A program made the translations under genes and the position numbers. Source: Bacteroidaceae bacterium (GTDB lineage Bacteria; Bacteroidota; Bacteroidia; Bacteroidales; Bacteroidaceae). From it: 64,000 nucleotides of DNA. Below are positions 1 through 64,000 of the stretch, one piece after another. The first letter of the stretch is position 1. The number at the start of each line of letters is the position of its first letter. A model generated the notes under the pieces. The model had not been told where the DNA came from, did not search any database, and saw nothing but the letters and a program-made list of their open reading frames with translations. Where the stretch lies: assembly GCA_017447625.1 (NCBI GenBank), contig JAFSNB010000044.1:178219-242218 (forward strand), read 5' to 3'.

Positions 1-2
1 AC

Positions 3-788
3 TACGGCGAGGACGTGCGCCCGGAGCGTCTCGGCGACCTCGAAGTGGGCTATAAGTTCCAGAGCCGCCGCTTCACGGCCGGAGTGAACTTCTATCACAT
101 GCATTACAAGGACCAGTTCGTGCTCACCGGCGAACTTGACGACGAGGGCGTTGCCGTAACGAAAAACATCCCGAAGAGCTACCGCATGGGCGTTGAACTT
201 GAAGCCGCCTGGCAGCCAGCCGACTGGTTCCGCTGGGATGCGAACGCCACGCTGAGCCGCAACCGCGCCAAGGATATGGTTGTGACGCTCGACGATTATG
301 TGACGAAGGTGAATATCGGCGAGACACCGCTCTCGTTTTCGCCCAACTTTATGTTCAATAACATCCTGACATTCAGCTACAAGGGCGCACGAGCAAGCAT
401 CCATAGCAAATACGTGGGACAGCAGTATCTGACTAATTACGGTGTGAAGACAATGACAGCTTGGAGCGACTGGACACCGACCGATGACACGAAGACCACC
501 GAGACTCTCATGCTCGCTGCCCACTTCACCACCGACGTGGACCTCAGTTACACCCTGCCGCTAAAGAAGTCAATGGTCAAAGTCCCTTCCATCACCCTTG
601 GCATAACTCTGTATAACATCTTCAATGCGAAATACGACAATAACGGATGGGCCGCGCCCCAGTTCCGTCAGAACGCCGACGGCTCCGTATATGCCGTGAA
701 CACTTGGGGACTGCGCGACTACGATGCCGCAGGCTTCGCTCCCTCCGCCCCCTTCAACTTCCTCGGATATATTTCAATAAATTTTTAA
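3..788 (+). CDS. TonB-dependent receptor, C-terminal part (5' truncated by window)
   Basis: The frame is open from the window edge, so the first GTG at 15 is not a real start. About 261 residues remain, with alternating aromatic and polar beta-strands typical of a 22-strand outer-membrane barrel: 'GVNFYHMHYKDQFVLTGEL', 'GVELEAAWQPADWFRWDANATLSRN', 'PSITLGITLYNIFNAKYDNNGW'. It ends in a terminal strand with C-terminal Phe ('LGYISINF'), the usual BAM signal. The family imports siderophores, vitamins or glycans using TonB energy. The next gene is a PnuC-type permease, and receptor-PnuT pairs are a known thiamine uptake arrangement in Bacteroidetes. Thiamine or a nicotinamide nucleoside as substrate is therefore an inference; the plug domain and any upstream riboswitch lie outside the window. 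Confidence 0.88.
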   Translation, partial: YGEDVRPERLGDLEVGYKFQSRRFTAGVNFYHMHYKDQFVLTGELDDEGVAVTKNIPKSYRMGVELEAAWQPADWFRWDANATLSRNRAKDMVVTLDDYVTKVNIGETPLSFSPNFMFNNILTFSYKGARASIHSKYVGQQYLTNYGVKTMTAWSDWTPTDDTKTTETLMLAAHFTTDVDLSYTLPLKKSMVKVPSITLGITLYNIFNAKYDNNGWAAPQFRQNADGSVYAVNTWGLRDYDAAGFAPSAPFNFLGYISINF

Positions 789-789
789 A

Positions 790-892
790 TTAATTCATAA
801 TTCAAAATTCATAATGCATAATTGGCTGGCGCACGGATGCATCGCGCAGCAATAATTATGAATTATGCATTATGCATTATGCATTGAGCTAA
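790..892. repeat. AT-rich palindromic intergenic repeat (ATAATTATGAATTATGCATT type)
   Basis: Between the receptor and pnuC lie two arms, 'aattcataattcaaaattc' and 'ataattatgaattatgcat', around a GC-rich centre ('ggctggcgcacggatgcatcgcgcagc'-like). The same word set recurs at about 26265-26360 and 49800-49905, so this is a second dispersed repeat family in the genome. The pnuC start codon lies six bases beyond it. Confidence 0.6.
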
Positions 893-1531
893 ATGAATTA
901 TCTTGACCTCATAACAGCCATCCTTGGCCTGATGTACATCTTTCTGGAGGTGCGTGTAAGCATCTGGATGTGGGTCGTAGGTTTCGTCATGCAACTGCTT
1001 GGCATCGTCCTTTATTACCAGAAGGGGCTGTATGCCGACTGCGGCATGGAGTTCTATTACCTCGCCATGACTGTCTATGGCTTCTGGGCTTGGACGAGAG
1101 TGAGACCCACCCCCAACCCCTCCTGTAATGGAGTGGAGCCGGATTCCTCTGCGCAGCCCACCCCCCTCCCTGACGGGAGGGGTTCGGGGGTGGGTCTTCT
1201 CCCCACCCGCCTTTACCTGCCTGCCCTCTTGGTTCTCTGCCTGCTCTGGGCGCTGATTTGGTGGTTGCTTGTGACGTTCACTAACAGCACCGTTCCGGTG
1301 GCTGACAGCTTCACCACCGCGATGAGTATTGTCGGCATCTGGGCGCTGGCACGAAAGTATGTGGAGCAGTGGCTGTTATGGATCGCCGTTGATGCCGTCT
1401 CCTGCTATCTCTATTTTCTCAAGGAAATCCCTTTCAAGGGCAGCCTCTACGCCCTCTACGTCATCATCGCCATCGTGGGCTTCTTCCGCTGGCGCCGCCA
1501 GGCCCTTGGGAATTTGACAGTTGAAAATTGA
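893..1531 (+). CDS. pnuC: PnuC/PnuT family vitamin transporter with in-frame repeat insertion
   Basis: Inner-membrane permease of the PnuC (SWEET-like) family, which facilitates uptake of nicotinamide riboside or, in the PnuT branch, thiamine. Hydrophobic segments, a conserved 'WMWVVGFVMQLLGIVLYY' helix and the late 'KYVEQWLLWIAVDAVSCYLYF' motif support the family. Residues about 71-102 (nt 1103-1197) are a proline/glycine-rich stretch encoded entirely by the GC-rich inverted-repeat element and fall in a loop between membrane helices. The C-terminus ('LGNLTVEN') runs into another repeat. The gene follows the receptor by 104 bp. Substrate (thiamine or NR) is not decided by the sequence. Confidence 0.85.
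   Translation: MNYLDLITAILGLMYIFLEVRVSIWMWVVGFVMQLLGIVLYYQKGLYADCGMEFYYLAMTVYGFWAWTRVRPTPNPSCNGVEPDSSAQPTPLPDGRGSGVGLLPTRLYLPALLVLCLLWALIWWLLVTFTNSTVPVADSFTTAMSIVGIWALARKYVEQWLLWIAVDAVSCYLYFLKEIPFKGSLYALYVIIAIVGFFRWRRQALGNLTVEN
1103..1197. repeat. GC-rich inverted-repeat element inside pnuC
   Basis: The left arm starts GACCCACCCCCAACCCCTCC (1103-1122) and the right arm ends GGGGTTCGGGGGTGGGTC (1180-1197), nearly its reverse complement, with a spacer between. The same arms bound elements at 16.5, 19.9, 33.9, 35.1 and 50.8 kb. The element is in frame and contains no stop in the pnuC frame. Confidence 0.85.
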
Positions 1532-1611
1532 CAGTTGAAAATTGACAGTTGGCATTTGGCTTAACTACTTAACTACTTAACTACTTAACTACTTAACTTC
1601 TTAACTTCTTC
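1517..1611. repeat. Short tandem repeats after pnuC
   Basis: 'ttgacagttgaaaa' is repeated about three times (1515-1550), followed by an 8-bp unit 'ttaactac' repeated about six times (1561-1610). Such low-complexity repeats follow many genes in this window. Confidence 0.7.
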
Positions 1612-1639
1612 AGAAATCTATATTTAAAATGTTTTGGAA

Positions 1640-2175
1640 ATAATCTACCGAATGTACCGAAATCAATCCTAATGCATTGAATACCAAATGTATTTATTTC
1701 GGTAGATTACTATATAAATCTACCGCAAATTCGGTGCATTTTGCTAAAAATGTACCGCAAGGTGTTGCGTATTTAATTCTTTTTTATTACCTTTGTAGCG
1801 GATTGTCAGACCCTGAGTCACCAAAACCTAAGAGTAGTTGCGTCGCTGAGAGACATCATTGTCACCCTCGAGTGACATTCGTGTCACCTGCGAGTGACAC
1901 GAGTGACACTTGCAAGTGACACCCGTGTCACCACCGTGTGACATTAATGTCACTTCCCACTCAAAGGCTTGATGACGTGAATAGCGTTTAGTCATACGCT
2001 CTACGCCCCCCAGTTCTCTGCTCTAAGGTACTAAGGCCTCCTTTTTAGACTGTCAAGGCATCTAATTCGGTAGATTCGGTACAAATGCGGTACATTCCAA
2101 AAGGAATCTACCGAAAGTCAAGACTTTGAGACACAACTTGTTATAGTCAAATTCGGTACATTCGGTACATTTCCA
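1640..2175. repeat. Array of CGGTA(G/C)ATT words in both orientations, with a GTGAC cluster in the middle
   Basis: The non-coding stretch between pnuC and the Rpn nuclease holds about ten copies of CGGTAGATT or CGGTACATT, direct and inverted, in two blocks (about 1640-1760 and 2070-2175). Between them, 1861-1953 has nine GTGAC/GTCAC pentamers, most as GTGACA or TGTCAC. I see no convincing gene here: the longest open stretch (1677-1919) is built from the repeats themselves. The role is unknown; iteron-like binding sites are one possibility. Confidence 0.65.
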
Positions 2176-2279
2176 GCCAAAAACATTTATTATTTTGTCT
2201 CTTATTCTGCTTCAAAACTAATTTTGCACTTTTTCTTTATTTTTTCTCTTTTATCTTCTTCTCTTTTAATTAAAAGTTG

Positions 2280-2287
2280 TATTTTTG
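2280..2287 (+). promoter_or_regulatory. Bacteroidetes -7 box upstream of the Rpn gene
   Basis: TATTTTTG matches TAnnTTTG and sits 63 bp before the start codon in a very AT-rich stretch. No clear TTG element is seen at the usual distance. Confidence 0.5.
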
Positions 2288-2350
2288 CGGCGTGCTTCCG
2301 AAGAAAACATGCACACATAACTTCTTATTAGCTCATCTGAAGACGGAATT

Positions 2351-3307
2351 ATGGTAGTAGAAAACAAATACGTTCGATTCGACTGGGCCGTGAAGCGGAT
2401 GCTTCGCGACAAGGCCAATTTTGGAGTACTCGAAGGACTAATCACCGTGCTGCTCGGCGAGAAGACTCAAATAGTCGAAATACTTGAGAGCGAGAGCGAT
2501 CAGGAACAAGAAGACGAAAAGTTCAACCGAGTTGATATCAAAGCTAAGAACGCAGCTGGAGATATTATTCTGGTGGAAGTTCAGCTCACGCGCCAGCTCT
2601 ACTATCTGGAACGCATCCTCTACGGAGTGGCCAAGACGCTGACCGAGCACATAAAGCTGGGCAGCCTGTACAAAGAGGTGAAGAAGGTTTATCACATCAG
2701 TATCGTATATTTCGATCTCGGACGGGGTTCCGATTATCTTTATCATGGTCAGACCCGCTTCATCGGCGTTCATACAAACGATGAACTTCTGGTGAGCACC
2801 AAAGAACAGGATGTCATTCACATGAAGACACCCGCCCAAGTGTTCCCAGAGTACTTCATCATTCGCGTCAATGAATTCAACGCCGTAGCCAAGACTCCTT
2901 TGGAGGAGTGGTTAGACTACTTGAAAAACGGACATATTAAGGACGACACGCAGACTCCCGGACTGAGTGAGGCTAGAAAGAAGCTGCAGGTGATGACTAT
3001 GACTCCCTCCGAGCGCGTAGCATACGACCGCCACCTTGATGCTATCATGGTGCAGGAAGATGTACTGACAACTGCCAAGATGGAAGGACACGCAGAAGGT
3101 CGTGCAGAAGGTCGTGCAGAAGGTCGTGCAGAAGGTCGTGCAGAAGGTCGTGCAGAAGGTCGTGCAGAAGGCCTTAAAGAAGGCCTTAAAGAGGGCCGTA
3201 CAGAAGGCTTGTCAGATACAGCTCGCCGCATGAAATCTGACGGCGTACCTGCGGAACTTATTGAAAAATATACTGGTCTTAGTGCCGAAGACATAGAGAA
3301 GCTATAA
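2351..3307 (+). CDS. Rpn/PD-(D/E)XK nuclease family transposase-like protein
   Basis: The opening 'KYVRFDWAVKRMLRDKANFGVLEG' and the core 'RVDIKAKNAAGDIILVEVQ' (D, E and Q as the likely D-ExQ catalytic set, residues about 60-80) are typical of the Rpn/PDDEXK_12 family common in Bacteroidetes. E. coli members are DNA endonucleases promoting RecA-independent recombination. Residues about 249-275 are a run of (GRAE) repeats encoded by six near-perfect 12-bp units (about 3096-3170), then related GLKE/GRTE units, ending in a small helical tail. The repeat tract is a likely slippage site. It stands alone beside accessory genes. Family assignment is firm; the biological role is not. Confidence 0.85.
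   Translation: MVVENKYVRFDWAVKRMLRDKANFGVLEGLITVLLGEKTQIVEILESESDQEQEDEKFNRVDIKAKNAAGDIILVEVQLTRQLYYLERILYGVAKTLTEHIKLGSLYKEVKKVYHISIVYFDLGRGSDYLYHGQTRFIGVHTNDELLVSTKEQDVIHMKTPAQVFPEYFIIRVNEFNAVAKTPLEEWLDYLKNGHIKDDTQTPGLSEARKKLQVMTMTPSERVAYDRHLDAIMVQEDVLTTAKMEGHAEGRAEGRAEGRAEGRAEGRAEGRAEGLKEGLKEGRTEGLSDTARRMKSDGVPAELIEKYTGLSAEDIEKL
3096..3170 (+). repeat. 12-bp tandem repeat in the Rpn-type gene
   Basis: The unit 'gcagaaggtcgt' is repeated about six times and codes for GRAE. It is in frame, so copy-number change would alter protein length without frameshift. Confidence 0.9.
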
Positions 3308-3405
3308 CTCTTAAACTTATTACACTTCTTTAAAGCCTTTCAGCCATAACGTTGAGAGACTGCAAAACCGCCCATAAGCGTGCGTTTGTGTTAAAACATC
3401 ATGAG

Positions 3406-5235
3406 ATGAACAGACGAAAATACTATCTATTACTGTTTTTTATGCTGGTTGCCACCATACAGGTGGCGGCTCAGGAACTCGTGGTCAGAAAATTCTATTT
3501 AGATGAGCGCGACTTCACAGCCAACCGTGGAAGCACATGCATCCTCGACCACGCCAACAATGAACCGTGCGCCCTGATTAAGGTGCGAACCAACGAGCAC
3601 GGCTTTACCTTCGATGCAGGACAGCTCCTGCCGATAGAGAAGACCGAGGAGCAGACCCCGGCACACCCGTTGGAGATCTATGTCTGGGTGCAGAGCGGCG
3701 CCAAACGCCTGTCGATAGGCCATAAACAGTTGGGCAACCTTTATGACTTTCAAATGGGAGATTACATCGCTTCTGGTGGGCTCGAATCTGGCAAGACATA
3801 TATTATGGAACTGGTCTCGGGAGAGAGGGAAATCATTATCAAGGAGGCACGCACCACACAGTATGTGGTATTCCAGCTCACGCCGCCCGAAGCCGTAGTG
3901 GAACTCGACGGCGAGATGCTTGCCACCAGTGACGGCACGGCGCAGAAGCCGATGCCATTCGGCTCGTACCAATATACCGTGAAAGCTCCGAACTACCAGA
4001 TGGAGGTGGGCCGCATCAAGGTCGATGACCCGAAGAACAAGCATATCGTAACTGTCAATCTAAAGCCTAATTTCGCAGCCATCACCCTTACAGCCCCGTC
4101 GGGAGCTGAGATCTGGGTAGATGAGCAGCGCAAAGGGACAGGCTCCTGGACGGGCAATCTCGGCGCAGGCGTGCACATCTTCGAGGCTCGGCTGGCAGGC
4201 CATCGCCCGTCGCAGCGCCGTTATGACCTCGTGGTAGCCAACGGCCCTCAGACCATCAGTCTCGAAGCACCGAAACCTATAGTGGGCGAAGCGGAGATAA
4301 CCAGCAATCCGGCTCTCGCCGACATCTATATAGACGGGAAGAAGGTGGGGCAGACCCCGCAACTGATTTCCAATTTGCTTGTTGGCTCACACAGCATTAA
4401 ACTCAGCCGCAAAGGATACGCCGACTACATATCCACGCTCACCGTCAAAGAGGGCGAGACCGCCTCTCTTACTGCCACGATGAAGAAGCAGGAGACTCCA
4501 GCCATCGATGGCGGCTCCGCAACAGCAAACGCCGCCGGCAACCTCAGTTTTACGGTTAAGGGTGTGACGTTCACTATGGTGAAAGTTGAGGCGGGTACAT
4601 TTACTATGGGAGCTACTGAGGAGCAGGGGAGCCATGTATATGATGGGGAGAAGCCTGCACATCAGGTAACTCTTACTAAGGACTACTATATTGGTCAGAC
4701 AGAGGTTACTCAGGCTCTTTGGCAGGCTGTTATGGGCAGCAACCCGTCTAATTTTAAGGGTGACAACTTACCTGTTGAACAGGTCCATTGGGAGGATTGC
4801 CAGACGTTCATAACGAAATTAAACAGCTTGACAGATTCAAAGTTCCGCCTGCCAACTGAGGCTGAATGGGAGTATGCAGCTCGTGGCGGCAATAAGAGCC
4901 GTGGATATAAATACAGCGGGAGTAATAGTATAAATGATGTTGCCTGGTATGAAGAAACGACCAATGACACAAGAACGAAACCCGTTGCAACCAAGGTTCC
5001 CAACGAACTTGGTATTTACGATATGTCAGGAAATGTGTATGAGTGGTGCAATGATTGGTACGGTAGCTATAGCTCTTCCCCTCAGACAAATCCTACAGGG
5101 GCATCTTCGGGCTTTGACCGCGTGAACCGTGGTGGCGGCTGGGGCAGCTTCGACGTGGGCTGCCGTGTGTCGTGCCGGGACAACAATTCGCCTGGCTTCC
5201 GGAGCAGAAGCGTTGGACTGCGCCTTGCCCAGTAG
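3406..5235 (+). CDS. Exported PEGA + FGE/C-type-lectin-fold protein, DGR target-like
   Basis: I start at ATG 3406 because it gives a signal peptide (MNRRKYYLLLFFMLVATIQVAAQ); an in-frame TTG at 3352 adds an unlikely leader. Of 609 residues, about 1-280 are beta-rich repeats, about 294-358 a PEGA domain ('ADIYIDGKKVGQTP...GSHSIKLSRKGY'), and about 387-609 an FGE-sulfatase/SUMF1 fold ('MVKVEAGTFTMG', 'QTEVTQALWQAVMGSNPS', 'RLPTEAEWEYAARGG', 'LGIYDMSGNVYEWC'). The end 'RVNRGGGWGS...CRVSCRDNNSPG...VGLRLA' has the layout of DGR variable regions, where this fold displays diversified residues. Formylglycine-generating activity is not implied. Binding or adhesion at the cell surface is an inference. 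Confidence 0.85.
   Translation: MNRRKYYLLLFFMLVATIQVAAQELVVRKFYLDERDFTANRGSTCILDHANNEPCALIKVRTNEHGFTFDAGQLLPIEKTEEQTPAHPLEIYVWVQSGAKRLSIGHKQLGNLYDFQMGDYIASGGLESGKTYIMELVSGEREIIIKEARTTQYVVFQLTPPEAVVELDGEMLATSDGTAQKPMPFGSYQYTVKAPNYQMEVGRIKVDDPKNKHIVTVNLKPNFAAITLTAPSGAEIWVDEQRKGTGSWTGNLGAGVHIFEARLAGHRPSQRRYDLVVANGPQTISLEAPKPIVGEAEITSNPALADIYIDGKKVGQTPQLISNLLVGSHSIKLSRKGYADYISTLTVKEGETASLTATMKKQETPAIDGGSATANAAGNLSFTVKGVTFTMVKVEAGTFTMGATEEQGSHVYDGEKPAHQVTLTKDYYIGQTEVTQALWQAVMGSNPSNFKGDNLPVEQVHWEDCQTFITKLNSLTDSKFRLPTEAEWEYAARGGNKSRGYKYSGSNSINDVAWYEETTNDTRTKPVATKVPNELGIYDMSGNVYEWCNDWYGSYSSSPQTNPTGASSGFDRVNRGGGWGSFDVGCRVSCRDNNSPGFRSRSVGLRLAQ
5117..5235 (+). other. Candidate DGR variable region (VR1)
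   Basis: The last 39 codons of the PEGA/FGE gene keep a constant frame (RV-R-GGGW, CRV, SP, GLRL) while the intervening codons are mostly NNC/NNT (ggc, agc, ttc, gac, ggc, tgc, gac, aac, aat, ggc, ttc, agc, agc). That is what mutagenesis of AAC codons in an adenine-rich template would leave. The constant positions align with those of 8692-8826. No reverse transcriptase or template repeat is in the window, so this is inference. Confidence 0.55.
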
Positions 5236-5258
5236 TTTCTACCCTAAAGGCATTCGGT

Positions 5259-5331
5259 TCTTGACTCGGCTTTGCTCAAAAAGCGGCTCAATAAAAAGAG
5301 CCGCAAAAGAGCAAGGACGAGCCAAGACCGC
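5259..5331. repeat. Long imperfect inverted repeat downstream of the PEGA/FGE gene
   Basis: TCTTGACTCGGCTTTGCTC...GCGGCTC faces GAGCCGC...GAGCAAGGACGAGCCAAGA, giving a stem of about 26 pairs interrupted by A-rich internal loops and a seven-base apical loop. A second short inversion, GACCGC/GCGGTC, follows at about 5327-5357. It could be a terminator of the upstream gene or an end of a decayed insertion sequence. Confidence 0.6.
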
Positions 5332-5409
5332 AAAAAGAATCCTCGCGAAGCGCGGTCGAATATATTGAGATATTCAATCATGTAGATAAAGACTTTTATT
5401 CTTCCCGTT

Positions 5410-5573
5410 ATGTCTTCCGCACAGAGTGAGGAGGAACTGAATAAATTCCTTCGCGGCCACCGCGTTCTCCAGATGGGCCTGGCCTTCTATCGGAGCCACC
5501 GTATCAGCATCAAGGGGCTCATCCACCACTCTGACAGGGGGTCGCAATATGCCTCTTCCATGTATACGGATCT
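5410..5573 (+). pseudogene. IS3-family transposase remnant
   Basis: An open segment contains 'GLIHHSDRGSQYAS', the signature around the second catalytic Asp of the DDE integrase core in IS3-family OrfB. Only about 55 residues survive; the first D, the final E and both termini are absent. Upstream, in another frame at about 5354-5400, 'VEYIEIFN' resembles the OrfB C-terminal 'EYIEIFYN' motif, suggesting a scrambled remnant. The remnant stops exactly where the 58-bp direct repeat begins, a recombination junction. Confidence 0.7.
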
Positions 5574-5576
5574 GCT

Positions 5577-5634
5577 TTTTTGTGCCTTAAAGACAAAAAA
5601 CTTTGTTTTTTCTTTGCCATTTTACGACTAATTC
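5577..5634 (+). repeat. 58-bp direct repeat, copy 1
   Basis: Identical base for base to 7204-7261, beginning tttttgtgccttaaagac and ending ttttacgactaattc. The two copies bracket the MNT/HEPN/nuclease genes. Copy 1 includes the promoter of the MNT gene. Confidence 0.95.
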
Positions 5635-5643
5635 ATATTTTTG
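5614..5643 (+). promoter_or_regulatory. Promoter of the MNT-HEPN operon (within direct repeat)
   Basis: TTG at 5614-5616, a 19-base spacer, and TATTTTTG at 5636-5643 fit the Bacteroidetes consensus exactly. The predicted transcription start near 5650 rules out the in-frame TTG at 5641 as start codon. Confidence 0.8.
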
Positions 5644-5676
5644 CGGCGTAATAAATCGATAATTGCGTCACAGAAT

Positions 5677-5994
5677 ATGAGTTCAGCCAGTATGATTGAT
5701 AAGATTAAGCATGTTGCCCAGGAAGTCCTTCCCGAGCATAGCAAGCTTTATCTCTATGGCTCACGAGCCCGAGGCGATGCTCATGAGGGTTCTGATTGGG
5801 ATCTGCTTATACTGTTGGATAAACCCACCCTCACCTTTAGTGACTACAGCGTTGGATATCCTTTCCGTAAACTAGGTTGGGAACTCAACGAGGAGATTAA
5901 TCCTCAGGTCTATTCTCAGAAAGAATGGATGGAATATCATTTTACTCCTTTCTATAAAAACGTAGAACATGACAAACAAGTTGTAATAGGATGA
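5677..5994 (+). CDS. MNT-type nucleotidyltransferase, antitoxin of an MNT/HEPN pair
   Basis: 'LYLYGSRARGDAHEGSDWDLLIL' carries the minimal nucleotidyltransferase signature GSxARG...SDxDL. The protein is about 105 residues from ATG 5677 (an alternative is 5692). In characterised MntA-HepT systems the MNT protein neutralises the HEPN RNase toxin by adding AMP to a tyrosine. The stop overlaps the next start in ATGA (5991-5994), so the two are translationally coupled. The operon promoter sits in the 58-bp repeat just upstream. Confidence 0.85.
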   Translation: MSSASMIDKIKHVAQEVLPEHSKLYLYGSRARGDAHEGSDWDLLILLDKPTLTFSDYSVGYPFRKLGWELNEEINPQVYSQKEWMEYHFTPFYKNVEHDKQVVIG

Positions 5995-6389
5995 GTTTAA
6001 CTAATGAAGAAAGAAACCTTATTGTAGCTCGTGAGTTGGCAAGAGCCAAAGAAGCCTACGACGACATCCTTTATCTGCAAAAGGATGGCAGGTTGAGTGC
6101 AGCTGCAAACAGACTATATTATGCTGTTTTCCATGCCGTTAGTGCATTGCTAATAAAAGATGGTTACCAAGCGGGCAGGCATAATGGTTCTCATATATTG
6201 TTCAGCCAACATTACATTAAGACAGGTATTCTTCCTTCAGACTTTGGAACACTATATAACAACTTGCAAACCTTGAGAGAGAAGAGCGACTATAACTGTT
6301 TCTTCGATGTCAAAGAACAAGATATTGCTGAGGGTATAGATACAGCTCATAACTTAATACAAGCAATTGAAGAGCAAATTAACGCATAG
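5991..6389 (+). CDS. HEPN domain protein (UPF0332 type), toxin partner
   Basis: A 132-residue all-helical protein with 'AAANRLYYAVFHAVSALL' and 'HYIKTGILP...LYNNLQTLREKSDYN', the two hallmark helices of the UPF0332 HEPN group. HEPN proteins paired with MNT proteins are typically RNases acting on tRNA or mRNA, but the canonical R-x4-6-H motif is not obvious here, so catalysis is an inference. The 4-base overlap with the MNT gene strongly supports a pair. Confidence 0.85.
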   Translation: MSLTNEERNLIVARELARAKEAYDDILYLQKDGRLSAAANRLYYAVFHAVSALLIKDGYQAGRHNGSHILFSQHYIKTGILPSDFGTLYNNLQTLREKSDYNCFFDVKEQDIAEGIDTAHNLIQAIEEQINA

Positions 6390-6515
6390 AATCAAATCAA
6401 TAATTCAATTTTAAACCTTTTAAACCTCTTTAGAGCCAATGAATTAAATATAGATTAGACATACAGACTGAAGCATCCGCTTAAATTCTCGAAAACAAGA
6501 CAATAAGAATAAATA

Positions 6516-7055
6516 ATGAATGACATAACTGAAGAATTGGCGAAACTACATATTCTAAACGGAGCCGACTTTATACGCCAGCTCCGTTTAATTGTGTCAT
6601 TCAGAGAGTTTCAGCCTGTGGCTGGTGAAATCAATATATTCTCTGCAATAGGTCAGGAGAACGGAGATTACCCTGCATTGTTGAATGCAGCACGCAAAGC
6701 GGTTACTTTCGGTTATACAGTCTATATTCTTCCCAATCCAAGAGGCATTCGGACAGCAGACTTCATATTTGAACGAAAGGGCGTGTATAAGATGTTTGAT
6801 TTGAAGACAATCACTGGTCAGAATTCTGTTGGGAATCGGTTGAAAGAATCTATAGGCCAATCAAATCGCGTGTTATTGAATTTGTGTTGTAATTACAACA
6901 TACGAAACTTAACATCGGAAATACTTCATTATTTTGAATCGTATTCCAATGCTCAGGAAGTTTTGCTCTTTTCTGGAGGCCGACATTTGTCTATTGGTAG
7001 GAATATAGCAGAAAGCAAAGGATTTATACGCCTAATGATGAATACCTTCAAATGA
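6516..7055 (+). CDS. Solo CdiA-CT/minor-capsid-type nuclease-like domain protein
   Basis: A 179-residue protein. The core 'NPRGIRTADFIFERKGVYKMFDLKTITGQNSVGNRLKESIGQSNRVLLNL' resembles the C-terminal nuclease domain of CdiA-like polymorphic toxins and phage minor capsid proteins: an acidic residue in 'ADFIF', then 'DLKT' and 'S.GQS.RVLL'. Those domains are tRNA nucleases in characterised toxins. No signal peptide, delivery domain or immunity gene is adjacent. It follows the HEPN gene by 126 bp without its own clear promoter and ends in a terminator. It may be a third component of the island or an orphan cargo gene. Confidence 0.6.
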   Translation: MNDITEELAKLHILNGADFIRQLRLIVSFREFQPVAGEINIFSAIGQENGDYPALLNAARKAVTFGYTVYILPNPRGIRTADFIFERKGVYKMFDLKTITGQNSVGNRLKESIGQSNRVLLNLCCNYNIRNLTSEILHYFESYSNAQEVLLFSGGRHLSIGRNIAESKGFIRLMMNTFK

Positions 7056-7081
7056 AAAAGCCGCACCAAAGTACGGCTTTT
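7056..7081 (+). terminator. Rho-independent terminator
   Basis: AAAAGCCG (7056-7063) pairs with CGGCTTTT (7074-7081) across a ten-base loop immediately after the stop codon of the nuclease-like gene. Confidence 0.8.
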
Positions 7082-7089
7082 ATAAAAAT

Positions 7090-7203
7090 GGGTAGTGACG
7101 TGTACGGCTTGCCCTCTCGGGATTCTACCCGGATAGTCAAAACTATTGTTCTGACGTTGCAAAGTAAGTACATTTCTTCGATTCCTGCAAATTATTTTGC
7201 ATC
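7090..7203. other. Intergenic segment with GGGTAG/CTACCC inversion
   Basis: GGGTAG (7090) and CTACCC (7127) bracket a 30-base segment with an inner CCC-TCTC-GGG hairpin. It does not fold as a tRNA. Function unknown. Confidence 0.35.
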
Positions 7204-7261
7204 TTTTTGTGCCTTAAAGACAAAAAACTTTGTTTTTTCTTTGCCATTTTACGACTAATTC
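7204..7261 (+). repeat. 58-bp direct repeat, copy 2
   Basis: Exact copy of 5577-5634, 1627 bp downstream. It supplies the promoter core for the structured leader and lipoprotein gene that follow. Confidence 0.95.
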
Positions 7262-7270
7262 CTACTTTTG
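7241..7270 (+). promoter_or_regulatory. Promoter of the leader RNA / FGE lipoprotein gene
   Basis: TTG at 7241-7243, a 19-base spacer and TACTTTTG at 7263-7270. The -33 box and spacer lie in the direct repeat; the -7 box lies just outside and differs from copy 1 while still fitting TAnnTTTG. Predicted start near 7277 leaves a leader of about 300 nt. Confidence 0.8.
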
Positions 7271-7336
7271 CGCAGAGAATCAGCTCTTTTTGGCCTTTTC
7301 GTTCTATAACGAGGGCTGATTTGAGGTTGTTTTCAC

Positions 7337-7530
7337 CCGACAGCGGTCGGCTATCTTATTGAAATAAAAACGAAGCGTTATGCTCGACTTGCACTCTGAA
7401 ACTTAGGAACTTTCAAACGCAGCAAGAAAACATGATGGCTTCCATGCGTAAGCGTGGATTGTTGTCGATTTCTTCTGTGTTGGGTTTCCTAAGACCTCAG
7501 AGTGGAGAAGTGGATACAGTTCCACGCTTC
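7337..7530 (+). ncRNA. Structured 5' leader RNA (candidate cis-acting RNA)
   Basis: Nested pairings: CACTCTGA 7392-7399 with TCAGAGTG 7497-7504, and CTTAGGAA 7402-7409 with TTCCTAAG 7486-7493, making one long stem with a small internal loop. Inside it CCATGC-GTAA-GCGTGG (7442-7457) forms a GNRA-capped hairpin. A flanking hairpin GAAGTGGA/TCCA..CTTC lies at 7507-7530, and CCGAC-AGCG-GTCGG at 7337-7350. The structure lies between a strong promoter and the lipoprotein start. I cannot match it to a named riboswitch. Confidence 0.6.
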
Positions 7531-7539
7531 ACACATTAA
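7432..7539 (+). CDS. Possible 35-residue upstream ORF in the leader
   Basis: ATG 7432 opens 35 codons (MMASMRKRGLLSISSVLGF...) to TAA 7537 inside the structured leader and 44 bp before the lipoprotein start. It is basic with a hydrophobic middle. It may be a leader peptide, or an accident of a conserved RNA; the base pairing is the stronger signal. Confidence 0.3.
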   Translation: MMASMRKRGLLSISSVLGFLRPQSGEVDTVPRFTH

Positions 7540-7583
7540 TTATAATGCTCTCTTGAGGAACTGGAGGGGCAGACAAAACAATT

Positions 7584-8825
7584 ATGAAAAGAAGTAAGTT
7601 TTTGAGACTGTTTACCATCATGATGGTTGCAGCGATTAGTGTTTGTTTATTCTCATGTGGAGATGATGAGGAAGAAGAAGTATCTGGTTTATCTGGTTTA
7701 TATTATTATGAAACTGGTCCAAGTAGTAGAACTGCTTATTATTTCGTTAACAGTAATACTGTTGAAGTGTACAGTCAAATGAGTCAGAAGTCAACAAGCA
7801 CTTGGCAAGGTCAGCGAGGAGAAGCATTCCCATATCGAAGTGGTTGGTATTATTGGTCAGGTAACAAGAGAACTTATGGCTATCATATTATTGAAGATTT
7901 GGTTGTAATAGGCTCCGAAATTGTCATGACAATAAGTGGAAACACGCTCCTATATGATGGAAAAGTTCTCTATAAGTGGGATAATACGTATAATTCAGAT
8001 AATACGTATAATTCAGATAATACGTATAATTCAGATAATACGTATAATTCAGACAATACAGGTAAAACAGACAATACAGGTAATACGGATTATGAAAAAA
8101 GTCGTTACTTCACAGTTACAGGCAATGGTAAGTCTGTAACATTCAAGATGATAAAAGTAGAGGGAGGAACGTTCCAGATGGGTTCAAATGATGGGTATAG
8201 TGATGAACAACCCGTCCATAGCGTGACCATTACTAACGATTACTATATGGGCGAAACTGAGGTTACTAACGCTCTTTGGTATGCAGTTATGGGCACTACT
8301 CCTTCTTCAGTGAACACATCAGATGATTATCCAGTTGAGACAATCAGCTACTCGGATTGCGAGAGTTTTTTGTCCGCTTTGAATAGCAAGCTATCTTCCC
8401 AGCTTGGCAGAGACGAAAAGTTCCGTTTTCCGACAGAAGCTGAGTGGGAGTTTGCAGCTAAAGGCGGCACAAAGAGTAAAGGCTACACATATTCCGGCAG
8501 CAACTCCATAGGTGATGTAGCATGGTATTGGGATAATAGTAGCAGCTTAACTCATATAGTAAAGACAAAAGACAAGAATGAACTTGGCTTGTATGATATG
8601 TCTGGCAACGTCAGGGAGTGCTGCTATGACTGGGATGGAGATTATACCAGCAGCGCACAGTACAATCCTACAGGTGCAACCTCGGGCTTTTTACGTGTGC
8701 AACGGGGTGGCGGCTGGACCGACGATGCAGAGTACTGCCGTGTTGCGAGCCGGCACTCCGAGTCGCCGACGCACCCCTACATCGGCGCTGGCTTCCGCCT
8801 CTGCCTCGGTGCACCGATTAAATAG
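7584..8825 (+). CDS. FGE/C-type-lectin-fold lipoprotein, DGR target-like
   Basis: A lipoprotein signal 'MVAAISVCLFSCG' predicts lipidation at Cys25. Residues about 134-160 are a tandem 'YNSDNT' tract; about 183-413 form the FGE-sulfatase fold ('MIKVEGGTFQMGS', 'MGETEVTNALWYAVMG', 'RFPTEAEWEFAAKGG', 'LGLYDMSGNVREC'). The tail 'RVQRGGGW...CRVASR...SP...GFRLCL' is DGR variable-region-like. Most of the gene is AT-rich, but base composition jumps to GC-rich in the last 130 bp, as expected if that end was written from a template elsewhere. A surface-exposed binding protein is the likely role; enzymatic function is doubtful. Confidence 0.85.
   Translation: MKRSKFLRLFTIMMVAAISVCLFSCGDDEEEEVSGLSGLYYYETGPSSRTAYYFVNSNTVEVYSQMSQKSTSTWQGQRGEAFPYRSGWYYWSGNKRTYGYHIIEDLVVIGSEIVMTISGNTLLYDGKVLYKWDNTYNSDNTYNSDNTYNSDNTYNSDNTGKTDNTGNTDYEKSRYFTVTGNGKSVTFKMIKVEGGTFQMGSNDGYSDEQPVHSVTITNDYYMGETEVTNALWYAVMGTTPSSVNTSDDYPVETISYSDCESFLSALNSKLSSQLGRDEKFRFPTEAEWEFAAKGGTKSKGYTYSGSNSIGDVAWYWDNSSSLTHIVKTKDKNELGLYDMSGNVRECCYDWDGDYTSSAQYNPTGATSGFLRVQRGGGWTDDAEYCRVASRHSESPTHPYIGAGFRLCLGAPIK
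7983..8054 (+). repeat. 18-bp in-frame tandem repeat in the lipoprotein gene
   Basis: The unit aatacgtataattcagat is repeated four times and codes for NTYNSD, with two degenerate GKTDNT/GNTD units after it. It forms a flexible linker between the N-terminal and lectin-fold domains. Confidence 0.9.
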
Positions 8826-8826
8826 C
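8692..8826 (+). other. Candidate DGR variable region (VR2)
   Basis: The constant positions (RV-RGGGW-CRV-SR-SP-GFRL) align with VR1 at 5117-5235. The variable codons are mostly NNC/NNT (acc, gac, gat, tac, agc, cac, tcc, cac, ccc, tac, ggc, gct). The stretch is far richer in GC than the rest of its gene. Confidence 0.55.
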
Positions 8827-8913
8827 CCCCTATAATACCCCCTCGGCGGGGGGGAGTTATAGTTGACAATTGACAATTTTTCGTCTTCGCTCAACAGTAC
8901 GTTACAGTTAACC

Positions 8914-8950
8914 AAAGAGGCTGGGCATAGTGTTCAGCCTCTTTGCGTTT
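8914..8950 (+). terminator. Rho-independent terminator
   Basis: AAAGAGGCTG (8914-8923) pairs with CAGCCTCTTT (8935-8944), followed by a T-rich run. Terminates the lipoprotein transcript. Just upstream at 8833-8858 is a GC-rich CCCCC/GGGGG inversion. Confidence 0.85.
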
Positions 8951-9005
8951 TCTTAGCATATGTATCTTGTATATTCCCCATTTTAATTACTTTCCCGCTA
9001 AAAAT

Positions 9006-9036
9006 TTGGTGGTTATGAGTATTCTGTTTACCTTTG
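9006..9036 (+). promoter_or_regulatory. Promoter of the DUF3791/DUF3990 operon
   Basis: TTG 9006-9008, 20-base spacer, TACCTTTG 9029-9036; predicted start near 9043, 23 bases before the first ATG. Confidence 0.8.
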
Positions 9037-9065
9037 CAACAAACTAACAGCTATATAATCTTTCT

Positions 9066-9287
9066 ATGTCCCAAAAACATTATAATAAGCTGAATTATCT
9101 CATGGTATTCGTGAAAATGTTCGCGGATAAATTTGGCCTTACTGAACGTCAGGCATTTAACTATCTGGACGTTCATAAGGGCTTTCACTTCGTTAATAAA
9201 CATTATGATGTTATACATACGATGGACTTTTCCTATGCCATTCAGGATGTTCAGGAGGTGTGTAGAGCTTATGGAGGACAGTTATGA
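9066..9287 (+). CDS. DUF3791 family protein (putative antitoxin)
   Basis: A 73-residue protein matching DUF3791 features: a helical start ('YLMVFVKMFADKFGLTERQAFNYL'), then 'YDVIHTMDFSYAIQDVQEVC'. These proteins sit next to DUF3990 genes in many Firmicutes and Bacteroidetes and are presumed antitoxins. It overlaps the DUF3990 start by four bases (ATGA at 9284), arguing for coupled translation. Confidence 0.75.
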   Translation: MSQKHYNKLNYLMVFVKMFADKFGLTERQAFNYLDVHKGFHFVNKHYDVIHTMDFSYAIQDVQEVCRAYGGQL

Positions 9288-9763
9288 TTAAAGTATATCA
9301 TGGCTCAGACGTTGAAGTGAGAGAGGTTGACCTCGTGCACTCTCAGATGTTTAAAGACTTTGGACCTGGCTTTTATGTGAGTAAGGAAATGAGACAAGCT
9401 GTTCGCTTTGCAAAGTATAAGGCAGACCGTCCATCTTCGAAAACACATAAGGCCTTTGTGTCTGTTTTTGAATTTAATGATGACTCTATTGTTGATGGCT
9501 CGTTGAGAGTGAAGAAGTTCGATAACTATTCAGATGAATGGGTTGACTTTATCCATGAATACAGACAATCAACAGATACGGATTATGACCTGATTATTGG
9601 CCCCATAGCAAATGATGATGTTCGCACACAATATGCGCGCTATGATATGGGTGAAATCTCAAAACAAGAATTGTTGGAAAGTCTGAAATACAAGAGAGTG
9701 ACTTATCAGTATTGTTTCAAAACAGCGAAAGCTATATCATTTCTTAGGAGGGTTGATTTATGA
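9284..9763 (+). CDS. DUF3990 family, ADP-ribosyltransferase-like putative toxin
   Basis: A 159-residue protein beginning 'MIKVYHGSDVEVREVDL' with 'DFGPGFYVSKEMRQAVRFA', the DUF3990 signature. It resembles ADP-ribosyltransferase folds: YHG as the first NAD-binding motif and GFY-(S/T) as the second. 'DLIIGPIANDD' is also conserved in the family. Flanked on both sides by short DUF3791-like genes with 4-base overlaps. Toxin action by ADP-ribosylation is inferred from fold resemblance and gene order; no target is evident. Confidence 0.75.
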   Translation: MIKVYHGSDVEVREVDLVHSQMFKDFGPGFYVSKEMRQAVRFAKYKADRPSSKTHKAFVSVFEFNDDSIVDGSLRVKKFDNYSDEWVDFIHEYRQSTDTDYDLIIGPIANDDVRTQYARYDMGEISKQELLESLKYKRVTYQYCFKTAKAISFLRRVDL

Positions 9764-9945
9764 GTACTAATCAGATTGGCAGAGAACTGACGAGAAGGCT
9801 GATTGATTCACAAGGCTGTGATTTGCAAACAGCCATCCGTTTCTTCTATAATAGTGAGTTGTATTCTCAGCTGACATCAACCGATAGTGCTGATCTTGAC
9901 AAACTGTATGCCGATTTTGAACAGGAATACATACATGGTTCTTAA
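9760..9945 (+). CDS. Second DUF3791-like small protein
   Basis: A 61-residue protein with 'DLQTAIRFFYNSELYSQLT', the other common DUF3791 sub-pattern ('eAldfFY.S.tY..l'). It overlaps the DUF3990 stop by four bases. The toxin-like gene is thus sandwiched by two different small partners, one transcript in all. Confidence 0.65.
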   Translation: MSTNQIGRELTRRLIDSQGCDLQTAIRFFYNSELYSQLTSTDSADLDKLYADFEQEYIHGS

Positions 9946-10536
9946 ATTTACTGAGAGCCAACCGAGACATTCAGGACTTGGTGCAAAAGGGTATTCATAG
10001 AGAGGAAATACTTGGGGCCAAACGTCCGTGTTACTCTATTTGTTACGGAACAAAAGATTCAGGCCCAAGGAGAAAAATAGTTTCCCGCTTACTCATTAAT
10101 TATCTCGTGTGCGCGCACGCGGAAATCGGGGGCTGAAAATGGCCTTATATAAAATAAATACAAATAAGACGGTTGCGGAAATCGGGTAGTGACTGGGTGA
10201 CGTAACTTATCGGTTTTGGGGCAGTTATTGTTCGATTTAACAGTTGGTTATAATTGTTGACAACGGGGTTATAGCACTGAAAACCAATAGGATGAGTAAA
10301 AGAGTGGGAGCGGGGTGTTGTGATACATGGCTCAATCTGTAACTTGCTGTAAAATGAGCATTTTAGGCTTCGAAGTACGAAAATGTTGTTAGCAGATAAT
10401 TTTTGGTAGTTTCGAAAAAAGTTCGTACCTTTGCACCGCAATTGGGCCTCATGGAAACGAGGCTTTTTGCAGCAAGTCTGATAAGACTGAGGCACTGAAT
10501 CACTTACACGAAACCAAAGAAGAATTTTCATTTACC
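9946..10536. other. Gene-poor stretch before dnaA
   Basis: About 590 bp without a convincing gene. One frame (about 9945-10137) stays open through 'LVQKGIHREEILGAKRPCYSI' but lacks a start and any family signature; it may be a decayed extension. The decamer GTGCGCGCAC lies at 10109 and 'gcggaaatcggg' occurs twice (10120, 10175). I found no cluster of TTATCCACA-type DnaA boxes, so an origin here is not supported. Confidence 0.4.
10404..10434 (+). promoter_or_regulatory. dnaA promoter
   Basis: TTG 10404-10406, 20-base spacer, TACCTTTG 10427-10434. Predicted start near 10441, giving a leader of about 95 nt. Confidence 0.8.
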
Positions 10537-11925
10537 GTGACCAAGGAATTTGCACAGCAACGATGGGACGACTGTCTGCGTATGATCGCAGGAATAGTCA
10601 GCCAGCAGCAGTATGCTACGTGGTTCGCTCCCGTGACGTTCGTGGCCTTCGACGAGGAGAGCAACGAACTGGTGCTGCGTGTACCCAGTCACTTCTTCTA
10701 TGAATATCTCGAGGAGCATTTCGTGGAGCTGATCCGCAGTGCCTTGCACCGCTTCTTCGGCCAGGGAGTGAGTCTGCGCTACAACGTGACCACAGATGCC
10801 GCAAACCAGCAGACCACAACCATAGACCCGCCCGCAGCCGTGGAGAAACACCCGTCGGTGGCTCCCGCAAACCAGGCTCCGACGATTCTGCAGCCCTTCG
10901 ACCCGCAGCTGAAGGCCAGTTACACGTTCGATTCGTTCGTGGAGGGTGCCTCAAACAAACTCACCGTGTCCGTGGCCCGCGCCATAGCCAAGAATCCCGA
11001 CCAGGTGACCTTCAACCCCCTCTTCATCTACGGACCGAGCGGGGTGGGGAAGACCCATATCATCAGCGCCGTGGGTAACGAGATTCACCGCGTATTCCCC
11101 GAGAAGCGTGTTCTCTACGTCAGCGCCCATCTCTTCCAGGTGCAATACACGGATAGCGTGCGCCGCAACACGATCAACGACTTCATCCACTTCTATCAGA
11201 CCGTTCAGGTTCTGATTATCGATGACGTGCAGGAGTTCACCACCAAAGCTACCCAGCTCGCCTTCTTCCACATCTTTAACCACCTGCACCAGAACGGCTG
11301 CCAGATAATCCTGGCCAGCGACCGTCCGCCTGTGGCATTGGAGGGCTTCGAGGAGCGTCTGCTCACCCGCTTCAAGTGGGGACTGATTGCGGAGATAGAG
11401 CGCCCCGATGTTGCTCTGCGCCGCGATATCCTGCTGAGCAAGATTCGGCGCGACGGACTGGTAATCCCGCAGGAGGTGGTAGATTACATCGCCGAGAACG
11501 TGAACGCCAGCGTGCGCGACCTCGAGGGTATAGTGAACTCGCTGCTTGCTACCAGTATCGTTATGAGCAGCGACGTGGATCTTGAGATGGCCCGCCGCAT
11601 CGTGGCCCGTACCGTCGGCACAGCAGAGAAGAAGAGCCTCACCGTCTCAGACATCCTGAACGGCACAGCCACCTACTTCGACATCGACGAGGCGGACATC
11701 CGCTCGGCCTCACGCAAGGCACCTGTAGCCAACGCCCGCCAAGTCGCCATGTATCTCGCTTCGCGCCATACAGGACTCTCCACCTCCAAGATCGGAGTGG
11801 CCATAGGGCGCAGAAACCACGCCACCGTGATTCACTCCTGTCAGCAGGTGGCTGAGCGCATGAGCACCGACGCCGCCTATCGCGACAAGGTGACGGAGTT
11901 GGAGCGGATGCTTTTGGCTCATTGA
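10537..11925 (+). CDS. dnaA: Chromosomal replication initiator DnaA
   Basis: A 462-residue protein starting at GTG. Domain I (1-85) opens 'QRWDDCLRMIAGIVSQQQYATWF'; a variable linker follows to about 120. The AAA+ domain has Walker A 'GPSGVGKTH' (about 166-174), Walker B 'VLIIDDVQ', the sensor 'ILASDRPP', and 'LLTRFKWGL' in place of the usual arginine-containing 'RF.WGL' box. Domain IV ends with the DNA-binding signature 'IGVAIGRRNHATVIHSCQQV'. It binds DnaA boxes with ATP to open oriC. Length matches the family. Downstream, an 'attgagcattgaccattg'-type repeat (11926-11970) separates it from the next gene. Confidence 0.97.
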   Translation: MTKEFAQQRWDDCLRMIAGIVSQQQYATWFAPVTFVAFDEESNELVLRVPSHFFYEYLEEHFVELIRSALHRFFGQGVSLRYNVTTDAANQQTTTIDPPAAVEKHPSVAPANQAPTILQPFDPQLKASYTFDSFVEGASNKLTVSVARAIAKNPDQVTFNPLFIYGPSGVGKTHIISAVGNEIHRVFPEKRVLYVSAHLFQVQYTDSVRRNTINDFIHFYQTVQVLIIDDVQEFTTKATQLAFFHIFNHLHQNGCQIILASDRPPVALEGFEERLLTRFKWGLIAEIERPDVALRRDILLSKIRRDGLVIPQEVVDYIAENVNASVRDLEGIVNSLLATSIVMSSDVDLEMARRIVARTVGTAEKKSLTVSDILNGTATYFDIDEADIRSASRKAPVANARQVAMYLASRHTGLSTSKIGVAIGRRNHATVIHSCQQVAERMSTDAAYRDKVTELERMLLAH

Positions 11926-11975
11926 CCATTGAGCATTGACCATTGAACATTGACCATTGAGCATTGAGCATTGAG
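11924..11975. repeat. CATTGA(C/G) short tandem repeats after dnaA
   Basis: 'attgaccattgagcattga' variants with a unit of about nine to ten bases, five or six copies. Similar 'aatgttcaatgttcaatgttc' repeats precede folB (15208-15240). Confidence 0.75.
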
Positions 11976-12033
11976 CTGCGCGCAGCTTTTACATTCTACA
12001 TTTTCCATTTCACATTAATAATATTAATATAGT

Positions 12034-12555
12034 ATGAAACGTTTCCTGATTCTAACAACCCTTTGCCTCGCCATCGGCGCTGCTGTGGGCGTGGTTGCGG
12101 CTACCCTGAGTTCGACACAAGATGATGAAGAAGCGGGGCATATAAAATTTATCGGCGTGGAGGTCAAAGGCGACATCTACGAATTCTCAAAGATCCTGAC
12201 CAAGAACGGATGCAAGGTCACCAAGCGCATGGGAGACTCGGACCAATATGCGATGCGCGGCACAGTCTATGGGGCTGACAACTGCGACTTTCTGGTGAGC
12301 TACACGCGTAACACGCGCACCGTCTTTCGCATAATGGCACGTCCGAAACACATCGACGTGAACGATTATCTGCACAAACTCGAACTCATCTACGGCAGCT
12401 ACACCGACCTGGCTGACGACACATACAAGTGGGTGCTCCCGACCGGGATGGTGATGTTCAAGGTGCCGGAAGGCTACGACCCGACTCTGCTCATTATCGA
12501 CGCTCTCGGCTTCGCTGCCTATCAGGACGAGAGCGGGCAGAAGCAGATGAGATGA
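12034..12555 (+). CDS. Exported hypothetical protein
   Basis: 173 residues with an N-terminal hydrophobic signal or anchor ('FLILTTLCLAIGAAVGVVAA'), then a soluble alpha/beta region: 'IKFIGVEVKGDIYEFSKILTKNGC' and 'DYLHKLELIYGSYTDLADDTYKWVLPTGMVMF'. I recognise no domain. It lies between dnaA and nrdJ on the same strand; no promoter was identified and nothing suggests a joint function. Confidence 0.75.
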   Translation: MKRFLILTTLCLAIGAAVGVVAATLSSTQDDEEAGHIKFIGVEVKGDIYEFSKILTKNGCKVTKRMGDSDQYAMRGTVYGADNCDFLVSYTRNTRTVFRIMARPKHIDVNDYLHKLELIYGSYTDLADDTYKWVLPTGMVMFKVPEGYDPTLLIIDALGFAAYQDESGQKQMR

Positions 12556-12600
12556 TAACTATGTTAAAAGGTTAAAAGTTAAAAAGTTAATATATAGAAC

Positions 12601-15153
12601 GTGGAACAGCAAACATATTCTTACGATGAGGCGTTTCAGTCCTCGCTTGAATACTTCAATGGTGACGAACTGGCAGCCCGCGTGTGGGTGAACAAGTACG
12701 CGATGAAGGATTCCTACGGAAACATCTACGAGAAGTCTCCGGAGGATATGCATTGGCGCATTGCCAACGAGATTGCCCGTGTGGAACAGAAATATCCAAA
12801 CCCGCTCTCGCCGCAGGAAGTCTTTGACCTGCTTGACCACTTCAAGTATATTATTCCCGCCGGATCTCCCATGACGGGAATCGGCAACCACTTTCAGGTG
12901 GCTTCCCTGAGCAACTGTTTCGTGGTGGGACTCGACGGCGACGCCGACTCCTATGGTGCTGTGATCCGAATTGACGAGGAGCAGGTGCAGCTGATGAAGC
13001 GGCGCGGAGGCGTTGGCCACGACCTTTCGCATCTGCGTCCCGCCGGATCGCCAGTGAAGAATTCCGCCCTGACCAGCACCGGTCTCGTGCCTTTCATGGA
13101 GCGATATAGCAACAGCACCCGCGAAGTGGCTCAGGACGGGCGCCGTGGTGCGCTGATGCTCAGCGTTAGCATCAAACACCCTGATGCAGAGAGTTTCATC
13201 GATGCCAAGATGGTCGAGGGCAAGGTCACAGGTGCCAACGTGAGCGTGAAGATCGACGACGCCTTCATGCAGGCAGCTGCCGAGGGCCGACCCTACACGC
13301 AGCAGTTCCCCGTGGACTCCGAGAACCCGCAGATAACTAAGGAGATAGATGCCCGCACGCTCTGGGAGAAGATCGTGCACAACGCATGGAAGAGCGCTGA
13401 GCCGGGAGTCCTGTTCTGGGATACAATACTCCGCGAGAGCATCCCCGACTGCTACGCCGACCTCGGATTCCGCACCGTCAGCACCAACCCCTGCGGCGAA
13501 ATCCCCCTCTGCCCCTACGACTCCTGCCGTCTGCTGGCCATAAACCTCTATTCCTACGTGGAGAACCCCTTCACGCCTCAGGCCAAGTTCAACTTCGACC
13601 TCTTCCGCGAGCACGTGGCTAAGGCACAGCGCATAATGGATGACATCATAGACCTGGAGTTGGAGAAGATTGAGCAGATTCTTGCTAAAATCGATTCCGA
13701 CCCGCAGAACGAGGAGGTGAAATGCGCCGAGCGTCACCTCTGGGAGAAGATTCAGCGCAAATCCTCCATGGGACGTCGCACAGGCGTCGGCATAACAGCC
13801 GAAGGCGATATGCTTGCTGCTCTGGGACTTTGTTATGGAACTCAGGAAGCCACCGACTTCGCCGTAGAGGTGCAGAAAACCGTGGCCCTCAGCGCCTACG
13901 CTTCCAGCGTTACTATGGCCCGCGAGCGCGGTGCATTTGAGATCTTCGATGCCAAGCGTGAAGCCAATAACCCCTTCATACTGAGAATCAAGGATGCCGA
14001 CCCCGCGCTCTACAAGGACATGTGCCGCTACGGCCGTCGCAACATCGCCTGCCTCACAATAGCCCCGACCGGAACGACCTCTCTGATGACGCAGACCACC
14101 AGCGGTATCGAACCCGTGTTTATGCCTGTGTATAAGCGCCGCCGCAAGGTGAATCCCAACGACCCCGAGGTGCATGTGGACTTCACGGACGAGAGCGGCG
14201 ACGCCTTCGAGGAATACATTGTCTATCACCACAAGTTCGTGGATTGGATGAAGGTGAACGGCATCGACACCACCTGCCACTACTCTCAGGAGGAGATTGA
14301 TGATTTGGTGGCCCGCTCGCCCTACAACAAAGCCACAGCCAACGATGTCGATTGGCTCATGAAGGTGCGTATGCAGGGCGCTATACAGAAGTGGGTGGAC
14401 CATAGCATCTCCGTGACCGTAAATCTACCGAACAGCGTGGACGAGGCTCTCGTAAACCAGCTCTATATGGAGGCCTGGCGCAGCGGATGCAAGGGATGCA
14501 CAATCTATCGCGATGGTTCCCGCTCCGGAGTGCTTATCTCCGTGGAGAAGAAGGACAAGAAGGATGAGGCCAAAAGCGAGATTCCCGAGTGCCGCCCGCC
14601 CGAGGTCGTAGAGAAGCGCCCCGACGTGCTGGAGTGCGATGTGGTGCGCTTCCAGAACAACAGGGAGAAGTGGGTGGCCTTTGTGGGCCTGCTTGACGGA
14701 CACCCCTACGAGATATTCACTGGTCTGCAGGACGAGGACGAGGGCATCGTGCTCCCGAAGAGCGTCACCAAGGGCCGCATAATCAAGCACGTCAACTCCG
14801 ACGGCACCAAGCGCTACGACTTCCAGTTTGAGAACAAACGCGGCTACAAGACCACCGTAGAAGGTCTCTCCGAGAAGTTCAACCCCGAATACTGGAATTA
14901 CGCCAAGTTGCTCTCCAGCGTCTTGCGCTACCGTATGCCGCTCGACCACGTAGTGCGTCTTGTGGGACAGCTCTCTCTGCAGAGTGAGAGCATCAACACC
15001 TGGAAGAACGGTGTGGAGCGTGCCCTGAAGAAATATATCACCGACGGCACCGCCGCCCACGGACAGAGATGCCCTAACTGCGGCCAAGAGACTTTGGTCT
15101 ATCAGGAGGGCTGCCTCATCTGCACCAATTGCGGAGCCAGCCGCTGCGGGTAA
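12601..15153 (+). CDS. nrdJ: Adenosylcobalamin-dependent (class II) ribonucleotide reductase
   Basis: 850 residues from GTG 12601. It reduces ribonucleotides to deoxyribonucleotides using a thiyl radical generated by B12, with no oxygen needed. Family marks: 'LSNCFVVG' with the first redox Cys, 'GGVGHDLSHLRPAG', 'NPCGEIPLCPYDSCRL' with the radical-site Cys and Glu, 'TIAPTGTTSLMTQTTSGIEPVF', and 'KGCTIYRDGSRSG'. The C-terminus has a zinc-ribbon-like 'CPNCGQE...CLICTNCG'. No cobalamin riboswitch is visible in the 45 bp upstream. A GC-rich repeat arm begins two bases after the stop. Confidence 0.95.
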   Translation: MEQQTYSYDEAFQSSLEYFNGDELAARVWVNKYAMKDSYGNIYEKSPEDMHWRIANEIARVEQKYPNPLSPQEVFDLLDHFKYIIPAGSPMTGIGNHFQVASLSNCFVVGLDGDADSYGAVIRIDEEQVQLMKRRGGVGHDLSHLRPAGSPVKNSALTSTGLVPFMERYSNSTREVAQDGRRGALMLSVSIKHPDAESFIDAKMVEGKVTGANVSVKIDDAFMQAAAEGRPYTQQFPVDSENPQITKEIDARTLWEKIVHNAWKSAEPGVLFWDTILRESIPDCYADLGFRTVSTNPCGEIPLCPYDSCRLLAINLYSYVENPFTPQAKFNFDLFREHVAKAQRIMDDIIDLELEKIEQILAKIDSDPQNEEVKCAERHLWEKIQRKSSMGRRTGVGITAEGDMLAALGLCYGTQEATDFAVEVQKTVALSAYASSVTMARERGAFEIFDAKREANNPFILRIKDADPALYKDMCRYGRRNIACLTIAPTGTTSLMTQTTSGIEPVFMPVYKRRRKVNPNDPEVHVDFTDESGDAFEEYIVYHHKFVDWMKVNGIDTTCHYSQEEIDDLVARSPYNKATANDVDWLMKVRMQGAIQKWVDHSISVTVNLPNSVDEALVNQLYMEAWRSGCKGCTIYRDGSRSGVLISVEKKDKKDEAKSEIPECRPPEVVEKRPDVLECDVVRFQNNREKWVAFVGLLDGHPYEIFTGLQDEDEGIVLPKSVTKGRIIKHVNSDGTKRYDFQFENKRGYKTTVEGLSEKFNPEYWNYAKLLSSVLRYRMPLDHVVRLVGQLSLQSESINTWKNGVERALKKYITDGTAAHGQRCPNCGQETLVYQEGCLICTNCGASRCG

Positions 15154-15154
15154 A

Positions 15155-15194
15155 GACCCACCCCCAGCCCCCTCCCGTGAGGGAGGGGAGAGGC
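15155..15194. repeat. Single-arm copy of the GC-rich palindromic element
   Basis: GACCCACCCCCAGCCCCCTC followed by CCGTGAGGGAGGGGAGAG; internal palindrome CCCTCCCGTGAGGGAGGG. Directly after nrdJ; may also act as a transcript end. Confidence 0.8.
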
Positions 15195-15235
15195 CCCGAA
15201 CAGCCTAATGTTCAATGTTCAATGTTCCATGTTAA

Positions 15236-15607
15236 ATGTTAAAAAGCTCCGCTATAGTCCTTCGTGACATAAAGATATTTGCTCACCACGGCGTGCTCCC
15301 ACAGGAGCGTGCCGTGGGAGCTTGCTTTTATGTCAGCCTGCGTTTGGAGACAGACCTGTCGCGGGCCGTGGAGAGCGATGACCTGGCGGATACCGTCTCT
15401 TATGCCGAGGTCTATGAGTTGGTGAAGCAGCAGATGGCAATCCCCTCTGCACTCCTTGAACACGTGGCGGGCCGCATCGCCAGGGCGCTCTTCACCGCCT
15501 TCCCGACTATCGCACGCATACATATAGAATTATATAAGGAGAACCCGCCGATGGGGGCCGACTGCGGTCGCGTCGGGGTCGAACTGACTATTGAGCCACC
15601 TCTCTAA
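15236..15607 (+). CDS. folB: Dihydroneopterin aldolase
   Basis: 123 residues. FolB splits 7,8-dihydroneopterin to hydroxymethyl-dihydropterin and glycolaldehyde in folate synthesis. Diagnostic: 'IVLRDIKIFAHHGVLPQER' (active-site Glu), 'DTVSYAEVYELVKQQM', 'LLEHVAGRIARALF' and 'ELYKENPPM' with the catalytic Lys. The ATG is itself the last unit of an 'atgtt' repeat run, so the start context is repeat-derived. Confidence 0.93.
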   Translation: MLKSSAIVLRDIKIFAHHGVLPQERAVGACFYVSLRLETDLSRAVESDDLADTVSYAEVYELVKQQMAIPSALLEHVAGRIARALFTAFPTIARIHIELYKENPPMGADCGRVGVELTIEPPL

Positions 15608-15674
15608 TCCCCTCACTAATCCATTACAAATCGTTAATCTTCCAAAAATGTGCCTGTAAGTCCGCATTTTTGCG

Positions 15675-15682
15675 TACCTTTG
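15675..15682 (+). promoter_or_regulatory. -7 box of map, implying a leaderless mRNA
   Basis: TACCTTTG ends seven bases before ATG 15689. With the usual -7 spacing transcription would begin at or next to the A of the start codon. A clear TTG at -33 is not seen. Confidence 0.6.
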
Positions 15683-15688
15683 CGCCCG

Positions 15689-16552
15689 ATGAACGGAAGA
15701 CAGAAAAAATATCGCTGGTCTATTCCCAAAGGACAGGAACCGACCGAGATGGATCGCATCATTCTGCGCCATCAGCAGCACGGCAAAATGGTGCCTAGCC
15801 GCGCACTTATCAAAACACCCGAACAGATAGAGGGCATCCGCAAGGCGGGTGTCATAAACACCGCTATACTGGACCTCGTCGGAGAGAGAATCCGTGCGGG
15901 CATCTCCACCTTGGAGATAGACCGTTGGGTCTATGACTACACCGTAAGCCACGGGGCCACACCCGCCTGTCTTGGCTACGACGGCTTCCCGAACAGCTGT
16001 TGCACTAGCGTGAACGAGGTGGTTTGCCACGGAATCCCCAACGAATTCGAGATTCTGGAGGAGGGTGACATAATAAATGTGGACTGCACTACAATCCTCA
16101 ATGGCTATTACGCCGACGCCTCACGTATGTACGTGATCGGCAAGACCACGCCCAAGAAGCAGAAGCTTGTGGATGTAGCTTGGGAGTGCTTGAAGATTGG
16201 GGAACAGGTCTGCTCGGAGCCATTTGTCTTTGTCGGCGATGTGGGCAACGCCATTGCAAAACACGCGCACAAGAACGGCTTCTCCGTGGTCCGCGACCTC
16301 TGCGGACACGGCGTCGGGCTGGAGTTCCACGAAGACCCCGAGGTAGAACACTACGGCAAGAAAGGCACCGGGATGCTGCTCGTCCCGGGGATGGTCTTCA
16401 CCATCGAGCCCATGATAAATATGGGAACGTGGGAGGTGTTCTGTGACGAAGACGACGGCTGGACCGTGGTCAGTGAAGACGAACTCCCCTCTGCCCAGTG
16501 GGAACACACCTTTGTTATGACTGAAAACGGAGTAGAAGTGTTGACACACTAA
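15689..16552 (+). CDS. map: Methionine aminopeptidase, type I
   Basis: 287 residues from ATG 15689; the in-frame GTG at 15650 lies upstream of the promoter and is rejected. It removes initiator Met from nascent proteins. Metal ligands are in 'NVDCTTILNGYYADASRMYVIG' (two Asp), 'CGHGVGLEFHEDPEV' (His), 'GMVFTIEPMI' (Glu) and the last Glu in 'SAQWEHTFVMTENG'. The N-terminal 45 residues ('KYRWSIPKGQEPTEMDRIILRHQQ') precede the catalytic fold, as in other Bacteroidetes members I know. A repeat element starts one base after the stop. Confidence 0.94.
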   Translation: MNGRQKKYRWSIPKGQEPTEMDRIILRHQQHGKMVPSRALIKTPEQIEGIRKAGVINTAILDLVGERIRAGISTLEIDRWVYDYTVSHGATPACLGYDGFPNSCCTSVNEVVCHGIPNEFEILEEGDIINVDCTTILNGYYADASRMYVIGKTTPKKQKLVDVAWECLKIGEQVCSEPFVFVGDVGNAIAKHAHKNGFSVVRDLCGHGVGLEFHEDPEVEHYGKKGTGMLLVPGMVFTIEPMINMGTWEVFCDEDDGWTVVSEDELPSAQWEHTFVMTENGVEVLTH

Positions 16553-16705
16553 GACCCACCCCCAGCCCCCCCGTGAGGGAGTGGAGGCTGGCTGGGAATG
16601 TAAAATATATAATGTAAAATGTATTGTTGACCGTAATGATTAAAGAGAATATATCCAGCCAAACTCATTCTGCTCCCTCCCTAACAGGGAGGGCGGGGGG
16701 AGAGT
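16553..16705. repeat. GC-rich inverted-repeat element spanning the tsaD start
   Basis: Left arm GACCCACCCCCAGCCC at 16553, right arm ending GGGCGGGGGGAGAGTC at 16705, plus an inner palindrome CTCCCTCCCTAACAGGGAGGG. The spacer contains the tsaD start codon, and the right arm codes for residues of TsaD. Confidence 0.85.
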
Positions 16706-17721
16706 CCGTCACCATCCTTGGTATCGAATCCTCATGTGACGATACCAGCGCGGCTGTGATTCGCGACGGAGTGCTGCTCAGCAACGTGACGGCATCGCAG
16801 GCCGTACACGAGGCTTACGGCGGCGTGGTGCCAGAACTGGCTTCACGCGCTCATCAGCAGAATATAGTGCCGGTGGTAGATCAGGCGCTGAAGAAGGCCG
16901 GGGTCTCACGCGAGGAACTTACAGCCATAGCTTTCACGCGCGGTCCCGGGCTTATGGGTTCGCTACTCGTTGGTGTCAGCTTCGCCAAAGGACTGGCCGC
17001 CGCGCTGAATATCCCCATGATAGACGTAAACCACCTGCAAGGACATATTCTCGCACATTTCATAAAGACACAACCGACAGAAGAAAGTCAGCCTCCCTTC
17101 CCCTTCCTCTGCCTCCTCGTCTCCGGCGGCAACTCCCAGATAGTCCTTGTCAAGGCGTACAACGACATGGAAATAATAGGGCAGACCATCGATGACGCAG
17201 CTGGCGAGGCCATAGACAAATGCTCCAAGGTCATGGGGCTGGGCTATCCCGGCGGGCCGATTATAGACCGTCTGGCACGACAGGGCAATCCCGATGCTTA
17301 CCACTTTTCCGAACCGCATATCCCTGGTTATGACTACAGCTTTAGCGGCCTGAAGACGTCGTTTCTCTATAACCTGCGCGACTGGATGCAGGAAGATCCC
17401 GACTTCATAGAGCACCACAAGGAGGACTTGGCAGCCAGTTTGGAGCATACCGTTGTGGATATCCTGATGAAGAAACTGCGTCTGGCCGCCCGCGACCTCA
17501 AGATACGCCACGTGGCCGTGGCCGGAGGCGTGTCGGCAAACACAGGACTCAGGCAGGCGTTTCAGGACTACGCGCGCCGTTACCACTGGCACGTGTATAT
17601 TCCGCCCTTCTCCTTCACAACAGACAACGCTGCCATGATTGCCATCGCGGGTTACTTCAAGTACCAAGATCGCGATTTTTGTCCCATGGAAGCGCCCGCA
17701 TATAGCCGAGTTTCCATCTGA
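16636..17721 (+). CDS. tsaD: tRNA N6-threonylcarbamoyladenosine transferase, with repeat-derived N-terminus
   Basis: TsaD transfers the threonylcarbamoyl group to A37 of ANN-decoding tRNAs. Signatures: 'ILGIESSCDDTSAAVI', 'VPELASRAHQQNIVPVV', 'FTRGPGLMGSLLVG', metal-binding 'DVNHLQGHILAHF', 'VSGGNSQIVLV', 'DDAAGEAIDKCSKVMGLGYPGGP' and 'AVAGGVSANTGLR'. Normal family members begin almost at ILGIES; here about 24 extra residues come from the GC-rich element. No ATG, GTG or TTG lies between it and the conserved core, so translation must pass through the repeat. ATG 16636 is chosen; TTG 16624 is an alternative. Confidence 0.94.
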   Translation: MIKENISSQTHSAPSLTGRAGGESVTILGIESSCDDTSAAVIRDGVLLSNVTASQAVHEAYGGVVPELASRAHQQNIVPVVDQALKKAGVSREELTAIAFTRGPGLMGSLLVGVSFAKGLAAALNIPMIDVNHLQGHILAHFIKTQPTEESQPPFPFLCLLVSGGNSQIVLVKAYNDMEIIGQTIDDAAGEAIDKCSKVMGLGYPGGPIIDRLARQGNPDAYHFSEPHIPGYDYSFSGLKTSFLYNLRDWMQEDPDFIEHHKEDLAASLEHTVVDILMKKLRLAARDLKIRHVAVAGGVSANTGLRQAFQDYARRYHWHVYIPPFSFTTDNAAMIAIAGYFKYQDRDFCPMEAPAYSRVSI

Positions 17722-17776
17722 AAGGTGACAAAATGGCATAAAAACGCCTTCTTGTGCACTTTTTTTCGCAAACATT

Positions 17777-17807
17777 TTGGATATGTCCGAAAAACATAGT
17801 ACCTTTG
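17777..17807 (+). promoter_or_regulatory. Promoter of the rpmB-rpmG-DUF4295 operon
   Basis: TTG 17777-17779, 20-base spacer, TACCTTTG 17800-17807; leader of about 47 nt to rpmB. Confidence 0.85.
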
Positions 17808-17860
17808 CGCCCTGTTTGGAAGAAATAGTTTTTGAAAGTTACTAAAAAGGAACAAACAAG

Positions 17861-18121
17861 ATGTCTAGAATCTGTCAAATCACTGGAAAACGTGCTATGG
17901 GTGGATGCAACGTGTCACACTCTAAGCGCCACACCAAGCGAACCTTCGATGTGAATCTTTTCTCAAAGAAGTTCTATTGGGTAGAAGAGGACTGCTGGAT
18001 TACCCTCAACATCTCTGCCGCAGGTCTGCGCATGATCAACAAGATTGGTCTCGATGCAGCTCTGAAGCGTGCTTTGGCCGCCGGCTATTGTGACCCCAAG
18101 GACATTAAATTCATCGGTTAA
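17861..18121 (+). CDS. rpmB: Large ribosomal subunit protein bL28
   Basis: 86 residues: '[20 protein letters not shown]', then '[13 protein letters not shown]'-type core and '[20 protein letters not shown]'. Component of the 50S subunit. First gene of a three-gene operon, 19 bp before rpmG. Confidence 0.96.
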
Positions 18122-18140
18122 AAGTTAAGGAGACACTATC

Positions 18141-18329
18141 ATGGCAAAAAAGGCTAAAGGTAACAGAGTGCAGGTTATTCTCGAATGCACCGAAATGAAG
18201 GAAAGTGGCCTCCCCGGCACTTCCCGTTACATCACCACCAAGAACCGCAAGAACACCCCTGAGCGTCTGGAACTGAAGAAGTACAACCCGATTCTCAAGC
18301 GTATGACGGTTCACAAGGAAATCAAGTAA
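18141..18329 (+). CDS. rpmG: Large ribosomal subunit protein bL33
   Basis: 62 residues, basic, with '[15 protein letters not shown]', '[22 protein letters not shown]' split by normal family spacing. The zinc-binding CxxC pairs are not present (only one Cys), so this is the zinc-independent form. Confidence 0.95.
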
Positions 18330-18341
18330 TACCCTCCTACT

Positions 18342-18497
18342 ATGGCAAAGAAAACAGTTGCTACCCTGCAGACGGGCAAGACTGATGGCCGCAGCTATAC
18401 TAAGGTCATCAAAATGGTGAAGAACCCCTCCGGTTCTTACAGCTTCGATGAAAGAATGGTGCCCAACGAAGCCGTTGACGCATTCTTCAAGAACTAA
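18342..18497 (+). CDS. DUF4295 family protein
   Basis: 51 residues: 'MAKKTVATLQTG', 'RSYTKVIKMVKNPSGSY', 'DERMVPNEAVDAFFKN'. This small basic protein is encoded after L28-L33 throughout Bacteroidetes and is presumed ribosome-associated; its function is unproven. It starts 12 bp after rpmG and is followed by the operon terminator. Confidence 0.92.
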   Translation: MAKKTVATLQTGKTDGRSYTKVIKMVKNPSGSYSFDERMVPNEAVDAFFKN

Positions 18498-18536
18498 ACC
18501 ATCGATTTAGATAACTTTCAAAATACCACACTTATG

Positions 18537-18573
18537 CTCCTTGCGGCCATCCGGTCGCAGGGAGTTTTATTTT
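18537..18573 (+). terminator. Terminator of the rpmB operon
   Basis: CTCCTTGCGGCC (18537-18548), tetraloop ATCC, GGTCGCAGGGAG (18553-18564): a 12-pair stem with two G-T-type mismatches, then TTTTATTTT. Confidence 0.88.
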
Positions 18574-18593
18574 CTATCAGTGGGTTTATGGGA

Positions 18594-19988
18594 CTAAGCG
18601 AATTCCGTAAGCTTGGTGTCAGGAGAAGAGATTGCGGCGGCACGTAGTTCCTGAATCTTGCTCCACTCGGGATTCTCTTCGACCAGGGCGGATTTCAGTA
18701 TGTCACCGCGCTGATCCATGTAATTCAGAACTGTGGAGACGGTTATGTGCTCGATGGAAATTGCCGGTGCAAAATGCGGCACGGACTTGTTGCCCAGGCT
18801 CACTTCGTTTACTAAAGGCTGCTCCTCATCTGCCATAAGCTCGTAGAGGATACTGTTCACCAGCGAGAGGGGGACAGACGTGGTGGCGGCGAGGTCGTGG
18901 GCCGTGAGTGTCTTGCCACGGTCGTGTTCCTTGCACAATCGGAGCATGATGAGCAGAGCCACGCAGTCGTGGTACTGGCGGGAAAGCAGCGGAGCGCTCT
19001 TCTCAAAGGCGAAGTCCGTGACCATCTGATGTGCGTAGCTCAGCTGTGCTCCTAACAGGCAGATCGTCCACGACAACTGCATCCACAGCATAAACAACGG
19101 GATAGCAGCAAATGACCCATAGATGGCGTTGTAAGAAGAGATCCAGACCTGAGAGTTGATGTAAAACCACTGAAGGGCTTGGAAGGCTACGCCAGCCACG
19201 ATGCCGGGAATAATGACGTTTCGCCATTTGACCTCGGTGTTCGGCATCAGTTTGTACAAGACGATGAACGCCAATGAAGCCAGAACGTAGGGGATTAGCT
19301 CGAGGCTGAACTGTATGCTGTTGGAGATCAGACTGTAAGAGGGGAGGAAGTGGCTCGCACCCACGATGAATATTTGGAAACCGGAGGTCACCACGATAAG
19401 AATCGGCAGGATGAAGAAGATGCTGATATAGTTGATGGCCCGGCGGTAGATATTGCGTGAGGTCTTCACGCGCCAGATAGTGTTGAACGAGAGCTCTATG
19501 TTGCTCGTTAAATTAATTAATGTATAGAAGAGCATTATCAGACCGACTCCGATGAACACTCCGCCCTTAGCTTTCTCCAAGTAGGAGTTCACGAAATCGA
19601 GCAGCGTCTGCGTCATTTCCGGTGAGAAGCGCACGTTCTCCTTCAGCTTCTCTTCAACAAGAGTTCCGAAACCGAAGCCGCGTGCGATGGCGAAGACGAT
19701 AGCCAGAATAGGCACCGCACCGAGGATACTGGAGTAGGTGAGGGCAGAGGCGTGACTTGACAGGTTGTTGCCCACGAACAGCTCGTAGGTCATATCCAGT
19801 CGACGGGCGATTCCAATCAGAATGCGGGTTGGGCGCGGCAGCGTGTGCAGGTCGATGCTCCAAAAACTGTCTTTTCGGAGAAAAGAAAAGAAAGAAGACT
19901 TTGAAGACCCACCCCCTTGCCCCTCCCTTGTATGGAGGGGAGTAGAATGAGTTTGGCTGGCTTTATTCCTTTTGTTCATAACACTCAA
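18594..19988 (-). CDS. YihY/virulence factor BrkB family membrane protein, repeat-derived N-terminus
   Basis: 464 residues. Several membrane helices and the family pattern 'HASALTYSSILGAVPILAIVFAIARGFGFG', 'YKLMPNTEVKWRNVIIPGIVAGVAFQALQW' and 'NAIYGSFAAIPLFMLWMQLSWTICLLGAQLSYA' (quoted in parts). The C-terminal 150 residues resemble a winged-helix domain ('TAHDLAATTSVPLSLVNSILYEL'). Residues about 10-30 ('QTHSTPLHTREGQGGG') are encoded by the GC-rich element, and both possible starts (19988, 19979) lie inside it. Function of the family is unsettled; it was once misassigned as RNase BN. Confidence 0.88.
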   Translation of the reverse strand: MSVMNKRNKASQTHSTPLHTREGQGGGSSKSSFFSFLRKDSFWSIDLHTLPRPTRILIGIARRLDMTYELFVGNNLSSHASALTYSSILGAVPILAIVFAIARGFGFGTLVEEKLKENVRFSPEMTQTLLDFVNSYLEKAKGGVFIGVGLIMLFYTLINLTSNIELSFNTIWRVKTSRNIYRRAINYISIFFILPILIVVTSGFQIFIVGASHFLPSYSLISNSIQFSLELIPYVLASLAFIVLYKLMPNTEVKWRNVIIPGIVAGVAFQALQWFYINSQVWISSYNAIYGSFAAIPLFMLWMQLSWTICLLGAQLSYAHQMVTDFAFEKSAPLLSRQYHDCVALLIMLRLCKEHDRGKTLTAHDLAATTSVPLSLVNSILYELMADEEQPLVNEVSLGNKSVPHFAPAISIEHITVSTVLNYMDQRGDILKSALVEENPEWSKIQELRAAAISSPDTKLTEFA

Positions 19989-20090
19989 TTATCAATTTTA
20001 CAATATACATTATTCAATTAACATCTCTGTCTTGCATCCCCGTATTTCCTCTAATTACTCCCCTCCCTTGGGAGGGGTTGGGGGTGGGCC
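19905..20090. repeat. GC-rich inverted-repeat element spanning the yihY start
   Basis: Left arm GACCCACCCCCTTGCCCCTC at 19905, right arm CCCTTGGGAGGGGTTGGGG...GGGCC ending 20090, spacer of about 110 bp containing the yihY start codon. Confidence 0.85.
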
Positions 20091-20100
20091 TTTTAAAAAT

Positions 20101-20503
20101 GAAAGCAGTGGGCCTGTAAGCCGGGTTCTGTACCGCACGGCTGTGCGGCGTCTGTCATTTATCTACGATGACGGTCGCCCGTCACCTCTATCGTTCTACC
20201 CTCCGGCTCGGGCGGGTCGCCCTCTCGTTTGGTCGCCGGTCTATGCGAACTTTCCACCACCGGTTTGCACAGCACGCATGTCGCCATACGCCTGGTGAGC
20301 TCTTACCTCACCTTCTCACCCTTACCGTCTGCATCCTCGCCCGTTCTCCTGATGGATTGCAGGCAGGCTACAGTCGGCGGTTCTTTTCTTCTGCCTTTAC
20401 AAGCCCTCGCGGACTTCTATCCGTTAGGTAGCGGTGTACCCTGTGTGGCCCGGACTTTCCTCCTGCGTCTGAAACGCCGGCGGCAGACCGTCCCACTGCT
20501 TTC
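20101..20503 (-). ncRNA. rnpB: RNase P RNA, bacterial type A
   Basis: On the minus strand the RNA opens GAAAGCAGTGGGACGGTCTG and includes the universal 'gaggaaagtccgggccacac' core (about 20445-20465), and closes with 'agcccggcttacaggccc' followed by the complement of its 5' end (P1: GAAAGCAGTGGG with CCCACTGCTTTC). About 403 nt, normal for type A. It processes tRNA 5' ends with RnpA. Confidence 0.96.
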
Positions 20504-20509
20504 GAAAGG

Positions 20510-20540
20510 CAAAGGTAGGGCAAAATGTCAGAATGAGCAA
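20510..20540 (-). promoter_or_regulatory. rnpB promoter
   Basis: On the minus strand TTG (20538-20540), 20-base spacer, TACCTTTG (20510-20517). The predicted start near 20503 coincides with the RNA 5' end deduced from pairing. Confidence 0.88.
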
Positions 20541-20657
20541 GAAAAAGAATGTAAAAATGCGATGTTGAGTGCTTAACCGACATTAAAAGGCACTTATTCA
20601 GTGTTAAAAGGTCGGAAAAAAGGGCTGACATTTTGTCGCAGACTTAAACTTTCGCAC

Positions 20658-20665
20658 TATTTTTG
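20658..20665 (+). promoter_or_regulatory. -7 box of the htrA-like gene
   Basis: TATTTTTG, with a TTG 22 bases upstream at 20633-20635. Places transcription start near 20672, so upstream in-frame codons are not used. Confidence 0.65.
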
Positions 20666-20717
20666 CATCAGATTTGGTGAAAGTACAATTATTATGATAA
20701 ACAATAAACACATTAAG

Positions 20718-22235
20718 ATGAATCAAACAACGAAAAAATGGCTCGGTGCCACATTGTTGGTGCTGAGCAGTAGCCTGATCACAGGTACAGTAATGCGCAA
20801 CGGATCTGACCTTAACGCTGCAACAACAGAAGCAAAACAAGCACCGGTAGCTGCTGCCATGAGCGGACTGGTTGATTTAACCTCTGCCGCTGAGAGCAGT
20901 GTCAATTCTGTGGTGTATATTAAAGCCACGCAGAATTCACGTACCCGCACAGTAGAGACATACGATCCCTTCAGTGATATGTTCGGCGAACTGTTCGGTA
21001 TGCCTGGGCAGGGACGTCGCCAGCAGCAGGTGCAGACACCCAAGCGTCAGGGTGCCGGCAGCGGAGTGATTATCTCGAAGGACGGATATATCGTAACTAA
21101 TAATCACGTGGTCGAGGGTGCTGACGAACTGCTCGTGAAACTGAATGATAACACCGAGTACCAGGCCCGCATTATCGGTACGGATAAGACCACAGACCTT
21201 GCCCTTATCAAGGTAGAGGCCAAGAATCTGCCTGCTATCGCCATCGGAAACAGTGATGATCTGAAGATTGGCCAGTGGGTGCTCGCTGTGGGTAATCCTT
21301 TCAATCTCACATCTACTGTGACGGCTGGTATCGTTTCTGCCAAAGCCCGCTCGCTCGGAGCCAATGGCGTTGAAAGTTTCATACAGACCGATGCAGCCAT
21401 CAATGCTGGAAACAGCGGCGGTGCATTGGTTAACGAGCGTGGACAGCTTGTCGGTATAAACGCTATGCTCTATTCCCAGACAGGCAGCTATAGCGGCTAC
21501 GGATTTGCAATTCCTACAACCATAATGAACAAGGTCGTAGCTGACCTGAAGGAGTTCGGAACCGTGCAGCGTGCCGTCCTCGGCGTGAGCGGCATTGATG
21601 TTACGAATTATATTGACGCAGAGAAAGAGAAAGGCAACGAAATAGACCTCGGCACGACCCGTGGTGTATATGTGGCAGAAGTGGTAGAGAAGTCCAGCGC
21701 TGAAGACCTCGGTCTGAAGAAAGGTGACGTGGTTACAGCCATTGACGGTCGTGAAGTCACCAAGATGGCTGAGTTGCAGGAGGCTCTGACTCAGCACCGC
21801 CCGGGTGATAAGGTGAAGATTACGTATGTCCGCGACAAGAAGTCCCGCACTGCCACCGCAACTCTGCGCAACCAGCAAGGCGGCACCGAGGTTATGGAAG
21901 AAGTGGATATGGATCTCTTCGGAGCAAATCTGCGACCGCTCTCCGAGAATATGCGCCAGCAGCTCGCTCTCAACAGCGGTCTGGAGGTTGTAGCCGTCAA
22001 GCGTGGTAAGATGATGGATGCCGGCATACAGAAGGGAATGATAATCCTCCGCGTCAATGATAAGGTAATGCGCACAGTTGAAGACTTCGAGGAAGCTGTA
22101 CGCGCAGCCAACCAGAGCAGCGACCGCACCCTGTGGATTCGTGCCGTGACACCCAGCGGACGACTCGTAAGTGCCGTTATCGACCTCTCTGAGGGTACCT
22201 CTCCGAAAGGCAAATCGTCCAAGAAGGGGAAATAG
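20718..22235 (+). CDS. DegP/HtrA-like periplasmic serine protease with two PDZ domains
   Basis: 505 residues from ATG 20718 (ATG 20694 also possible), chosen because a signal anchor 'WLGATLLVLSSSLITGTVM' follows at once. Trypsin-like domain with catalytic triad H130 ('NNHVVEGAD'), D160 ('TTDLALIKV') and S233 ('NAGNSGGALVN'). Two PDZ domains follow: 'GVYVAEVVEKSSAEDLGLKKGDVV' split by 'AIDGREV', and a second ending 'GMIILRVNDKVMRTVEDFEEAV'. Degrades or refolds damaged envelope proteins. Monocistronic by context: its own promoter before it and the sigma-factor promoter after it. Confidence 0.95.
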   Translation: MNQTTKKWLGATLLVLSSSLITGTVMRNGSDLNAATTEAKQAPVAAAMSGLVDLTSAAESSVNSVVYIKATQNSRTRTVETYDPFSDMFGELFGMPGQGRRQQQVQTPKRQGAGSGVIISKDGYIVTNNHVVEGADELLVKLNDNTEYQARIIGTDKTTDLALIKVEAKNLPAIAIGNSDDLKIGQWVLAVGNPFNLTSTVTAGIVSAKARSLGANGVESFIQTDAAINAGNSGGALVNERGQLVGINAMLYSQTGSYSGYGFAIPTTIMNKVVADLKEFGTVQRAVLGVSGIDVTNYIDAEKEKGNEIDLGTTRGVYVAEVVEKSSAEDLGLKKGDVVTAIDGREVTKMAELQEALTQHRPGDKVKITYVRDKKSRTATATLRNQQGGTEVMEEVDMDLFGANLRPLSENMRQQLALNSGLEVVAVKRGKMMDAGIQKGMIILRVNDKVMRTVEDFEEAVRAANQSSDRTLWIRAVTPSGRLVSAVIDLSEGTSPKGKSSKKGK

Positions 22236-22351
22236 CAAATAAGCTCAACGAATTATACGACTTAAACGACTTCGAATAGCCTAAAAAGGCGATATTTTTC
22301 AAAAAATAGCCTTTAGTTATTGAATTTTTGCTAAAAAGTTACTATATTTTT

Positions 22352-22381
22352 TTGCGCGCAAGGATAAAATGTCTATCTTTG
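22352..22381 (+). promoter_or_regulatory. rpoD operon promoter
   Basis: TTG 22352-22354, 19-base spacer, TATCTTTG 22374-22381. Confidence 0.85.
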
Positions 22382-22411
22382 CGCGCTTAAAATACGTTAT
22401 AAGTAAGTAGG

Positions 22412-23272
22412 ATGAGACAACTGAAAATCACAAAGAGTATCACCAATCGTGAAAGTGCATCTTTAGATAAGTACCTGCAAGAGATTGGGCGTGAAGACCT
22501 TATTACCGTTGAGGAAGAGGTGGATTTGGCCCAGAGAATACGCAAGGGCGACCGCGCTGCATTGGAGAAACTCACCCGCGCTAACCTGCGTTTCGTGGTC
22601 AGCGTGGCCAAGCAGTACCAAAACCAGGGCTTGTCACTGCCCGACCTCATCAACGAGGGCAACCTTGGACTTATCAAGGCCGCCGAGAAGTTCGATGAGA
22701 CCCGCGGTTTCAAGTTCATATCCTACGCTGTGTGGTGGATTCGTCAAAGTATCCTCCAGGCGCTGGCTGAGCAAAGCCGTATCGTACGCCTCCCGTTGAA
22801 TCAGGTAGGCTCACTCAACAAGATTTCCAAGGCTCTGAGCAAGTTTGAGCAGGAGAACGAGCGCCGTCCGAGTCCCGACGAACTGGCTGAGGAACTGGAT
22901 ATCCCCGTTGACAAAATCAGCGACACGCTCAAGGTGAGCGGCCGCCACATCTCAGTGGATGCTCCGTTTGTTGAGGGCGAGGACAACACCTTGTTGGACG
23001 TCATTGTGAATGACGATAGCCCCATGGCAGATAAGAGCCTCGTCAACGAGAGTCTCTCCCGCGAGATAGACCGTGCGCTCAGCACCCTCTCCGACCGCGA
23101 GAAGCAAATCGTGGAGATGTTCTTCGGCATCAACTGTCAGGAAATGACTCTGGAGGAAATCGGCGACCGCTTTAACCTGACCCGTGAGCGTGTACGCCAG
23201 ATCAAGGAGAAGGCCATTCGCCGCCTCCGCAACGACTCGAAGAGCAAACTGCTCCGTTCTTATCTCGGTTGA
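22412..23272 (+). CDS. rpoD: Primary RNA polymerase sigma factor (Bacteroidetes type)
   Basis: 286 residues, the short form typical of this phylum, lacking region 1.1. Region 1.2 '[21 protein letters not shown]', region 2 '[37 protein letters not shown]', region 3 '[23 protein letters not shown]', region 4 '[26 protein letters not shown]' (each quoted in part). It recognises the TTG/TAnnTTTG promoters annotated in this window. First gene of a tight run to mtgA at 26242. Confidence 0.96.
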
Positions 23273-23275
23273 GCC

Positions 23276-23701
23276 ATGAAGATAAAGTTACTCCTCTTTG
23301 CTGTTTTAGTGGCACTGCTGCCGCTGACACTTGACTCTGCCAAGAAGCCGGAAAAGAAAAGGGTGTATATGTTCGGCTTTGCCGCCTCGTTCACAGACTC
23401 CCTTGCCTTCCAGACAGAAATACAGGCTGTTGACAGCGTTTGGCTTCTGCCTAACGGATTCCTCGTGGATCGCGCTCTTTATAGCCTGCAGTTGCAGTAT
23501 TATGTCGAGGGAAAGGGTAGCACGAATTCCACTGCCACTGTGTTCTTTGCGGAGAAGGCATACAAACTGAAGAAAGTTTGGGAAAAGGTGCGTAAGCGTT
23601 ATGCAAAGGCAGATGGCGTCAGCTTGACTATTGTGCCTCAGACAGACTTCCAGTTCCGTCCCGAACAATACAACGAACCCACCATAGATGAATCAGAATA
23701 A
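23276..23701 (+). CDS. Exported hypothetical protein conserved behind rpoD
   Basis: 141 residues with a signal peptide ('LLLFAVLVALLPLTLDSA'), then 'KRVYMFGFAASFTDSLAFQTEIQAVD'. I know no function. It begins three bases after the rpoD stop and overlaps the next gene by 14 bp. Confidence 0.8.
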   Translation: MKIKLLLFAVLVALLPLTLDSAKKPEKKRVYMFGFAASFTDSLAFQTEIQAVDSVWLLPNGFLVDRALYSLQLQYYVEGKGSTNSTATVFFAEKAYKLKKVWEKVRKRYAKADGVSLTIVPQTDFQFRPEQYNEPTIDESE

Positions 23702-24584
23702 GTACCGGGTGGCTCAGCACCTCTTTCTGGTGCAAAGCCCAGATGACCACCTAGATATCCCCACTTACATCCCCTCTTTTGCACCTTTCGTGAGTGCAGA
23801 AGAGGGTGATGTACTTTTTACTTTATGTGCCAATATCGCAGAGCCTCACTCATTCAAAGGATGGGACGAGATTGGACAGTTCGACTGCGGCGGCGCAAAC
23901 CATGGAGTCTATATTGATGCTGATGGAAATTACGGATTCGAGATTAGTCTGCCCGGTGAAGGTGGCCCGCTGAGTTGCACGATGATGGCAAATCCGGATT
24001 TCACTCAGTGTGAAGCTTTAATAGTTCCAGGCCAGATTCTGCAACATAGTCAGTTTGGTTTGAACAACGCCATAATGATGGCTTATGCCTTTGCCTCTGC
24101 AACTTATGACACACTGCTTGTCCATGCGTCTGTAATCCGCAACAACGGCTACGGATATCTGTTCACGGCTCCGAGCGGGACGGGAAAGAGCACTCACACC
24201 CATCTGTGGTATAAGAATATCCCCGGCTGTGACCTCATGAACGATGATAACCCCGTTGTACGTGTCATAGACGGCAAGGCTATAGTCTTCGGTTCGCCGT
24301 GGAGCGGCAAGACGCCCTGCTACCGCAATATCCAGGCTCCCATTGGTGCCATCACCCGCATAGAGCAGGCTCCGTATAACAAGGTGCAGCCGATGTCTCC
24401 AATTGAGGCGTTTGCGATGTTGCTTCCGGCCGTCAGCTCTATGAAGTGGGATCGCCGCGTTTATAACGGTGTGTGCCAGGCAATATCTCGTCTCCTGCCC
24501 GTAACTCCTATCTGGCGTCTTGAATGTCTGCCGGATGCCGACGCAGCCCACGTCTGCTATGATGCTATTCATGTGAAATCCTGA
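23688..24584 (+). CDS. HPr-kinase/PEPCK-like P-loop protein
   Basis: 298 residues. Central P-loop 'FTAPSGTGKSTHTHLW' followed by 'LMNDDNPVV' and 'GSPWSGKTPCYRN' match the HprK-related serine kinase-like family found beside PqqD proteins. Family relatives phosphorylate serine or act on peptides in RiPP and lasso-peptide loci; substrate here is unknown. Part of a kinase-peptidase-PqqD trio with 13-88 bp gaps. Confidence 0.8.
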   Translation: MNQNKYRVAQHLFLVQSPDDHLDIPTYIPSFAPFVSAEEGDVLFTLCANIAEPHSFKGWDEIGQFDCGGANHGVYIDADGNYGFEISLPGEGGPLSCTMMANPDFTQCEALIVPGQILQHSQFGLNNAIMMAYAFASATYDTLLVHASVIRNNGYGYLFTAPSGTGKSTHTHLWYKNIPGCDLMNDDNPVVRVIDGKAIVFGSPWSGKTPCYRNIQAPIGAITRIEQAPYNKVQPMSPIEAFAMLLPAVSSMKWDRRVYNGVCQAISRLLPVTPIWRLECLPDADAAHVCYDAIHVKS

Positions 24585-24597
24585 ACCACTCTTTCTA

Positions 24598-25191
24598 ATG
24601 TTCAAAAAAGCCCTCAAAGCTATAGCACGCCTCTTGCTGACTCCAATTCGTAGCCAGCGTCGGCGCAAGTATCAGGACCCGCTGTCTGACAGCGCCTCGC
24701 GTGTGGAGATGCCTAACGAGAAACTGCTTCCGCTGGTCCGGGCAATGATAGAAAAAGGACACACTGCGACGATTGCCGTGAAGGGCTTTTCCATGCGTCC
24801 CTTTCTGGAACATTTGCGAGACAAGGTTGAGCTGGAGCCGTGGACGGAAACGGGTCTGTTTGTAGGCGATGCCGTTCTGGCAGAAATCGCTCCTGGCCAC
24901 TTTGTGCTCCACAGGATAATAGAGATTGACGGCGTCACTGCCTTCGGCCAAGGTTTTCGGCCTGAAGACGTCCGCGCAGACATGCAGATAACTCTTCGCG
25001 GAGACGGCAATGTAGTCGGCACGGAGTCGTGTACAGCCGCAGATATCGGAGGCAAGGTCCTGCGGTATATACGTCCGAACGGACACGTACTGGAGGCTTC
25101 CGACCCGAAGCTCATCAGCCGCATCGAGCGCTGGAATCGCCTCTATAAATATCGCCGTTACCTCCTCTTCTTCTATAGAGCAACAGTATAA
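24598..25191 (+). CDS. S24/S26-like signal peptidase family protein
   Basis: 197 residues. 'VKGFSMRPFLEHLRDKV' holds the SxMxP motif with the presumptive catalytic Ser, and 'VGDAVLAEIAPGHFVLHRIIEIDG' matches the second S26 box. The lysine normally expected as general base is not clearly placed, and no strong membrane helix is present, so it may be a cytoplasmic or degenerate peptidase. Sits between the HprK-like gene and pqqD. Confidence 0.75.
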   Translation: MFKKALKAIARLLLTPIRSQRRRKYQDPLSDSASRVEMPNEKLLPLVRAMIEKGHTATIAVKGFSMRPFLEHLRDKVELEPWTETGLFVGDAVLAEIAPGHFVLHRIIEIDGVTAFGQGFRPEDVRADMQITLRGDGNVVGTESCTAADIGGKVLRYIRPNGHVLEASDPKLISRIERWNRLYKYRRYLLFFYRATV

Positions 25192-25275
25192 GCCCAATAA
25201 GCCCAATAAGCCCAATAAGCCCAATAAACCCCAATAAACCCCAATAAGCCCCATCAACCCCATAACCCCCATTAA
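25190..25275. repeat. 10-11-bp tandem repeat upstream of the PqqD gene
   Basis: Unit 'aataagccc' / 'aataaacccc' repeated about eight times, decaying toward the pqqD start, where the mRNA leader would be. Copy number could affect spacing or translation. Confidence 0.9.
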
Positions 25276-25279
25276 TAAA

Positions 25280-25546
25280 ATGAAGATTAAACCTGGATTT
25301 GAGATAGTTACAATCTGCGGACTGGACATCGTTGTTGCCCACGGCCGTCAGAACATGGATTTCTCACGTATTATCAATCTGAACGAGAGTGCTTCCTATC
25401 TTTGGAAGAAGGTGATTGGTTCTGATTTCGATGCAGCCCGTCTCGCAGAACTTCTTCAGGAAGAGTATGAAGTAGATGCGGAAACAGCTCTTAAGGATTC
25501 CGAAAAGGTCATTGCCGACTGGAGCGGAGCCGGTCTGCTGGAGTAA
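25280..25546 (+). CDS. PqqD family protein
   Basis: 88 residues: 'MDFSRIINLNESASYLWKKV' and 'LAELLQEEYEVDAETALKDSEKVIADWSGAGLLE' (partial) match the PqqD/RRE winged-helix fold, which binds leader peptides and presents them to modifying enzymes. No radical-SAM partner or precursor peptide is visible nearby. It follows the tandem repeat and is three bases before mtgA. Confidence 0.82.
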   Translation: MKIKPGFEIVTICGLDIVVAHGRQNMDFSRIINLNESASYLWKKVIGSDFDAARLAELLQEEYEVDAETALKDSEKVIADWSGAGLLE

Positions 25547-25549
25547 TGC

Positions 25550-26242
25550 ATGAGTAAAAAGCCAGTTAAATTCTTGAAGAAACTGCAGCGGCTGTGTCAG
25601 TGGCTGCTGGTCTTCTTCTTTGTCAGCAGTCTCGGTGCGGTTCTGCTCTTCCGTTGGGTACCTGTTCCCGTGACTCCTCTGATGCTTATCCGTTGTGTGC
25701 AGCAGGTAAGCCGGGGTGAGCAGGTGAGACTTCGTCATCATTGGGTTCCGCTCTCGGAGATGTCGCAGTATATGCCTGTCGCAGTCATGGCTTCTGAGGA
25801 TCAGCGTTTTCTACTACATCATGGCTTTGATGTCAAGGAGATTAAGAATGCGGTGGCTGAGCGAATGAACGGCGGTCGCAGGCGCGGCGGAAGTACTATC
25901 AGTCAGCAGACGGCGAAGAATGTGTTCCTGTGGCCGGCTTCATCCTGGCTTCGCAAGGGGCTCGAAGCCTATTTTACCTGCCTTATAGAAGTCTTTTGGA
26001 GCAAGGAACGCATAATGGAGGTCTATCTCAATTCAATAGAAATGGGCGATGGCATCTATGGCGCTGAGGCTGTGGCACAATGGCATTTCGGCTGTACGGC
26101 AGCCCAACTCAGTCGTGCCAATTGCGCCCTGATTGCGGCCACTCTGCCAAACCCCTTGCGTTTCAGCAGCAAGGACCCTTCTAAATATATGCTGAAACGT
26201 CAGACATGGATTATGCGTCAGATGCGCCACCTTGATTTTTAA
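25550..26242 (+). CDS. mtgA: Monofunctional biosynthetic peptidoglycan transglycosylase
   Basis: 230 residues, one N-terminal membrane helix ('[19 protein letters not shown]'), then the GT51 glycosyltransferase fold: '[15 protein letters not shown]' (catalytic Glu), '[16 protein letters not shown]', '[23 protein letters not shown]' and '[12 protein letters not shown]'. It polymerises lipid II into glycan strands. Last gene of the rpoD run. Confidence 0.94.
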
Positions 26243-26254
26243 TGTATAATTTTT

Positions 26255-26362
26255 AATTATTCGACTTCGCTCATCAGTACGTCATAATTCATAATTGGCT
26301 AGCGCATAGCATCATCGCGCAGCTATAATTATGAATTATGCATTATGAATTATGAATTAACT
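26255..26362. repeat. AT-rich dispersed repeat, second copy
   Basis: Contains 'attcgacttcgctcatcag', also seen near 8879-8900, and 'ataattatgaattatgcatt' as at 856-875. Lies between convergent mtgA and the DUF1460 gene; the latter's stop codon is inside it. Confidence 0.65.
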
Positions 26363-27216
26363 CTAATTACTCTGACTCCCAACTGCGACGGGTGCTGTTT
26401 CATGTAATCGTAGAGGGTCATTGGTTCTAAAACCACTTTCTTGTGAATCTGTGAGGCATTGAGCAGATGCAACTTGCCGTCGCGTCCCCACGATGCGATG
26501 CCTATATGCGATGTGTCCAGCCCCTGCTTCTTTGTGACTATCGCCAGAATATCACCGTCGAGGACGTCTGCCAATTCTTTCCTTGACCTGTTGAGCAGAC
26601 GGCGGGGAATGTATCTGACTGTGCGCCCGTTGATGGCAGCTTCGGCTTTCGCTATCTGTTGCTGTGCCTGACTGTCGTTCTTCAGCATCGGGTACAGTTC
26701 CGGATGTGCACTCATATAAGTGCATTTAAGCACCTGAGGTTCAACGAATGGGAAATAGGGTGGGGTGGTCTTGGCCTTCCCCGTCACTTCCTTCACTATA
26801 CCTAAGCGTTCGTTGCTATCAATCCATTGGCTGAAATAGTGGTTGCGTGAGGCGTAGCCGTTCAGAACGCCGTTGCTATAGCGGATACGGGTTAGGTTCT
26901 GCTTGAAGTCGGCAAAGCGTGTTGAACCCTGTTTGGTGGTCAGAGTCAGCGCCACTACGTTTTCTACAAGGGTCGTACAATCCAGTTCCCGCAGATTCAC
27001 TACCAGCTCCTCCTGTTTGTTTACTTCCAGGGTCTGTGCCACGTAAGGAATATCGCGCAACTTCAGACCATAGAACAGCATCAGGTTTGCATCGTTTTTT
27101 TCCTTTATGCCTTGGCGCAGCAACTGTTCCACAGCAATACTGTCAGCCTCATTCGCTGAGACATAAGCCGAGGGTATAGCTATTAATAATAATGTAAAGA
27201 GAAGAAACGTAAACAC
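26350..27216 (-). CDS. DUF1460 family exported amidase/hydrolase
   Basis: 288 residues from GTG 27216 with a signal peptide ('LLFTLLLIAIPSAYVSA'). The NlpC/P60-like family catalytic Cys is in 'RELDCTTLVENVVAL' and His in 'LDTSHIGIASW'. Family members are Bacteroidetes cell-wall amidases; one structure was described as an N-acetylmuramoyl-L-alanine amidase. Likely peptidoglycan turnover in the periplasm. Confidence 0.85.
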   Translation of the reverse strand: MFTFLLFTLLLIAIPSAYVSANEADSIAVEQLLRQGIKEKNDANLMLFYGLKLRDIPYVAQTLEVNKQEELVVNLRELDCTTLVENVVALTLTTKQGSTRFADFKQNLTRIRYSNGVLNGYASRNHYFSQWIDSNERLGIVKEVTGKAKTTPPYFPFVEPQVLKCTYMSAHPELYPMLKNDSQAQQQIAKAEAAINGRTVRYIPRRLLNRSRKELADVLDGDILAIVTKKQGLDTSHIGIASWGRDGKLHLLNASQIHKKVVLEPMTLYDYMKQHPSQLGVRVIRVNS

Positions 27217-27260
27217 AACCCAATTTATTTTACGATTTTACGATTATAGGATTTTGCGAT

Positions 27261-27923
27261 TTATTCCTCTACTTTCAGGTGTGGCAGACTCCAGTGGTAT
27301 TTCACCGCGAGTAGGCGGATTGTTATTGCCACTGAGCATGAGAGCAGGGCGCAGCCTTCGGGCGTCCATCCGATACGAAGGAAAATCACGTAAATAATTC
27401 CGCCTGCCAAACAGCAGGTTGCATAAATCTCCTTGCGGAAGATGAGCGGTTCCTCGTTAATCAGAATGTCGCGCACGATACCTCCGCCGGCACCCGTAAT
27501 GCACCCTAGACAGATGGCGGCCCAAGTTGGGAAGCCCAACGCAAGGGATTTCTCCAGACCGATGACGTTGAAAAGCGAGAAGCCGATGCAGTCGAACAGG
27601 AACCAAGTGTTGTTCTGTCGCACGAGATATTTGCGGAATACCATAACCCAAATCAGACCGAAGACACAGGTAAGCAGGTAAATCGGGTTCTCTAACCAGA
27701 ACGGGGTCTTGTCTATGAGCAGGTCGCGCATGGTTCCGCCACCGCAGGCTGTTGCAAAACCGACAATAAATGCACCGAAGAGGTCAAACTGCTTTGCTGA
27801 AGCCAGACGTGCGCCGGAGACGGCACCCGCCATGGTGCTTATCAGCTCCAATATCACGAACGACCAGGGGATACTCAGCATCGCTCCTGTGTTCTGGAAG
27901 AATTCTTTGATTAATTCCATCAT
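27261..27923 (-). CDS. TRIC-like UPF0126 membrane protein (YicG family)
   Basis: 220 residues, about six or seven membrane helices and the duplicated motif 'GAFIVGFATACGGGTMRDLL' and 'LGCITGAGGGIVRDILI' characteristic of UPF0126, a trimeric cation-channel fold. ATGA overlap with the DUF5103 gene upstream. Ion or amino-acid-linked role unknown. Confidence 0.9.
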   Translation of the reverse strand: MMELIKEFFQNTGAMLSIPWSFVILELISTMAGAVSGARLASAKQFDLFGAFIVGFATACGGGTMRDLLIDKTPFWLENPIYLLTCVFGLIWVMVFRKYLVRQNNTWFLFDCIGFSLFNVIGLEKSLALGFPTWAAICLGCITGAGGGIVRDILINEEPLIFRKEIYATCCLAGGIIYVIFLRIGWTPEGCALLSCSVAITIRLLAVKYHWSLPHLKVEE

Positions 27924-29152
27924 CTTGTCTGAAGTCTGTTATATCCAACAAGTGCGTCGTAGCGGGAGCCTTGCGGACGGTGATAAATCAGGATTTGGTA
28001 TTCGTTTTCCGTCTCGTAGAAGTTGCCTTCGGTCTTTGCCGTCTGCCCTTCAACACGCGGCTGCCAGTTGTAATAGCCCTGTTTGAGCAGAAGCCCTACC
28101 TCGTAAATGCCCTCTGCCTCAATATATTCCATCTTGCACTGTTCGTCACAGTCGCCGTTTGTCCACAGGCCGCATACGTAAGGGTCGGCGGGCAGCGGGT
28201 CTGACTTATAGCGGAAATGCACAAAGAGATATTCGCTCTGGGTGTCATTGTCTTCGTCTCCGCTGTGACGGATCAGAGAGATTCCGTTTGCGTCTTCATC
28301 GTATGAATAGTTGTGAGGCGGGTTGGCAGTCATGAGGGTTGCATGCCAATAAGGGTCGAACCACTCCATGCGGTCCACGCCCATCCCGTCCTGATGAACA
28401 TCGAGAATCTCGAATTTCAGGAATTCGTTGCTGGCAGGGAATATCAGCTCGCGGCGGTGTGTCCACTCCGCACCGGCTGCTTTGCGTATGTTTGGCGGGA
28501 GATTCACCACGGCGTTGTCATAGCGGCGGTTTTGCATGACAACTGTGCTAAGTTCACGTGTGGGGTCTATCACCTTGCAGTTCATATAGTTCAGAGCGTA
28601 AGTCACCTGCTGATGAGCTCTGTTCACGTCTATGTCCGTGTTCGTGCTCACGGTTGCAGAGACATTCATCTGCGGACTAAGCAGAGAGAAACAGGCTTCA
28701 GCCACAGGCTCTTCCTCGTTTCCCTCTTCATATACCGTAATGCGGTAATTACCAGCGAGTAGCAGGCGGCAGTCGCTGTTGGGAAAGTGGAACTTGTAGT
28801 GTGTATAGATTACCGTAGTGTTGAAGGATTTCTCGTAGTCTTCAATCGGACGTTCGTTGAAGCCTGCCAGATAGTCACTCTCGAAAACCTCGTCATTTAT
28901 GGTCCAGTCCGCATTACAGAATTGTACTTTGTAGATGTATCGGTAGTAGGAGTGGCTCATCTGGTCAAAACTGACCTCGATTCTTCCTTCATTGAGCTTT
29001 GCTATAGGGGGCTGCAGCGGGTCGTTGTTTACCACAACCTTCACTGTGCGGATGTCTTCGCACAGGCTGCGCGTATATTGAGCACGGGCGGGCAACGCCG
29101 CAAGCAGACAAATAGGCAGCAGAACTAAAAAATAATTAAAATAGGATCTCAC
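27920..29152 (-). CDS. DUF5103 family exported protein (type IX secretion plug-like)
   Basis: 410 residues, GTG start, signal peptide ('LVLLPICLLAALPARAQ'). Family features: 'RIEVSFDQMSHSYYRYIYKVQFCNADW', 'FNTTVIYTHYKFHFPN' and the late 'EIQYLFVHFRYKS'-type region ('SEYLFVHFRYKSDPLPADPYVCG'). DUF5103 includes PorZ/Plug-type proteins associated with type IX secretion; that role is by family only. Starts directly after the DUF4270 stop. Confidence 0.85.
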   Translation of the reverse strand: MRSYFNYFLVLLPICLLAALPARAQYTRSLCEDIRTVKVVVNNDPLQPPIAKLNEGRIEVSFDQMSHSYYRYIYKVQFCNADWTINDEVFESDYLAGFNERPIEDYEKSFNTTVIYTHYKFHFPNSDCRLLLAGNYRITVYEEGNEEEPVAEACFSLLSPQMNVSATVSTNTDIDVNRAHQQVTYALNYMNCKVIDPTRELSTVVMQNRRYDNAVVNLPPNIRKAAGAEWTHRRELIFPASNEFLKFEILDVHQDGMGVDRMEWFDPYWHATLMTANPPHNYSYDEDANGISLIRHSGDEDNDTQSEYLFVHFRYKSDPLPADPYVCGLWTNGDCDEQCKMEYIEAEGIYEVGLLLKQGYYNWQPRVEGQTAKTEGNFYETENEYQILIYHRPQGSRYDALVGYNRLQTR

Positions 29153-30571
29153 TTATTGATAAGTGCTATAGATAATCTGCATGGACAATGGGGTGGTGCC
29201 GCCTACGATTCTTGTGCTGGTAACACTGAAATCGTGGGTCACGCTCACCTGCTCTGTCTCTTGAGTGGTAGAGTTGTATGTGGTCGTGATATTCACAGGT
29301 ATTACGAGCACTTTGTTCCAGTCTGGATATAGCGCATTATACTGTGCAGAGGTGAGACCGCGTTCGGCCATAATGCGACGCTTCTCGTTGTGGCTATATG
29401 CCAGCAGACACGATATATTTTTGAAAGTGTATGTGTTATAGGTCGCATCCAATGTGGTTGTATAGCTCTTCTCGCCGTCTGCCACTTCGTGGTTACGGAA
29501 GAAGTCTGCATAGTGGTCCTTTCGCACCATGAGCAGATTTGAAGGCAAATCAATATGCTCCAAAGTAGAGCCCGTCTTGTTTATGCGTGAGAGTATAACG
29601 CGGGCCAGACTGACGCTGTCATTACTGTGGTTGAGATAGATGCTGTCTATGGGGAATGTCAGCTCGGTGGCTATTCCGGCAGGCGATTTCAGATATGTGA
29701 AGTCGTCAGCGTCGCTGATAAGTGTGTCGAACCCTTTGTTCTCTATACGCGTACACTGAATGACCTCCGGGGTGGAGGCGAAGCGGGCCACGCCTTCATA
29801 GATAGAGTCGTTCTCGGTGTAAGTGAAGAAGATGTTTACAACCCCGACGTCAAACTTGAGCATGGTTCCGCTTCCACTGTGCAACTGGAAATAGAAGCCG
29901 GGTAGGGCATGTCGCATCATTTGCCATGAAGTCGAGAAATATTCAGGGTTGTTGACCATCTGCCGCAGGATTTTCGTACCCCAGGCGGTTGGCAGCTTCA
30001 CTTTGACGTTTGGCGTATGCGAAGTGCTGTTTCGTACTTCGTCACTTATGGTGTAGTCCTCAGCGGTGAATATCTTCTTCGCGATGGGCGTTGCGTTTGC
30101 GGGCAGATAGTTCGTCAGGTTGATGTCCGTGTAATAAACAGAATCCTCAACTGCTATGTTGGTGGAATCCAGCTCATAGACGTACATCTTCAGCGGATTA
30201 ATCCCATTGCCATAATATGAGTTGAAATAGTAGCGGATCTCGCACGAGTCTGCCACTACCTGTCCGTCGGTACCCTTCACGAGCATGGATTCGCGAGGCA
30301 GGTGATAATCCTCAAATGTGTGGAACTGGGCGAGGAATTCTGCCTTGATTTCCGTGCCTGTCTCTGGATCCATAAGCTGCCCGAAATAGCATGTGGTGTT
30401 GTTGGCCACGATGGAGTCGAGTTGCACGGAGCGGGAGGTGAACTGAAACGAAGCAGAGCTTGACTGTATGGCATCTTCTTCTGGGTATATGCCTAACGTA
30501 GCCGTGTTGTCATCGCAAGCGGCGAATGTGGCTACGGCTAATAATATCAAGACGTTATGTCTGAATTTCAT
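29153..30571 (-). CDS. DUF4270 family lipoprotein
   Basis: 472 residues with lipobox 'AVATFAACD' (Cys19). 'FTSRSVQLDSIVANNTTCYFGQL' and 'KTDGQVVADSCEIRYYFNSYYGN'-type segments fit DUF4270, a Bacteroidetes surface or periplasmic lipoprotein of unknown function that is habitually encoded next to a starch-synthase-like gene, as here (four bases apart). Confidence 0.88.
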   Translation of the reverse strand: MKFRHNVLILLAVATFAACDDNTATLGIYPEEDAIQSSSASFQFTSRSVQLDSIVANNTTCYFGQLMDPETGTEIKAEFLAQFHTFEDYHLPRESMLVKGTDGQVVADSCEIRYYFNSYYGNGINPLKMYVYELDSTNIAVEDSVYYTDINLTNYLPANATPIAKKIFTAEDYTISDEVRNSTSHTPNVKVKLPTAWGTKILRQMVNNPEYFSTSWQMMRHALPGFYFQLHSGSGTMLKFDVGVVNIFFTYTENDSIYEGVARFASTPEVIQCTRIENKGFDTLISDADDFTYLKSPAGIATELTFPIDSIYLNHSNDSVSLARVILSRINKTGSTLEHIDLPSNLLMVRKDHYADFFRNHEVADGEKSYTTTLDATYNTYTFKNISCLLAYSHNEKRRIMAERGLTSAQYNALYPDWNKVLVIPVNITTTYNSTTQETEQVSVTHDFSVTSTRIVGGTTPLSMQIIYSTYQ

Positions 30572-30575
30572 GTGT

Positions 30576-31421
30576 TTAATCTATTTCCTTGGTTTCTTTG
30601 CCGATGCTCCACATCTGGTCGAAATAATCGATATAAGGAGTCTCGGATTCTGTGTTTTCTGCCTCTGTTGGGAAGAATATGGGCTTGCCGGCAGCTTCTG
30701 CTTCGGCCACAAGCTCGGGTACTTGGCACTCGGGAGTCAGCATCAGGCCGTCGCTATACTGTAATGCCATGCGGTAGAGGTCATTCAGATACATCGTCTG
30801 AGGCAGAGTCTCAAGCGTCTCGCGGGTTACGCCCTTGAAAAGCAGGTTCGCACGGAACTGCTCGCTCATCGGCTTCTCCAGTTTCGGGCCGCAGGGGGTG
30901 AACACCACTTTTGAGTCGCGGAACGACGGCTCTTCGTTGTAGGCCAGCTTCAGATAAAGGGGTACGATAGCGCTCATCCAGCCCTGACAGTGGATAATGT
31001 CCGGAACCCAACGCAGTTTCTTCACGGTCTCCAGCACGCCGCGTGCGTAGAAAATGGCCCTCTCGCCATTGTCTTCATACTCTTTGCCGCTGTCGTCTGC
31101 CCACTCGTTGCGCTTCTGGAAATAGTCGTCGTTATCTATGAAATAGACTTGCATACGACTGGATGGAATCGAAGCAACTTTGATAATAAGCAGATGGTCA
31201 GTGTCGTCAATTATGAGGTTCATACCAGAGAGGCGAATCACCTCATGCAACTGGCAACGCCGCTCGTTGATATCACCCCACTTCGGCATGAAATTGCGGA
31301 TCTCACGTCCGCAGTCCAAGGCCTGCTGTGGAATGTTTCTTCCGATGGTCGAAAGTTCGGTTCCACTCTGATAGGGGTCTATCTCCTGAGTGATAAAAAG
31401 TATTTTCTTTGCGTGCGTCAT
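30576..31421 (-). CDS. Glycogen/starch synthase catalytic-domain protein (GT5-like)
   Basis: 281 residues from ATG 31421 (upstream Met codons precede the promoter-proximal region). 'KKILFITQEIDPYQSGTELSTIGRNIPQ' corresponds to the N-terminal Rossmann of GlgA, with the KxGGL loop replaced by 'QSGTEL'. 'KLRWVPDIIHCQGWMSAIVPLYLK' matches the GlgA 'PDVVHAHDW' region. The second nucleotide-binding half is missing, so the classical transfer of glucose from ADP-glucose is doubtful. This single-domain form is common in Bacteroidetes. Confidence 0.85.
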   Translation of the reverse strand: MTHAKKILFITQEIDPYQSGTELSTIGRNIPQQALDCGREIRNFMPKWGDINERRCQLHEVIRLSGMNLIIDDTDHLLIIKVASIPSSRMQVYFIDNDDYFQKRNEWADDSGKEYEDNGERAIFYARGVLETVKKLRWVPDIIHCQGWMSAIVPLYLKLAYNEEPSFRDSKVVFTPCGPKLEKPMSEQFRANLLFKGVTRETLETLPQTMYLNDLYRMALQYSDGLMLTPECQVPELVAEAEAAGKPIFFPTEAENTESETPYIDYFDQMWSIGKETKEID

Positions 31422-31457
31422 TGTATGAAAACAGCTTCGAAGCATGTATTTACGCTG

Positions 31458-31465
31458 CAAAGATA
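31458..31465 (-). promoter_or_regulatory. -7 box of the GlgA-like/DUF4270 operon
   Basis: TATCTTTG on the minus strand, 37 bp before the chosen start; faces the panC promoter. Confidence 0.7.
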
Positions 31466-31529
31466 CAATAAATTATGCTTATAACGTCATTTTTTTCTAT
31501 TTTTCTTTCGTTAGTTCGTTAAATCAGCG

Positions 31530-31537
31530 TAATTTTG
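31530..31537 (+). promoter_or_regulatory. -7 box of panCD
   Basis: TAATTTTG, 46 bp before panC. Confidence 0.65.
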
Positions 31538-31582
31538 CGCCGATTTTTGGGCAAACTATCCCCTAAACCGAGTTAAAACATA

Positions 31583-32440
31583 ATGAAAGTCATCAATACC
31601 ATCAGTGATTTGCGTGCTTTTCTTGATCTTGCACGCCGTGAAGGTAAGACAATAGGATTGGTTCCGACAATGGGTGCTCTGCATGAGGGCCACGCTTCTC
31701 TGGTACGACGCAGTGTTGCCGAGAATGACGTGACGGTGGTGAGCATTTTCCTTAACCCGACACAGTTCAACGACCCCTCTGACCTGGAGCGCTATCCGCG
31801 CACATTGGAGGCCGACTGCCAGCTCTTGGACGCTTGCGGAGCCACGGTCGCGTTTGCACCTACAGTCAAGGAAATTTATCCTGAACCTGACACCCGCACA
31901 TTCAGCTATCCTCCTACTGACACCGTCATGGAAGGGGCTTTCCGCCCGGGACATTTCAACGGCGTATGCCAGATTGTGAGCAAGCTCTTCTCATACGTGG
32001 AGCCCGACCGTTCCTATTTCGGCGAGAAGGACTTCCAGCAGATTGCCGTCATACGTCGTATGGTAGAAGACCTCGGCCTGAAGCTAACCATCGTACCCTG
32101 CCCTGTAGTCCGTGAGGAAAACGGCCTCGCCATGAGCAGTCGCAACAGCCTGCTTAAGCCCGAGGAGAGGGCCATCGCTCCGAAGATTTACGCCACACTG
32201 GCAAACAGCGTAGTATTTGCTGAAGGCCATAGTGTGAAGGAAACACATGATTTTGTAGTCACTGCCATCAATTCCGTTCCCGGCCTTGAAGTTCAGTACT
32301 TTAGCATCGTTGACGGCCGCACGCTGGCAGATGTGAAAAGCTGGGACGAGAGTGATTTCATTGTGGGTTGCATCACCGTGTTCTGCGGTGCAACGCCTAT
32401 CCGTCTGATTGACCACATCAAATACAAAGGGGAGGAGTAA
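31583..32440 (+). CDS. panC: Pantothenate synthetase
   Basis: 285 residues. Condenses pantoate and beta-alanine with ATP. Motifs '[16 protein letters not shown]', 'FLNPTQFN', '[21 protein letters not shown]' and '[17 protein letters not shown]', and 'MSSRNSLL' for the KMSKS-like loop. Followed by panD after three bases, so one operon supplies both enzymes of the lower branch. Confidence 0.97.
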
Positions 32441-32443
32441 GAC

Positions 32444-32794
32444 ATGATGATAGAAGTACTGAAGTCCAAGATTCATTGCGCCACAGTCACCGAGGCTAAC
32501 CTGCATTACATGGGCAGCATCACTATTGATGAGGACCTTATGGATGCAGCCGGACTAATTGCCGGCGAGAAGGTGCAGATATGCAATAACATGAACGGTG
32601 AGCGTCTGGAGACATACGTCATCAAGGGGCCTCGTGCCACGGGTTGCGTCTGTCTCAATGGCGCAGCCGCCCGCAAGGTGCAGGTCGGCGACGAAGTCAT
32701 CATCATTTCCTACGCGCTGATGGATTTGGAAGAAGCGCGCACCTTCACTCCCCGCGTCATCTTCCCCAATAAAGACAACAAAATTATTTTATAG
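32444..32794 (+). CDS. panD: Aspartate 1-decarboxylase proenzyme
   Basis: 116 residues. Makes beta-alanine for PanC. Self-cleavage site 'HYMGSITID' (Gly24-Ser25, yielding the pyruvoyl group), then '[12 protein letters not shown]' and '[22 protein letters not shown]'. Start ATG 32444 or 32447. Confidence 0.96.
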
Positions 32795-32805
32795 GTATAG
32801 TTCTT

Positions 32806-32841
32806 ACTCCCCTCCCTTCAGGGAGGGGTAGGGGGAGAGTC
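32806..32841. repeat. Single-arm GC-rich palindrome between panD and hisB
   Basis: ACTCCCCTCCCTTCAGGGAGGGGTAG...GAGAGTC; same family as the longer elements. Lies between convergent genes and could terminate both. Confidence 0.8.
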
Positions 32842-32848
32842 CGTGTTT

Positions 32849-33976
32849 CTATAGAACCCCTTTAGAAGAGGGTAGTTGCATGTGGTGAACGTCCCTGCGC
32901 ACGGCCATTCGCAGAGCGCGGGCAAGTGCTTTGAATATCCCCTCTATCTTGTGGTGTTCGTTTTGGCCGCTGGCCTGAATGTTGAGGTTTATTCGGGCGG
33001 CGTCAGACAGACTCTTGAAGAAATGCAGGAACATCTCCGTGGGCATCTCACCGATGCGCTCGCGGTGGAATTCTGCGTCCCATACTAACCAGGGCCGTCC
33101 GCCGAAGTCGAGGGCAACGGTACAGAGGCAATCGTCCATGGGCAGAGTATATCCGTAGCGTTCTATGCCGCGTTTGTCGCCGAGCGCTTTCTGCAGGGCT
33201 TCGCCGAGCGTCAGAGCTGTGTCCTCGATGGTGTGATGCTCATCCACGTGCAGGTCGCCGCGGGCGTGGATACTGAGGTCGATATGTCCGTGGCGTGCTA
33301 TCTGTTCCAGCATGTGGTCGAAGAAACCTAATCCGGTGTTTATGTCGCTGCGTCCCGAGCCGTCCAGATCCAGCTCCACCTCTATGTCCGTCTCGTTGGT
33401 GGTGCGCCGCACATGGGCTTTGCGCTGGCCTCCGACAATAATCTCCGTAATCTTCTCCCAATCCATGTTGGCGCTGAGGATCAGAGACTTACATCCAAGG
33501 TTCTTAGCCAGTTGTGCGTCGGTCTCTCGGTCGCCGATGACGTAGCTGTTCGCCAAATCACAAGAGCCATCCAAGTATGCCGTGAGCATAGCCGTTCCGG
33601 GCTTGCGAGTGGGCAGATTGTCTTCGGGGAAGGAGCGGTCTATGAGAATATCGTCGAACGTGATGCCTTCGCCTTTCAGGATATCCAGCATCAGGTTCTG
33701 TGTGGGCCAGAAGTCCTGCTCGGGGTACGAGTCGGTGCCCAGCCCATCCTGATTAGAAACCATAACAAACCGATAATCAGTATGTTCGCGTATGAGTTTC
33801 AGCGCACTGATAACTCCTGGCACGAAATGAAACTTCTCATACGAGTCAATCTGCTCATCCTCCGGCTCAATAAGAATCGTTCCGTCGCGATCAAGGAAAA
33901 GAATGGAAGACCCACCCCCAACCCCTCCCGTGAGGGAGGGGAGAGGCTGGCGCGATGTATCTTCGTTGTTATTCAT
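32849..33976 (-). CDS. hisB: Bifunctional histidinol-phosphatase / imidazoleglycerol-phosphate dehydratase
   Basis: 375 residues. N-terminal HAD phosphatase ('[15 protein letters not shown]', '[13 protein letters not shown]', 'KPGTAM', '[16 protein letters not shown]'), C-terminal dehydratase from about 185 ('[15 protein letters not shown]', '[18 protein letters not shown]', '[17 protein letters not shown]', '[21 protein letters not shown]'). It carries out steps 7 and 9 of histidine synthesis. The first 23 residues ([15 protein letters not shown]...) are encoded by the inverted-repeat element and are nearly the same as in HisC; the normal protein starts about where 'ILFLDRDG' begins. Confidence 0.96.
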
Positions 33977-34064
33977 AAGTTCTTATTTTCTATAAGTGTT
34001 TGTTCCTATAGGATTTCACTCCGCTAGGCACCCCTCCCTCACGGGAGGGGGTAGGGGGTGGGTC
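33909..34064. repeat. Inverted-repeat element at the hisC-hisB junction
   Basis: Left arm GACCCACCCCCAACCCCTCC with inner CCCGTGAGGGAGGGG, right arm CCCCTCCCTCACGGGAGGGG...GGGTGGGTC. It holds the hisB start (33976) and the hisC stop (34039). About 85% identical along its whole length to 35078-35232 by eye. Confidence 0.92.
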
Positions 34065-35145
34065 TGTATTGCCTCATTGCTGCCAGCAGCAGGTTGTTTT
34101 CCTGCGGAGTTCCGATGGTAATGCGGAGGCAGTCGTTGCAGAGGTGTACGCGGGAGCGGTTACGGACCACTATACCCCGGTCTATCAGATACTTGTAAAT
34201 CTTGTCGGCGTCTGTCATGCGGGCCAGGAAGAAATTCGCATCCGTGGGATAGACGCACTTGCAGGTGGGCAGCTCGGCGAAAGCGGGTAGCATGTTCTCG
34301 CGTTCGCGGATAATGGTGGCGCGCCACAGGTCGAGACGCTGGCGCTCGGAGAGAATCTGGAGAGCCTGCTGCTGAGTGAGCTGATTCACGTTATACGGGT
34401 ACTTCACCTTGTTGAAGAGGCCGACGATTTCCTCAGAGGCGAATGCCATTCCAAGTCTTATGGCTGCGGCAGCCCAACATTTGCTGAAGGTGTTGAGAAC
34501 AATCATGCGCGGCCAACGGGCGAGATCCATACGGAACGGCCTGGCGTCGGCGAAGTCGCTATAAGCCTCATCCACAACCACTATGCCGTGGAATTCCGTG
34601 AGCAGTCTCTCTATAGAAGCGCGTTCCAGCAGGTTGCCCGTCGGGTTGTTGGGCGAGCAAAGCCAGATGACTTTTGTGTGTTCGTCCGTGGCGGCGAGCA
34701 TAGCATCCACGTCGGGCTGGAAGCGTTCATTGAGAGACACAGGACGGTATTCTACGTCGTTTATGTCGGCACACACACGGTACATCCCGTAGGTGGGCTC
34801 AATGGCAACTACATTATCTATGCGCGGTTCGCAGAAGATACGATATACCAGATCTATCACTTCGTCGGACCCGTTGCCCAGCACGATATTCTCTGCCGGC
34901 ACCTGCTTCACCTTGGACAGCACCGCTTTTACTTCCGTCTGCAACGGGTCGGGGTAGCGGTTCAGCGTTCCGAAGGGGTTCTCGTTGGCATCCAGGAAAG
35001 CCTTTGCCTCCCGTCCCTTGAACTCGTCACGGGCGCAGGAGTAGGGGGTGAGGGCGCGGATGCAGGGGCGGACCAAAGACCCACCCCCAACCCCTCCCGT
35101 AAGGGAGGGGAGAGGCTGGCGCGTTATATCTTCGTTGTTATTCAT
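34039..35145 (-). CDS. hisC: Histidinol-phosphate aminotransferase
   Basis: 368 residues. PLP enzyme of histidine synthesis; Schiff-base Lys222 in 'NTFSKCWAAAAIRLGMAFA', substrate loops 'DANENPFGTLNRYPDPL', 'LGNGSDEVIDLVYR', 'CSPNNPTGN' and 'VVDEAYSDF'. Both ends are made by the repeat element: the N-terminal '[18 protein letters not shown]' and the C-terminal 'RPTPYPLP'. The native start was probably near 'LVRPCIRALTPYS'. Confidence 0.96.
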   Translation of the reverse strand: MNNNEDITRQPLPSLTGGVGGGSLVRPCIRALTPYSCARDEFKGREAKAFLDANENPFGTLNRYPDPLQTEVKAVLSKVKQVPAENIVLGNGSDEVIDLVYRIFCEPRIDNVVAIEPTYGMYRVCADINDVEYRPVSLNERFQPDVDAMLAATDEHTKVIWLCSPNNPTGNLLERASIERLLTEFHGIVVVDEAYSDFADARPFRMDLARWPRMIVLNTFSKCWAAAAIRLGMAFASEEIVGLFNKVKYPYNVNQLTQQQALQILSERQRLDLWRATIIRERENMLPAFAELPTCKCVYPTDANFFLARMTDADKIYKYLIDRGIVVRNRSRVHLCNDCLRITIGTPQENNLLLAAMRQYRPTPYPLP

Positions 35146-35232
35146 AATTATGTTTTTTCTATTAGTTTATGTCCCTATAGGATTTCACTCCGCTAGGCAC
35201 CCCTCCATTACGGGAGGGGTTGGGGGTGGGTC
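35078..35232. repeat. Inverted-repeat element at the hisD-hisC junction
   Basis: Near-copy of 33909-34064. Contains the hisC start (35145) and hisD stop (35208). The spacer 'ccctataggatttcactcc' and 'cttcgttgttattcataa' are shared with the other copy, showing that the whole unit, not only the arms, was copied. Confidence 0.92.
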
Positions 35233-36542
35233 CCCTCCCTCCTAAGCTTCATCGCATTCCTGTGCGCATCGAGATGCTCGGCTGCAGCCATAAGCTCTAC
35301 GGCGCGGCTGATGGATCGTATGCCTTCGGGCGAGATATGCTGGTAGGTGATTTTGCGGCAGAAGGTGTCCAGATTCACGCCGCTGTAGGCGGTGGCATAG
35401 CCGTTCGTGGGCAGGGTGTGGTTCGTGCCGGAGGCGTAGTCGCCTGCGCTTTCGGGTGTCAGATGCCCTATGAAGACGCTGCCTGCGTTTGTCACTTTCT
35501 TGGCGAGTGCTTCTGCGTCGGCTGTCTCTATTATAAGATGTTCGGGCGCGTAGCGGTTGGAGAGCGTTATGGCTTCGTCTGCGGTGTGTACGAGCACGCT
35601 ACGGCTGTTCTCCAGTGCTGCTGCTGCTATGTCGCGGCGGGGCAGTTGGGCAAGCTGCGTCTCTATCTCCTTTTGAACGGAATCGAGGAGAGTGGGGGAG
35701 GTGGTTATGAGCAGCACCTGCGAATCCATTCCGTGTTCTGCCTGTGAGAGCAGGTCGGCGGCTACGAAGGCGGGATTCGCCGTCTCGTCAGCTACCACAC
35801 ACACCTCGCTTGGACCGGCGGGCATGTCTATGGCCACGTCCGAAAGACTGACCAGTTGCTTTGCGCATTGCACATACTGGTTACCGGGACCGAAGATCTT
35901 GGCCACCTTGGGTACGGACTCTGTGCCGTAAGCCATTGCCCCTATGGCCTGCACGCCTCCGGCCTTGAACACCTCGCTAACGCCTGCTATGCGTGCGGCG
36001 ACGAGGATGGCGGGATGCACGCTGCCGTCGCGCTGTGGCGGGGTGCAAAGCACGATTCGCTTGCAACCGGCTATGCGGGCGGGGGTGGCAAGCATAAGTA
36101 CTGTGGAGAACAGGGGGGCCGTGCCGCCCGGGATATACAGGCCCACGGTCTCTATCGGCATACTGCGTTGCCAGCAGCGGACGCCGGGGGCCGTCTCCAC
36201 GTCAATGCCCTCGAAGCGTTGTGCCTCGTGGAAGCGGCTTATGTTCTGGTGCGCTTGGATGAGTGCCGCCTTCAGCTCCTCTGAGACAAGGCCCTGAGCT
36301 GCATAGAACTCGTCATCGGTGACACGAAGGGGTGAGGTTCCGGCAGAACGGCTTCCTGCCGCACACTCAAGCAGGTCCACTTTGTCAAATTGCTTCTCGT
36401 AGTCGATTACGGCGCTGTCGCCCTCTTTACGTACGCGATCCAGCACGGCAGACACCGTTGCCGTAAGCGACGTGGCCTCCTTGGTCGGCCTACTGATTAT
36501 CTCGCGCGTCTGCGCTTCCTCCGGATATGTGTATATGTGCAT
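35208..36542 (-). CDS. hisD: Histidinol dehydrogenase
   Basis: 444 residues. Zn-dependent oxidation of histidinol to histidine. Motifs 'VGLYIPGGTAPLFSTVLM', 'VFKAGGVQAIGAMAYGT', 'KIFGPGNQYVQCAKQLV', 'AGPSEVCVVAD', 'LLSQAEHGMDSQ' and 'YAPEHLIIE', 'YASGTNHTLPT'. Two oddities: the tail 'REGTHPQPLP' is repeat-encoded, and residues about 57-71 ('ECAAGSRSAGTSPLR') are an insertion relative to the family, encoded by a small palindromic DNA segment (GGCAG...CTGCC near 36342-36360). First gene of the cluster; hisG is not upstream. Confidence 0.96.
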   Translation of the reverse strand: MHIYTYPEEAQTREIISRPTKEATSLTATVSAVLDRVRKEGDSAVIDYEKQFDKVDLLECAAGSRSAGTSPLRVTDDEFYAAQGLVSEELKAALIQAHQNISRFHEAQRFEGIDVETAPGVRCWQRSMPIETVGLYIPGGTAPLFSTVLMLATPARIAGCKRIVLCTPPQRDGSVHPAILVAARIAGVSEVFKAGGVQAIGAMAYGTESVPKVAKIFGPGNQYVQCAKQLVSLSDVAIDMPAGPSEVCVVADETANPAFVAADLLSQAEHGMDSQVLLITTSPTLLDSVQKEIETQLAQLPRRDIAAAALENSRSVLVHTADEAITLSNRYAPEHLIIETADAEALAKKVTNAGSVFIGHLTPESAGDYASGTNHTLPTNGYATAYSGVNLDTFCRKITYQHISPEGIRSISRAVELMAAAEHLDAHRNAMKLRREGTHPQPLP

Positions 36543-36566
36543 TTGAATCTAATTGTTTTGTCGCTG

Positions 36567-36597
36567 CAAATGTACGACAAATCTCGCATATAGCCAA
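36567..36597 (-). promoter_or_regulatory. hisDCB promoter
   Basis: Minus strand TTG (36595-36597), 20-base spacer, TACATTTG (36567-36574); leader of about 18 nt, leaving no room for an attenuator. Confidence 0.85.
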
Positions 36598-36883
36598 CGA
36601 AATGACGCTTTTTAAGATTTTGTTTTGCCCAAGTAAGAGAATTGTATAGTACGGGGTATAAAATTGTTTAGTACTGGGTGCAAAATGTTTTCAATGCTGA
36701 AGTAAAATAAAAACCACGCCGTGGATTATTGAATTCCTGGCGTGGGTTGAATAATTCTCGGCGTGGATTATTAAATTCGTGGCTTGGATCTTTAGTCTTC
36801 TATCTGCTCAAATAAGCTCTGTTCTTATCCCGTTTCACGCTGCAAATATACAACAAAAATCCGAAATATGCAAATTTTCCATC
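36598..36883. repeat. Intergenic region with 21-bp tandem repeat
   Basis: No gene. 36718-36790 holds three and a half copies of a 21-bp unit, 'ggcgtggattattaaattc' type. Upstream are two 'ttgtttagtactgggtgcaaa'-like words (about 36640-36690). A 'gctgcaaatatacaac' segment at 36839 looks like a promoter remnant. Confidence 0.7.
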
Positions 36884-36918
36884 AAAAAAAAGGACTGCAT
36901 CTGTACGATGCAGCCCCC
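36884..36918 (-). terminator. Terminator of giant surface protein 1
   Basis: On the minus strand GGGCTGCATC, loop, GATGCAGTCC (36892-36916) followed by eight T residues (36884-36891). Confidence 0.9.
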
Positions 36919-36966
36919 TTGGTTATTATGACAAATTAGTTTAATTCGTCTAATTCGTTGCGTTGA

Positions 36967-39900
36967 TTACTTCACAACAACCTTGCGGCCACCGATGATG
37001 TAGATGCCCTTCTGAGCCTTGCTGACCTTCTGACCAGCGAGGTTGAAGATGGACTTGCCATCAGCGGTAGCGGTCTCAGCGTCGATAGACTTAACTGCAT
37101 CGGGCAGAGTGGTGCCACAGTAGTAGAGTCTCCAGTTGTTGAACGGAGTCCAGTCACCGTCGATGAGAGCATTCTTCCTCAGACCGATTGTGAGAACGCC
37201 ATCCTCACCAACCTCAACCCATACGGTGTTGGTGTAGGCACCTGTCTCCAGATATACTGCAGCGGAAGAGCGCATGTTCGGGATGTAAACAGTGGCGTTT
37301 TCGCCCTCAACGAGGATGTCTGCAGTTACCTCAGACTCGCCTGCCAATACATCGGGCTGAGCACCTGCGAAGATGTCAACCAGTCTCTTGGTCTTGTTAT
37401 CAATAGTAGATGTAGCATACATCACAGCGTTGTAAGCCATAGTGTCAGCCACTTGAGCCTCAGCAGCTGCTGCGGGGAAGCCTGCACGGTAGAAGCCGTC
37501 AACTGTTACCATGTAGTAACCGGGAGTCAGACCGCTAATAGTCTGTGAGAGGTTGAAGTTCTGTGTGTAGAACTCAGCAACACCAGCCTGAATGTTTCCA
37601 GTAGAGAACTTATCTTCAGCTTCGGTCCAGCCAGCAACTGAAGTCTCACCGGCGAAGTTCACGTAGTTAGCGTTAGCAACAGCCAGAGTTACGTCAACGG
37701 GATCCAGAGCGGTAGCTTCGGTAGCTGCACTCAGGATGTAGGGTACCCAACCGTCGCGCAGAACTTGAATAGCAGTTTCTACAGCTTCGTTGTCAGCGAA
37801 GTCGGAGAAATCGGTTTCGAAGATGTCGTAGCCGGCATACTCTTCAAGCATGGCGGGGAAGTTCTTGTCGGTGGGCTTAAGGCCTTCGTCATAGACTGTC
37901 TGCATGGCGTAATCATTGTACTCGGAAACGAGAGAGGCTAGAGCTTCGCATACAACATCACCGGCTTTCACGTATGCGATGGCATCGATAACTTCCTGAA
38001 TCTTGGCCATGATGGCATCTGCATCGTCGTTGTCAATGGCAGTCTTGGCTTCAGCGGATAAAGTTGCATAGGAGTCTTGACCCCGCTTGGTAGTGCGAAC
38101 AGCATCGTGAGTATCGTCTCCGTTAATTAGACCATTCAGTTCATTTAACTGCTCGTTCAGAGCGGCGATAAGAGGCTCAGTATCCATGCCGATGTACTTG
38201 ATCTTGAAGTTGTCCCAAAGAATCCACTCGCTACCACCAGTTGTGCGAACACCGATGTTAAGGTCGCCAGACTCTGTGAGCAGGATCTTAGCGTGGTTGG
38301 TGTAGAACGGCTCATCAGTGAGAGGATTGATGGTCTCGAAATACATCTTAGCACCTTGCATGGAGTTCGGAGTATAAGCAGTTTCGCCAGTCTCTTCGAG
38401 AGTAAAAACGCGGTCATAGGGCCAAGCACCAGTAGAGGTGGGATTCATGTCATCATCAGTGCCGTTGCTCAAGATAGCATACATGCTGTATTCTTGCCTA
38501 ATCTCTTTGAAACTGGTTACAGAGCTACCGGCATAAAGTTCGCAATTCTGCGTTCCTTCATTGGCTACAAAGCCCTGAACGGTGATGTCATAGACACCAG
38601 CAGGCATATTCTTAAGGGTCTGACGCAAATCGAAGGTGGTGTGATAACCTTCAATGTTGTGGTATTGTACAGAGTGGTCAGTGATAGAACCAGAGACAAC
38701 AGTCCAGCCCGGAACAGTCTTGTTGTTGGGGCCGAGGGTCTCGAAGTCGGGATTCTCGATGAGGAAGGTGATGTCCGTTCCCTCAGGAATCCTACCGGTA
38801 GAAATATACTCAATCATAGTGGCATGTGCAACACCAGCAAGAGTGTCAATCATTTCTTTGGTAGCGGTCTTATCTTCGTAAGCGGTCTCCCAATCGCCCA
38901 CGAGGTCTTCAACTGCGTCAGCAGCGTCAGCGAAGCCTGCGTCAGCGCATTTGCCTACCAGATCAGTAGCCTCGTCGATGTAGCCCTGCAGAGTGATGTA
39001 GTCCTTGATGGACTGCTTTGCAGCATCGAAGGCTGACTTAAGAATGGCAGTTGCATTCTCGCACTGCTCAGCTGTAGCAGCAGAACCGAGACCTATGATT
39101 GCATTAGCATCACCGAGAGCGTCGATATAGTTGGACAGAACTTCAGCGTTAGCGTTGTCGTCAGCTGTGTAGCCAGCTTCCTCAGCAGCCTTAACCTGAT
39201 CCATAAGGATAAGCATCTCGGGAACTAATTTGCCAGAGTTACCATAGTAATAGATACGGAAGTTGTCGGCAGCAATCCAGTTTGCAGTAGCGTCCTCAGT
39301 CTTCAGACCGAAGGTCATAGCCTTCACGCCCTCGGGACATGTGAATGTTACGCTGAAGTGCTCGGGGTTGTTGTTGCTGGTAGCAACCTCCTGGAATACC
39401 TCTTTGCCAGTATCGGTGGCAATGAAGAGCTTAACACCAGTAACGGGGTTGGGGAAGTAGCTACCCTGCTGTACTGAAATAACGTCACAGGTGAGTTTGT
39501 AAACGCCAGTGGGCAGACCATATACGGTCTGAGAGAGTTCAGCGTCACCGATGTGGTGAGGATCCTGCTCGTTGGGTCTCCAAGCCTCGATGAAGCGGTT
39601 CAAATAGGCTGAAGCATCGTCATCGTTCACAGCGGAACCGTTTTCTGTAAGAGTAGAGCCGTTGTTAGTGTAGTTTGCGCCCTGGAAGCCAACGTTGTTA
39701 GCGGTCTGGCCGCTGATGAATGTGCACTTCCAACCATTGATGTTGCCATCCTCGAATGCGGGGTTAACAAGGCAGATGTCGGTTGCCTCAATGGGGTTGT
39801 CAGGTGAAGCACCTTCCAACTCCTTATTGAAAACAGCCACGTTCACCTGATAAGCAAGGTCTGCAATAGCGGACTCAAGCTCAGCAATGGTAGCGTTAGG

Positions 39901-40716
39901 ATTGTTGTAGATGGCTTCAGCGCCGCTCATATCAACGTCAAGTCCTTCAGCCTCAGCGGTCTCAACAGTCTCGAGATACTTGTTGTAGAGCTCAACGCGC
40001 TTGTTGTAAGCCTCTTTCTGAGCGAAGAATGATTCAGCGGGAATAAACATCCACTCGATGCACTCGCTCTCAAGTTCACCAGTCAGGTTGAACTGAACAG
40101 CTGTGCTTACAGAGCCATCAATAAGCTCACCGGTCTCGGGGTCAGACTCAATTTCACCAAGAGAGTTGTCCCAACCAGCATACTGGGTAGCAGCATCGGG
40201 ATAGTTGGAGTCACCTTCGGCGGTCTGGATGTAATAAAAACCAGATTCAGCCTTCGTGATCTTCCAGATGTAGCCCTTGGCCTGTGTACCGTGGTCCATG
40301 AAGCCCCATTCTTCGGTGTCGCGGAAGAGATAGGTGTTGGTGAAGTCGCGTCCGCCGCTTGCACCATACACACGGTATGTACCGAACAGACGGAGAGAAA
40401 CACCAGAAGGAGTTCCGCTAATGCCTGTAGCAGTAGAGTCGGCTACATAAATAGCCAAAGCGGGTGACAAACCTTCGAAGGTGTCACTGTTAATGCCAGC
40501 CTGTGTCAGACTAATCTTTGTGGACCAGTCGTTTGCACCCGTGATGAACTGACCAGCACCTACGTTCTTGATGAAGTAGGCCTTGCCAGACTCAACCTCT
40601 GTAGCATTAACTTCCTGAAGCGCGGGAGCTGTGGGTTCTGCCCACTGTGCGAAAGCACTTGTGCTCACGAACATTGCGCCTGCAAGCGCAACTAATGAGA
40701 GTAATTTCTTTCTCAT
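36967..40716 (-). CDS. Giant secreted/surface protein 1, T9SS-like C-terminal tail
   Basis: 1249 residues with a signal peptide ('LLSLVALAGAMFVSTSAFAQ'). It alternates beta-sandwich modules that read like carbohydrate-binding domains ('LSQTVYGLPTGVYKLTCDV...ANWIAADNFRIYYYG', and 'LRQTLKNMPAGVYDITVQGF...WILWDNFKIKYIG', 'LSQTISGLTPGYYMVTVDGFYRAG') with helical linkers ('AKQSIKDYITLQGYIDEATDL'). The C-terminus 'SIFNLAGQKV.KAQKGIYIIGGRKVVVK' is the Prevotella-type sorting or anchoring tail. Closely related in layout to the next protein. No catalytic motif recognised; glycan binding is an inference. Confidence 0.85.
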   Translation of the reverse strand: MRKKLLSLVALAGAMFVSTSAFAQWAEPTAPALQEVNATEVESGKAYFIKNVGAGQFITGANDWSTKISLTQAGINSDTFEGLSPALAIYVADSTATGISGTPSGVSLRLFGTYRVYGASGGRDFTNTYLFRDTEEWGFMDHGTQAKGYIWKITKAESGFYYIQTAEGDSNYPDAATQYAGWDNSLGEIESDPETGELIDGSVSTAVQFNLTGELESECIEWMFIPAESFFAQKEAYNKRVELYNKYLETVETAEAEGLDVDMSGAEAIYNNPNATIAELESAIADLAYQVNVAVFNKELEGASPDNPIEATDICLVNPAFEDGNINGWKCTFISGQTANNVGFQGANYTNNGSTLTENGSAVNDDDASAYLNRFIEAWRPNEQDPHHIGDAELSQTVYGLPTGVYKLTCDVISVQQGSYFPNPVTGVKLFIATDTGKEVFQEVATSNNNPEHFSVTFTCPEGVKAMTFGLKTEDATANWIAADNFRIYYYGNSGKLVPEMLILMDQVKAAEEAGYTADDNANAEVLSNYIDALGDANAIIGLGSAATAEQCENATAILKSAFDAAKQSIKDYITLQGYIDEATDLVGKCADAGFADAADAVEDLVGDWETAYEDKTATKEMIDTLAGVAHATMIEYISTGRIPEGTDITFLIENPDFETLGPNNKTVPGWTVVSGSITDHSVQYHNIEGYHTTFDLRQTLKNMPAGVYDITVQGFVANEGTQNCELYAGSSVTSFKEIRQEYSMYAILSNGTDDDMNPTSTGAWPYDRVFTLEETGETAYTPNSMQGAKMYFETINPLTDEPFYTNHAKILLTESGDLNIGVRTTGGSEWILWDNFKIKYIGMDTEPLIAALNEQLNELNGLINGDDTHDAVRTTKRGQDSYATLSAEAKTAIDNDDADAIMAKIQEVIDAIAYVKAGDVVCEALASLVSEYNDYAMQTVYDEGLKPTDKNFPAMLEEYAGYDIFETDFSDFADNEAVETAIQVLRDGWVPYILSAATEATALDPVDVTLAVANANYVNFAGETSVAGWTEAEDKFSTGNIQAGVAEFYTQNFNLSQTISGLTPGYYMVTVDGFYRAGFPAAAAEAQVADTMAYNAVMYATSTIDNKTKRLVDIFAGAQPDVLAGESEVTADILVEGENATVYIPNMRSSAAVYLETGAYTNTVWVEVGEDGVLTIGLRKNALIDGDWTPFNNWRLYYCGTTLPDAVKSIDAETATADGKSIFNLAGQKVSKAQKGIYIIGGRKVVVK

Positions 40717-41076
40717 AAAGCAGTTAAGTTAGTGAAAAAAAGGGTTAATTAATTAATGTTTTTATTCGTTTTCGTGTTTCATCTGCACATAAGTCGGCAC
40801 AAAGATACGTCTTTTTACCTTTCAGCAATGCCTTGCTCCAAATTATAATGTTAATGTTAAGATTTTTTAACGGGACATGAGGCCTCAACGTAACTATTCA
40901 GTAATAATCGCAAGTATCCACATAATGCAAAATCGGCATCCATCGCCCTAATAACCGATTTGAGGTAATTCTTTCGTCAAGAAACTAAAATAAGAAAAGA
41001 GGCTGCACCATGTGATGCAGCCCCTTTGAGTGAGCCTTTGTTTGCTCTTGCTTATTCGTGCAATTCGTTGCAGCGA
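40717..41076. other. Spacer between the two giant genes
   Basis: Holds the promoter of protein 1 (TATCTTTG on the minus strand at 40800-40807) and the terminator of protein 2 (40996-41026). The remaining 200 bp are AT-rich with no gene. Confidence 0.6.
40996..41026 (-). terminator. Terminator of giant surface protein 2
   Basis: On the minus strand AAAGGGGCTGCATCA pairs with TGGTGCAGCCTCTTT, followed by a T-rich run. The same GCTGCATC core as the other paralogue's terminator, indicating duplication including the 3' flank. Confidence 0.88.
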
Positions 41077-44000
41077 TTACTTCACGACAACCTTGCGGCC
41101 ACCGATGATGTAGATGCCCTTCTGAGCCTTGCCAACCTTCTGACCGGCGAGGTTGTAAATCTCCTTGCCAGCGAGGATGGAAGCGTCGGCTGCATCGATG
41201 GACTTCACAGCATCAGGAGCTTCTGTGCCGAGGTAGTAAAGCCTGAAGTGGCCGAACGGAGTCCAGTCGTTATCATAAACTACATTCTGAAGCAGACCGA
41301 AACGGAAACTACCTGAGGTGTAACCAAAGTTAAGAGAGTTGGCATAGCGACCAATATTGGTGAAACTCAACATCTGGGCACGGTTGTTAGGAGCAGTGAA
41401 GAATGTTGTGTCATTCTCGACCACATAATTGAACTGATTACCAGTAAGATCAGGATACTCGTTTTGTGCGTCTGCCAGTTTGCTGAAGATTGCTCCTTTT
41501 GCATCAGTCCAGGCCATCAGCGGTGTTGACATTGTGCCAGCAAAGAAGATGACGTTTTGCTTAACGTTGTCGTTCTTGAGGCTGTCGGTAGCAGCCGTGG
41601 TGCCAGCAGCGCGGTAGCAACCGTCTACCTGTAAGGTATAGAAGCCTTCACGCAGTTTAGGCAGGTCTTGGTAAATCTTCCAACCGGCATTGACATTCCA
41701 GAATTCAAGGAACTCGTTCTCGTAGGTGCCGCGATTGCCAGAGGTAGCCTCTGTTTCGATGGTCCATCCCTGAGTGTGGTCTGTTGCAGAGAAGTCAGCG
41801 TTCTCAATGATAGTTGTCAGGTCAACAGGATTGTCGATAGTAGCGGCATCAAGAGCCGTCCAGCCGAGAATGTAGTTGAGCCATTCGCTGGGCAGAGCCT
41901 CAAGCCAGCCTTCAATTTGCTCGTTGCTCTCAAAGGCTTCATCGTACATCGCGGTCTCAATATCATTCATAAGGGTTGCGAACCCTTCGTAATTGCTAAC
42001 GAAACTGGGATCAAGTTGATTCTCTTTTTCTTGATAGTCACTGAAGGTATTTGTAATCTTTACGCCCAGCTCTATACTCTTTTCTGCGTACGCTAATGCT
42101 TCGTTAAGAGCTGTTATAGCAGCATTCTTAACATCTGCATTGTCACTGTTGAGAGCGGCTTTACCCTGTGCGAGAGCATCGCTCAGTTTGGTCTTACCCA
42201 TAGCAACGCCACCAGGTCCATTGAGGCCCTCAATTTCAATCTCATCAAGCATCGGCTCAACCTGAGCAATCAGGCTCTCGATATCGGGATCGAGGTCGCT
42301 GGCCTGAGCCACGTTAAAGTAGATGTGGAAGTCAGCCCATACGCTCCATTGGTTGTCCTGCAGCCCATCTCCCTTAATACCGAAGCGGAGTGCGCCATCG
42401 GCGGAGAGAACTGTGGAAACAGATGTGAGGCATTTCTCGGCGAAGTCCTTGTCTGTAAATACCTCGTGAGCTGTGAACTGGTTGTTGGGGATAAAGACTG
42501 AAACACCTTCCTCAACCTCAATCTCAGCGGGGCTTGTCCAGTTTTCGGGAGCCTCTTCTACTGCGATTTCAGCTACATTAGTGAGCTGCTTCTGACCATT
42601 GCCGGCATAGAGATATGTAAAGCCGGATATTTCCTGATTAATATAGCTGGGATAGTTGCTATCATTGGCAGACTCACGGTAGAAGCCCTTGGCTGTGACG
42701 GTGTATTTACCGGCGGGCAGTTGAAGCTCGCGATAAACATTGAATGAGTGACTGTTCCATACCTCGGCTGTGCCGTAGTTGGTCTTGAAGTTACCGTCGT
42801 TGTTGATTTCCTTCCAGATCTCACCTGCATAAGCAGCCTGAGAGGTGGTGTAAGGAATCTCCATCTCATCGAAGAGGACGGTGATGTCGAGAGGCTCGGC
42901 AAGAACCTTACCTGCGGCAACTGCATCGTCGAATGCCTTCTTGACAGTGGCCTTCAGTAGCGGCTGGAAGTCGGCGATAGCCTGATCAATCTGCTCGGTG
43001 GTGTAAGTTCCGTTCTCCAGAGCTGATGTGTAAGGATCAAGCAGGTCCTCAATGGTGCTGACATACTCTTCGTAGCCGGCCTTGTCTGCATAGGCAAGAT
43101 CGTCAGCTTCCATCTTCTCAATGAGAGCAGCGAAGTTCTTGTATGCTGCGATGGATGCACGGAGGTCTTCGGTGGCCTGGCTCAGAGTGGTGTATGCATT
43201 CTGATACTGTTCGGTCTTGTCCTTATCTGGAGTGGACTGAACAAGATCAGTAGCTGTTGCAATAGCCTGCTCACAAGCATTCTTAAGGGTTGCCTGAGCA
43301 TATTCTACGTTGCTGAATATCTCGCTGGCGTCGTTCAGGAGAGCGCTCAGAGCGGTATAGGTGGCAGGAGTCTGCACCTCACCTATGGCGAAGAGCTTGA
43401 AGTTGTCAGCTGCTACCCAGTTGGCGTTGGTGTTTTTGGTCATCAGACCGATGGTCATAGCGTCGGCACCGTCGTAGTCGAACTCGAACTCGAAGTGCTG
43501 AGGCTTGCCGTTGAGGGTGTAGAGAGACTGCTCGCTGTGAATGATGTAGCTGCCGTTGTCATAGTAGAGATATACACCGGTAACTTCGGTTTCGTTGCTC
43601 TCCTGCCAAGATGCGATGGCGTCGCACTCCAGACGATAGCGTCCGGCGGGCAGACCGATGAGGCTCTGGCTCAGACCACCATCGCCAAGTGCTCCTTTTG
43701 ATGTGGGATACCATGCTTCAATGAACTGGTTGAGGCTTACGCCGGTCTCCTCAGTGGTATAGACCTGATTGTTCTGATAACCGAGGTTCTCACCCATCTT
43801 TGCAACAGTCCAACCGTCAACGTTACCCTGCGTGAAGTCGGGGTTGACGAGTACAAAGTCTGTGATCTCAATGGGGTTTTCCTCGGAACTTTCAGAGATG
43901 GAAGCAAGCACGATGGCGCGGTTTACGGCGGGAGCGATGGCAGCGTATGCTGCATTCAGTTCTTCAAGAGTGGGATCAGCTTTAGTATAGACTGCGGATG

Positions 44001-44766
44001 CAGCGGCATAATCCACTCCATACTTTACAGCTTCGTTCAGCTTCGTGTAGAGATTTAGCTGAGCTGTGTAGTACTCAAATGCGGCATTGTAGATTTCCAT
44101 CTTACCGAGATAATCGTCCAGCTGTTGCTGCACGTCCAGGTCGATGCTCTCGACGGGCAGGAATATCCACTCGATGTTGGGGTCTTCAATAGTGCAGGTG
44201 AACTTCACATACAAGCCAGCACCGGTGCTGCCTGCATATTCGGTAGCTGCATTCTCAAATTTCCCCTGGTCAATAGATGACTGGATATAGTAGTAACCGG
44301 TATTATCGTTCTTCGTGATTGTGAACCAGTCACCACCCTGATTGTTCATGTCCACATAGCCGTCAGAGCCTGAACGGAACAGATGGTTACGGCCTGCGGG
44401 AGGATTGTAACCGTTTTCACGGCCGTGGTCTCCGTAGAATGTGTCAGCGGCATCGTTGGTGCGCTGGAATACAAAGGTGCGGTTGTCCTCTGTTTGCTGC
44501 AAGACGGTTGTGATTTGCATACTCGGCGTGGCATTCGATGTAAGGCTGATCTGGGTTGCCCAGACATTAGCGCCAGTAAGGAACTGACCTTCGCCGACAT
44601 TCATGATGTAGTAGTTTCCTCCATCCACGGGATCAGCTGCCTTCTGCATTAATGCTTCAGCGGGGCTGAGTGGCTTGTCGGGAGCTACCGGCGCGGTCCA
44701 ACTTTGCGCAAATGCTCCTACTGTAAGAGCGAGAGCAGCTGCGACTGAAAGTAAACGTTGTTTCAT
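41077..44766 (-). CDS. Giant secreted/surface protein 2, T9SS-like C-terminal tail
   Basis: 1229 residues, signal peptide ('LSVAAALALTVGAFAQS'). Same order of modules as the downstream paralogue: an N-terminal 'GGNYYIMNVGEGQFLTGAN' domain, 'LSQSLIGLPAGRYRLECDA...ANWVAADNFKLFAIG', 'YRELQLPAGKYTVTAKGFYRES', 'IYQDLPKLREGFYTLQVDGCYRAAG', with helical spacers, and the identical last residues 'KAQKGIYIIGGRKVVVK'. Tandem duplication is clear. Lies in front of its paralogue with separate terminators, so expression may be independent. Confidence 0.85.
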   Translation of the reverse strand: MKQRLLSVAAALALTVGAFAQSWTAPVAPDKPLSPAEALMQKAADPVDGGNYYIMNVGEGQFLTGANVWATQISLTSNATPSMQITTVLQQTEDNRTFVFQRTNDAADTFYGDHGRENGYNPPAGRNHLFRSGSDGYVDMNNQGGDWFTITKNDNTGYYYIQSSIDQGKFENAATEYAGSTGAGLYVKFTCTIEDPNIEWIFLPVESIDLDVQQQLDDYLGKMEIYNAAFEYYTAQLNLYTKLNEAVKYGVDYAAASAVYTKADPTLEELNAAYAAIAPAVNRAIVLASISESSEENPIEITDFVLVNPDFTQGNVDGWTVAKMGENLGYQNNQVYTTEETGVSLNQFIEAWYPTSKGALGDGGLSQSLIGLPAGRYRLECDAIASWQESNETEVTGVYLYYDNGSYIIHSEQSLYTLNGKPQHFEFEFDYDGADAMTIGLMTKNTNANWVAADNFKLFAIGEVQTPATYTALSALLNDASEIFSNVEYAQATLKNACEQAIATATDLVQSTPDKDKTEQYQNAYTTLSQATEDLRASIAAYKNFAALIEKMEADDLAYADKAGYEEYVSTIEDLLDPYTSALENGTYTTEQIDQAIADFQPLLKATVKKAFDDAVAAGKVLAEPLDITVLFDEMEIPYTTSQAAYAGEIWKEINNDGNFKTNYGTAEVWNSHSFNVYRELQLPAGKYTVTAKGFYRESANDSNYPSYINQEISGFTYLYAGNGQKQLTNVAEIAVEEAPENWTSPAEIEVEEGVSVFIPNNQFTAHEVFTDKDFAEKCLTSVSTVLSADGALRFGIKGDGLQDNQWSVWADFHIYFNVAQASDLDPDIESLIAQVEPMLDEIEIEGLNGPGGVAMGKTKLSDALAQGKAALNSDNADVKNAAITALNEALAYAEKSIELGVKITNTFSDYQEKENQLDPSFVSNYEGFATLMNDIETAMYDEAFESNEQIEGWLEALPSEWLNYILGWTALDAATIDNPVDLTTIIENADFSATDHTQGWTIETEATSGNRGTYENEFLEFWNVNAGWKIYQDLPKLREGFYTLQVDGCYRAAGTTAATDSLKNDNVKQNVIFFAGTMSTPLMAWTDAKGAIFSKLADAQNEYPDLTGNQFNYVVENDTTFFTAPNNRAQMLSFTNIGRYANSLNFGYTSGSFRFGLLQNVVYDNDWTPFGHFRLYYLGTEAPDAVKSIDAADASILAGKEIYNLAGQKVGKAQKGIYIIGGRKVVVK

Positions 44767-44849
44767 AATAAAAATAATTAGGGTTAGTATTAGTTATTAT
44801 TCTTTTGTTGTTGAGATTCAATTGTGAATTAGCTCAAATGTTATTCCAA

Positions 44850-45041
44850 CTAAACATAGAAGTCCCCAAAAGGACAAAAAATAGATAAGTCCCATATTAT
44901 AATTTCTTTTATGACACCTGCAAAAACCAACTTAGATGTATCTAGTAAGAATTTGCCTGCCTCATACTTAACTAATCCGTTTGGATTCTCGGCCTTTTGT
45001 TTTGCCTCAGTTTTTACTTGTGGTATTGCGTTTCGTTTCAT
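44850..45041 (-). pseudogene. DUF6722-like small membrane protein, probably frameshifted
   Basis: 63 codons: 'LVKYEAGKFLLDTSKLVFAGVI' matches the start of DUF6722-type proteins, but the expected second membrane helix is replaced by a charged, Trp-containing tail. In the next frame from about 44905 the DNA reads 'YGTYLFFVLLGTSMFSW', a good hydrophobic helix. A single-base change around 44905-44915 would restore it. A good promoter (TTG and TACCTTTG, minus, 45063-45092) precedes it, so the gene is either recently broken or read with a frameshift. Confidence 0.55.
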
Positions 45042-45062
45042 TATTTCTGTCTATAGACAGTG

Positions 45063-45092
45063 CAAAGGTAGTATATTCATAAATGTGGACAA
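45063..45092 (-). promoter_or_regulatory. Promoter of the DUF6722-like gene
   Basis: Minus strand TTG (45090-45092), 19-base spacer, TACCTTTG (45063-45070). Confidence 0.75.
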
Positions 45093-45176
45093 GCCAAAAA
45101 GGGGGGATTAACAGTCTTTTTAAGGTTTCTTAACTTGAAAATACCCTTGCGCGCGCATATTATTAATAATAATGTG

Positions 45177-45184
45177 TAACTTTG
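45177..45184 (+). promoter_or_regulatory. -7 box of the GH128-like gene
   Basis: TAACTTTG, 57 bp before the start codon. Confidence 0.65.
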
Positions 45185-45240
45185 CACCCGAAAAACCGAA
45201 GCCAATTCATAATTCACAATTAACCTAATACGTTCCTAAT

Positions 45241-48200
45241 ATGAAGCGCATCTTATTATTCGTAACCTGCTGCATAATGGCAGTGGCCTCTTTTGCCAAG
45301 GACCTGACCGACGGTCAGGAATATTTTATAGTGCTGGACATCTATGACAAGGTGCTCGGATCCAGCGAGGACGGCTCCTCACCTGCGCTCTCCGCTATAG
45401 CCGCCAGGGCGGACACAGCCGGCTATATCTTCGTGGCAGAGGCTTCGGGAACGAGTGGATATTTCTTCTTGCGCCAGAAGAGTACCGGTCGCTACCTGGC
45501 TGCTTCGACAAGCAATAGTTATAGCGTTTTGTTCCAAGCTTCAAAGGGCTCTGGCGATGCGTACCTATGGAAAGCTCAGGAGGGCGTGAAATCCTATCTG
45601 CAAAGCAAGCGTAACACCAACCGTCGCGTTGGTGTGGATGGCGGCAACAAAGGCGCTGCATACGTCAGCGTTTATTATGACAAGAATCGCGGTTCGCACA
45701 GCGAGTTCCGCATTATCCCCGTTACCGGTTCCTACACAGACAGCCATCGCAGCTATGTCTCAGATGATTATGTGAACAGCATCGGTCGCAAGGAAGTGGA
45801 TTACTATCAGATTGCAGGCGGTGTGCGCATAGAGCGCAACGACACCGTGGATATCCACATCTCTGCATCCGATAACCCGATTGTCGGTTCCGGCAACAAG
45901 GTGGTTCTCGGCTCCACCGACACTTGGCTCATCTTCGACAATGTCGCACCTTCTGAGGTGAAGTCGCGCTATCTGTCCAGTGTGATGATAGGCAAGACGG
46001 CAGCAAATATAGAGACCAACTGCCGCGTGGCAATCTATCTGAACGGCGCTGCCGTGATTCCAATCAAGGTAGCTGTGCGCCCGATGGAGATTTATACGGA
46101 GCGTGATCTCGGCGGACAGAAATATACTGTCACCGACGGCGACCACCGCAGTCTTCCCGCCAAGCAGACGAATGTAGCCCGCAGTTTCATCCTGCGACGC
46201 GGAAATATGGCCACCGTTTATACGAATACTCAGTATGGAGGCTACAGCCGCGTGTATGTCGCCGACCATGCAGACCTTGTTGTGAACCAGTTGCCTACAG
46301 CTCTCGACCAGCGCATTTCTTCCATCTGCGTTCGCCCCTGGGAGTACGTGTCCAAGAAAGGATGGGCAGATACGGGCGGAGCTACGAGAGGCCCGAAGCT
46401 GAGAGCCACGTGGTTCTGGTCGTGGAGTGCCGGCTACAGTTCCACTTCCGACATGGAATATGTGCCTTGCCGCCAGCATAAGTCCTGGCCCTCGAAGAGC
46501 GAAGTGAATAACAAGACCTCATCGGCCGCTTTCTCCATAAACGAACCGGAACACTCCGAGCAGCATACCTCGGACAAATGTGCTTGCGGCGGTACCGTAG
46601 ATTCCTGGTACTGCACCACCATTACGCCTGACTTCCTCGGCGGCGGCGGACGCATCGGCTCGCCTCAGCCCACAGACTTCAGTTGGATGTACGACTATTT
46701 CGGACATGCAGACGATATGGCCTACCGCTGCGACTTTGCCGTTACCCACGCCTATTGGCAGGTGAGCGGTCGCAGCGCTGCTGACTATGCATCCTGGTTT
46801 GCCAGCGAATGTAAGAAGATATGGGACAACACTGGCCGTCCGCTCTGGATCACGGAGATGGAAATAAGCGCTTCGTGGCACAGCGAACAGAGTTCATTCA
46901 GCGAGGAGAAATTCCGCTCCTACCTGCAGGCCCTGCTGGAAAAACTGGACGAGTGCGACTATGTAGAGCGCTACGCCATATACAACACCGATGTGAACTG
47001 GAAGAGCCACATGTTCTACGATGATGGCGGCTTTACTCCTTCGGGGCAGGTCTATCGCGACCATCGCGCCACCTTCGCATATAACGCCTCCAAGCAGAAA
47101 ACACCCCTGTGGTGGGCTCCTACGGCTAAAGCTCCTTCGCTCTCTGTTGAGAAGAATTCCAAGGGTAAGCTGGACTTCACCATCACCAACCCCAATACAG
47201 ACCTGACTGCTACTTGCGTCATTGAGCGCATGGGCGAGGAAGGTGTGTGGGAAACCATAGCTGAAGTGACGGACCGTTCCAAATTTGACTCGCAGACTAT
47301 ATTAATTAATAATGTGTCAGCCGAGGGCTTCGATTTGGACAACGACCGCTTCCGTGTCGTCGTTACCACCAGCACAGGTAAGACCCTTTCATCTTCGTCA
47401 GTTGACAACAACCTTATTACCAACGGCGGCATAGAAGCCACCAGCAAGACAAACATACAGGGTTGGACATGTACGAAGGACGCCCAGAACGGCTACACTA
47501 AGGCTGCCACCGGCGACACCTATTTCGAGGCTTGGGATGCCAACGCCGCTGCAATGAACTTCAACTACTATCAGGATCTCAATGATTTGGAGAACGGCAC
47601 TTACCGCCTGACAGCCAATATCTTCAACACCACGAACGGCGTGGAGGGTATAGTCCTGAACGATGCCGTGGGCCTCTATGCCAAGACCACCGACCAGTTG
47701 CATTTCGCTCCTGTAGAGGAGAGTGACACCCTCGATGTTGACCGCGTGACCACCATAGACGATATCCTTGTCACCGACGGCAAGCTGCGTGTGGGTGTCC
47801 GCAATCTCGGCACAATGAACGGCCGGTGGGCAGGAGCAGACAACTTCCGTTTGTTCCGCATCGGCGATTTGCCCGCAGACCTTACCAGAGCAGCTACCTG
47901 CAAGGATTACGCTCTGATTGCCCTTATGCCTCCTCTCGGCGAGGAAGGTGACGGGTCTGCAGACACTCTGTCTATGCCTCGCGATGCCTCGCGCTTCATC
48001 GTGAATCCCGATGCAACCCGCAAGACAAACTACGGTTGGACTGCCTCGAATGTAGATTTCAAGACCGACAATGAGTCTTACGACGCCGTAGCAACCAACA
48101 GCTATTGGAATATATGGAAGTCCGGGGCTTACGAGTCAACTCTCACCCAGACTGTCGAAGGGCTGCCCGAAGGTGAATATGTGTTCAGCGCCATCGTACG

Positions 48201-48621
48201 CGGTTCGGCAGACGTTGCTCCAATTACATTAAGCATATCCACGTCGGGTGGTGATGTTCAGACTAGGGCAGCTGATGCGTCCAATTCTTCAACGGTGACT
48301 TTCAACGGAACGGGTGCAAATCAGTATCCAGGTTCTCCTTACCTGCAGGGCTGGCAGCGCATAGAGACTGCTCCTCTGCATGTGGCACACGGCACTCCTG
48401 TTGAACTGTCGCTCCGTGTTGATGCCATAGCCTCCGCCTGGTGGAGCGCAGACCACTTCGCCCTCACGCTTGTCTCTTCAGATGTGGCAACGTCAGTTAA
48501 AGCTCCGTCAGCCGTCGTGAAGAGCTCAACGCCGAGTATATACAACCTGAACGGACAGCGTCTCTCCGCTCCGCGCAAGGGTATAAACATTATTGACGGA
48601 CGCAAGAAGGTAGTAAGATGA
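45241..48621 (+). CDS. Secreted multidomain glycosidase, GH128-like (beta-1,3-glucanase type)
   Basis: 1126 residues, signal peptide ('ILLFVTCCIMAVASFA'). Residues about 20-160 form a RICIN-like/beta-trefoil domain; about 280-375 two crystallin-like Greek-key motifs ('EIYTERDLGGQKYTV', 'ATVYTNTQYGGYSRVYV'). The catalytic core about 380-620 has 'WFWSWSAGY', 'SINEPEHSEQ' with probable acid/base Glu435 and 'PLWITEMEIS' with probable nucleophile Glu539, the GH128 (glycosyl hydrolase catalytic core) layout. Two beta-sandwich modules follow, then 'SIYNLNGQRL...KGINIIDGRKKVVR', the same type of sorting tail as the giant proteins. Substrate not provable from sequence. Confidence 0.82.
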   Translation: MKRILLFVTCCIMAVASFAKDLTDGQEYFIVLDIYDKVLGSSEDGSSPALSAIAARADTAGYIFVAEASGTSGYFFLRQKSTGRYLAASTSNSYSVLFQASKGSGDAYLWKAQEGVKSYLQSKRNTNRRVGVDGGNKGAAYVSVYYDKNRGSHSEFRIIPVTGSYTDSHRSYVSDDYVNSIGRKEVDYYQIAGGVRIERNDTVDIHISASDNPIVGSGNKVVLGSTDTWLIFDNVAPSEVKSRYLSSVMIGKTAANIETNCRVAIYLNGAAVIPIKVAVRPMEIYTERDLGGQKYTVTDGDHRSLPAKQTNVARSFILRRGNMATVYTNTQYGGYSRVYVADHADLVVNQLPTALDQRISSICVRPWEYVSKKGWADTGGATRGPKLRATWFWSWSAGYSSTSDMEYVPCRQHKSWPSKSEVNNKTSSAAFSINEPEHSEQHTSDKCACGGTVDSWYCTTITPDFLGGGGRIGSPQPTDFSWMYDYFGHADDMAYRCDFAVTHAYWQVSGRSAADYASWFASECKKIWDNTGRPLWITEMEISASWHSEQSSFSEEKFRSYLQALLEKLDECDYVERYAIYNTDVNWKSHMFYDDGGFTPSGQVYRDHRATFAYNASKQKTPLWWAPTAKAPSLSVEKNSKGKLDFTITNPNTDLTATCVIERMGEEGVWETIAEVTDRSKFDSQTILINNVSAEGFDLDNDRFRVVVTTSTGKTLSSSSVDNNLITNGGIEATSKTNIQGWTCTKDAQNGYTKAATGDTYFEAWDANAAAMNFNYYQDLNDLENGTYRLTANIFNTTNGVEGIVLNDAVGLYAKTTDQLHFAPVEESDTLDVDRVTTIDDILVTDGKLRVGVRNLGTMNGRWAGADNFRLFRIGDLPADLTRAATCKDYALIALMPPLGEEGDGSADTLSMPRDASRFIVNPDATRKTNYGWTASNVDFKTDNESYDAVATNSYWNIWKSGAYESTLTQTVEGLPEGEYVFSAIVRGSADVAPITLSISTSGGDVQTRAADASNSSTVTFNGTGANQYPGSPYLQGWQRIETAPLHVAHGTPVELSLRVDAIASAWWSADHFALTLVSSDVATSVKAPSAVVKSSTPSIYNLNGQRLSAPRKGINIIDGRKKVVR

Positions 48622-49772
48622 AGATCCTTCTCGTCGGAGAATTCAGCAACGTCCACTGGACATTGGCCGAGGGCTTACGCGCTCTCGGCCATAATGTTAC
48701 GGTGGTGTCCGACGGCGACGGATGGAAGAACTATCCGCGAGACATCGACCTGCGCCGAGGCCCTCTCAACTCTAAACTCTCCACTATCCACTACCTCTGG
48801 GACATAGCTCACGTGTGGCCTAAACTGCGAGGCTATGACGTGGTACAGATAATAAACCCCGTCTTTATCAGCCTGAAAGCTGAACGCATCTGGCCATTCT
48901 ACCGTTTCCTGCGCAAACACAACGGAAAGGTGTTCCTTGGCGCATTCGGCATAGACCATTTCTGGGTGAAGGTGGGGATGGATTGCAAGACGTTCCGCTA
49001 TTCAGATTTCAATATAGGTCCGAAACTGCGAAATACTCCCGAACAGCTGATTTGGACAAAAGACTGGCTCACTGGCGCCAAAGGTGAACTGAATCTCCGC
49101 ATAGCCGATGATTGCGACGGCATCGTTACCGGCCTATACGAATACGACTGCTGCTATCGTCCGTTCTATCCAGAGAAGACGCGCTTTATTCCCTTCCCGA
49201 TAACAATTCCTGCCTTAATACAAGGAAGCGGACTCCGCGAAGGAGACAAAGATTTATCTTTTCCAAATGAATGGAAAGAGGGAGAACCAGTCAGATTCTT
49301 CATCGGCATACAGAAGACGCGCTCGGTTTACAAGGGAACGGACATAATGTATAGCGCATTACAGCGATTGAAAGCAGATTACCCTGAGAGAATGGAGATT
49401 CAGAAGGCCGAGAGCGTTCCCTTCGACGAATATCAGAAGATGCTTAGCACGAGCCACGTACTGCTCGACCAGCTATACAGCTACACCCCTGCCATGAACG
49501 CCCTTCTGGGTATGTCCAAGGGACTGATATGCGTGGGTGGCGGCGAAGAGGAACAATATGAAATTCTTGGCGAACACGAATTACGTCCGATAGTGAATGT
49601 TCAGCCTTCGGAGGAGGATGTCTATCGTCAGATTTACAACCGTTTACTCTCTGGAAAGGAGGATGTGCGACAGCTTCAACTTGACAGCATCGAATATGTC
49701 CGCCGCCATCACGACCAAATCAAGGTTGCGAAAGAATACCTGGAGTTTTGGGGAATTGACAATCTTATGTAA
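48618..49772 (+). CDS. Glycosyltransferase (GT-B, family 4-like)
   Basis: 384 residues. N-terminal Rossmann 'ILLVGEFSNVHWTLAEGLRALGHNVTVVSDGDGW'; C-terminal half 'VRFFIGIQKTRSVYKGTDIM', 'LSTSHVLLDQLYSYTPAMNALLGMSKG' and 'EEEQYEILGEHELRPIV' (parts) follow the GT4 pattern with an E-x7-E-like region. ATGA overlap with the glycosidase gene makes an unusual pair of a secreted hydrolase and a cytoplasmic transferase. Possibly belongs with the convergent surface-glycan operon. Confidence 0.8.
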   Translation: MKILLVGEFSNVHWTLAEGLRALGHNVTVVSDGDGWKNYPRDIDLRRGPLNSKLSTIHYLWDIAHVWPKLRGYDVVQIINPVFISLKAERIWPFYRFLRKHNGKVFLGAFGIDHFWVKVGMDCKTFRYSDFNIGPKLRNTPEQLIWTKDWLTGAKGELNLRIADDCDGIVTGLYEYDCCYRPFYPEKTRFIPFPITIPALIQGSGLREGDKDLSFPNEWKEGEPVRFFIGIQKTRSVYKGTDIMYSALQRLKADYPERMEIQKAESVPFDEYQKMLSTSHVLLDQLYSYTPAMNALLGMSKGLICVGGGEEEQYEILGEHELRPIVNVQPSEEDVYRQIYNRLLSGKEDVRQLQLDSIEYVRRHHDQIKVAKEYLEFWGIDNLM

Positions 49773-49784
49773 TTGACAATTTTA

Positions 49785-49905
49785 CGATTTACTATTTACG
49801 ATTTATAGCTGCGCGCAGCCCAATTATGCATTATGCATTTTAATTATGAATTAACGAAGCGCAGCCCAATTATGCATTCTTAATTATGCATTATGCATTA
49901 AATAG
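49785..49905. repeat. AT-rich dispersed repeat, third copy
   Basis: 'gctgcgcgcagcccaattatg' and 'aattatgcattatgcatt' appear twice. Lies between convergent genes; the end of the fucosyltransferase-like gene is inside it. Confidence 0.65.
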
Positions 49906-50751
49906 AATGTCTGCAGTCCCTTCCTCGTGACAAGCTACTACAGTATCGGAGAAACTGCTCCAATATGAACCGTGGAAACGCGGGCTGGCAATAAGGGTAA
50001 AGAGCTCTGCTACAGCATCCTGCATACCGGAAAGAGTGGAACGGGTGGGGGAGGATTCGCTGCAGAAACATGAGGGGAAACGGCTGCTGAGCGAGGTGAA
50101 AACCGTTGGGTCGTCCGTTGCAATATAAAATGAGGTTTTGGGATCACGCTCCAAATCTGCACTCATCGCGCGTTCAAATGCCGACAGGGGGCTGTGCTTG
50201 GCCGATTGCTCGTTGTCCGTTCGCCGGATATGCAGGCCAACGGTATGCGGATCAATCTTTTCCAATCTCTTTGCAAGAAGACTTCTAACGGCTTCCGACG
50301 GGACAAACAGCTGTTGAAACTTCCTCTCATCCGAGGGGTAGAATCCTAATCCCGTTTGGATAAGGACGTTACCACAAAGCAAACGGCGAATGGCTTCGGA
50401 CAGATTATCTGTTGATGTGCTGTTGATTATCTCAGCGAGTCTGGCTTCGTTGAGAATAGTGTCAAAGGCATTTATCTGCAATAGTGATGGCAAATAAAGA
50501 TTACGAAGGCGGGGAACACCGTAAAAGTACCAGGCCGTGGAATCTGTAATCGTCACCTGGGTTTCGGGAATATCGGGGAGAGGATTGAACAAGTCCGAGA
50601 ACCGTGCGTTCAAGCCGGCATCACGCAGCCAGATGATTTTGAGCGGTACCTGGATGTCGCGTGCCAGCGATATGGCTGACATGATGGCGCGGAGTCTGTT
50701 GCATAAGCCCCCTAACGGAACGAGAAGAATATATTTTACTGAATGTGTCAT
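49891..50751 (-). CDS. Fucosyltransferase-like protein (GT11/GT23-like)
   Basis: 286 residues. 'LLVPLGGLCNRLRAIMSAISLA' is the N-terminal donor-side motif (GGLGNQ/GGLCNRLR), and 'VGLHIRRTDNEQS' is the HxRRTD motif shared by alpha-1,2 and alpha-1,6 fucosyltransferases and POFUT folds. 'SFYIATDDPTVF' matches the next conserved block. GDP-fucose as donor is the likely but unproven choice. Last gene of the minus-strand glycan operon, after the inverted-repeat element. Confidence 0.78.
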   Translation of the reverse strand: MTHSVKYILLVPLGGLCNRLRAIMSAISLARDIQVPLKIIWLRDAGLNARFSDLFNPLPDIPETQVTITDSTAWYFYGVPRLRNLYLPSLLQINAFDTILNEARLAEIINSTSTDNLSEAIRRLLCGNVLIQTGLGFYPSDERKFQQLFVPSEAVRSLLAKRLEKIDPHTVGLHIRRTDNEQSAKHSPLSAFERAMSADLERDPKTSFYIATDDPTVFTSLSSRFPSCFCSESSPTRSTLSGMQDAVAELFTLIASPRFHGSYWSSFSDTVVACHEEGTADILFNA

Positions 50752-50757
50752 AGAGAA

Positions 50758-50944
50758 GACCCACCCCCAGCCCCTCCCGTAATGGAGGGGAGACCTGCGG
50801 GGTGCAAGATTTATGTTTAGAGTTTAGAGACTGTTTTATAGGTTATTTAATTTAACGATTAACTATTTGCGATATATTTTCTATTGTATTACTTCCCCCA
50901 TGCTCATTTTGCTCCCTCCCTACAGGGAGGGCGGGGGGAGAGTC
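50758..50944. repeat. GC-rich inverted-repeat element in the glycan operon
   Basis: Left arm GACCCACCCCCAGCCCCTCC, right arm CTCCCTCCCTACAGGGAGGG...GAGAGTC, spacer of about 115 AT-rich bases. It fills the gap between the GT2 stop and the next start without entering either frame. Confidence 0.88.
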
Positions 50945-50948
50945 CTCA

Positions 50949-51890
50949 TTAATGAATTATCTTCCATGCTCCGCGTCCTCCAGCGGCTGTGTAGCAATAT
51001 AACAACCTTCCCGTTATCTTTGCCAGCATATTCGGATTCGGCAAAATCTCTGCCGCCAGTTGACGGTAGGCTTCGTCACCCTCTGGGTTCTTCTCTCTGC
51101 GCAATTTGCCTGCCGTAATCATTGAACGGTAGTACAAAGCCAGGAGACAGCGCGATTGTTCATTGTCCGTTATGTTGTCAGCATTTCGGATTTTATCAAT
51201 CACGCATCGCGTGGCATAGAGAGTACCTTTCAGCGTTTGGCTGAGGCCGCTTCCAGTGATGCTGTCACCATGAATGGCAACGCGATGGTAAGGGTGGGTA
51301 GTCATCCAAAGGATTCTGGGTCGGGCCAATAAAGCGCGGATGCCCAGTTCCCAGTCCTGCCACACCGTGAGGTCCTCTCGCCAACCTCCAATCTTACGCA
51401 GCCACTCAGTGCGGAAAACCATAGAGTGAGTGCTTAGCATACTGCTCCCTATTTGTTCCACTAAACCGCCATTCTCCACATATGCGCGGAGTTTCAGCTT
51501 ACCGTTAATCTCCATCTGAACAGGGGCAAAGAGCATGTCTGCATCCTCTTTCTCAAATGCCCTCATAACGTCTCCGATGAAATCAGGTGAACAGAAATCG
51601 TCGCTGTCAAAGAAATAGATATATGGTGTCTGGCAGGAGGCAAGACCGCAGTTCCGGGCACACGGAGCACCAGCCTTGGTCTCCTCAAGAACTTCGATAA
51701 CAAGCCCGTCTGCAGATGCGTTCCGCTCGGCCCATCGCTGACAAACCTCCAGTGAATTGTCCGTAGAGCCGTTATCTACAATTTTCAGCACGAAAGGCCG
51801 GTATGTTGAGGCGGCAATACTGTCCAGCGTACGCTCTATGAGATGTGAACGGTTATATACGGGAACGACAACGGTCAGCAACGGATTCAT
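50949..51890 (-). CDS. Glycosyltransferase family 2
   Basis: 313 residues. 'LLTVVVPVYNRSHLIERTLDSI' and 'KIVDNGSTDNSLEVCQ' are the GT-A donor-binding start, 'YIYFFDSDDFCSPDFI' carries the DxD metal site, and 'LRKIGGWREDLTVWQDWELGIR' the ED-like catalytic region. Transfers a sugar from a nucleotide donor onto a growing surface glycan. ATGA overlap with the gene before it. Confidence 0.9.
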   Translation of the reverse strand: MNPLLTVVVPVYNRSHLIERTLDSIAASTYRPFVLKIVDNGSTDNSLEVCQRWAERNASADGLVIEVLEETKAGAPCARNCGLASCQTPYIYFFDSDDFCSPDFIGDVMRAFEKEDADMLFAPVQMEINGKLKLRAYVENGGLVEQIGSSMLSTHSMVFRTEWLRKIGGWREDLTVWQDWELGIRALLARPRILWMTTHPYHRVAIHGDSITGSGLSQTLKGTLYATRCVIDKIRNADNITDNEQSRCLLALYYRSMITAGKLRREKNPEGDEAYRQLAAEILPNPNMLAKITGRLLYCYTAAGGRGAWKIIH

Positions 51891-52741
51891 GAGCGAATGT
51901 ATTTAACTCCGCTCCAGATGTTGCGGAAGATTGGAAACGGTGAGCGGCAACTCCTTACCGCAAGTGAGAGAGCTTCGCGCCAACTGCGGAAAAACGCCCA
52001 GATGAGCGAATGAGAGTATGCATAGACCGCCCCTTTAGAGCGCAGCATTTTGTCGTCCAACGCTCGGTTGCCTGTGGTGGCAGGCTCGGTGTAACAGATG
52101 TCCTCAGGCAGGATTCTGACCACTAGCCCTTTTCTTGTGATGTCGGTGAGCAGCACTTCCTCCTCGCCTGCGCAGAGCTGTTCGGAGCCAAGTCCGAAAC
52201 GCTCGTTGAAACGGAGTCCGGCCTGCCACACGCGTGTGCGGAAAGTCATCTCCAACGAACTGGGATAATAGCTGCGCGGATGTTTGCCGTAGGTTACTGC
52301 CTTTGGCGGATAGGTCTTGAAATAACTGCCATCCTTGGAACTGCGCATCCTGAACAGAGCTCCGTCCAAACGCGGGTTCTTGCTGTAAGCCTCACGAATC
52401 CGGCTGAAAGCCTTTGGCATAAGCTGTTCGTCATCATCCGCTATTATAAAAACTGCATCTTCGAGTGGGTCGTCAAGCAAATCGATGGCTGTCTTGATTG
52501 CATTATTGCGGTTGCGGCAAAGACCACGTCCCTCGATAACCGAAACTGTGACATCCGGGCGAAGAAGAAGAGCCTTCTCCGTGCTTAGCGCAGCCAACTC
52601 CCCTCCATCACGGGAGGGACTGGGTGTGGGTCTTCTTTGCCAACTCACCACATACCTCACTCCCTCTTGCTCGGGAAGCAAGATTGAAGGCACGCGATGT
52701 ATGCCTTCGTCTATGGTCGCTATCAGCACATAGATGTTCAT
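51887..52741 (-). CDS. GT-A glycosyltransferase-like protein with repeat-encoded insert
   Basis: 284 residues. '[17 protein letters not shown]', '[17 protein letters not shown]' (DDD metal site) and '[23 protein letters not shown]...[10 protein letters not shown]' resemble small GT2 enzymes. Residues about 35-48 ('[14 protein letters not shown]') are encoded by a single-arm GC-rich palindrome (52597-52632) and lie between the first strand region and the donor loop, where relatives should have no such stretch. Activity may be kept if the loop is tolerated. ATGA overlaps on both sides. Confidence 0.8.
52597..52632. repeat. Single-arm GC-rich palindrome inside a glycosyltransferase gene
   Basis: ACTCCCCTCCATCACGGGAG...TGGGTGTGGGTC: in frame, no stop. 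Confidence 0.82.
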
Positions 52742-54861
52742 TCTTCGCTCAGATTGAAGGAGTTGACGGCTGCAATAACCCTCTCCACCTCCTCGTCCGT
52801 CATTATCGGCGATATGGGCAGACTCAGGATCTCGCGGTGTATCTGCTCCGTGACAGGCAGTTTAAGCTTCTCAAATTCGGGAAGCGCCTTTTGCCGATGG
52901 GGCGGAATAGGGTAGTGTATAAGAGTGTCAATGCCCTGTTCCTTCAGCCACTTCTGCAACTGATCGCGGTCGGTGGTCCTTACGGGGAAAATGTAGAAAA
53001 CGTTGTCGCGCTCGTCGTGTGGCATTTCTGGCTTCTGAATGAGCGGGTTGTCTATACCCAGAATGTATTTGCGGGCAATCTCAACCCGTCGCTCATTATC
53101 GGCATCTAACCTCGGAAGCTTTATTTCCAGAGCAGCTGCCTGAATCTCGTCGGTGCGTGAATTCAAGCCCGGATAGTCGTTCACGTATTTCTCACTTGAA
53201 CCGTAATTGCCCAGTTTGCGAACCAGCTCGGCAACTTCGTCATCGTCGGTGGTCACACATCCGGCATCGCCCAGCGCGCCGAGGTTCTTGCCGGGGTAGA
53301 AACTGAATCCGGCGGCATCTCCCAGATGGCCAGCCTTGCGCCCTTCGAGCGTAGCTCCGTGAGCCTGAGCTGCATCCTCAATCACTATAAGATGATGTTT
53401 TGCGGCAAGGGTGTTTATATCGCTCATCGGTGCAATCTGCCCGTAGAGATGCACGGGCATAATAGCCACCGTATGCTCTGTAACCAGCTTTGCGGCAGCC
53501 TTTACATTGATGAGATAATTGTCAAGAGACGGCTCGCAGAGCACAGGCTTCAGGCCAGCTTCCTTTATGGCCAGTATGCTGGCGATGAAGGTGTTAGCCG
53601 GAACAATCACTTCTGCCTCGTCGCTCCATCCTTTCAGGATTTTGTATGCTCTGAGAATCAGCGTGAGAGCCTCTAACCCGTTGCCGCACAACACACAATG
53701 GCGTGTGCCGATATATTTTGCAAAATGACGCTCGAACTGATGTACGGCCGCTCCCTGCAGATACCATCCGCTCCTGACCACACGTGTGATGGCTTCGCTC
53801 AGAGCAGGTTCGAAACTTGCGTTGATGCGTTTCAGATCCAGAAATCTCACACGTCCTACAGGTGCTTTCACTTCCGGCGACATCTGCTCAATCACCGTGC
53901 GGTCAAGCTCCACCACGTAAGCATCGTAGCAGACGGCTCTCGCTCCGAAGCCCTCTTTCTGGAAGATGAGGCCCTCGTTGAGATACAGGCCACGATTTTC
54001 CGTGGAGATACCGAAGTCGATATACGCCATGTTCTTGAAGCGCTCATAAATCAAATGCCTGAAAAGCAGGTCGAGAGCTCCGTTCTTGCGCCCCTCGTCG
54101 TTGGAGGAAATATATTGGAAATGAGCCACTCTGCGCGTGATGAACACGATGCATCCGGCCACGATGGTGTTGCGGTCACGCCGTGTGAGGAACAGCTTTA
54201 TTTGCTGCGGGAAACGGGTCATCAGCAGCTGCATCTCCTCGAAAGTGTGCACGGGTTTCAGGTTGTGATGCTTCTGCAGACCCTCTGCCAGCATGTCCAT
54301 GTACTGCTTCAGCACAGGCCAGTCCTCATCGGACATCTTGTCGATATAGAAACCGGCATCTATGGCTTTCTTTGCTCCGCGAATCCGCAGCTTACGCAGT
54401 TTCAATGGGTTGTCCATTTCCACCACGCTGCTCACGCCGCGCGCTGTTAGTTTCGCGTCTGCTCTGAACAAGGCATAGAGGTCTTCCTCAGCCGCGCACG
54501 TGCTATATATATAAGGTATAGGCTTGTAGGTGAGGCTTCGCGCTTGCAGAAAGTCTATATACCACAAGAAAATGGCCTGCATCATCTGCAGGACCTGGTG
54601 CTGAGTCACCTCCGAAGAGAGAATCAGTCCTCCGTATGTCAGTCCCTGATGGGAATAGACGTGATGCGTTCCTTCGTCCCAGTTGGCAGGAAAGAGGCCG
54701 ATTAGCTCGTTGTCCTCATACACCATCAGGGAGCAATCCGTGAAGCGGTCGCTGTGGTAATCCATGAACTGACGTTCCAGCAGGAAGGTCCCGTTCTTAC
54801 TCTTGCCCACGAACGCATCCCATTCTGCGGCCATCACGTTCGTATATTGTTGAATCTCCAT
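52738..54861 (-). CDS. Fusion of GNAT/FemAB-like acyltransferase and DegT/DnrJ/EryC1 aminotransferase
   Basis: 707 residues. Residues 1-325 form a FemAB/GNAT domain ('[20 protein letters not shown]', '[21 protein letters not shown]', '[20 protein letters not shown]'). Residues 340-707 are a PLP sugar aminotransferase: '[18 protein letters not shown]', '[15 protein letters not shown]', '[14 protein letters not shown]' and Schiff-base Lys525 in '[16 protein letters not shown]'. Such enzymes make amino sugars (for example 3-amino-3,6-dideoxyhexoses), which acyltransferases then N-acylate. Finding both in one chain suggests coupled amination and acylation. First gene of the operon. Confidence 0.9.
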
Positions 54862-54880
54862 CTGTCTCTGTCTTCGTGTG

Positions 54881-54910
54881 CAAAGGTACTTATTAGAGGC
54901 TTACTGACAA
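54881..54910 (-). promoter_or_regulatory. Promoter of the minus-strand glycan operon
   Basis: Minus strand TTG (54908-54910), 19-base spacer, TACCTTTG (54881-54888). Confidence 0.85.
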
Positions 54911-55004
54911 AACAAATCTCTGGAAAAATGACCTAAAACCGTCTTTTTTGCCCCTTTTAGTGTTTTTTCACTCGTCCAAAACATATTTATTGGAGAATAA
55001 TCTC

Positions 55005-55012
55005 TAAGTTTG
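55005..55012 (+). promoter_or_regulatory. -7 box of the YhcH-family gene
   Basis: TAAGTTTG, 31 bp before the start codon; no clear -33 TTG. Confidence 0.5.
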
Positions 55013-55042
55013 TACTCAAATCGAGCATAATTATATAACACT

Positions 55043-55675
55043 ATGAGAAAGATATTTACAGCATTATTCGTCGCAGTTGCGATGATGGTAAGCGCTCAGA
55101 CGTACACGAATGAGTATCCGAAGGAAATGACTAAACTGGCCCAGAAATGGACGAAGAAGGGCGAATGGCGCAATGGTTTCACCAAAGCATCACCAGCTCC
55201 AACGGTGAATCTGGTTGAGTTTTACATCCAGTACCACAGAAATCCGGCACAATGGAATGCTCTGTTCAAGTGGCTACAGGAAACGGACCTGATGGCTATA
55301 CCGGCAGGGCGTACTCCGATTCCTGGAACGATGCTTACGGTGAGCGTTGAGGATGGTGACAACTGGTGTTCGCAGGACGATCTGCGGAAGGGCAAAGGCA
55401 GCGAGAGTCACTATCAGAAGATAGACTTTATGTATGTTGTCAGCGGAACCGAGGGCTTCTGCCGCCTGGACCACGAGACATCAAAACCTCTCGCCGACTA
55501 TAAGCCAGACCGGTTAGAATACTCCTTTGTTTACGACCGTCTGCAGCAGTTCACTTCTATCCCCGGCACGTTCAACATAATGTTCCCGTGCGACTGGCAT
55601 GTGGCAAAGGTGAAGACCGCGGAAGCGAGTCAGCGTCTCCGTGTGCTGGTTATCAAAGTGGATTATAAGATGTGA
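55043..55675 (+). CDS. Exported YhcH/YjgK/YiaL (DUF386) family protein
   Basis: 210 residues with a signal peptide ('IFTALFVAVAMMVSAQT'). 'ESHYQKIDFMYVVSGTEGFC' and 'GTFNIMFPCDWHVAKVKTAEA' match the DUF386 cupin-like fold (family pattern E.H...iDi..v..G.E and FP.d.H.p). Family members act on sugar anomers or sialic-acid derivatives, mostly in the cytoplasm; a secreted form is seen in Bacteroidetes. Monocistronic. Confidence 0.82.
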   Translation: MRKIFTALFVAVAMMVSAQTYTNEYPKEMTKLAQKWTKKGEWRNGFTKASPAPTVNLVEFYIQYHRNPAQWNALFKWLQETDLMAIPAGRTPIPGTMLTVSVEDGDNWCSQDDLRKGKGSESHYQKIDFMYVVSGTEGFCRLDHETSKPLADYKPDRLEYSFVYDRLQQFTSIPGTFNIMFPCDWHVAKVKTAEASQRLRVLVIKVDYKM

Positions 55676-56553
55676 TCTTTCCATTATGCCGCCACTTTAG
55701 GGATCAGCACATAGTGTAGTGCAAGGTTTATCTCAAATTGACAAAAGTTTAAATGGTTTAAGTAGTTTAAAAGTATAAGTGGTTTCACATATAATTATCA
55801 TAAATTTGTCCATATCATTATTCATTAATGATAAATTAAGGGGTTAATTAACGGCAATTAATGTTGAAGAATAATCCGTTTAATCCGCATAATCCGTTGT
55901 TTGAATATAGCAGCGCGCAGCCAAAAATTGATGCTGGTTCAACACCATTTCGATGCCGTACGAATGGTGGTTTGATGCTGTACGAATGGTGGTTTGATGC
56001 TGTACGATTTTCCAACTGTCAATTATCAATTGTCAATTGTTCCAAGCCCAACTGTCAATTACATCAAGGTGTAAGGTCGATTATATCAAGGTGTAAGTGC
56101 AATTGCATCAAGGTGTATTACCATTTTGCCCAAGGTCAAAAGTGGTTTTGCCCATGGGCAATTTGCATTTTGATGCTGGTCAAAAGAAAATTGGGCCATG
56201 CTATAATGAATCATGAAGAATTGATCTTGACTCATTTTTAAGAGGTATATGATATGTTGCGGAACGGTGTTTTCATGAACATATGTTCGTGGGGCTTTCC
56301 AGATATGTTATAGGGGGGGACCAATGTTTGTGAGCCAATGAACACAAGTTCCCAAAAATGGTTCTTAAACATGGATCATTATACTAGAAAGTCAAGACTT
56401 CCATTGCATAATTATATTTTGTAGGTAATAAACTGGATTGTTAGTGTATTGATGAGTTAAATATGCTTAAAATCGCGTATTTATTTTTGATTTGTGTACT
56501 ATATTCCCAAAATATAGACTACATTTGCAATCGAAAATTAAACATTTATTGCT
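55676..56553. repeat. Repeat-rich intergenic region before the defence-like operon
   Basis: About 880 bp without a convincing gene. It contains 'gtacgaatggtggtttgatgct' units (55957-56008, 22-bp tandem, two and a half copies), 'atcaaggtgtaa' three times (about 56063-56120), 'aatccgtttaatccgcataatccg', and the -7-like TACATTTG at 56520-56527 that probably serves the next operon. GC content drops sharply here. Confidence 0.65.
56520..56527 (+). promoter_or_regulatory. -7 box of the GHKL-methyltransferase operon
   Basis: TACATTTG, 26 bp before the first ATG; the -33 element is not clear. Confidence 0.6.
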
Positions 56554-56793
56554 ATGGCTGAAAATTCTAGACGTAAGAGATTTACTAAAGTTGCTACAAA
56601 TCGAGTTCAGAAAATCATTGATTATCTGAACCTTCTGCAAAATTGTTCTAACCGTAGAAACTACGAGTATGACGAGGATGATGTGAACCATATGTTTGAG
56701 GAAATTTCAAAAGCTCTAAAAGATGCTAAGGCTGTTTATGCTAACGAGCTGAGCAAGGGGAATGGAAAGCCTGGTTTTACCTTTAATAAATAG
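56554..56793 (+). CDS. Small helical protein, first gene of the defence-like operon
   Basis: 79 residues, basic start ('AENSRRKRFTKVATNRVQKIIDYLNLL') then 'NRRNYEYDEDDVNHMFEEISKALKDA'. Predicted two or three helices, no known domain. I have a vague memory of similar small proteins opening GHKL/MORC-type clusters, not strong enough to name a family. It starts right after the promoter and six bases before the ATPase gene, so a regulator or accessory subunit is plausible. Confidence 0.75.
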   Translation: MAENSRRKRFTKVATNRVQKIIDYLNLLQNCSNRRNYEYDEDDVNHMFEEISKALKDAKAVYANELSKGNGKPGFTFNK

Positions 56794-56799
56794 TATTAT

Positions 56800-58839
56800 A
56801 TGGAAATGAAAATTCAACAACTGGACCCAACTGCAAATATGGGACAAGTCGGCTCTTCTGTACTTCGAGCAATACAAAACAATTCTGACCCATTAATAGA
56901 TTTGTTTATAAGAGAATCCATACAAAATAGTTTAGATGCAGGAGATAAAGATATTTCCACACCTTATGTGTGCATTGACTTTATCGTGAAAGAGTTTAAT
57001 GCAAATAAACTAAATCTTTCCTTAGAATGTATTACAGAGAGGTTAAACAATAGGTTCCCAAATGAATTTTATAAGTTTATAGCCGTAAAGGATACAAATA
57101 CAACGGGATTGACAGGACCGTTAAAACGCTCTGAAGTGCGAGACAATAAATACGGCAATTTGCAAAAGCTAGTTTATCATGTTGGTAAACCGCAAGAAAT
57201 ACCTGGTGCTGGCGGTTCATGGGGGTATGGTAAAACGTTGTATTACCGTATCAGCCAAATTGGTCTTGTTATATATTATAGCCGCATAAAGAAAGATGAT
57301 GGCGAATTTGAATCGAGATTGTGTGCAGTAATGTGTGAAAACGAAAAATCTAAAGACGCCATATTGCCACCATATGATGAAAACAATAATAAAAGTGGTA
57401 TTGCCTGGTGGGGTGACATTGATGACAAATCAAACACTTATCCAATCACAGACGAAAATAACATTTTAAATTTTTTGGAAATATTTGGTATTAAACCTTA
57501 TGTAAAAGATGAAGTCGGAACAATTGTTATTATCCCTTATATAAATGAACAAGCTCTCTTAAATGAAAACAGCATTGAGTTAAGTCTTGACCTCGATAAT
57601 GACTCGTTTTTGAATGCTGGAAAATTATCTATAGAAGATGAGTTTAGGGTTGCAATTCAGCGCTGGTACTCTCCTAGACTTAATAATCCGCAATATCAAA
57701 TCCATTATGATAGATGCGGTAAGATAGTTAAGTACTTAAAAGCCTCAATTAATGGTGATGAGATCACTATAGATCAAATGCTGCCAATTTTTAAGCACAT
57801 TCAAGAATTATATAATTGTGCGATTAAGCGCATGGATAACGAAGTAATTTCTAATGAAAATATAGATACAGAGATTATTCAATATTATTCTACTAGTGTC
57901 GGTGTTCTGGCTTATACTCAAATAAAGAAAGAAGAGTTAATTGCTAATGAAAATAGTCCGTATCCGTTCCTTAATATTGATAATTATAATAGACAAGACA
58001 ATATTCCTATTGTTTGCATGACAAGGCAACCAGGAATGATTGTTGAGTATAATCCATCATCGTGGGGTAATCTTCCAGTAACGCATGATGAAGATTTTAT
58101 TCTCGCCTTTTTTGTATTAGATTCAGCACAAAAATTGTCATTTACAGAAGGCGATGTACGTGAAATAGAATTGGAGGAATATGTTAGACAGAGCGAATGC
58201 GCAGATCACCTTGGTTGGCAAGATCATTCCATAGGGAATAATACACGTAAAATTCGGTGTATAGGAAAGATCACAAGTCAATGTTGTAATATTTTGAATG
58301 AGAAGTTCTCAATCAAGACAGAAAATGAAGAGTCAAAGACATTATCAGGACTTAGTGTTCTATTAGGAAAGATTTTGGCAATTCATCCCTCCAAAAAAGG
58401 TACTGGTGGAGGTCATTCCCACAATGATGAAAAGATAAAAGAAGATAATGGAATAAAATATATTATGGATGATGATATTGTCTATTCACAAAATAGTATT
58501 TCATTCACAGTAAAAGCAATGCCCAAATCAAAGTCTAAAGGAGTATCTAAAGCCACTTTACTTCTTGGAACGATGGTTGACTCAAGTTTTGTCGATTGTG
58601 ATAAATGGGAACACGACACGGGGCTTATATCTCCATTTTCTATAGAAAATTATAGTATTAATGATGATCAAAATATTAATGTTTTTTTTGATATCTCATT
58701 AATAAAAACAACTAAACATGGTGAAATATATGGACTTAAATTTACTTCTAAAGACAACCAAAAGCATATGTTCTCAGCCAGTATCACTATTACTATTTCG
58801 CTAAAGAGAAAAGATTTACTTCCTAATATTAAATTCTAG
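56800..58839 (+). CDS. GHKL (HSP90/MutL/MORC-like) ATPase
   Basis: 679 residues. N-box 'RESIQNSLDAG' (Glu39, Asn43, Asp46), G1 box 'VKDTNTTGLTGP' (98-106) and a glycine-rich lid 'AGGSWGYGKTLYY' (137-149) identify the Bergerat fold. Such ATPases clamp DNA or proteins by ATP-driven dimerisation; MORC-like members occur in bacterial modification systems. The following 400 residues are AT-rich, beta-containing and unfamiliar, ending 'ITITISLKRKDLLPNIKF'. No nuclease motif is visible in it. Same strand and 12 bp before the next gene. Confidence 0.82.
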   Translation: MEMKIQQLDPTANMGQVGSSVLRAIQNNSDPLIDLFIRESIQNSLDAGDKDISTPYVCIDFIVKEFNANKLNLSLECITERLNNRFPNEFYKFIAVKDTNTTGLTGPLKRSEVRDNKYGNLQKLVYHVGKPQEIPGAGGSWGYGKTLYYRISQIGLVIYYSRIKKDDGEFESRLCAVMCENEKSKDAILPPYDENNNKSGIAWWGDIDDKSNTYPITDENNILNFLEIFGIKPYVKDEVGTIVIIPYINEQALLNENSIELSLDLDNDSFLNAGKLSIEDEFRVAIQRWYSPRLNNPQYQIHYDRCGKIVKYLKASINGDEITIDQMLPIFKHIQELYNCAIKRMDNEVISNENIDTEIIQYYSTSVGVLAYTQIKKEELIANENSPYPFLNIDNYNRQDNIPIVCMTRQPGMIVEYNPSSWGNLPVTHDEDFILAFFVLDSAQKLSFTEGDVREIELEEYVRQSECADHLGWQDHSIGNNTRKIRCIGKITSQCCNILNEKFSIKTENEESKTLSGLSVLLGKILAIHPSKKGTGGGHSHNDEKIKEDNGIKYIMDDDIVYSQNSISFTVKAMPKSKSKGVSKATLLLGTMVDSSFVDCDKWEHDTGLISPFSIENYSINDDQNINVFFDISLIKTTKHGEIYGLKFTSKDNQKHMFSASITITISLKRKDLLPNIKF

Positions 58840-58851
58840 CAGAATATTATT

Positions 58852-59850
58852 ATGCCTATTAATATTACTACATATCCATCGTTAAACGACAGGATTATGC
58901 AACAGAATAAAGTCTCGATTGATGAGGATTCTTATGAATTGGCTTTTTCTTATGATGTTATCGAAGACGGTGAAACGAAAAATTATCCATTAGAAAAAGA
59001 TAGTAAGAATTCACTTTTTTATCAGTTATGCGACTCACAAGGAGTTTGGACTCCAAATACTCACAACTTAAAAGTATCAGGTGCATTCATTATTACGAAC
59101 CCTATAGGGTTATATGGAGAAAATGGTATCGCTCCAAAAGAATCTTCAATAGGTTTGGCAATAAGGTGGTGCAGTGGAACTTCTAAAAAAAGGGGTGTTA
59201 AATTTATCGGAGATATTAATAAGAGTACAAATAGACAAGAAATTCAATTCTGTGTAGTTTTTAATAAGGCAGAATTAAGAGGTTCTGTAACATTTTATTT
59301 CGAATTGTTCATTAATAGTAATGAATTAGGTACTCAAAATGAGCAACATTTGGCAAATACAAAAGGCACTCTTATCGGTGAAGATCAAATATGTATACTT
59401 GACATTGATGCTAAGGAGCAAAATTTTCCAATCGAATTATTTGATGACCCTGATTCACCCTTGTGGAAATTGTATGTTTCAGAAAATGATCCTCGATTTA
59501 CGCCATGGGGTTTAGATGCAGTGAAAATTCAATTAAATAAAGCACATAAGGATTACAAATATATAAATCAAGATGTCAAAACAAAGTTCTCTCCTGTTTT
59601 GTTGAGAGAAATACTTGCAAGTGCTGTCTCGCTATATATCAACAAACTACAGGAAATTGCAAAGAAATATGAGCAGGAATGTCAAGGTCTACAAGATTTC
59701 CTTAATGATGATACTGATTGGGCACCTGGCTGTGTAGCTGAGGTCGTGAAAGGATTCCAGAGTGAGCCAATGAACATCGATTTTACATCACCTATTGAGA
59801 CATCTATATCCGTACATAAGTATTTTGATTTAAAACTTGGCAATCTATGA
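58852..59850 (+). CDS. Unknown protein of the defence-like operon
   Basis: 332 residues. First two thirds beta-rich ('ELAFSYDVIEDGETKNYPLEKDS', 'GVKFIGDINKSTNRQEIQFCVVF'), then 'FDDPDSPLWKLYVSENDPRFTPWGLDAVKIQLN' and a helical end ('LLREILASAVSLYINKLQEI'). I recognise no family. The spread acidic residues do not form an obvious PD-(D/E)XK site. Its stop overlaps the next start by four bases, so it is likely stoichiometric with that product. Confidence 0.75.
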   Translation: MPINITTYPSLNDRIMQQNKVSIDEDSYELAFSYDVIEDGETKNYPLEKDSKNSLFYQLCDSQGVWTPNTHNLKVSGAFIITNPIGLYGENGIAPKESSIGLAIRWCSGTSKKRGVKFIGDINKSTNRQEIQFCVVFNKAELRGSVTFYFELFINSNELGTQNEQHLANTKGTLIGEDQICILDIDAKEQNFPIELFDDPDSPLWKLYVSENDPRFTPWGLDAVKIQLNKAHKDYKYINQDVKTKFSPVLLREILASAVSLYINKLQEIAKKYEQECQGLQDFLNDDTDWAPGCVAEVVKGFQSEPMNIDFTSPIETSISVHKYFDLKLGNL

Positions 59851-60563
59851 TTATACAAACATTATCTAGATCACAATCAAAGGATGCGTTTGAACGCATT
59901 CAGGAGAATAGTGATTTTACATCAATTGATTGGTCTAATCGACTGGATAGTGATTACTTAGTCATTATAAATTATTTGGTGGAGAAATATTTTGAGCTGA
60001 AACAATCAGGTTATAAGGACTATCAACTTGATTATAGGTTCTCTTTGTTGTTTTACGACTATTTCCATCAAAAGGAATGGATGACCGATAGAATTGCTGC
60101 AGATTATGAGTTTTGGAGCTATTTTGCTTTAATAGTAATACCTGATTTGGTGTTTGACAGATTTGGAGCAGACGATGACAAACACTATTATGCAAAAGGT
60201 TTACGAATTTGGCCATATACTTTATATTGGTATACCCATTTGGCTTGGCAGGGAAATGTTGAGTCAACTAATAAAATATTGTCATCTTCTCGTTGCTGCT
60301 CTGATACGATATTAAATCTAGTAGAACGACCAGGAAGAAATGGCACGTATATTAGTATGTATAGAAGCATAATGTTTTATTTTGTCAACTGCAATCCTAC
60401 TAAAGAGGTTGATAATATAAAACTTTTTAGAAGCATAATGAAATTGGCCTTAGCTAAGCCATTAGTAATCGATCCTGATTTGTGTTCTGGTGGTCCTAGT
60501 GAGTATGCAAAAGAAATAGTACAAGAGTGTGTCGATAAAATTGATTTCACTTTAAAAGAATAA
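59847..60563 (+). CDS. DUF6339-like protein
   Basis: 238 residues. 'MTDRIAADYEFWSYFALIVIPDLVFDRFG', 'LRIWPYTLYWYTHLAWQG' and 'DTILNLVERPGRNGTYISMYRSIM' (parts) resemble DUF6339, an uncharacterised family reported beside methyltransferase genes. Mostly helical and rich in aromatic residues. Coupled by ATGA to the gene before it and two to eight bases from the methyltransferase. Confidence 0.65.
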   Translation: MIIQTLSRSQSKDAFERIQENSDFTSIDWSNRLDSDYLVIINYLVEKYFELKQSGYKDYQLDYRFSLLFYDYFHQKEWMTDRIAADYEFWSYFALIVIPDLVFDRFGADDDKHYYAKGLRIWPYTLYWYTHLAWQGNVESTNKILSSSRCCSDTILNLVERPGRNGTYISMYRSIMFYFVNCNPTKEVDNIKLFRSIMKLALAKPLVIDPDLCSGGPSEYAKEIVQECVDKIDFTLKE

Positions 60564-60571
60564 TAGTGTTT

Positions 60572-61903
60572 ATGCAAGAACTAAAAGTTGCCACAGTTTT
60601 TAGTGGCATTGGAGCTATAGAAGAATCTTTGAAGCAGTTAAATATTAGTCACATAATAAAATTTGCTTGTGATAATGGAGAAAGAGAACCAAAAACTGAT
60701 TTAAGAACATTATATAAAGTTGCAAAGAGTGTTTTGTCTGAATCTAAAGCGGAAGATTTAATAAGATTATATATTAATATTATTTTTACAAAAAGAAAAA
60801 TCAGAAATGCGGTTTTAGAGGAAGATGTTCATAATCTATATAAAGAGATAAGACCGTTAGATATCAAGGCTGCTATTAAGAAAATAGACACCTTGGATGA
60901 TATGTCTTTTGAGGGAGAAACTGTCAAATTTAAATTAAGGTATGAAGAAATTGCAGAAGCCAAAAACATCCTAAACGAGGATGAAGTGCATAATTTCGTA
61001 GAAGAATGGTATGCGACAACAAGAATACCAAACTCTGTTAAGAAATCGTATTTGGCCAACTACCAAATAGAAAACAATGCTTGGTACGAAGATGTCCGTT
61101 TTTTGGATGGAAAGCAATATAATGGCTCTGTTGATCTTTTTTGTGGTGGCAGTCCGTGCCAAAGCTTCTCTACTTATGGCAAGAAGAAAGGGCTTGAAGA
61201 CGCACGAGGAACTTTGTTCTATGATTATGCCAGGTTGATTAAAGAAATTAGTCCTAAAGTATTTATATATGAAAATGTAAAGGGGTTGTTAACTCACGAT
61301 AAGGGACGAACATGGGAAATAATAAAGAATATTTTTAAGAAACTTAATTATAAGATATACCATAAAGTTCTAGATGCACAAGATTATGGATTACCACAAA
61401 TGAGAGAACGTATCTTCGTGGTTGGCATTAGAAATGATATAGCGAAGAAGGCAAGTTTTCAATTTCCTCCTCCAATACAATTGACAAAAACAAGTAGAGA
61501 TTATCTAGATACAGATGTAGATAATATTTATTATTTGGGGCAAAAGGGGTTTGAATGGGCGACATCTAAATCAAAAAACAAAAATAAAACAAGGGTAAAT
61601 AGAGATATAATAGGATGCCAAACTGCTAATCAGCAAGACAATTGGATTGGTGATTTACGTGTGGAATATCCTCAGCAAAGACATTATAATGATCCTCGAA
61701 TTTATATTGGCGAATATGAGGGCCATCCTGCTGTAGCCAGAAAGATGACACCCAATGAATGTGTTAGACTTATGGGTTTCGAACATTTTAAAATTGTAGT
61801 TAACGATATTAGGATGTATAGGCAGGCAGGTAATTCCATCGCTGTTCCAGTATTAAATGCACTCATAAAACAACTTCTGCCCTTTTTTGATCTTGAAGAA
61901 TAA
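60572..61903 (+). CDS. DNA (cytosine-5) methyltransferase with large internal insertion
   Basis: 443 residues from ATG 60572 (GTG 60566 also possible). Motif I 'ATVFSGIGAIEESLKQL', motif IV 'FCGGSPCQSFSTYGKKKGL' with catalytic Cys at about residue 196, motif VI 'FIYENVKGLL', motif VIII 'QDYGLPQMRERIFVVGI', motif IX/X 'LMGFEHFK' and 'YRQAGNSIAVPVLNALI'. Catalytic Cys normally lies near residue 75-80: about 120 extra, helical, charged residues (about 35-165) separate motif I from motif IV. The target recognition domain between VIII and IX is short. Methylates a DNA sequence that cannot be read from the protein. Confidence 0.9.
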   Translation: MQELKVATVFSGIGAIEESLKQLNISHIIKFACDNGEREPKTDLRTLYKVAKSVLSESKAEDLIRLYINIIFTKRKIRNAVLEEDVHNLYKEIRPLDIKAAIKKIDTLDDMSFEGETVKFKLRYEEIAEAKNILNEDEVHNFVEEWYATTRIPNSVKKSYLANYQIENNAWYEDVRFLDGKQYNGSVDLFCGGSPCQSFSTYGKKKGLEDARGTLFYDYARLIKEISPKVFIYENVKGLLTHDKGRTWEIIKNIFKKLNYKIYHKVLDAQDYGLPQMRERIFVVGIRNDIAKKASFQFPPPIQLTKTSRDYLDTDVDNIYYLGQKGFEWATSKSKNKNKTRVNRDIIGCQTANQQDNWIGDLRVEYPQQRHYNDPRIYIGEYEGHPAVARKMTPNECVRLMGFEHFKIVVNDIRMYRQAGNSIAVPVLNALIKQLLPFFDLEE

Positions 61904-62078
61904 AAGAGGCATGAAAACAAGACAACAGAGTACAAGTTAAAAATATATGGTTGACGTAAATAATAACAACTGTAAAAAAGTTATAGGAATATATGGACAA
62001 AAACGGGACACTCGATAATTTGTTCAACTATCTAGAGAATGAAGCTCATCTATAATAAATTTGTAATAAGAAAGAAGT
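61904..62078. other. Gap between methyltransferase and McrB-like gene
   Basis: AT-rich, 175 bp. Contains two tiny open stretches (23 codons from ATG 61948 and 20 codons from ATG 61993, 'MDKNGTLDNLFNYLENEAH') in different frames. They may be debris of a lost gene; no function claimed. Confidence 0.35.
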
Positions 62079-63776
62079 ATGAAATATAACCTAAAAGAAC
62101 TTGTTGCTTCAATGTGGGAGCATAGAGAAAAAAAGGATTTTGGACGGAAAGGTCTGGAAACAACTTATCGTGGGTTATCTGTAAAAGCGAGTATTGGAAT
62201 GACTGGTAATATTTCAAAGATTCCATGGATTTCATATTGCGCAGAAGGTCAAGAAACACAAAAAGGGATTTATCCTGTACTTCTTTTTTATGGCACAACA
62301 GAATTTGTTCAAAAAAACAAGAACAAAGAGAAAGTAAGAAAAATAGTGTTGGCCTATGGAGTAAGTGCTAACAAGAAACCTGATATCCTTTGGGGAACAG
62401 AAGTTGATGGCAAGATAACGATAAAAGAGGCTTTTAAAGAATGGAACTACAATACGTCTGATGCTGGAATAAAGAAATATAATTCTTCATACGTATATAA
62501 AATATACGAATGGACAGACAATGTGAATTATGCTCTAATTCAGGAAGATATTGATAAATTAATTAATACGTATGTGAGTTTATTAGGATGTTATATAAAT
62601 GATTCGAGTGCTGACGCAATTAAAGACATTATTAAGGAAACACAGAATGCTCCAACAGAATCTTTTTCCATCAAAAAAATAATTGGTCATATCAAGGAAA
62701 CAGGATTGCTTTACACCGATTCGCTGGTGAAACGTTTTGCTTTCTCTTTGATGTCGAAGCGGTTTCTAATACTGAGTGGTCTGGCTGGTTCAGGTAAGAC
62801 GCAATTGGCTCTGGCGTTCGCAAGTGCGTTGGTAAAGAACAAGGACAGGCAGATGTGCGTGGTGAGTGTTGGTGCCGACTGGACGAATCGGGAGCCGCTT
62901 TTGGGATTCCCCAATGCATTGCAGCCAGAGAAGTACGTGAAGCCAGAGAGCGGTGTATTGGACCTGCTGATAGAGGCGAATCGCGAGGAGAATGCAGAAA
63001 AACCGTTCTTCCTGATACTGGACGAGATGAACATGAGCTATGTGGAGCGTTACTTCGCAGACTTCCTGTCTGCAATGGAGAGCAAGGAGAAAATCAGCTT
63101 GTGGAATAGTGATACGGAATGTGACAAAGTGATTGACGGTGTGCCGCAGCGCATTGACCTGCCAAAGAATCTCTTTATTATTGGTACCATCAACGTGGAC
63201 GAGACGACGTATATGTTCTCGCCCAAGGTGCTGGACAGAGCCAACGTGATAGAGTTTAAGATTTCGTCAAAGGAGATGGGTACGTTCCTGCAGGAAATGC
63301 GTGAGATAGACCGCGACAGCATTATCAGCAAGGCAGCTGGAATGGGAGCAGACTTTGTGGCAAAGGCTTGTAAGAAGGACCTGGCTCAGGACGACGAGGC
63401 GGTGAAGATGCTGCAGAAGTTCTTTGACGAGCTGAAGAACGTGAATGCTGAGTTCGGTTACCGCTCGGCAACAGAGATATTCCGCTTTATCTGTCAGGCA
63501 AAGGCCAACGATGATACAGGTGAAAAGATGACTGACGAGGAGATTCTGGATGCAGCCATCGTGCAGAAACTGCTGCCCAAGCTGCATGGTTCGCGAAAGA
63601 AGCTGGAGCCTGTGCTAGCCCAACTTTGGAAGCTTTGCTTTACGGGTGCTGGTAAGGATCTGAATATTGCTAAAGAGAACGTGGAGAAGGCCCAATACAA
63701 AGAGAGTGCCGACAAGATACGTCGCATGTATGAGTCGGCAACGGCGAATGGATTCACCAGTTTTGCAGAAGCGTAA
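62079..63776 (+). CDS. McrB-like AAA+ GTPase with N-terminal recognition domain
   Basis: 565 residues. Residues 1-150 resemble the MrcB N-terminal domain ('GRKGLETTYRGLSVKASIG', 'YPVLLFYGT', 'VLAYGVSANKKPDILWG') that recognises modified DNA. The AAA+ motor has Walker A 'LSGLAGSGKTQLAL' (234-241), 'DWTNREPLLGF', Walker B 'PFFLILDEMNMSYVERYFADFL' and the McrB-type nucleotide motif 'GTINVDETTYMFSPKVLDRA'. In McrBC systems it translocates and activates the McrC nuclease; no McrC follows in the 220 bp left. The first 620 bp are AT-rich like the upstream genes and the rest near 50% GC, a sharp break near 62700. Confidence 0.88.
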   Translation: MKYNLKELVASMWEHREKKDFGRKGLETTYRGLSVKASIGMTGNISKIPWISYCAEGQETQKGIYPVLLFYGTTEFVQKNKNKEKVRKIVLAYGVSANKKPDILWGTEVDGKITIKEAFKEWNYNTSDAGIKKYNSSYVYKIYEWTDNVNYALIQEDIDKLINTYVSLLGCYINDSSADAIKDIIKETQNAPTESFSIKKIIGHIKETGLLYTDSLVKRFAFSLMSKRFLILSGLAGSGKTQLALAFASALVKNKDRQMCVVSVGADWTNREPLLGFPNALQPEKYVKPESGVLDLLIEANREENAEKPFFLILDEMNMSYVERYFADFLSAMESKEKISLWNSDTECDKVIDGVPQRIDLPKNLFIIGTINVDETTYMFSPKVLDRANVIEFKISSKEMGTFLQEMREIDRDSIISKAAGMGADFVAKACKKDLAQDDEAVKMLQKFFDELKNVNAEFGYRSATEIFRFICQAKANDDTGEKMTDEEILDAAIVQKLLPKLHGSRKKLEPVLAQLWKLCFTGAGKDLNIAKENVEKAQYKESADKIRRMYESATANGFTSFAEA

Positions 63777-63802
63777 AAGTTTTCTGAATGATATGAATTG
63801 AT

Positions 63803-63810
63803 TATCTTTG
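63803..63810 (+). promoter_or_regulatory. -7 box downstream of the McrB-like gene
   Basis: TATCTTTG; predicted start at about 63817, just before ATG 63820. Confidence 0.6.
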
Positions 63811-63819
63811 CACACAATT

Positions 63820-63873
63820 ATGGGAATGAAGAGATATACAATAGTGGAACTGCAACAGATTGTACTACCCTAG
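63820..63873 (+). pseudogene. 17-codon reading frame cut off by repeat region
   Basis: ATG 63820 opens 'MGMKRYTIVELQQIVLP' and stops in TAG at 63871, which is part of the first copy of the 18-bp repeat. It looks like the 5' end of a longer gene interrupted by the repeat block. No family can be named from 17 residues. Confidence 0.35.
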
Positions 63874-63991
63874 AAAAAGTTGAATGGTTTTTAACTTAAC
63901 CCTGCCAAAGGTTGAATGCCTGTTTGGTACCTTAATCCTTATCCCTGGCAGAAGTTGAATCATTCTCTCTTAACCCTTGTTTTTGTTGAAC
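63868..63991. repeat. Four copies of an 18-bp motif, CCCTGGCAGAAGTTGAAT type
   Basis: Copies start at 63868, 63900, 63943 and 63974 (spacing 32, 43, 31): each is CCCT + 7 variable bases + GTTGAAT/C. The spacers are T-rich and unrelated. Runs to the window end. Possibly iterons or the end of a mobile element. Confidence 0.7.
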
Positions 63992-64000
63992 AGGCTCCGC

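What the first reader, a model, noticed from the sequence alone, without database searches (positions are those of the whole stretch)
56554..61903. Five-gene AT-rich operon: small protein, GHKL ATPase, unknown, DUF6339-like, m5C methyltransferase
The genes are tightly packed (gaps of 6, 12, -4 and 2-8 bp), on one strand, about 33% GC against about 50% in the core. A Bergerat-fold ATPase with a DNA cytosine methyltransferase recalls the MORC/MutL-containing modification systems described by Iyer and Aravind. Here no helicase, Z1 or recognisable nuclease gene is present, and two proteins have no known function. This may be a defence system in which the effector is one of the two unknown proteins. 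GHKL, methyltransferase and co-orientation are seen; defence is inference.
Basis: partly seen in the sequence, partly recalled or inferred. Interest (0 to 1): 0.85.

Follow-up and report, generated by a model that had tools for sequence, protein, structure and literature searches.

The report
Clamp-ATPase add-on to methylation defence
A bacterial genome carries a compact, mobile set of five genes that pairs a MORC/MutL-like ATPase and its partners with a DNA methyltransferase; related sets sit beside many different DNA-cutting defence enzymes, so this is probably an accessory module of restriction-modification, here with no recognisable cutting enzyme of its own.

Summary
The five genes are real, intact and co-oriented (56554-61903). 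They behave as one mobile unit: a Prevotella MAG (L007) has the same five, 85.8% identical over window 56495-61881; no other window DNA matches its 19 kb, and dN/dS is 0.016-0.185. The ATPase carries Bergerat motifs plus the ExxxH signature of paraMORC2 (22 of 22 relatives checked). In 26 copies from 23 loci, bacterial and haloarchaeal, 23 keep the order ATPase, one ORF, DUF6339-like protein; 1 lacks DUF6339 support and 2 are cut. This is PADLOC's untested candidate PDC-M33. The trio sits beside varied R-M parts: C5 methylase in 18 of 23 loci, a recognised nuclease in 14 (Vsr alone in 3). The 332-aa protein links to PDC-M33B only weakly. Best reading: an ATP-driven clamp or looping accessory that helps a methylation-guarded nuclease act on unmarked DNA. 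Activity is inferred; no structure could be predicted.

The parts
56554..56793 (+). 79-aa protein; same family as the small protein before the ATPase in L007, L023, L024, L034, L035 and L036
   Evidence: dN/dS 0.016 against L007
56800..58839 (+). GHKL (Bergerat) ATPase of paraMORC2 type, PADLOC PDC-M33A-like; REx2QNx2D at 38, DxxTxGL at 98, GxxGxGK at 139-145, ExxxHxxW at 466
58852..59850 (+). 332-aa middle protein, in the position of PDC-M33B; sequence relatives found only in L007 and, at 23-28%, in L008
   Evidence: weak profile link to PDC-M33B
59847..60563 (+). 238-aa divergent DUF6339-like protein, in the position of PDC-M33C
60566..61903 (+). C5 cytosine DNA methyltransferase with an extra stretch of about 115 residues before the PCQ motif; best solved match M.HhaI
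56495..61881 (.). extent of the mobile block shared with L007 7644-13030 (85.8% DNA identity); no other match between the window and L007
62079..63776 (+). McrB-like AAA ATPase (PDC-M26A 1.8e-49), possible restriction subunit; outside the block shared with L007; first third 32.7% GC, the rest 48-50%

Best explanation
[not shown]
For: Shared five-gene block with dN/dS below 0.2 in every gene and unrelated flanks. ATPase, one ORF and DUF6339-like gene in that order in 23 of 26 copies from 23 loci; in 1 (L020) the third gene is in place without DUF6339 support, 2 are cut by the stretch edge. C5 methylase in the held stretch of 17 of 23 loci, 18 counting L035 where it is cut. A recognised nuclease gene in 14 of 23 loci: L008, L009, L019, L020, L024, L023, L025, L026, L034-L036, L046-L048; L019, L020 and L023 have Vsr only. 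Same genus: L046 trio, methylase, McrB-like, RE_LlaJI; L047 trio, methylase, PDC-M26A McrB-like, DUF2357/PDDEXK_7. The window's McrB-like protein is PDC-M26A too and aligns with that of L047, E 1e-22. The window methylase's best plasmid relatives (42%) belong to LlaJI systems. paraMORC2 signature in 22 of 22 copies checked against 14 of 2000 shuffles. In LlaJI the McrB-like R1 sets specificity and R2 is believed to cut (PMC1459862, abstract read).
Confidence: 0.55

Rival explanations
1. Self-contained defence system: the effector is inside the five genes, most likely the DUF6339-like or the 332-aa protein acting as a nuclease or another toxin when the ATPase senses unmethylated or phage DNA.
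For: The selected, mobile unit is exactly these five genes. No nuclease was recognised beside L007's copy. Six DUF6339-like proteins share D100, R105 and R161.
Against: A separate nuclease gene is recognised in 14 of 23 loci, 3 with Vsr only. No nuclease family matched either protein in Pfam, PADLOC, NCBIfam or PHROGs. In another set of ten DUF6339-type proteins only the start Met and one Trp are invariant. Folds could not be predicted.
Confidence: 0.2
2. Nuclease-free silencing: the ATPase complex traps or compacts unmethylated foreign DNA, as eukaryotic MORCs are thought to do, and the methylase exempts host DNA.
For: Two copies without a recognised linked nuclease, conserved by purifying selection. 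paraMORCs and MORC belong to one radiation (PMC2292703, parts 1-3 of 4 read).
Against: 14 of 23 related loci have a nuclease; unlinked nucleases cannot be excluded, and both genomes encode an unlinked Vsr; the window contig ends before the locus is complete.
Confidence: 0.1
3. Remnant or retuned locus: the restriction part was lost, leaving a methylase and ATPase with an epigenetic or anti-restriction role.
Against: All five genes, not just the methylase, show dN/dS below 0.2.
Confidence: 0.12

Closest known systems
PADLOC candidate PDC-M33 (A, B, C)
   Same: Gene order and families: GHKL ATPase, middle protein, DUF6339; the window ATPase hits PDC-M33A; relatives in the same order hit A, B and C.
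   Different: The window's 332-aa protein does not hit PDC-M33B and the 238-aa protein does not hit PDC-M33C directly; a methylase and a small protein are built into the shared block.
paraMORC2 R-M neighbourhoods (Iyer, Abhiman, Aravind 2008, PMC2292703)
   Same: GHKL motifs, ExxxH signature, association with C5 methylases, Vsr, helicases and RE-fold nucleases.
   Different: No helicase or RE-fold nuclease in the five genes; the text read (parts 1-3 of 4; figures not held) does not describe the small, middle or DUF6339 partners.
[not shown]
LlaJI restriction-modification (PMC1459862)
   Same: C5 methylase related at 42%; McrB-like gene downstream; L046 is a trio plus LlaJI-type set.
   Different: The window's McrB-like protein is PDC-M26A type, only weakly similar to LlaJI ATPases; no R2 nuclease seen.
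paraMORC3/Shedu VcSduA (PMC12137116, passages read)
   Same: A GHKL ATPase proposed to control a PD-(D/E)XK nuclease in anti-phage defence.
   Different: There ATPase and nuclease are fused in one protein with phage protection measured; here the ATPase is separate and untested.

Membership tests
paraMORC2 GHKL ATPases | Intact GHKL ATP-binding motifs | tested here: met
   REx2QNx2D, DxxTxGL and GxxGxGK in the window protein. Of 22 copies checked by pattern, L036 lacks the strict motif I
paraMORC2 GHKL ATPases | Conserved ExxxH in the C-terminal part of the S5 domain | tested here: met
   ExxxHxxW in 22 of 22 trio ATPases checked (of 26 copies) and in 0 of 4 other neighbouring proteins; 14 of 2000 shuffles. 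Only the motif was tested, not its place in an S5 fold
paraMORC2 GHKL ATPases | S5 fold after the GHKL domain | not testable with these tools
   structure prediction switched off
PADLOC PDC-M33 | PDC-M33A | tested here: met
   4.9e-10, residues 33-170 only
PADLOC PDC-M33 | PDC-M33B | tested here: not met
   no hit; profile comparison 0.7% and 12.1% with a larger set, score 29.9 against at most 20.6 in 42 control pairs
PADLOC PDC-M33 | PDC-M33C / DUF6339 | tested here: inconclusive
   no direct hit; profile-profile 96.3%, E 1.4e-9, 94, 89, 82, 17 and 0.2% to five groups; model hit E 0.007
[not shown]
   no hit in G000 and G594
[not shown]
   no hit in G000 and G594
LlaJI-type R-M | C5 methylase | tested here: met
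   (LlaJI itself has two; one seen here)
LlaJI-type R-M | McrB-like R1 subunit | tested here: inconclusive
   McrB-like gene adjacent, but PDC-M26A type and outside the shared block
LlaJI-type R-M | R2 PD-(D/E)XK nuclease | tested here: not met
   RE_LlaJI not found in G000 or G594; the contig ends 224 bp after the McrB-like gene, so a gene beyond it is not excluded

The most novel reading that the evidence does not exclude
A nuclease-free, methylation-guarded silencing system: the paraMORC2 complex recognises DNA lacking the cassette's own cytosine mark and entraps or compacts it, so that incoming DNA is not expressed or replicated, a bacterial counterpart of MORC silencing. It fits an exact five-gene unit kept by selection, with no recognised linked nuclease in L007.
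Probability: 0.1. Interest if true: 0.88.

Novelty: new variant of a known kind. Interest (0 to 1): 0.52.

Why it matters
paraMORC ATPases were proposed in 2008 to loop DNA in restriction-modification (PMC2292703) and are relatives of the eukaryotic MORC proteins. The trio ATPase-middle-DUF6339 looks like a plug-in found with at least seven kinds of nuclease, so a minimal five-gene cassette without one makes a direct test possible: does a MORC-like clamp restrict DNA by itself, or does it license a nuclease? In the held library no paper has DUF6339 or PDC-M33; 'paraMORC' is in 7, of which I opened three.

Tried and rejected

Rows dropped or not opened: of 14 plasmid records, five of the six Lactococcus records were not opened. 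Of the small-protein hits, eight were opened. L029 is a near copy of L010 (89% ATPase identity), L027 is 83-84% identical in DNA to L030, and L009 and L028 are one plasmid; they are counted as separate loci. Models used contain some of the sequences they find; L022, L034-L036, L046 and L047, L048 were not in the ATPase, middle or DUF6339 models (L036, L046 and L048 methylases were in the methylase model). The middle gene is recognised by a model in 17 of 24 uncut copies (4 of them, window type, by construction; 6 more were in the PDC-M33B-type model) and by position only in 7 (L009, L010, L020, L027, L028, L029, L030). Copies with a broken gene: L022, L029, L034. In one search ORFs were thinned by length, which hid the middle gene of L048 and the Vsr frame of L049; one search recovered the former, one search shows the latter.

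Full report
WHAT IS THERE. The window is the right-hand end of contig C35 of an unnamed, 73%-complete genome. A sixth co-oriented gene, a McrB-like AAA ATPase (62079-63776), follows after 175 bp.

A UNIT OF FIVE. A scan of genome contigs with the 332-aa protein gave one relative, in a Prevotella MAG from roe deer omasum (L007, 83% identity). It carries the same five genes in order. DNA similarity between the whole window and L007's 19 kb is one block, window 56495-61881 (85.8%, 5397 positions): it starts 59 bp before the small gene and stops 22 bp before the end of the methylase gene. All five genes are intact in both, dS 0.52-0.76, dN/dS 0.016, 0.153, 0.185, 0.086 and 0.103. The flanks are unrelated: downstream the window has the McrB-like gene, L007 an SLFN/AlbA_2 protein with an HTH and a DUF5677 protein. 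So the five genes move and are conserved together. Only these two copies of the full five were found.

THE ATPASE. Pfam and NCBIfam give no family; PADLOC gives PDC-M33A, 4.9e-10 over residues 33-170. Alignment of 15 relatives shows invariant R38-E39-xx-Q42-N43..D46, D98-xx-T101-x-G103, G139-xx-G142-x-G144 and E466-xxx-H470-xx-W473. ExxxHxxW is present in 22 of 22 trio ATPases checked (of 26 copies), in 0 of 4 other neighbouring proteins and in 14 of 2000 shuffles of the window protein. Iyer and colleagues (PMC2292703, parts 1-3 of 4 read; [quoted passage not shown]

THE PARTNERS. I examined 26 ATPase copies in 23 loci. In 23 the order is ATPase, one ORF, DUF6339-like protein. In L020 the third gene is in place but Pfam finds nothing and its profile matches no DUF6339 group above 2.7%. 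Two copies are cut by the edge of the stretch. Most loci came through the ATPase, L008 through the middle protein, L007 likewise, and L034-L036 through the small protein. PADLOC's PDC-M33B model hits 7 of 14 genomes or records tested, at the middle gene, so the trio is PADLOC's candidate PDC-M33. In 7 of the 24 uncut copies the middle gene is assigned by position only. The window's 238-aa protein is a divergent DUF6339: no Pfam hit but 96.3%, E 1.4e-9 by profile comparison, and 94, 89, 82, 17 and 0.2% against five separate groups. The 332-aa protein is not recognised by PDC-M33B. Its profile scores 29.9, 30.5, 26.9 and 30.9 against four other middle groups and 19.0 and 14.6 against two, where 42 unrelated control pairs reach at most 20.6; probabilities are 0.2-20%, and 0.7% in a first comparison. 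Distant homology is suggested, not shown. The 79-aa protein has relatives before the ATPase in L007, L023, L024, L034, L035 and L036, so it is a fourth, less constant member: 7 of 23 loci with the window, three of them found by searching with it. Of eight records opened because of it, three carry the trio (L034-L036), three carry it before a 615-621-aa protein with weak HATPase hits below the curated cut-off (L031-L033), two neither.

HOW IT MOST LIKELY WORKS. The methylase marks host DNA; the paraMORC2 dimer closes on DNA with ATP; the small, middle and DUF6339 proteins load it, read a feature of the DNA or bridge it to a cutter; the cutter is the R-M nuclease at hand. Methylase chemistry and ATP-binding motifs follow from family; partnership follows from conserved order; dimer, clamp action, recognition and defence are inferred. 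I give this 0.55. Rivals are an effector within the five genes (0.2), a remnant or epigenetic role (0.12) and nuclease-free silencing (0.1).

FREQUENCY. The ATPase profile matched 5 of 395 genomes of the class and 4 of 139 of the genus, own included; PDC-M33B 3 of 395, all three next to an ATPase. The 332-aa protein matched 2 of 395 genomes of the phylum, own included, besides L007. The window-type middle and DUF6339 models find nothing among the thinned ORFs of the same-genus loci, and the nearest ATPases after L007 in the alignment are those of L008, at 28-31%: this branch is rare and probably came by transfer (inference).

LITERATURE. No paper in the held library has DUF6339 or PDC-M33. 'paraMORC' is in 7; I opened PMC2292703 (parts 1-3), PMC8011034 (passages) and PMC12137116 (passages), the last on VcSduA, a GHKL-Shedu fusion active against phages. 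Two searches on GHKL or MORC with anti-phage terms listed 1 and 5 papers, none of which I recognised from the listing as treating this trio. A paper using PADLOC's PDC labels (PMC11514479, passages) does not contain DUF6339 or GHKL. Subscription journals and preprints are mostly not held.

Noticed in passing
window 62079-63776: The McrB-like gene is a composition mosaic: first third 32.7% GC, later thirds 48-50%, as if the N-terminal half and the AAA half have different origins; relatives in L046, L047 and L049 show smaller steps.
   Followed up: partly
window 63867-63961: Three imperfect 20-nt repeats (reference ACCCTAGAAAAAGTTGAATG) just before the contig end; repeated DNA may be why the assembly stops.
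   Followed up: no
L049 (G000 contig C38): Second C5 methylase, McrB-like, DUF2357/PDDEXK_7 set with Vsr in the same genome, without the trio.
   Followed up: partly
L031, L033: The small-protein family also precedes a HATPase-like ORF followed (L033: after one more gene) by ATP-binding and UvrD-like genes, which recall Gabija (name recalled, not tested).
   Followed up: no
L029, L010: In haloarchaeal plasmids the trio lies near phospholipase D (in L029 also helicase and Zn-binding) genes and a C5 methylase, an arrangement that recalls DISARM (recalled, not tested).
   Followed up: no
[not shown]
   Followed up: partly
L007 13176-15775: AlbA_2/HTH protein and DUF5677 protein directly after the methylase; possibly an alternative partner pair.
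   Followed up: no
window 60566-61903: About 115 extra residues before the PCQ motif of the methylase: M.HhaI aligns from query 189 to its own residue 72; the position of motif I in M.HhaI is recalled.
   Followed up: no
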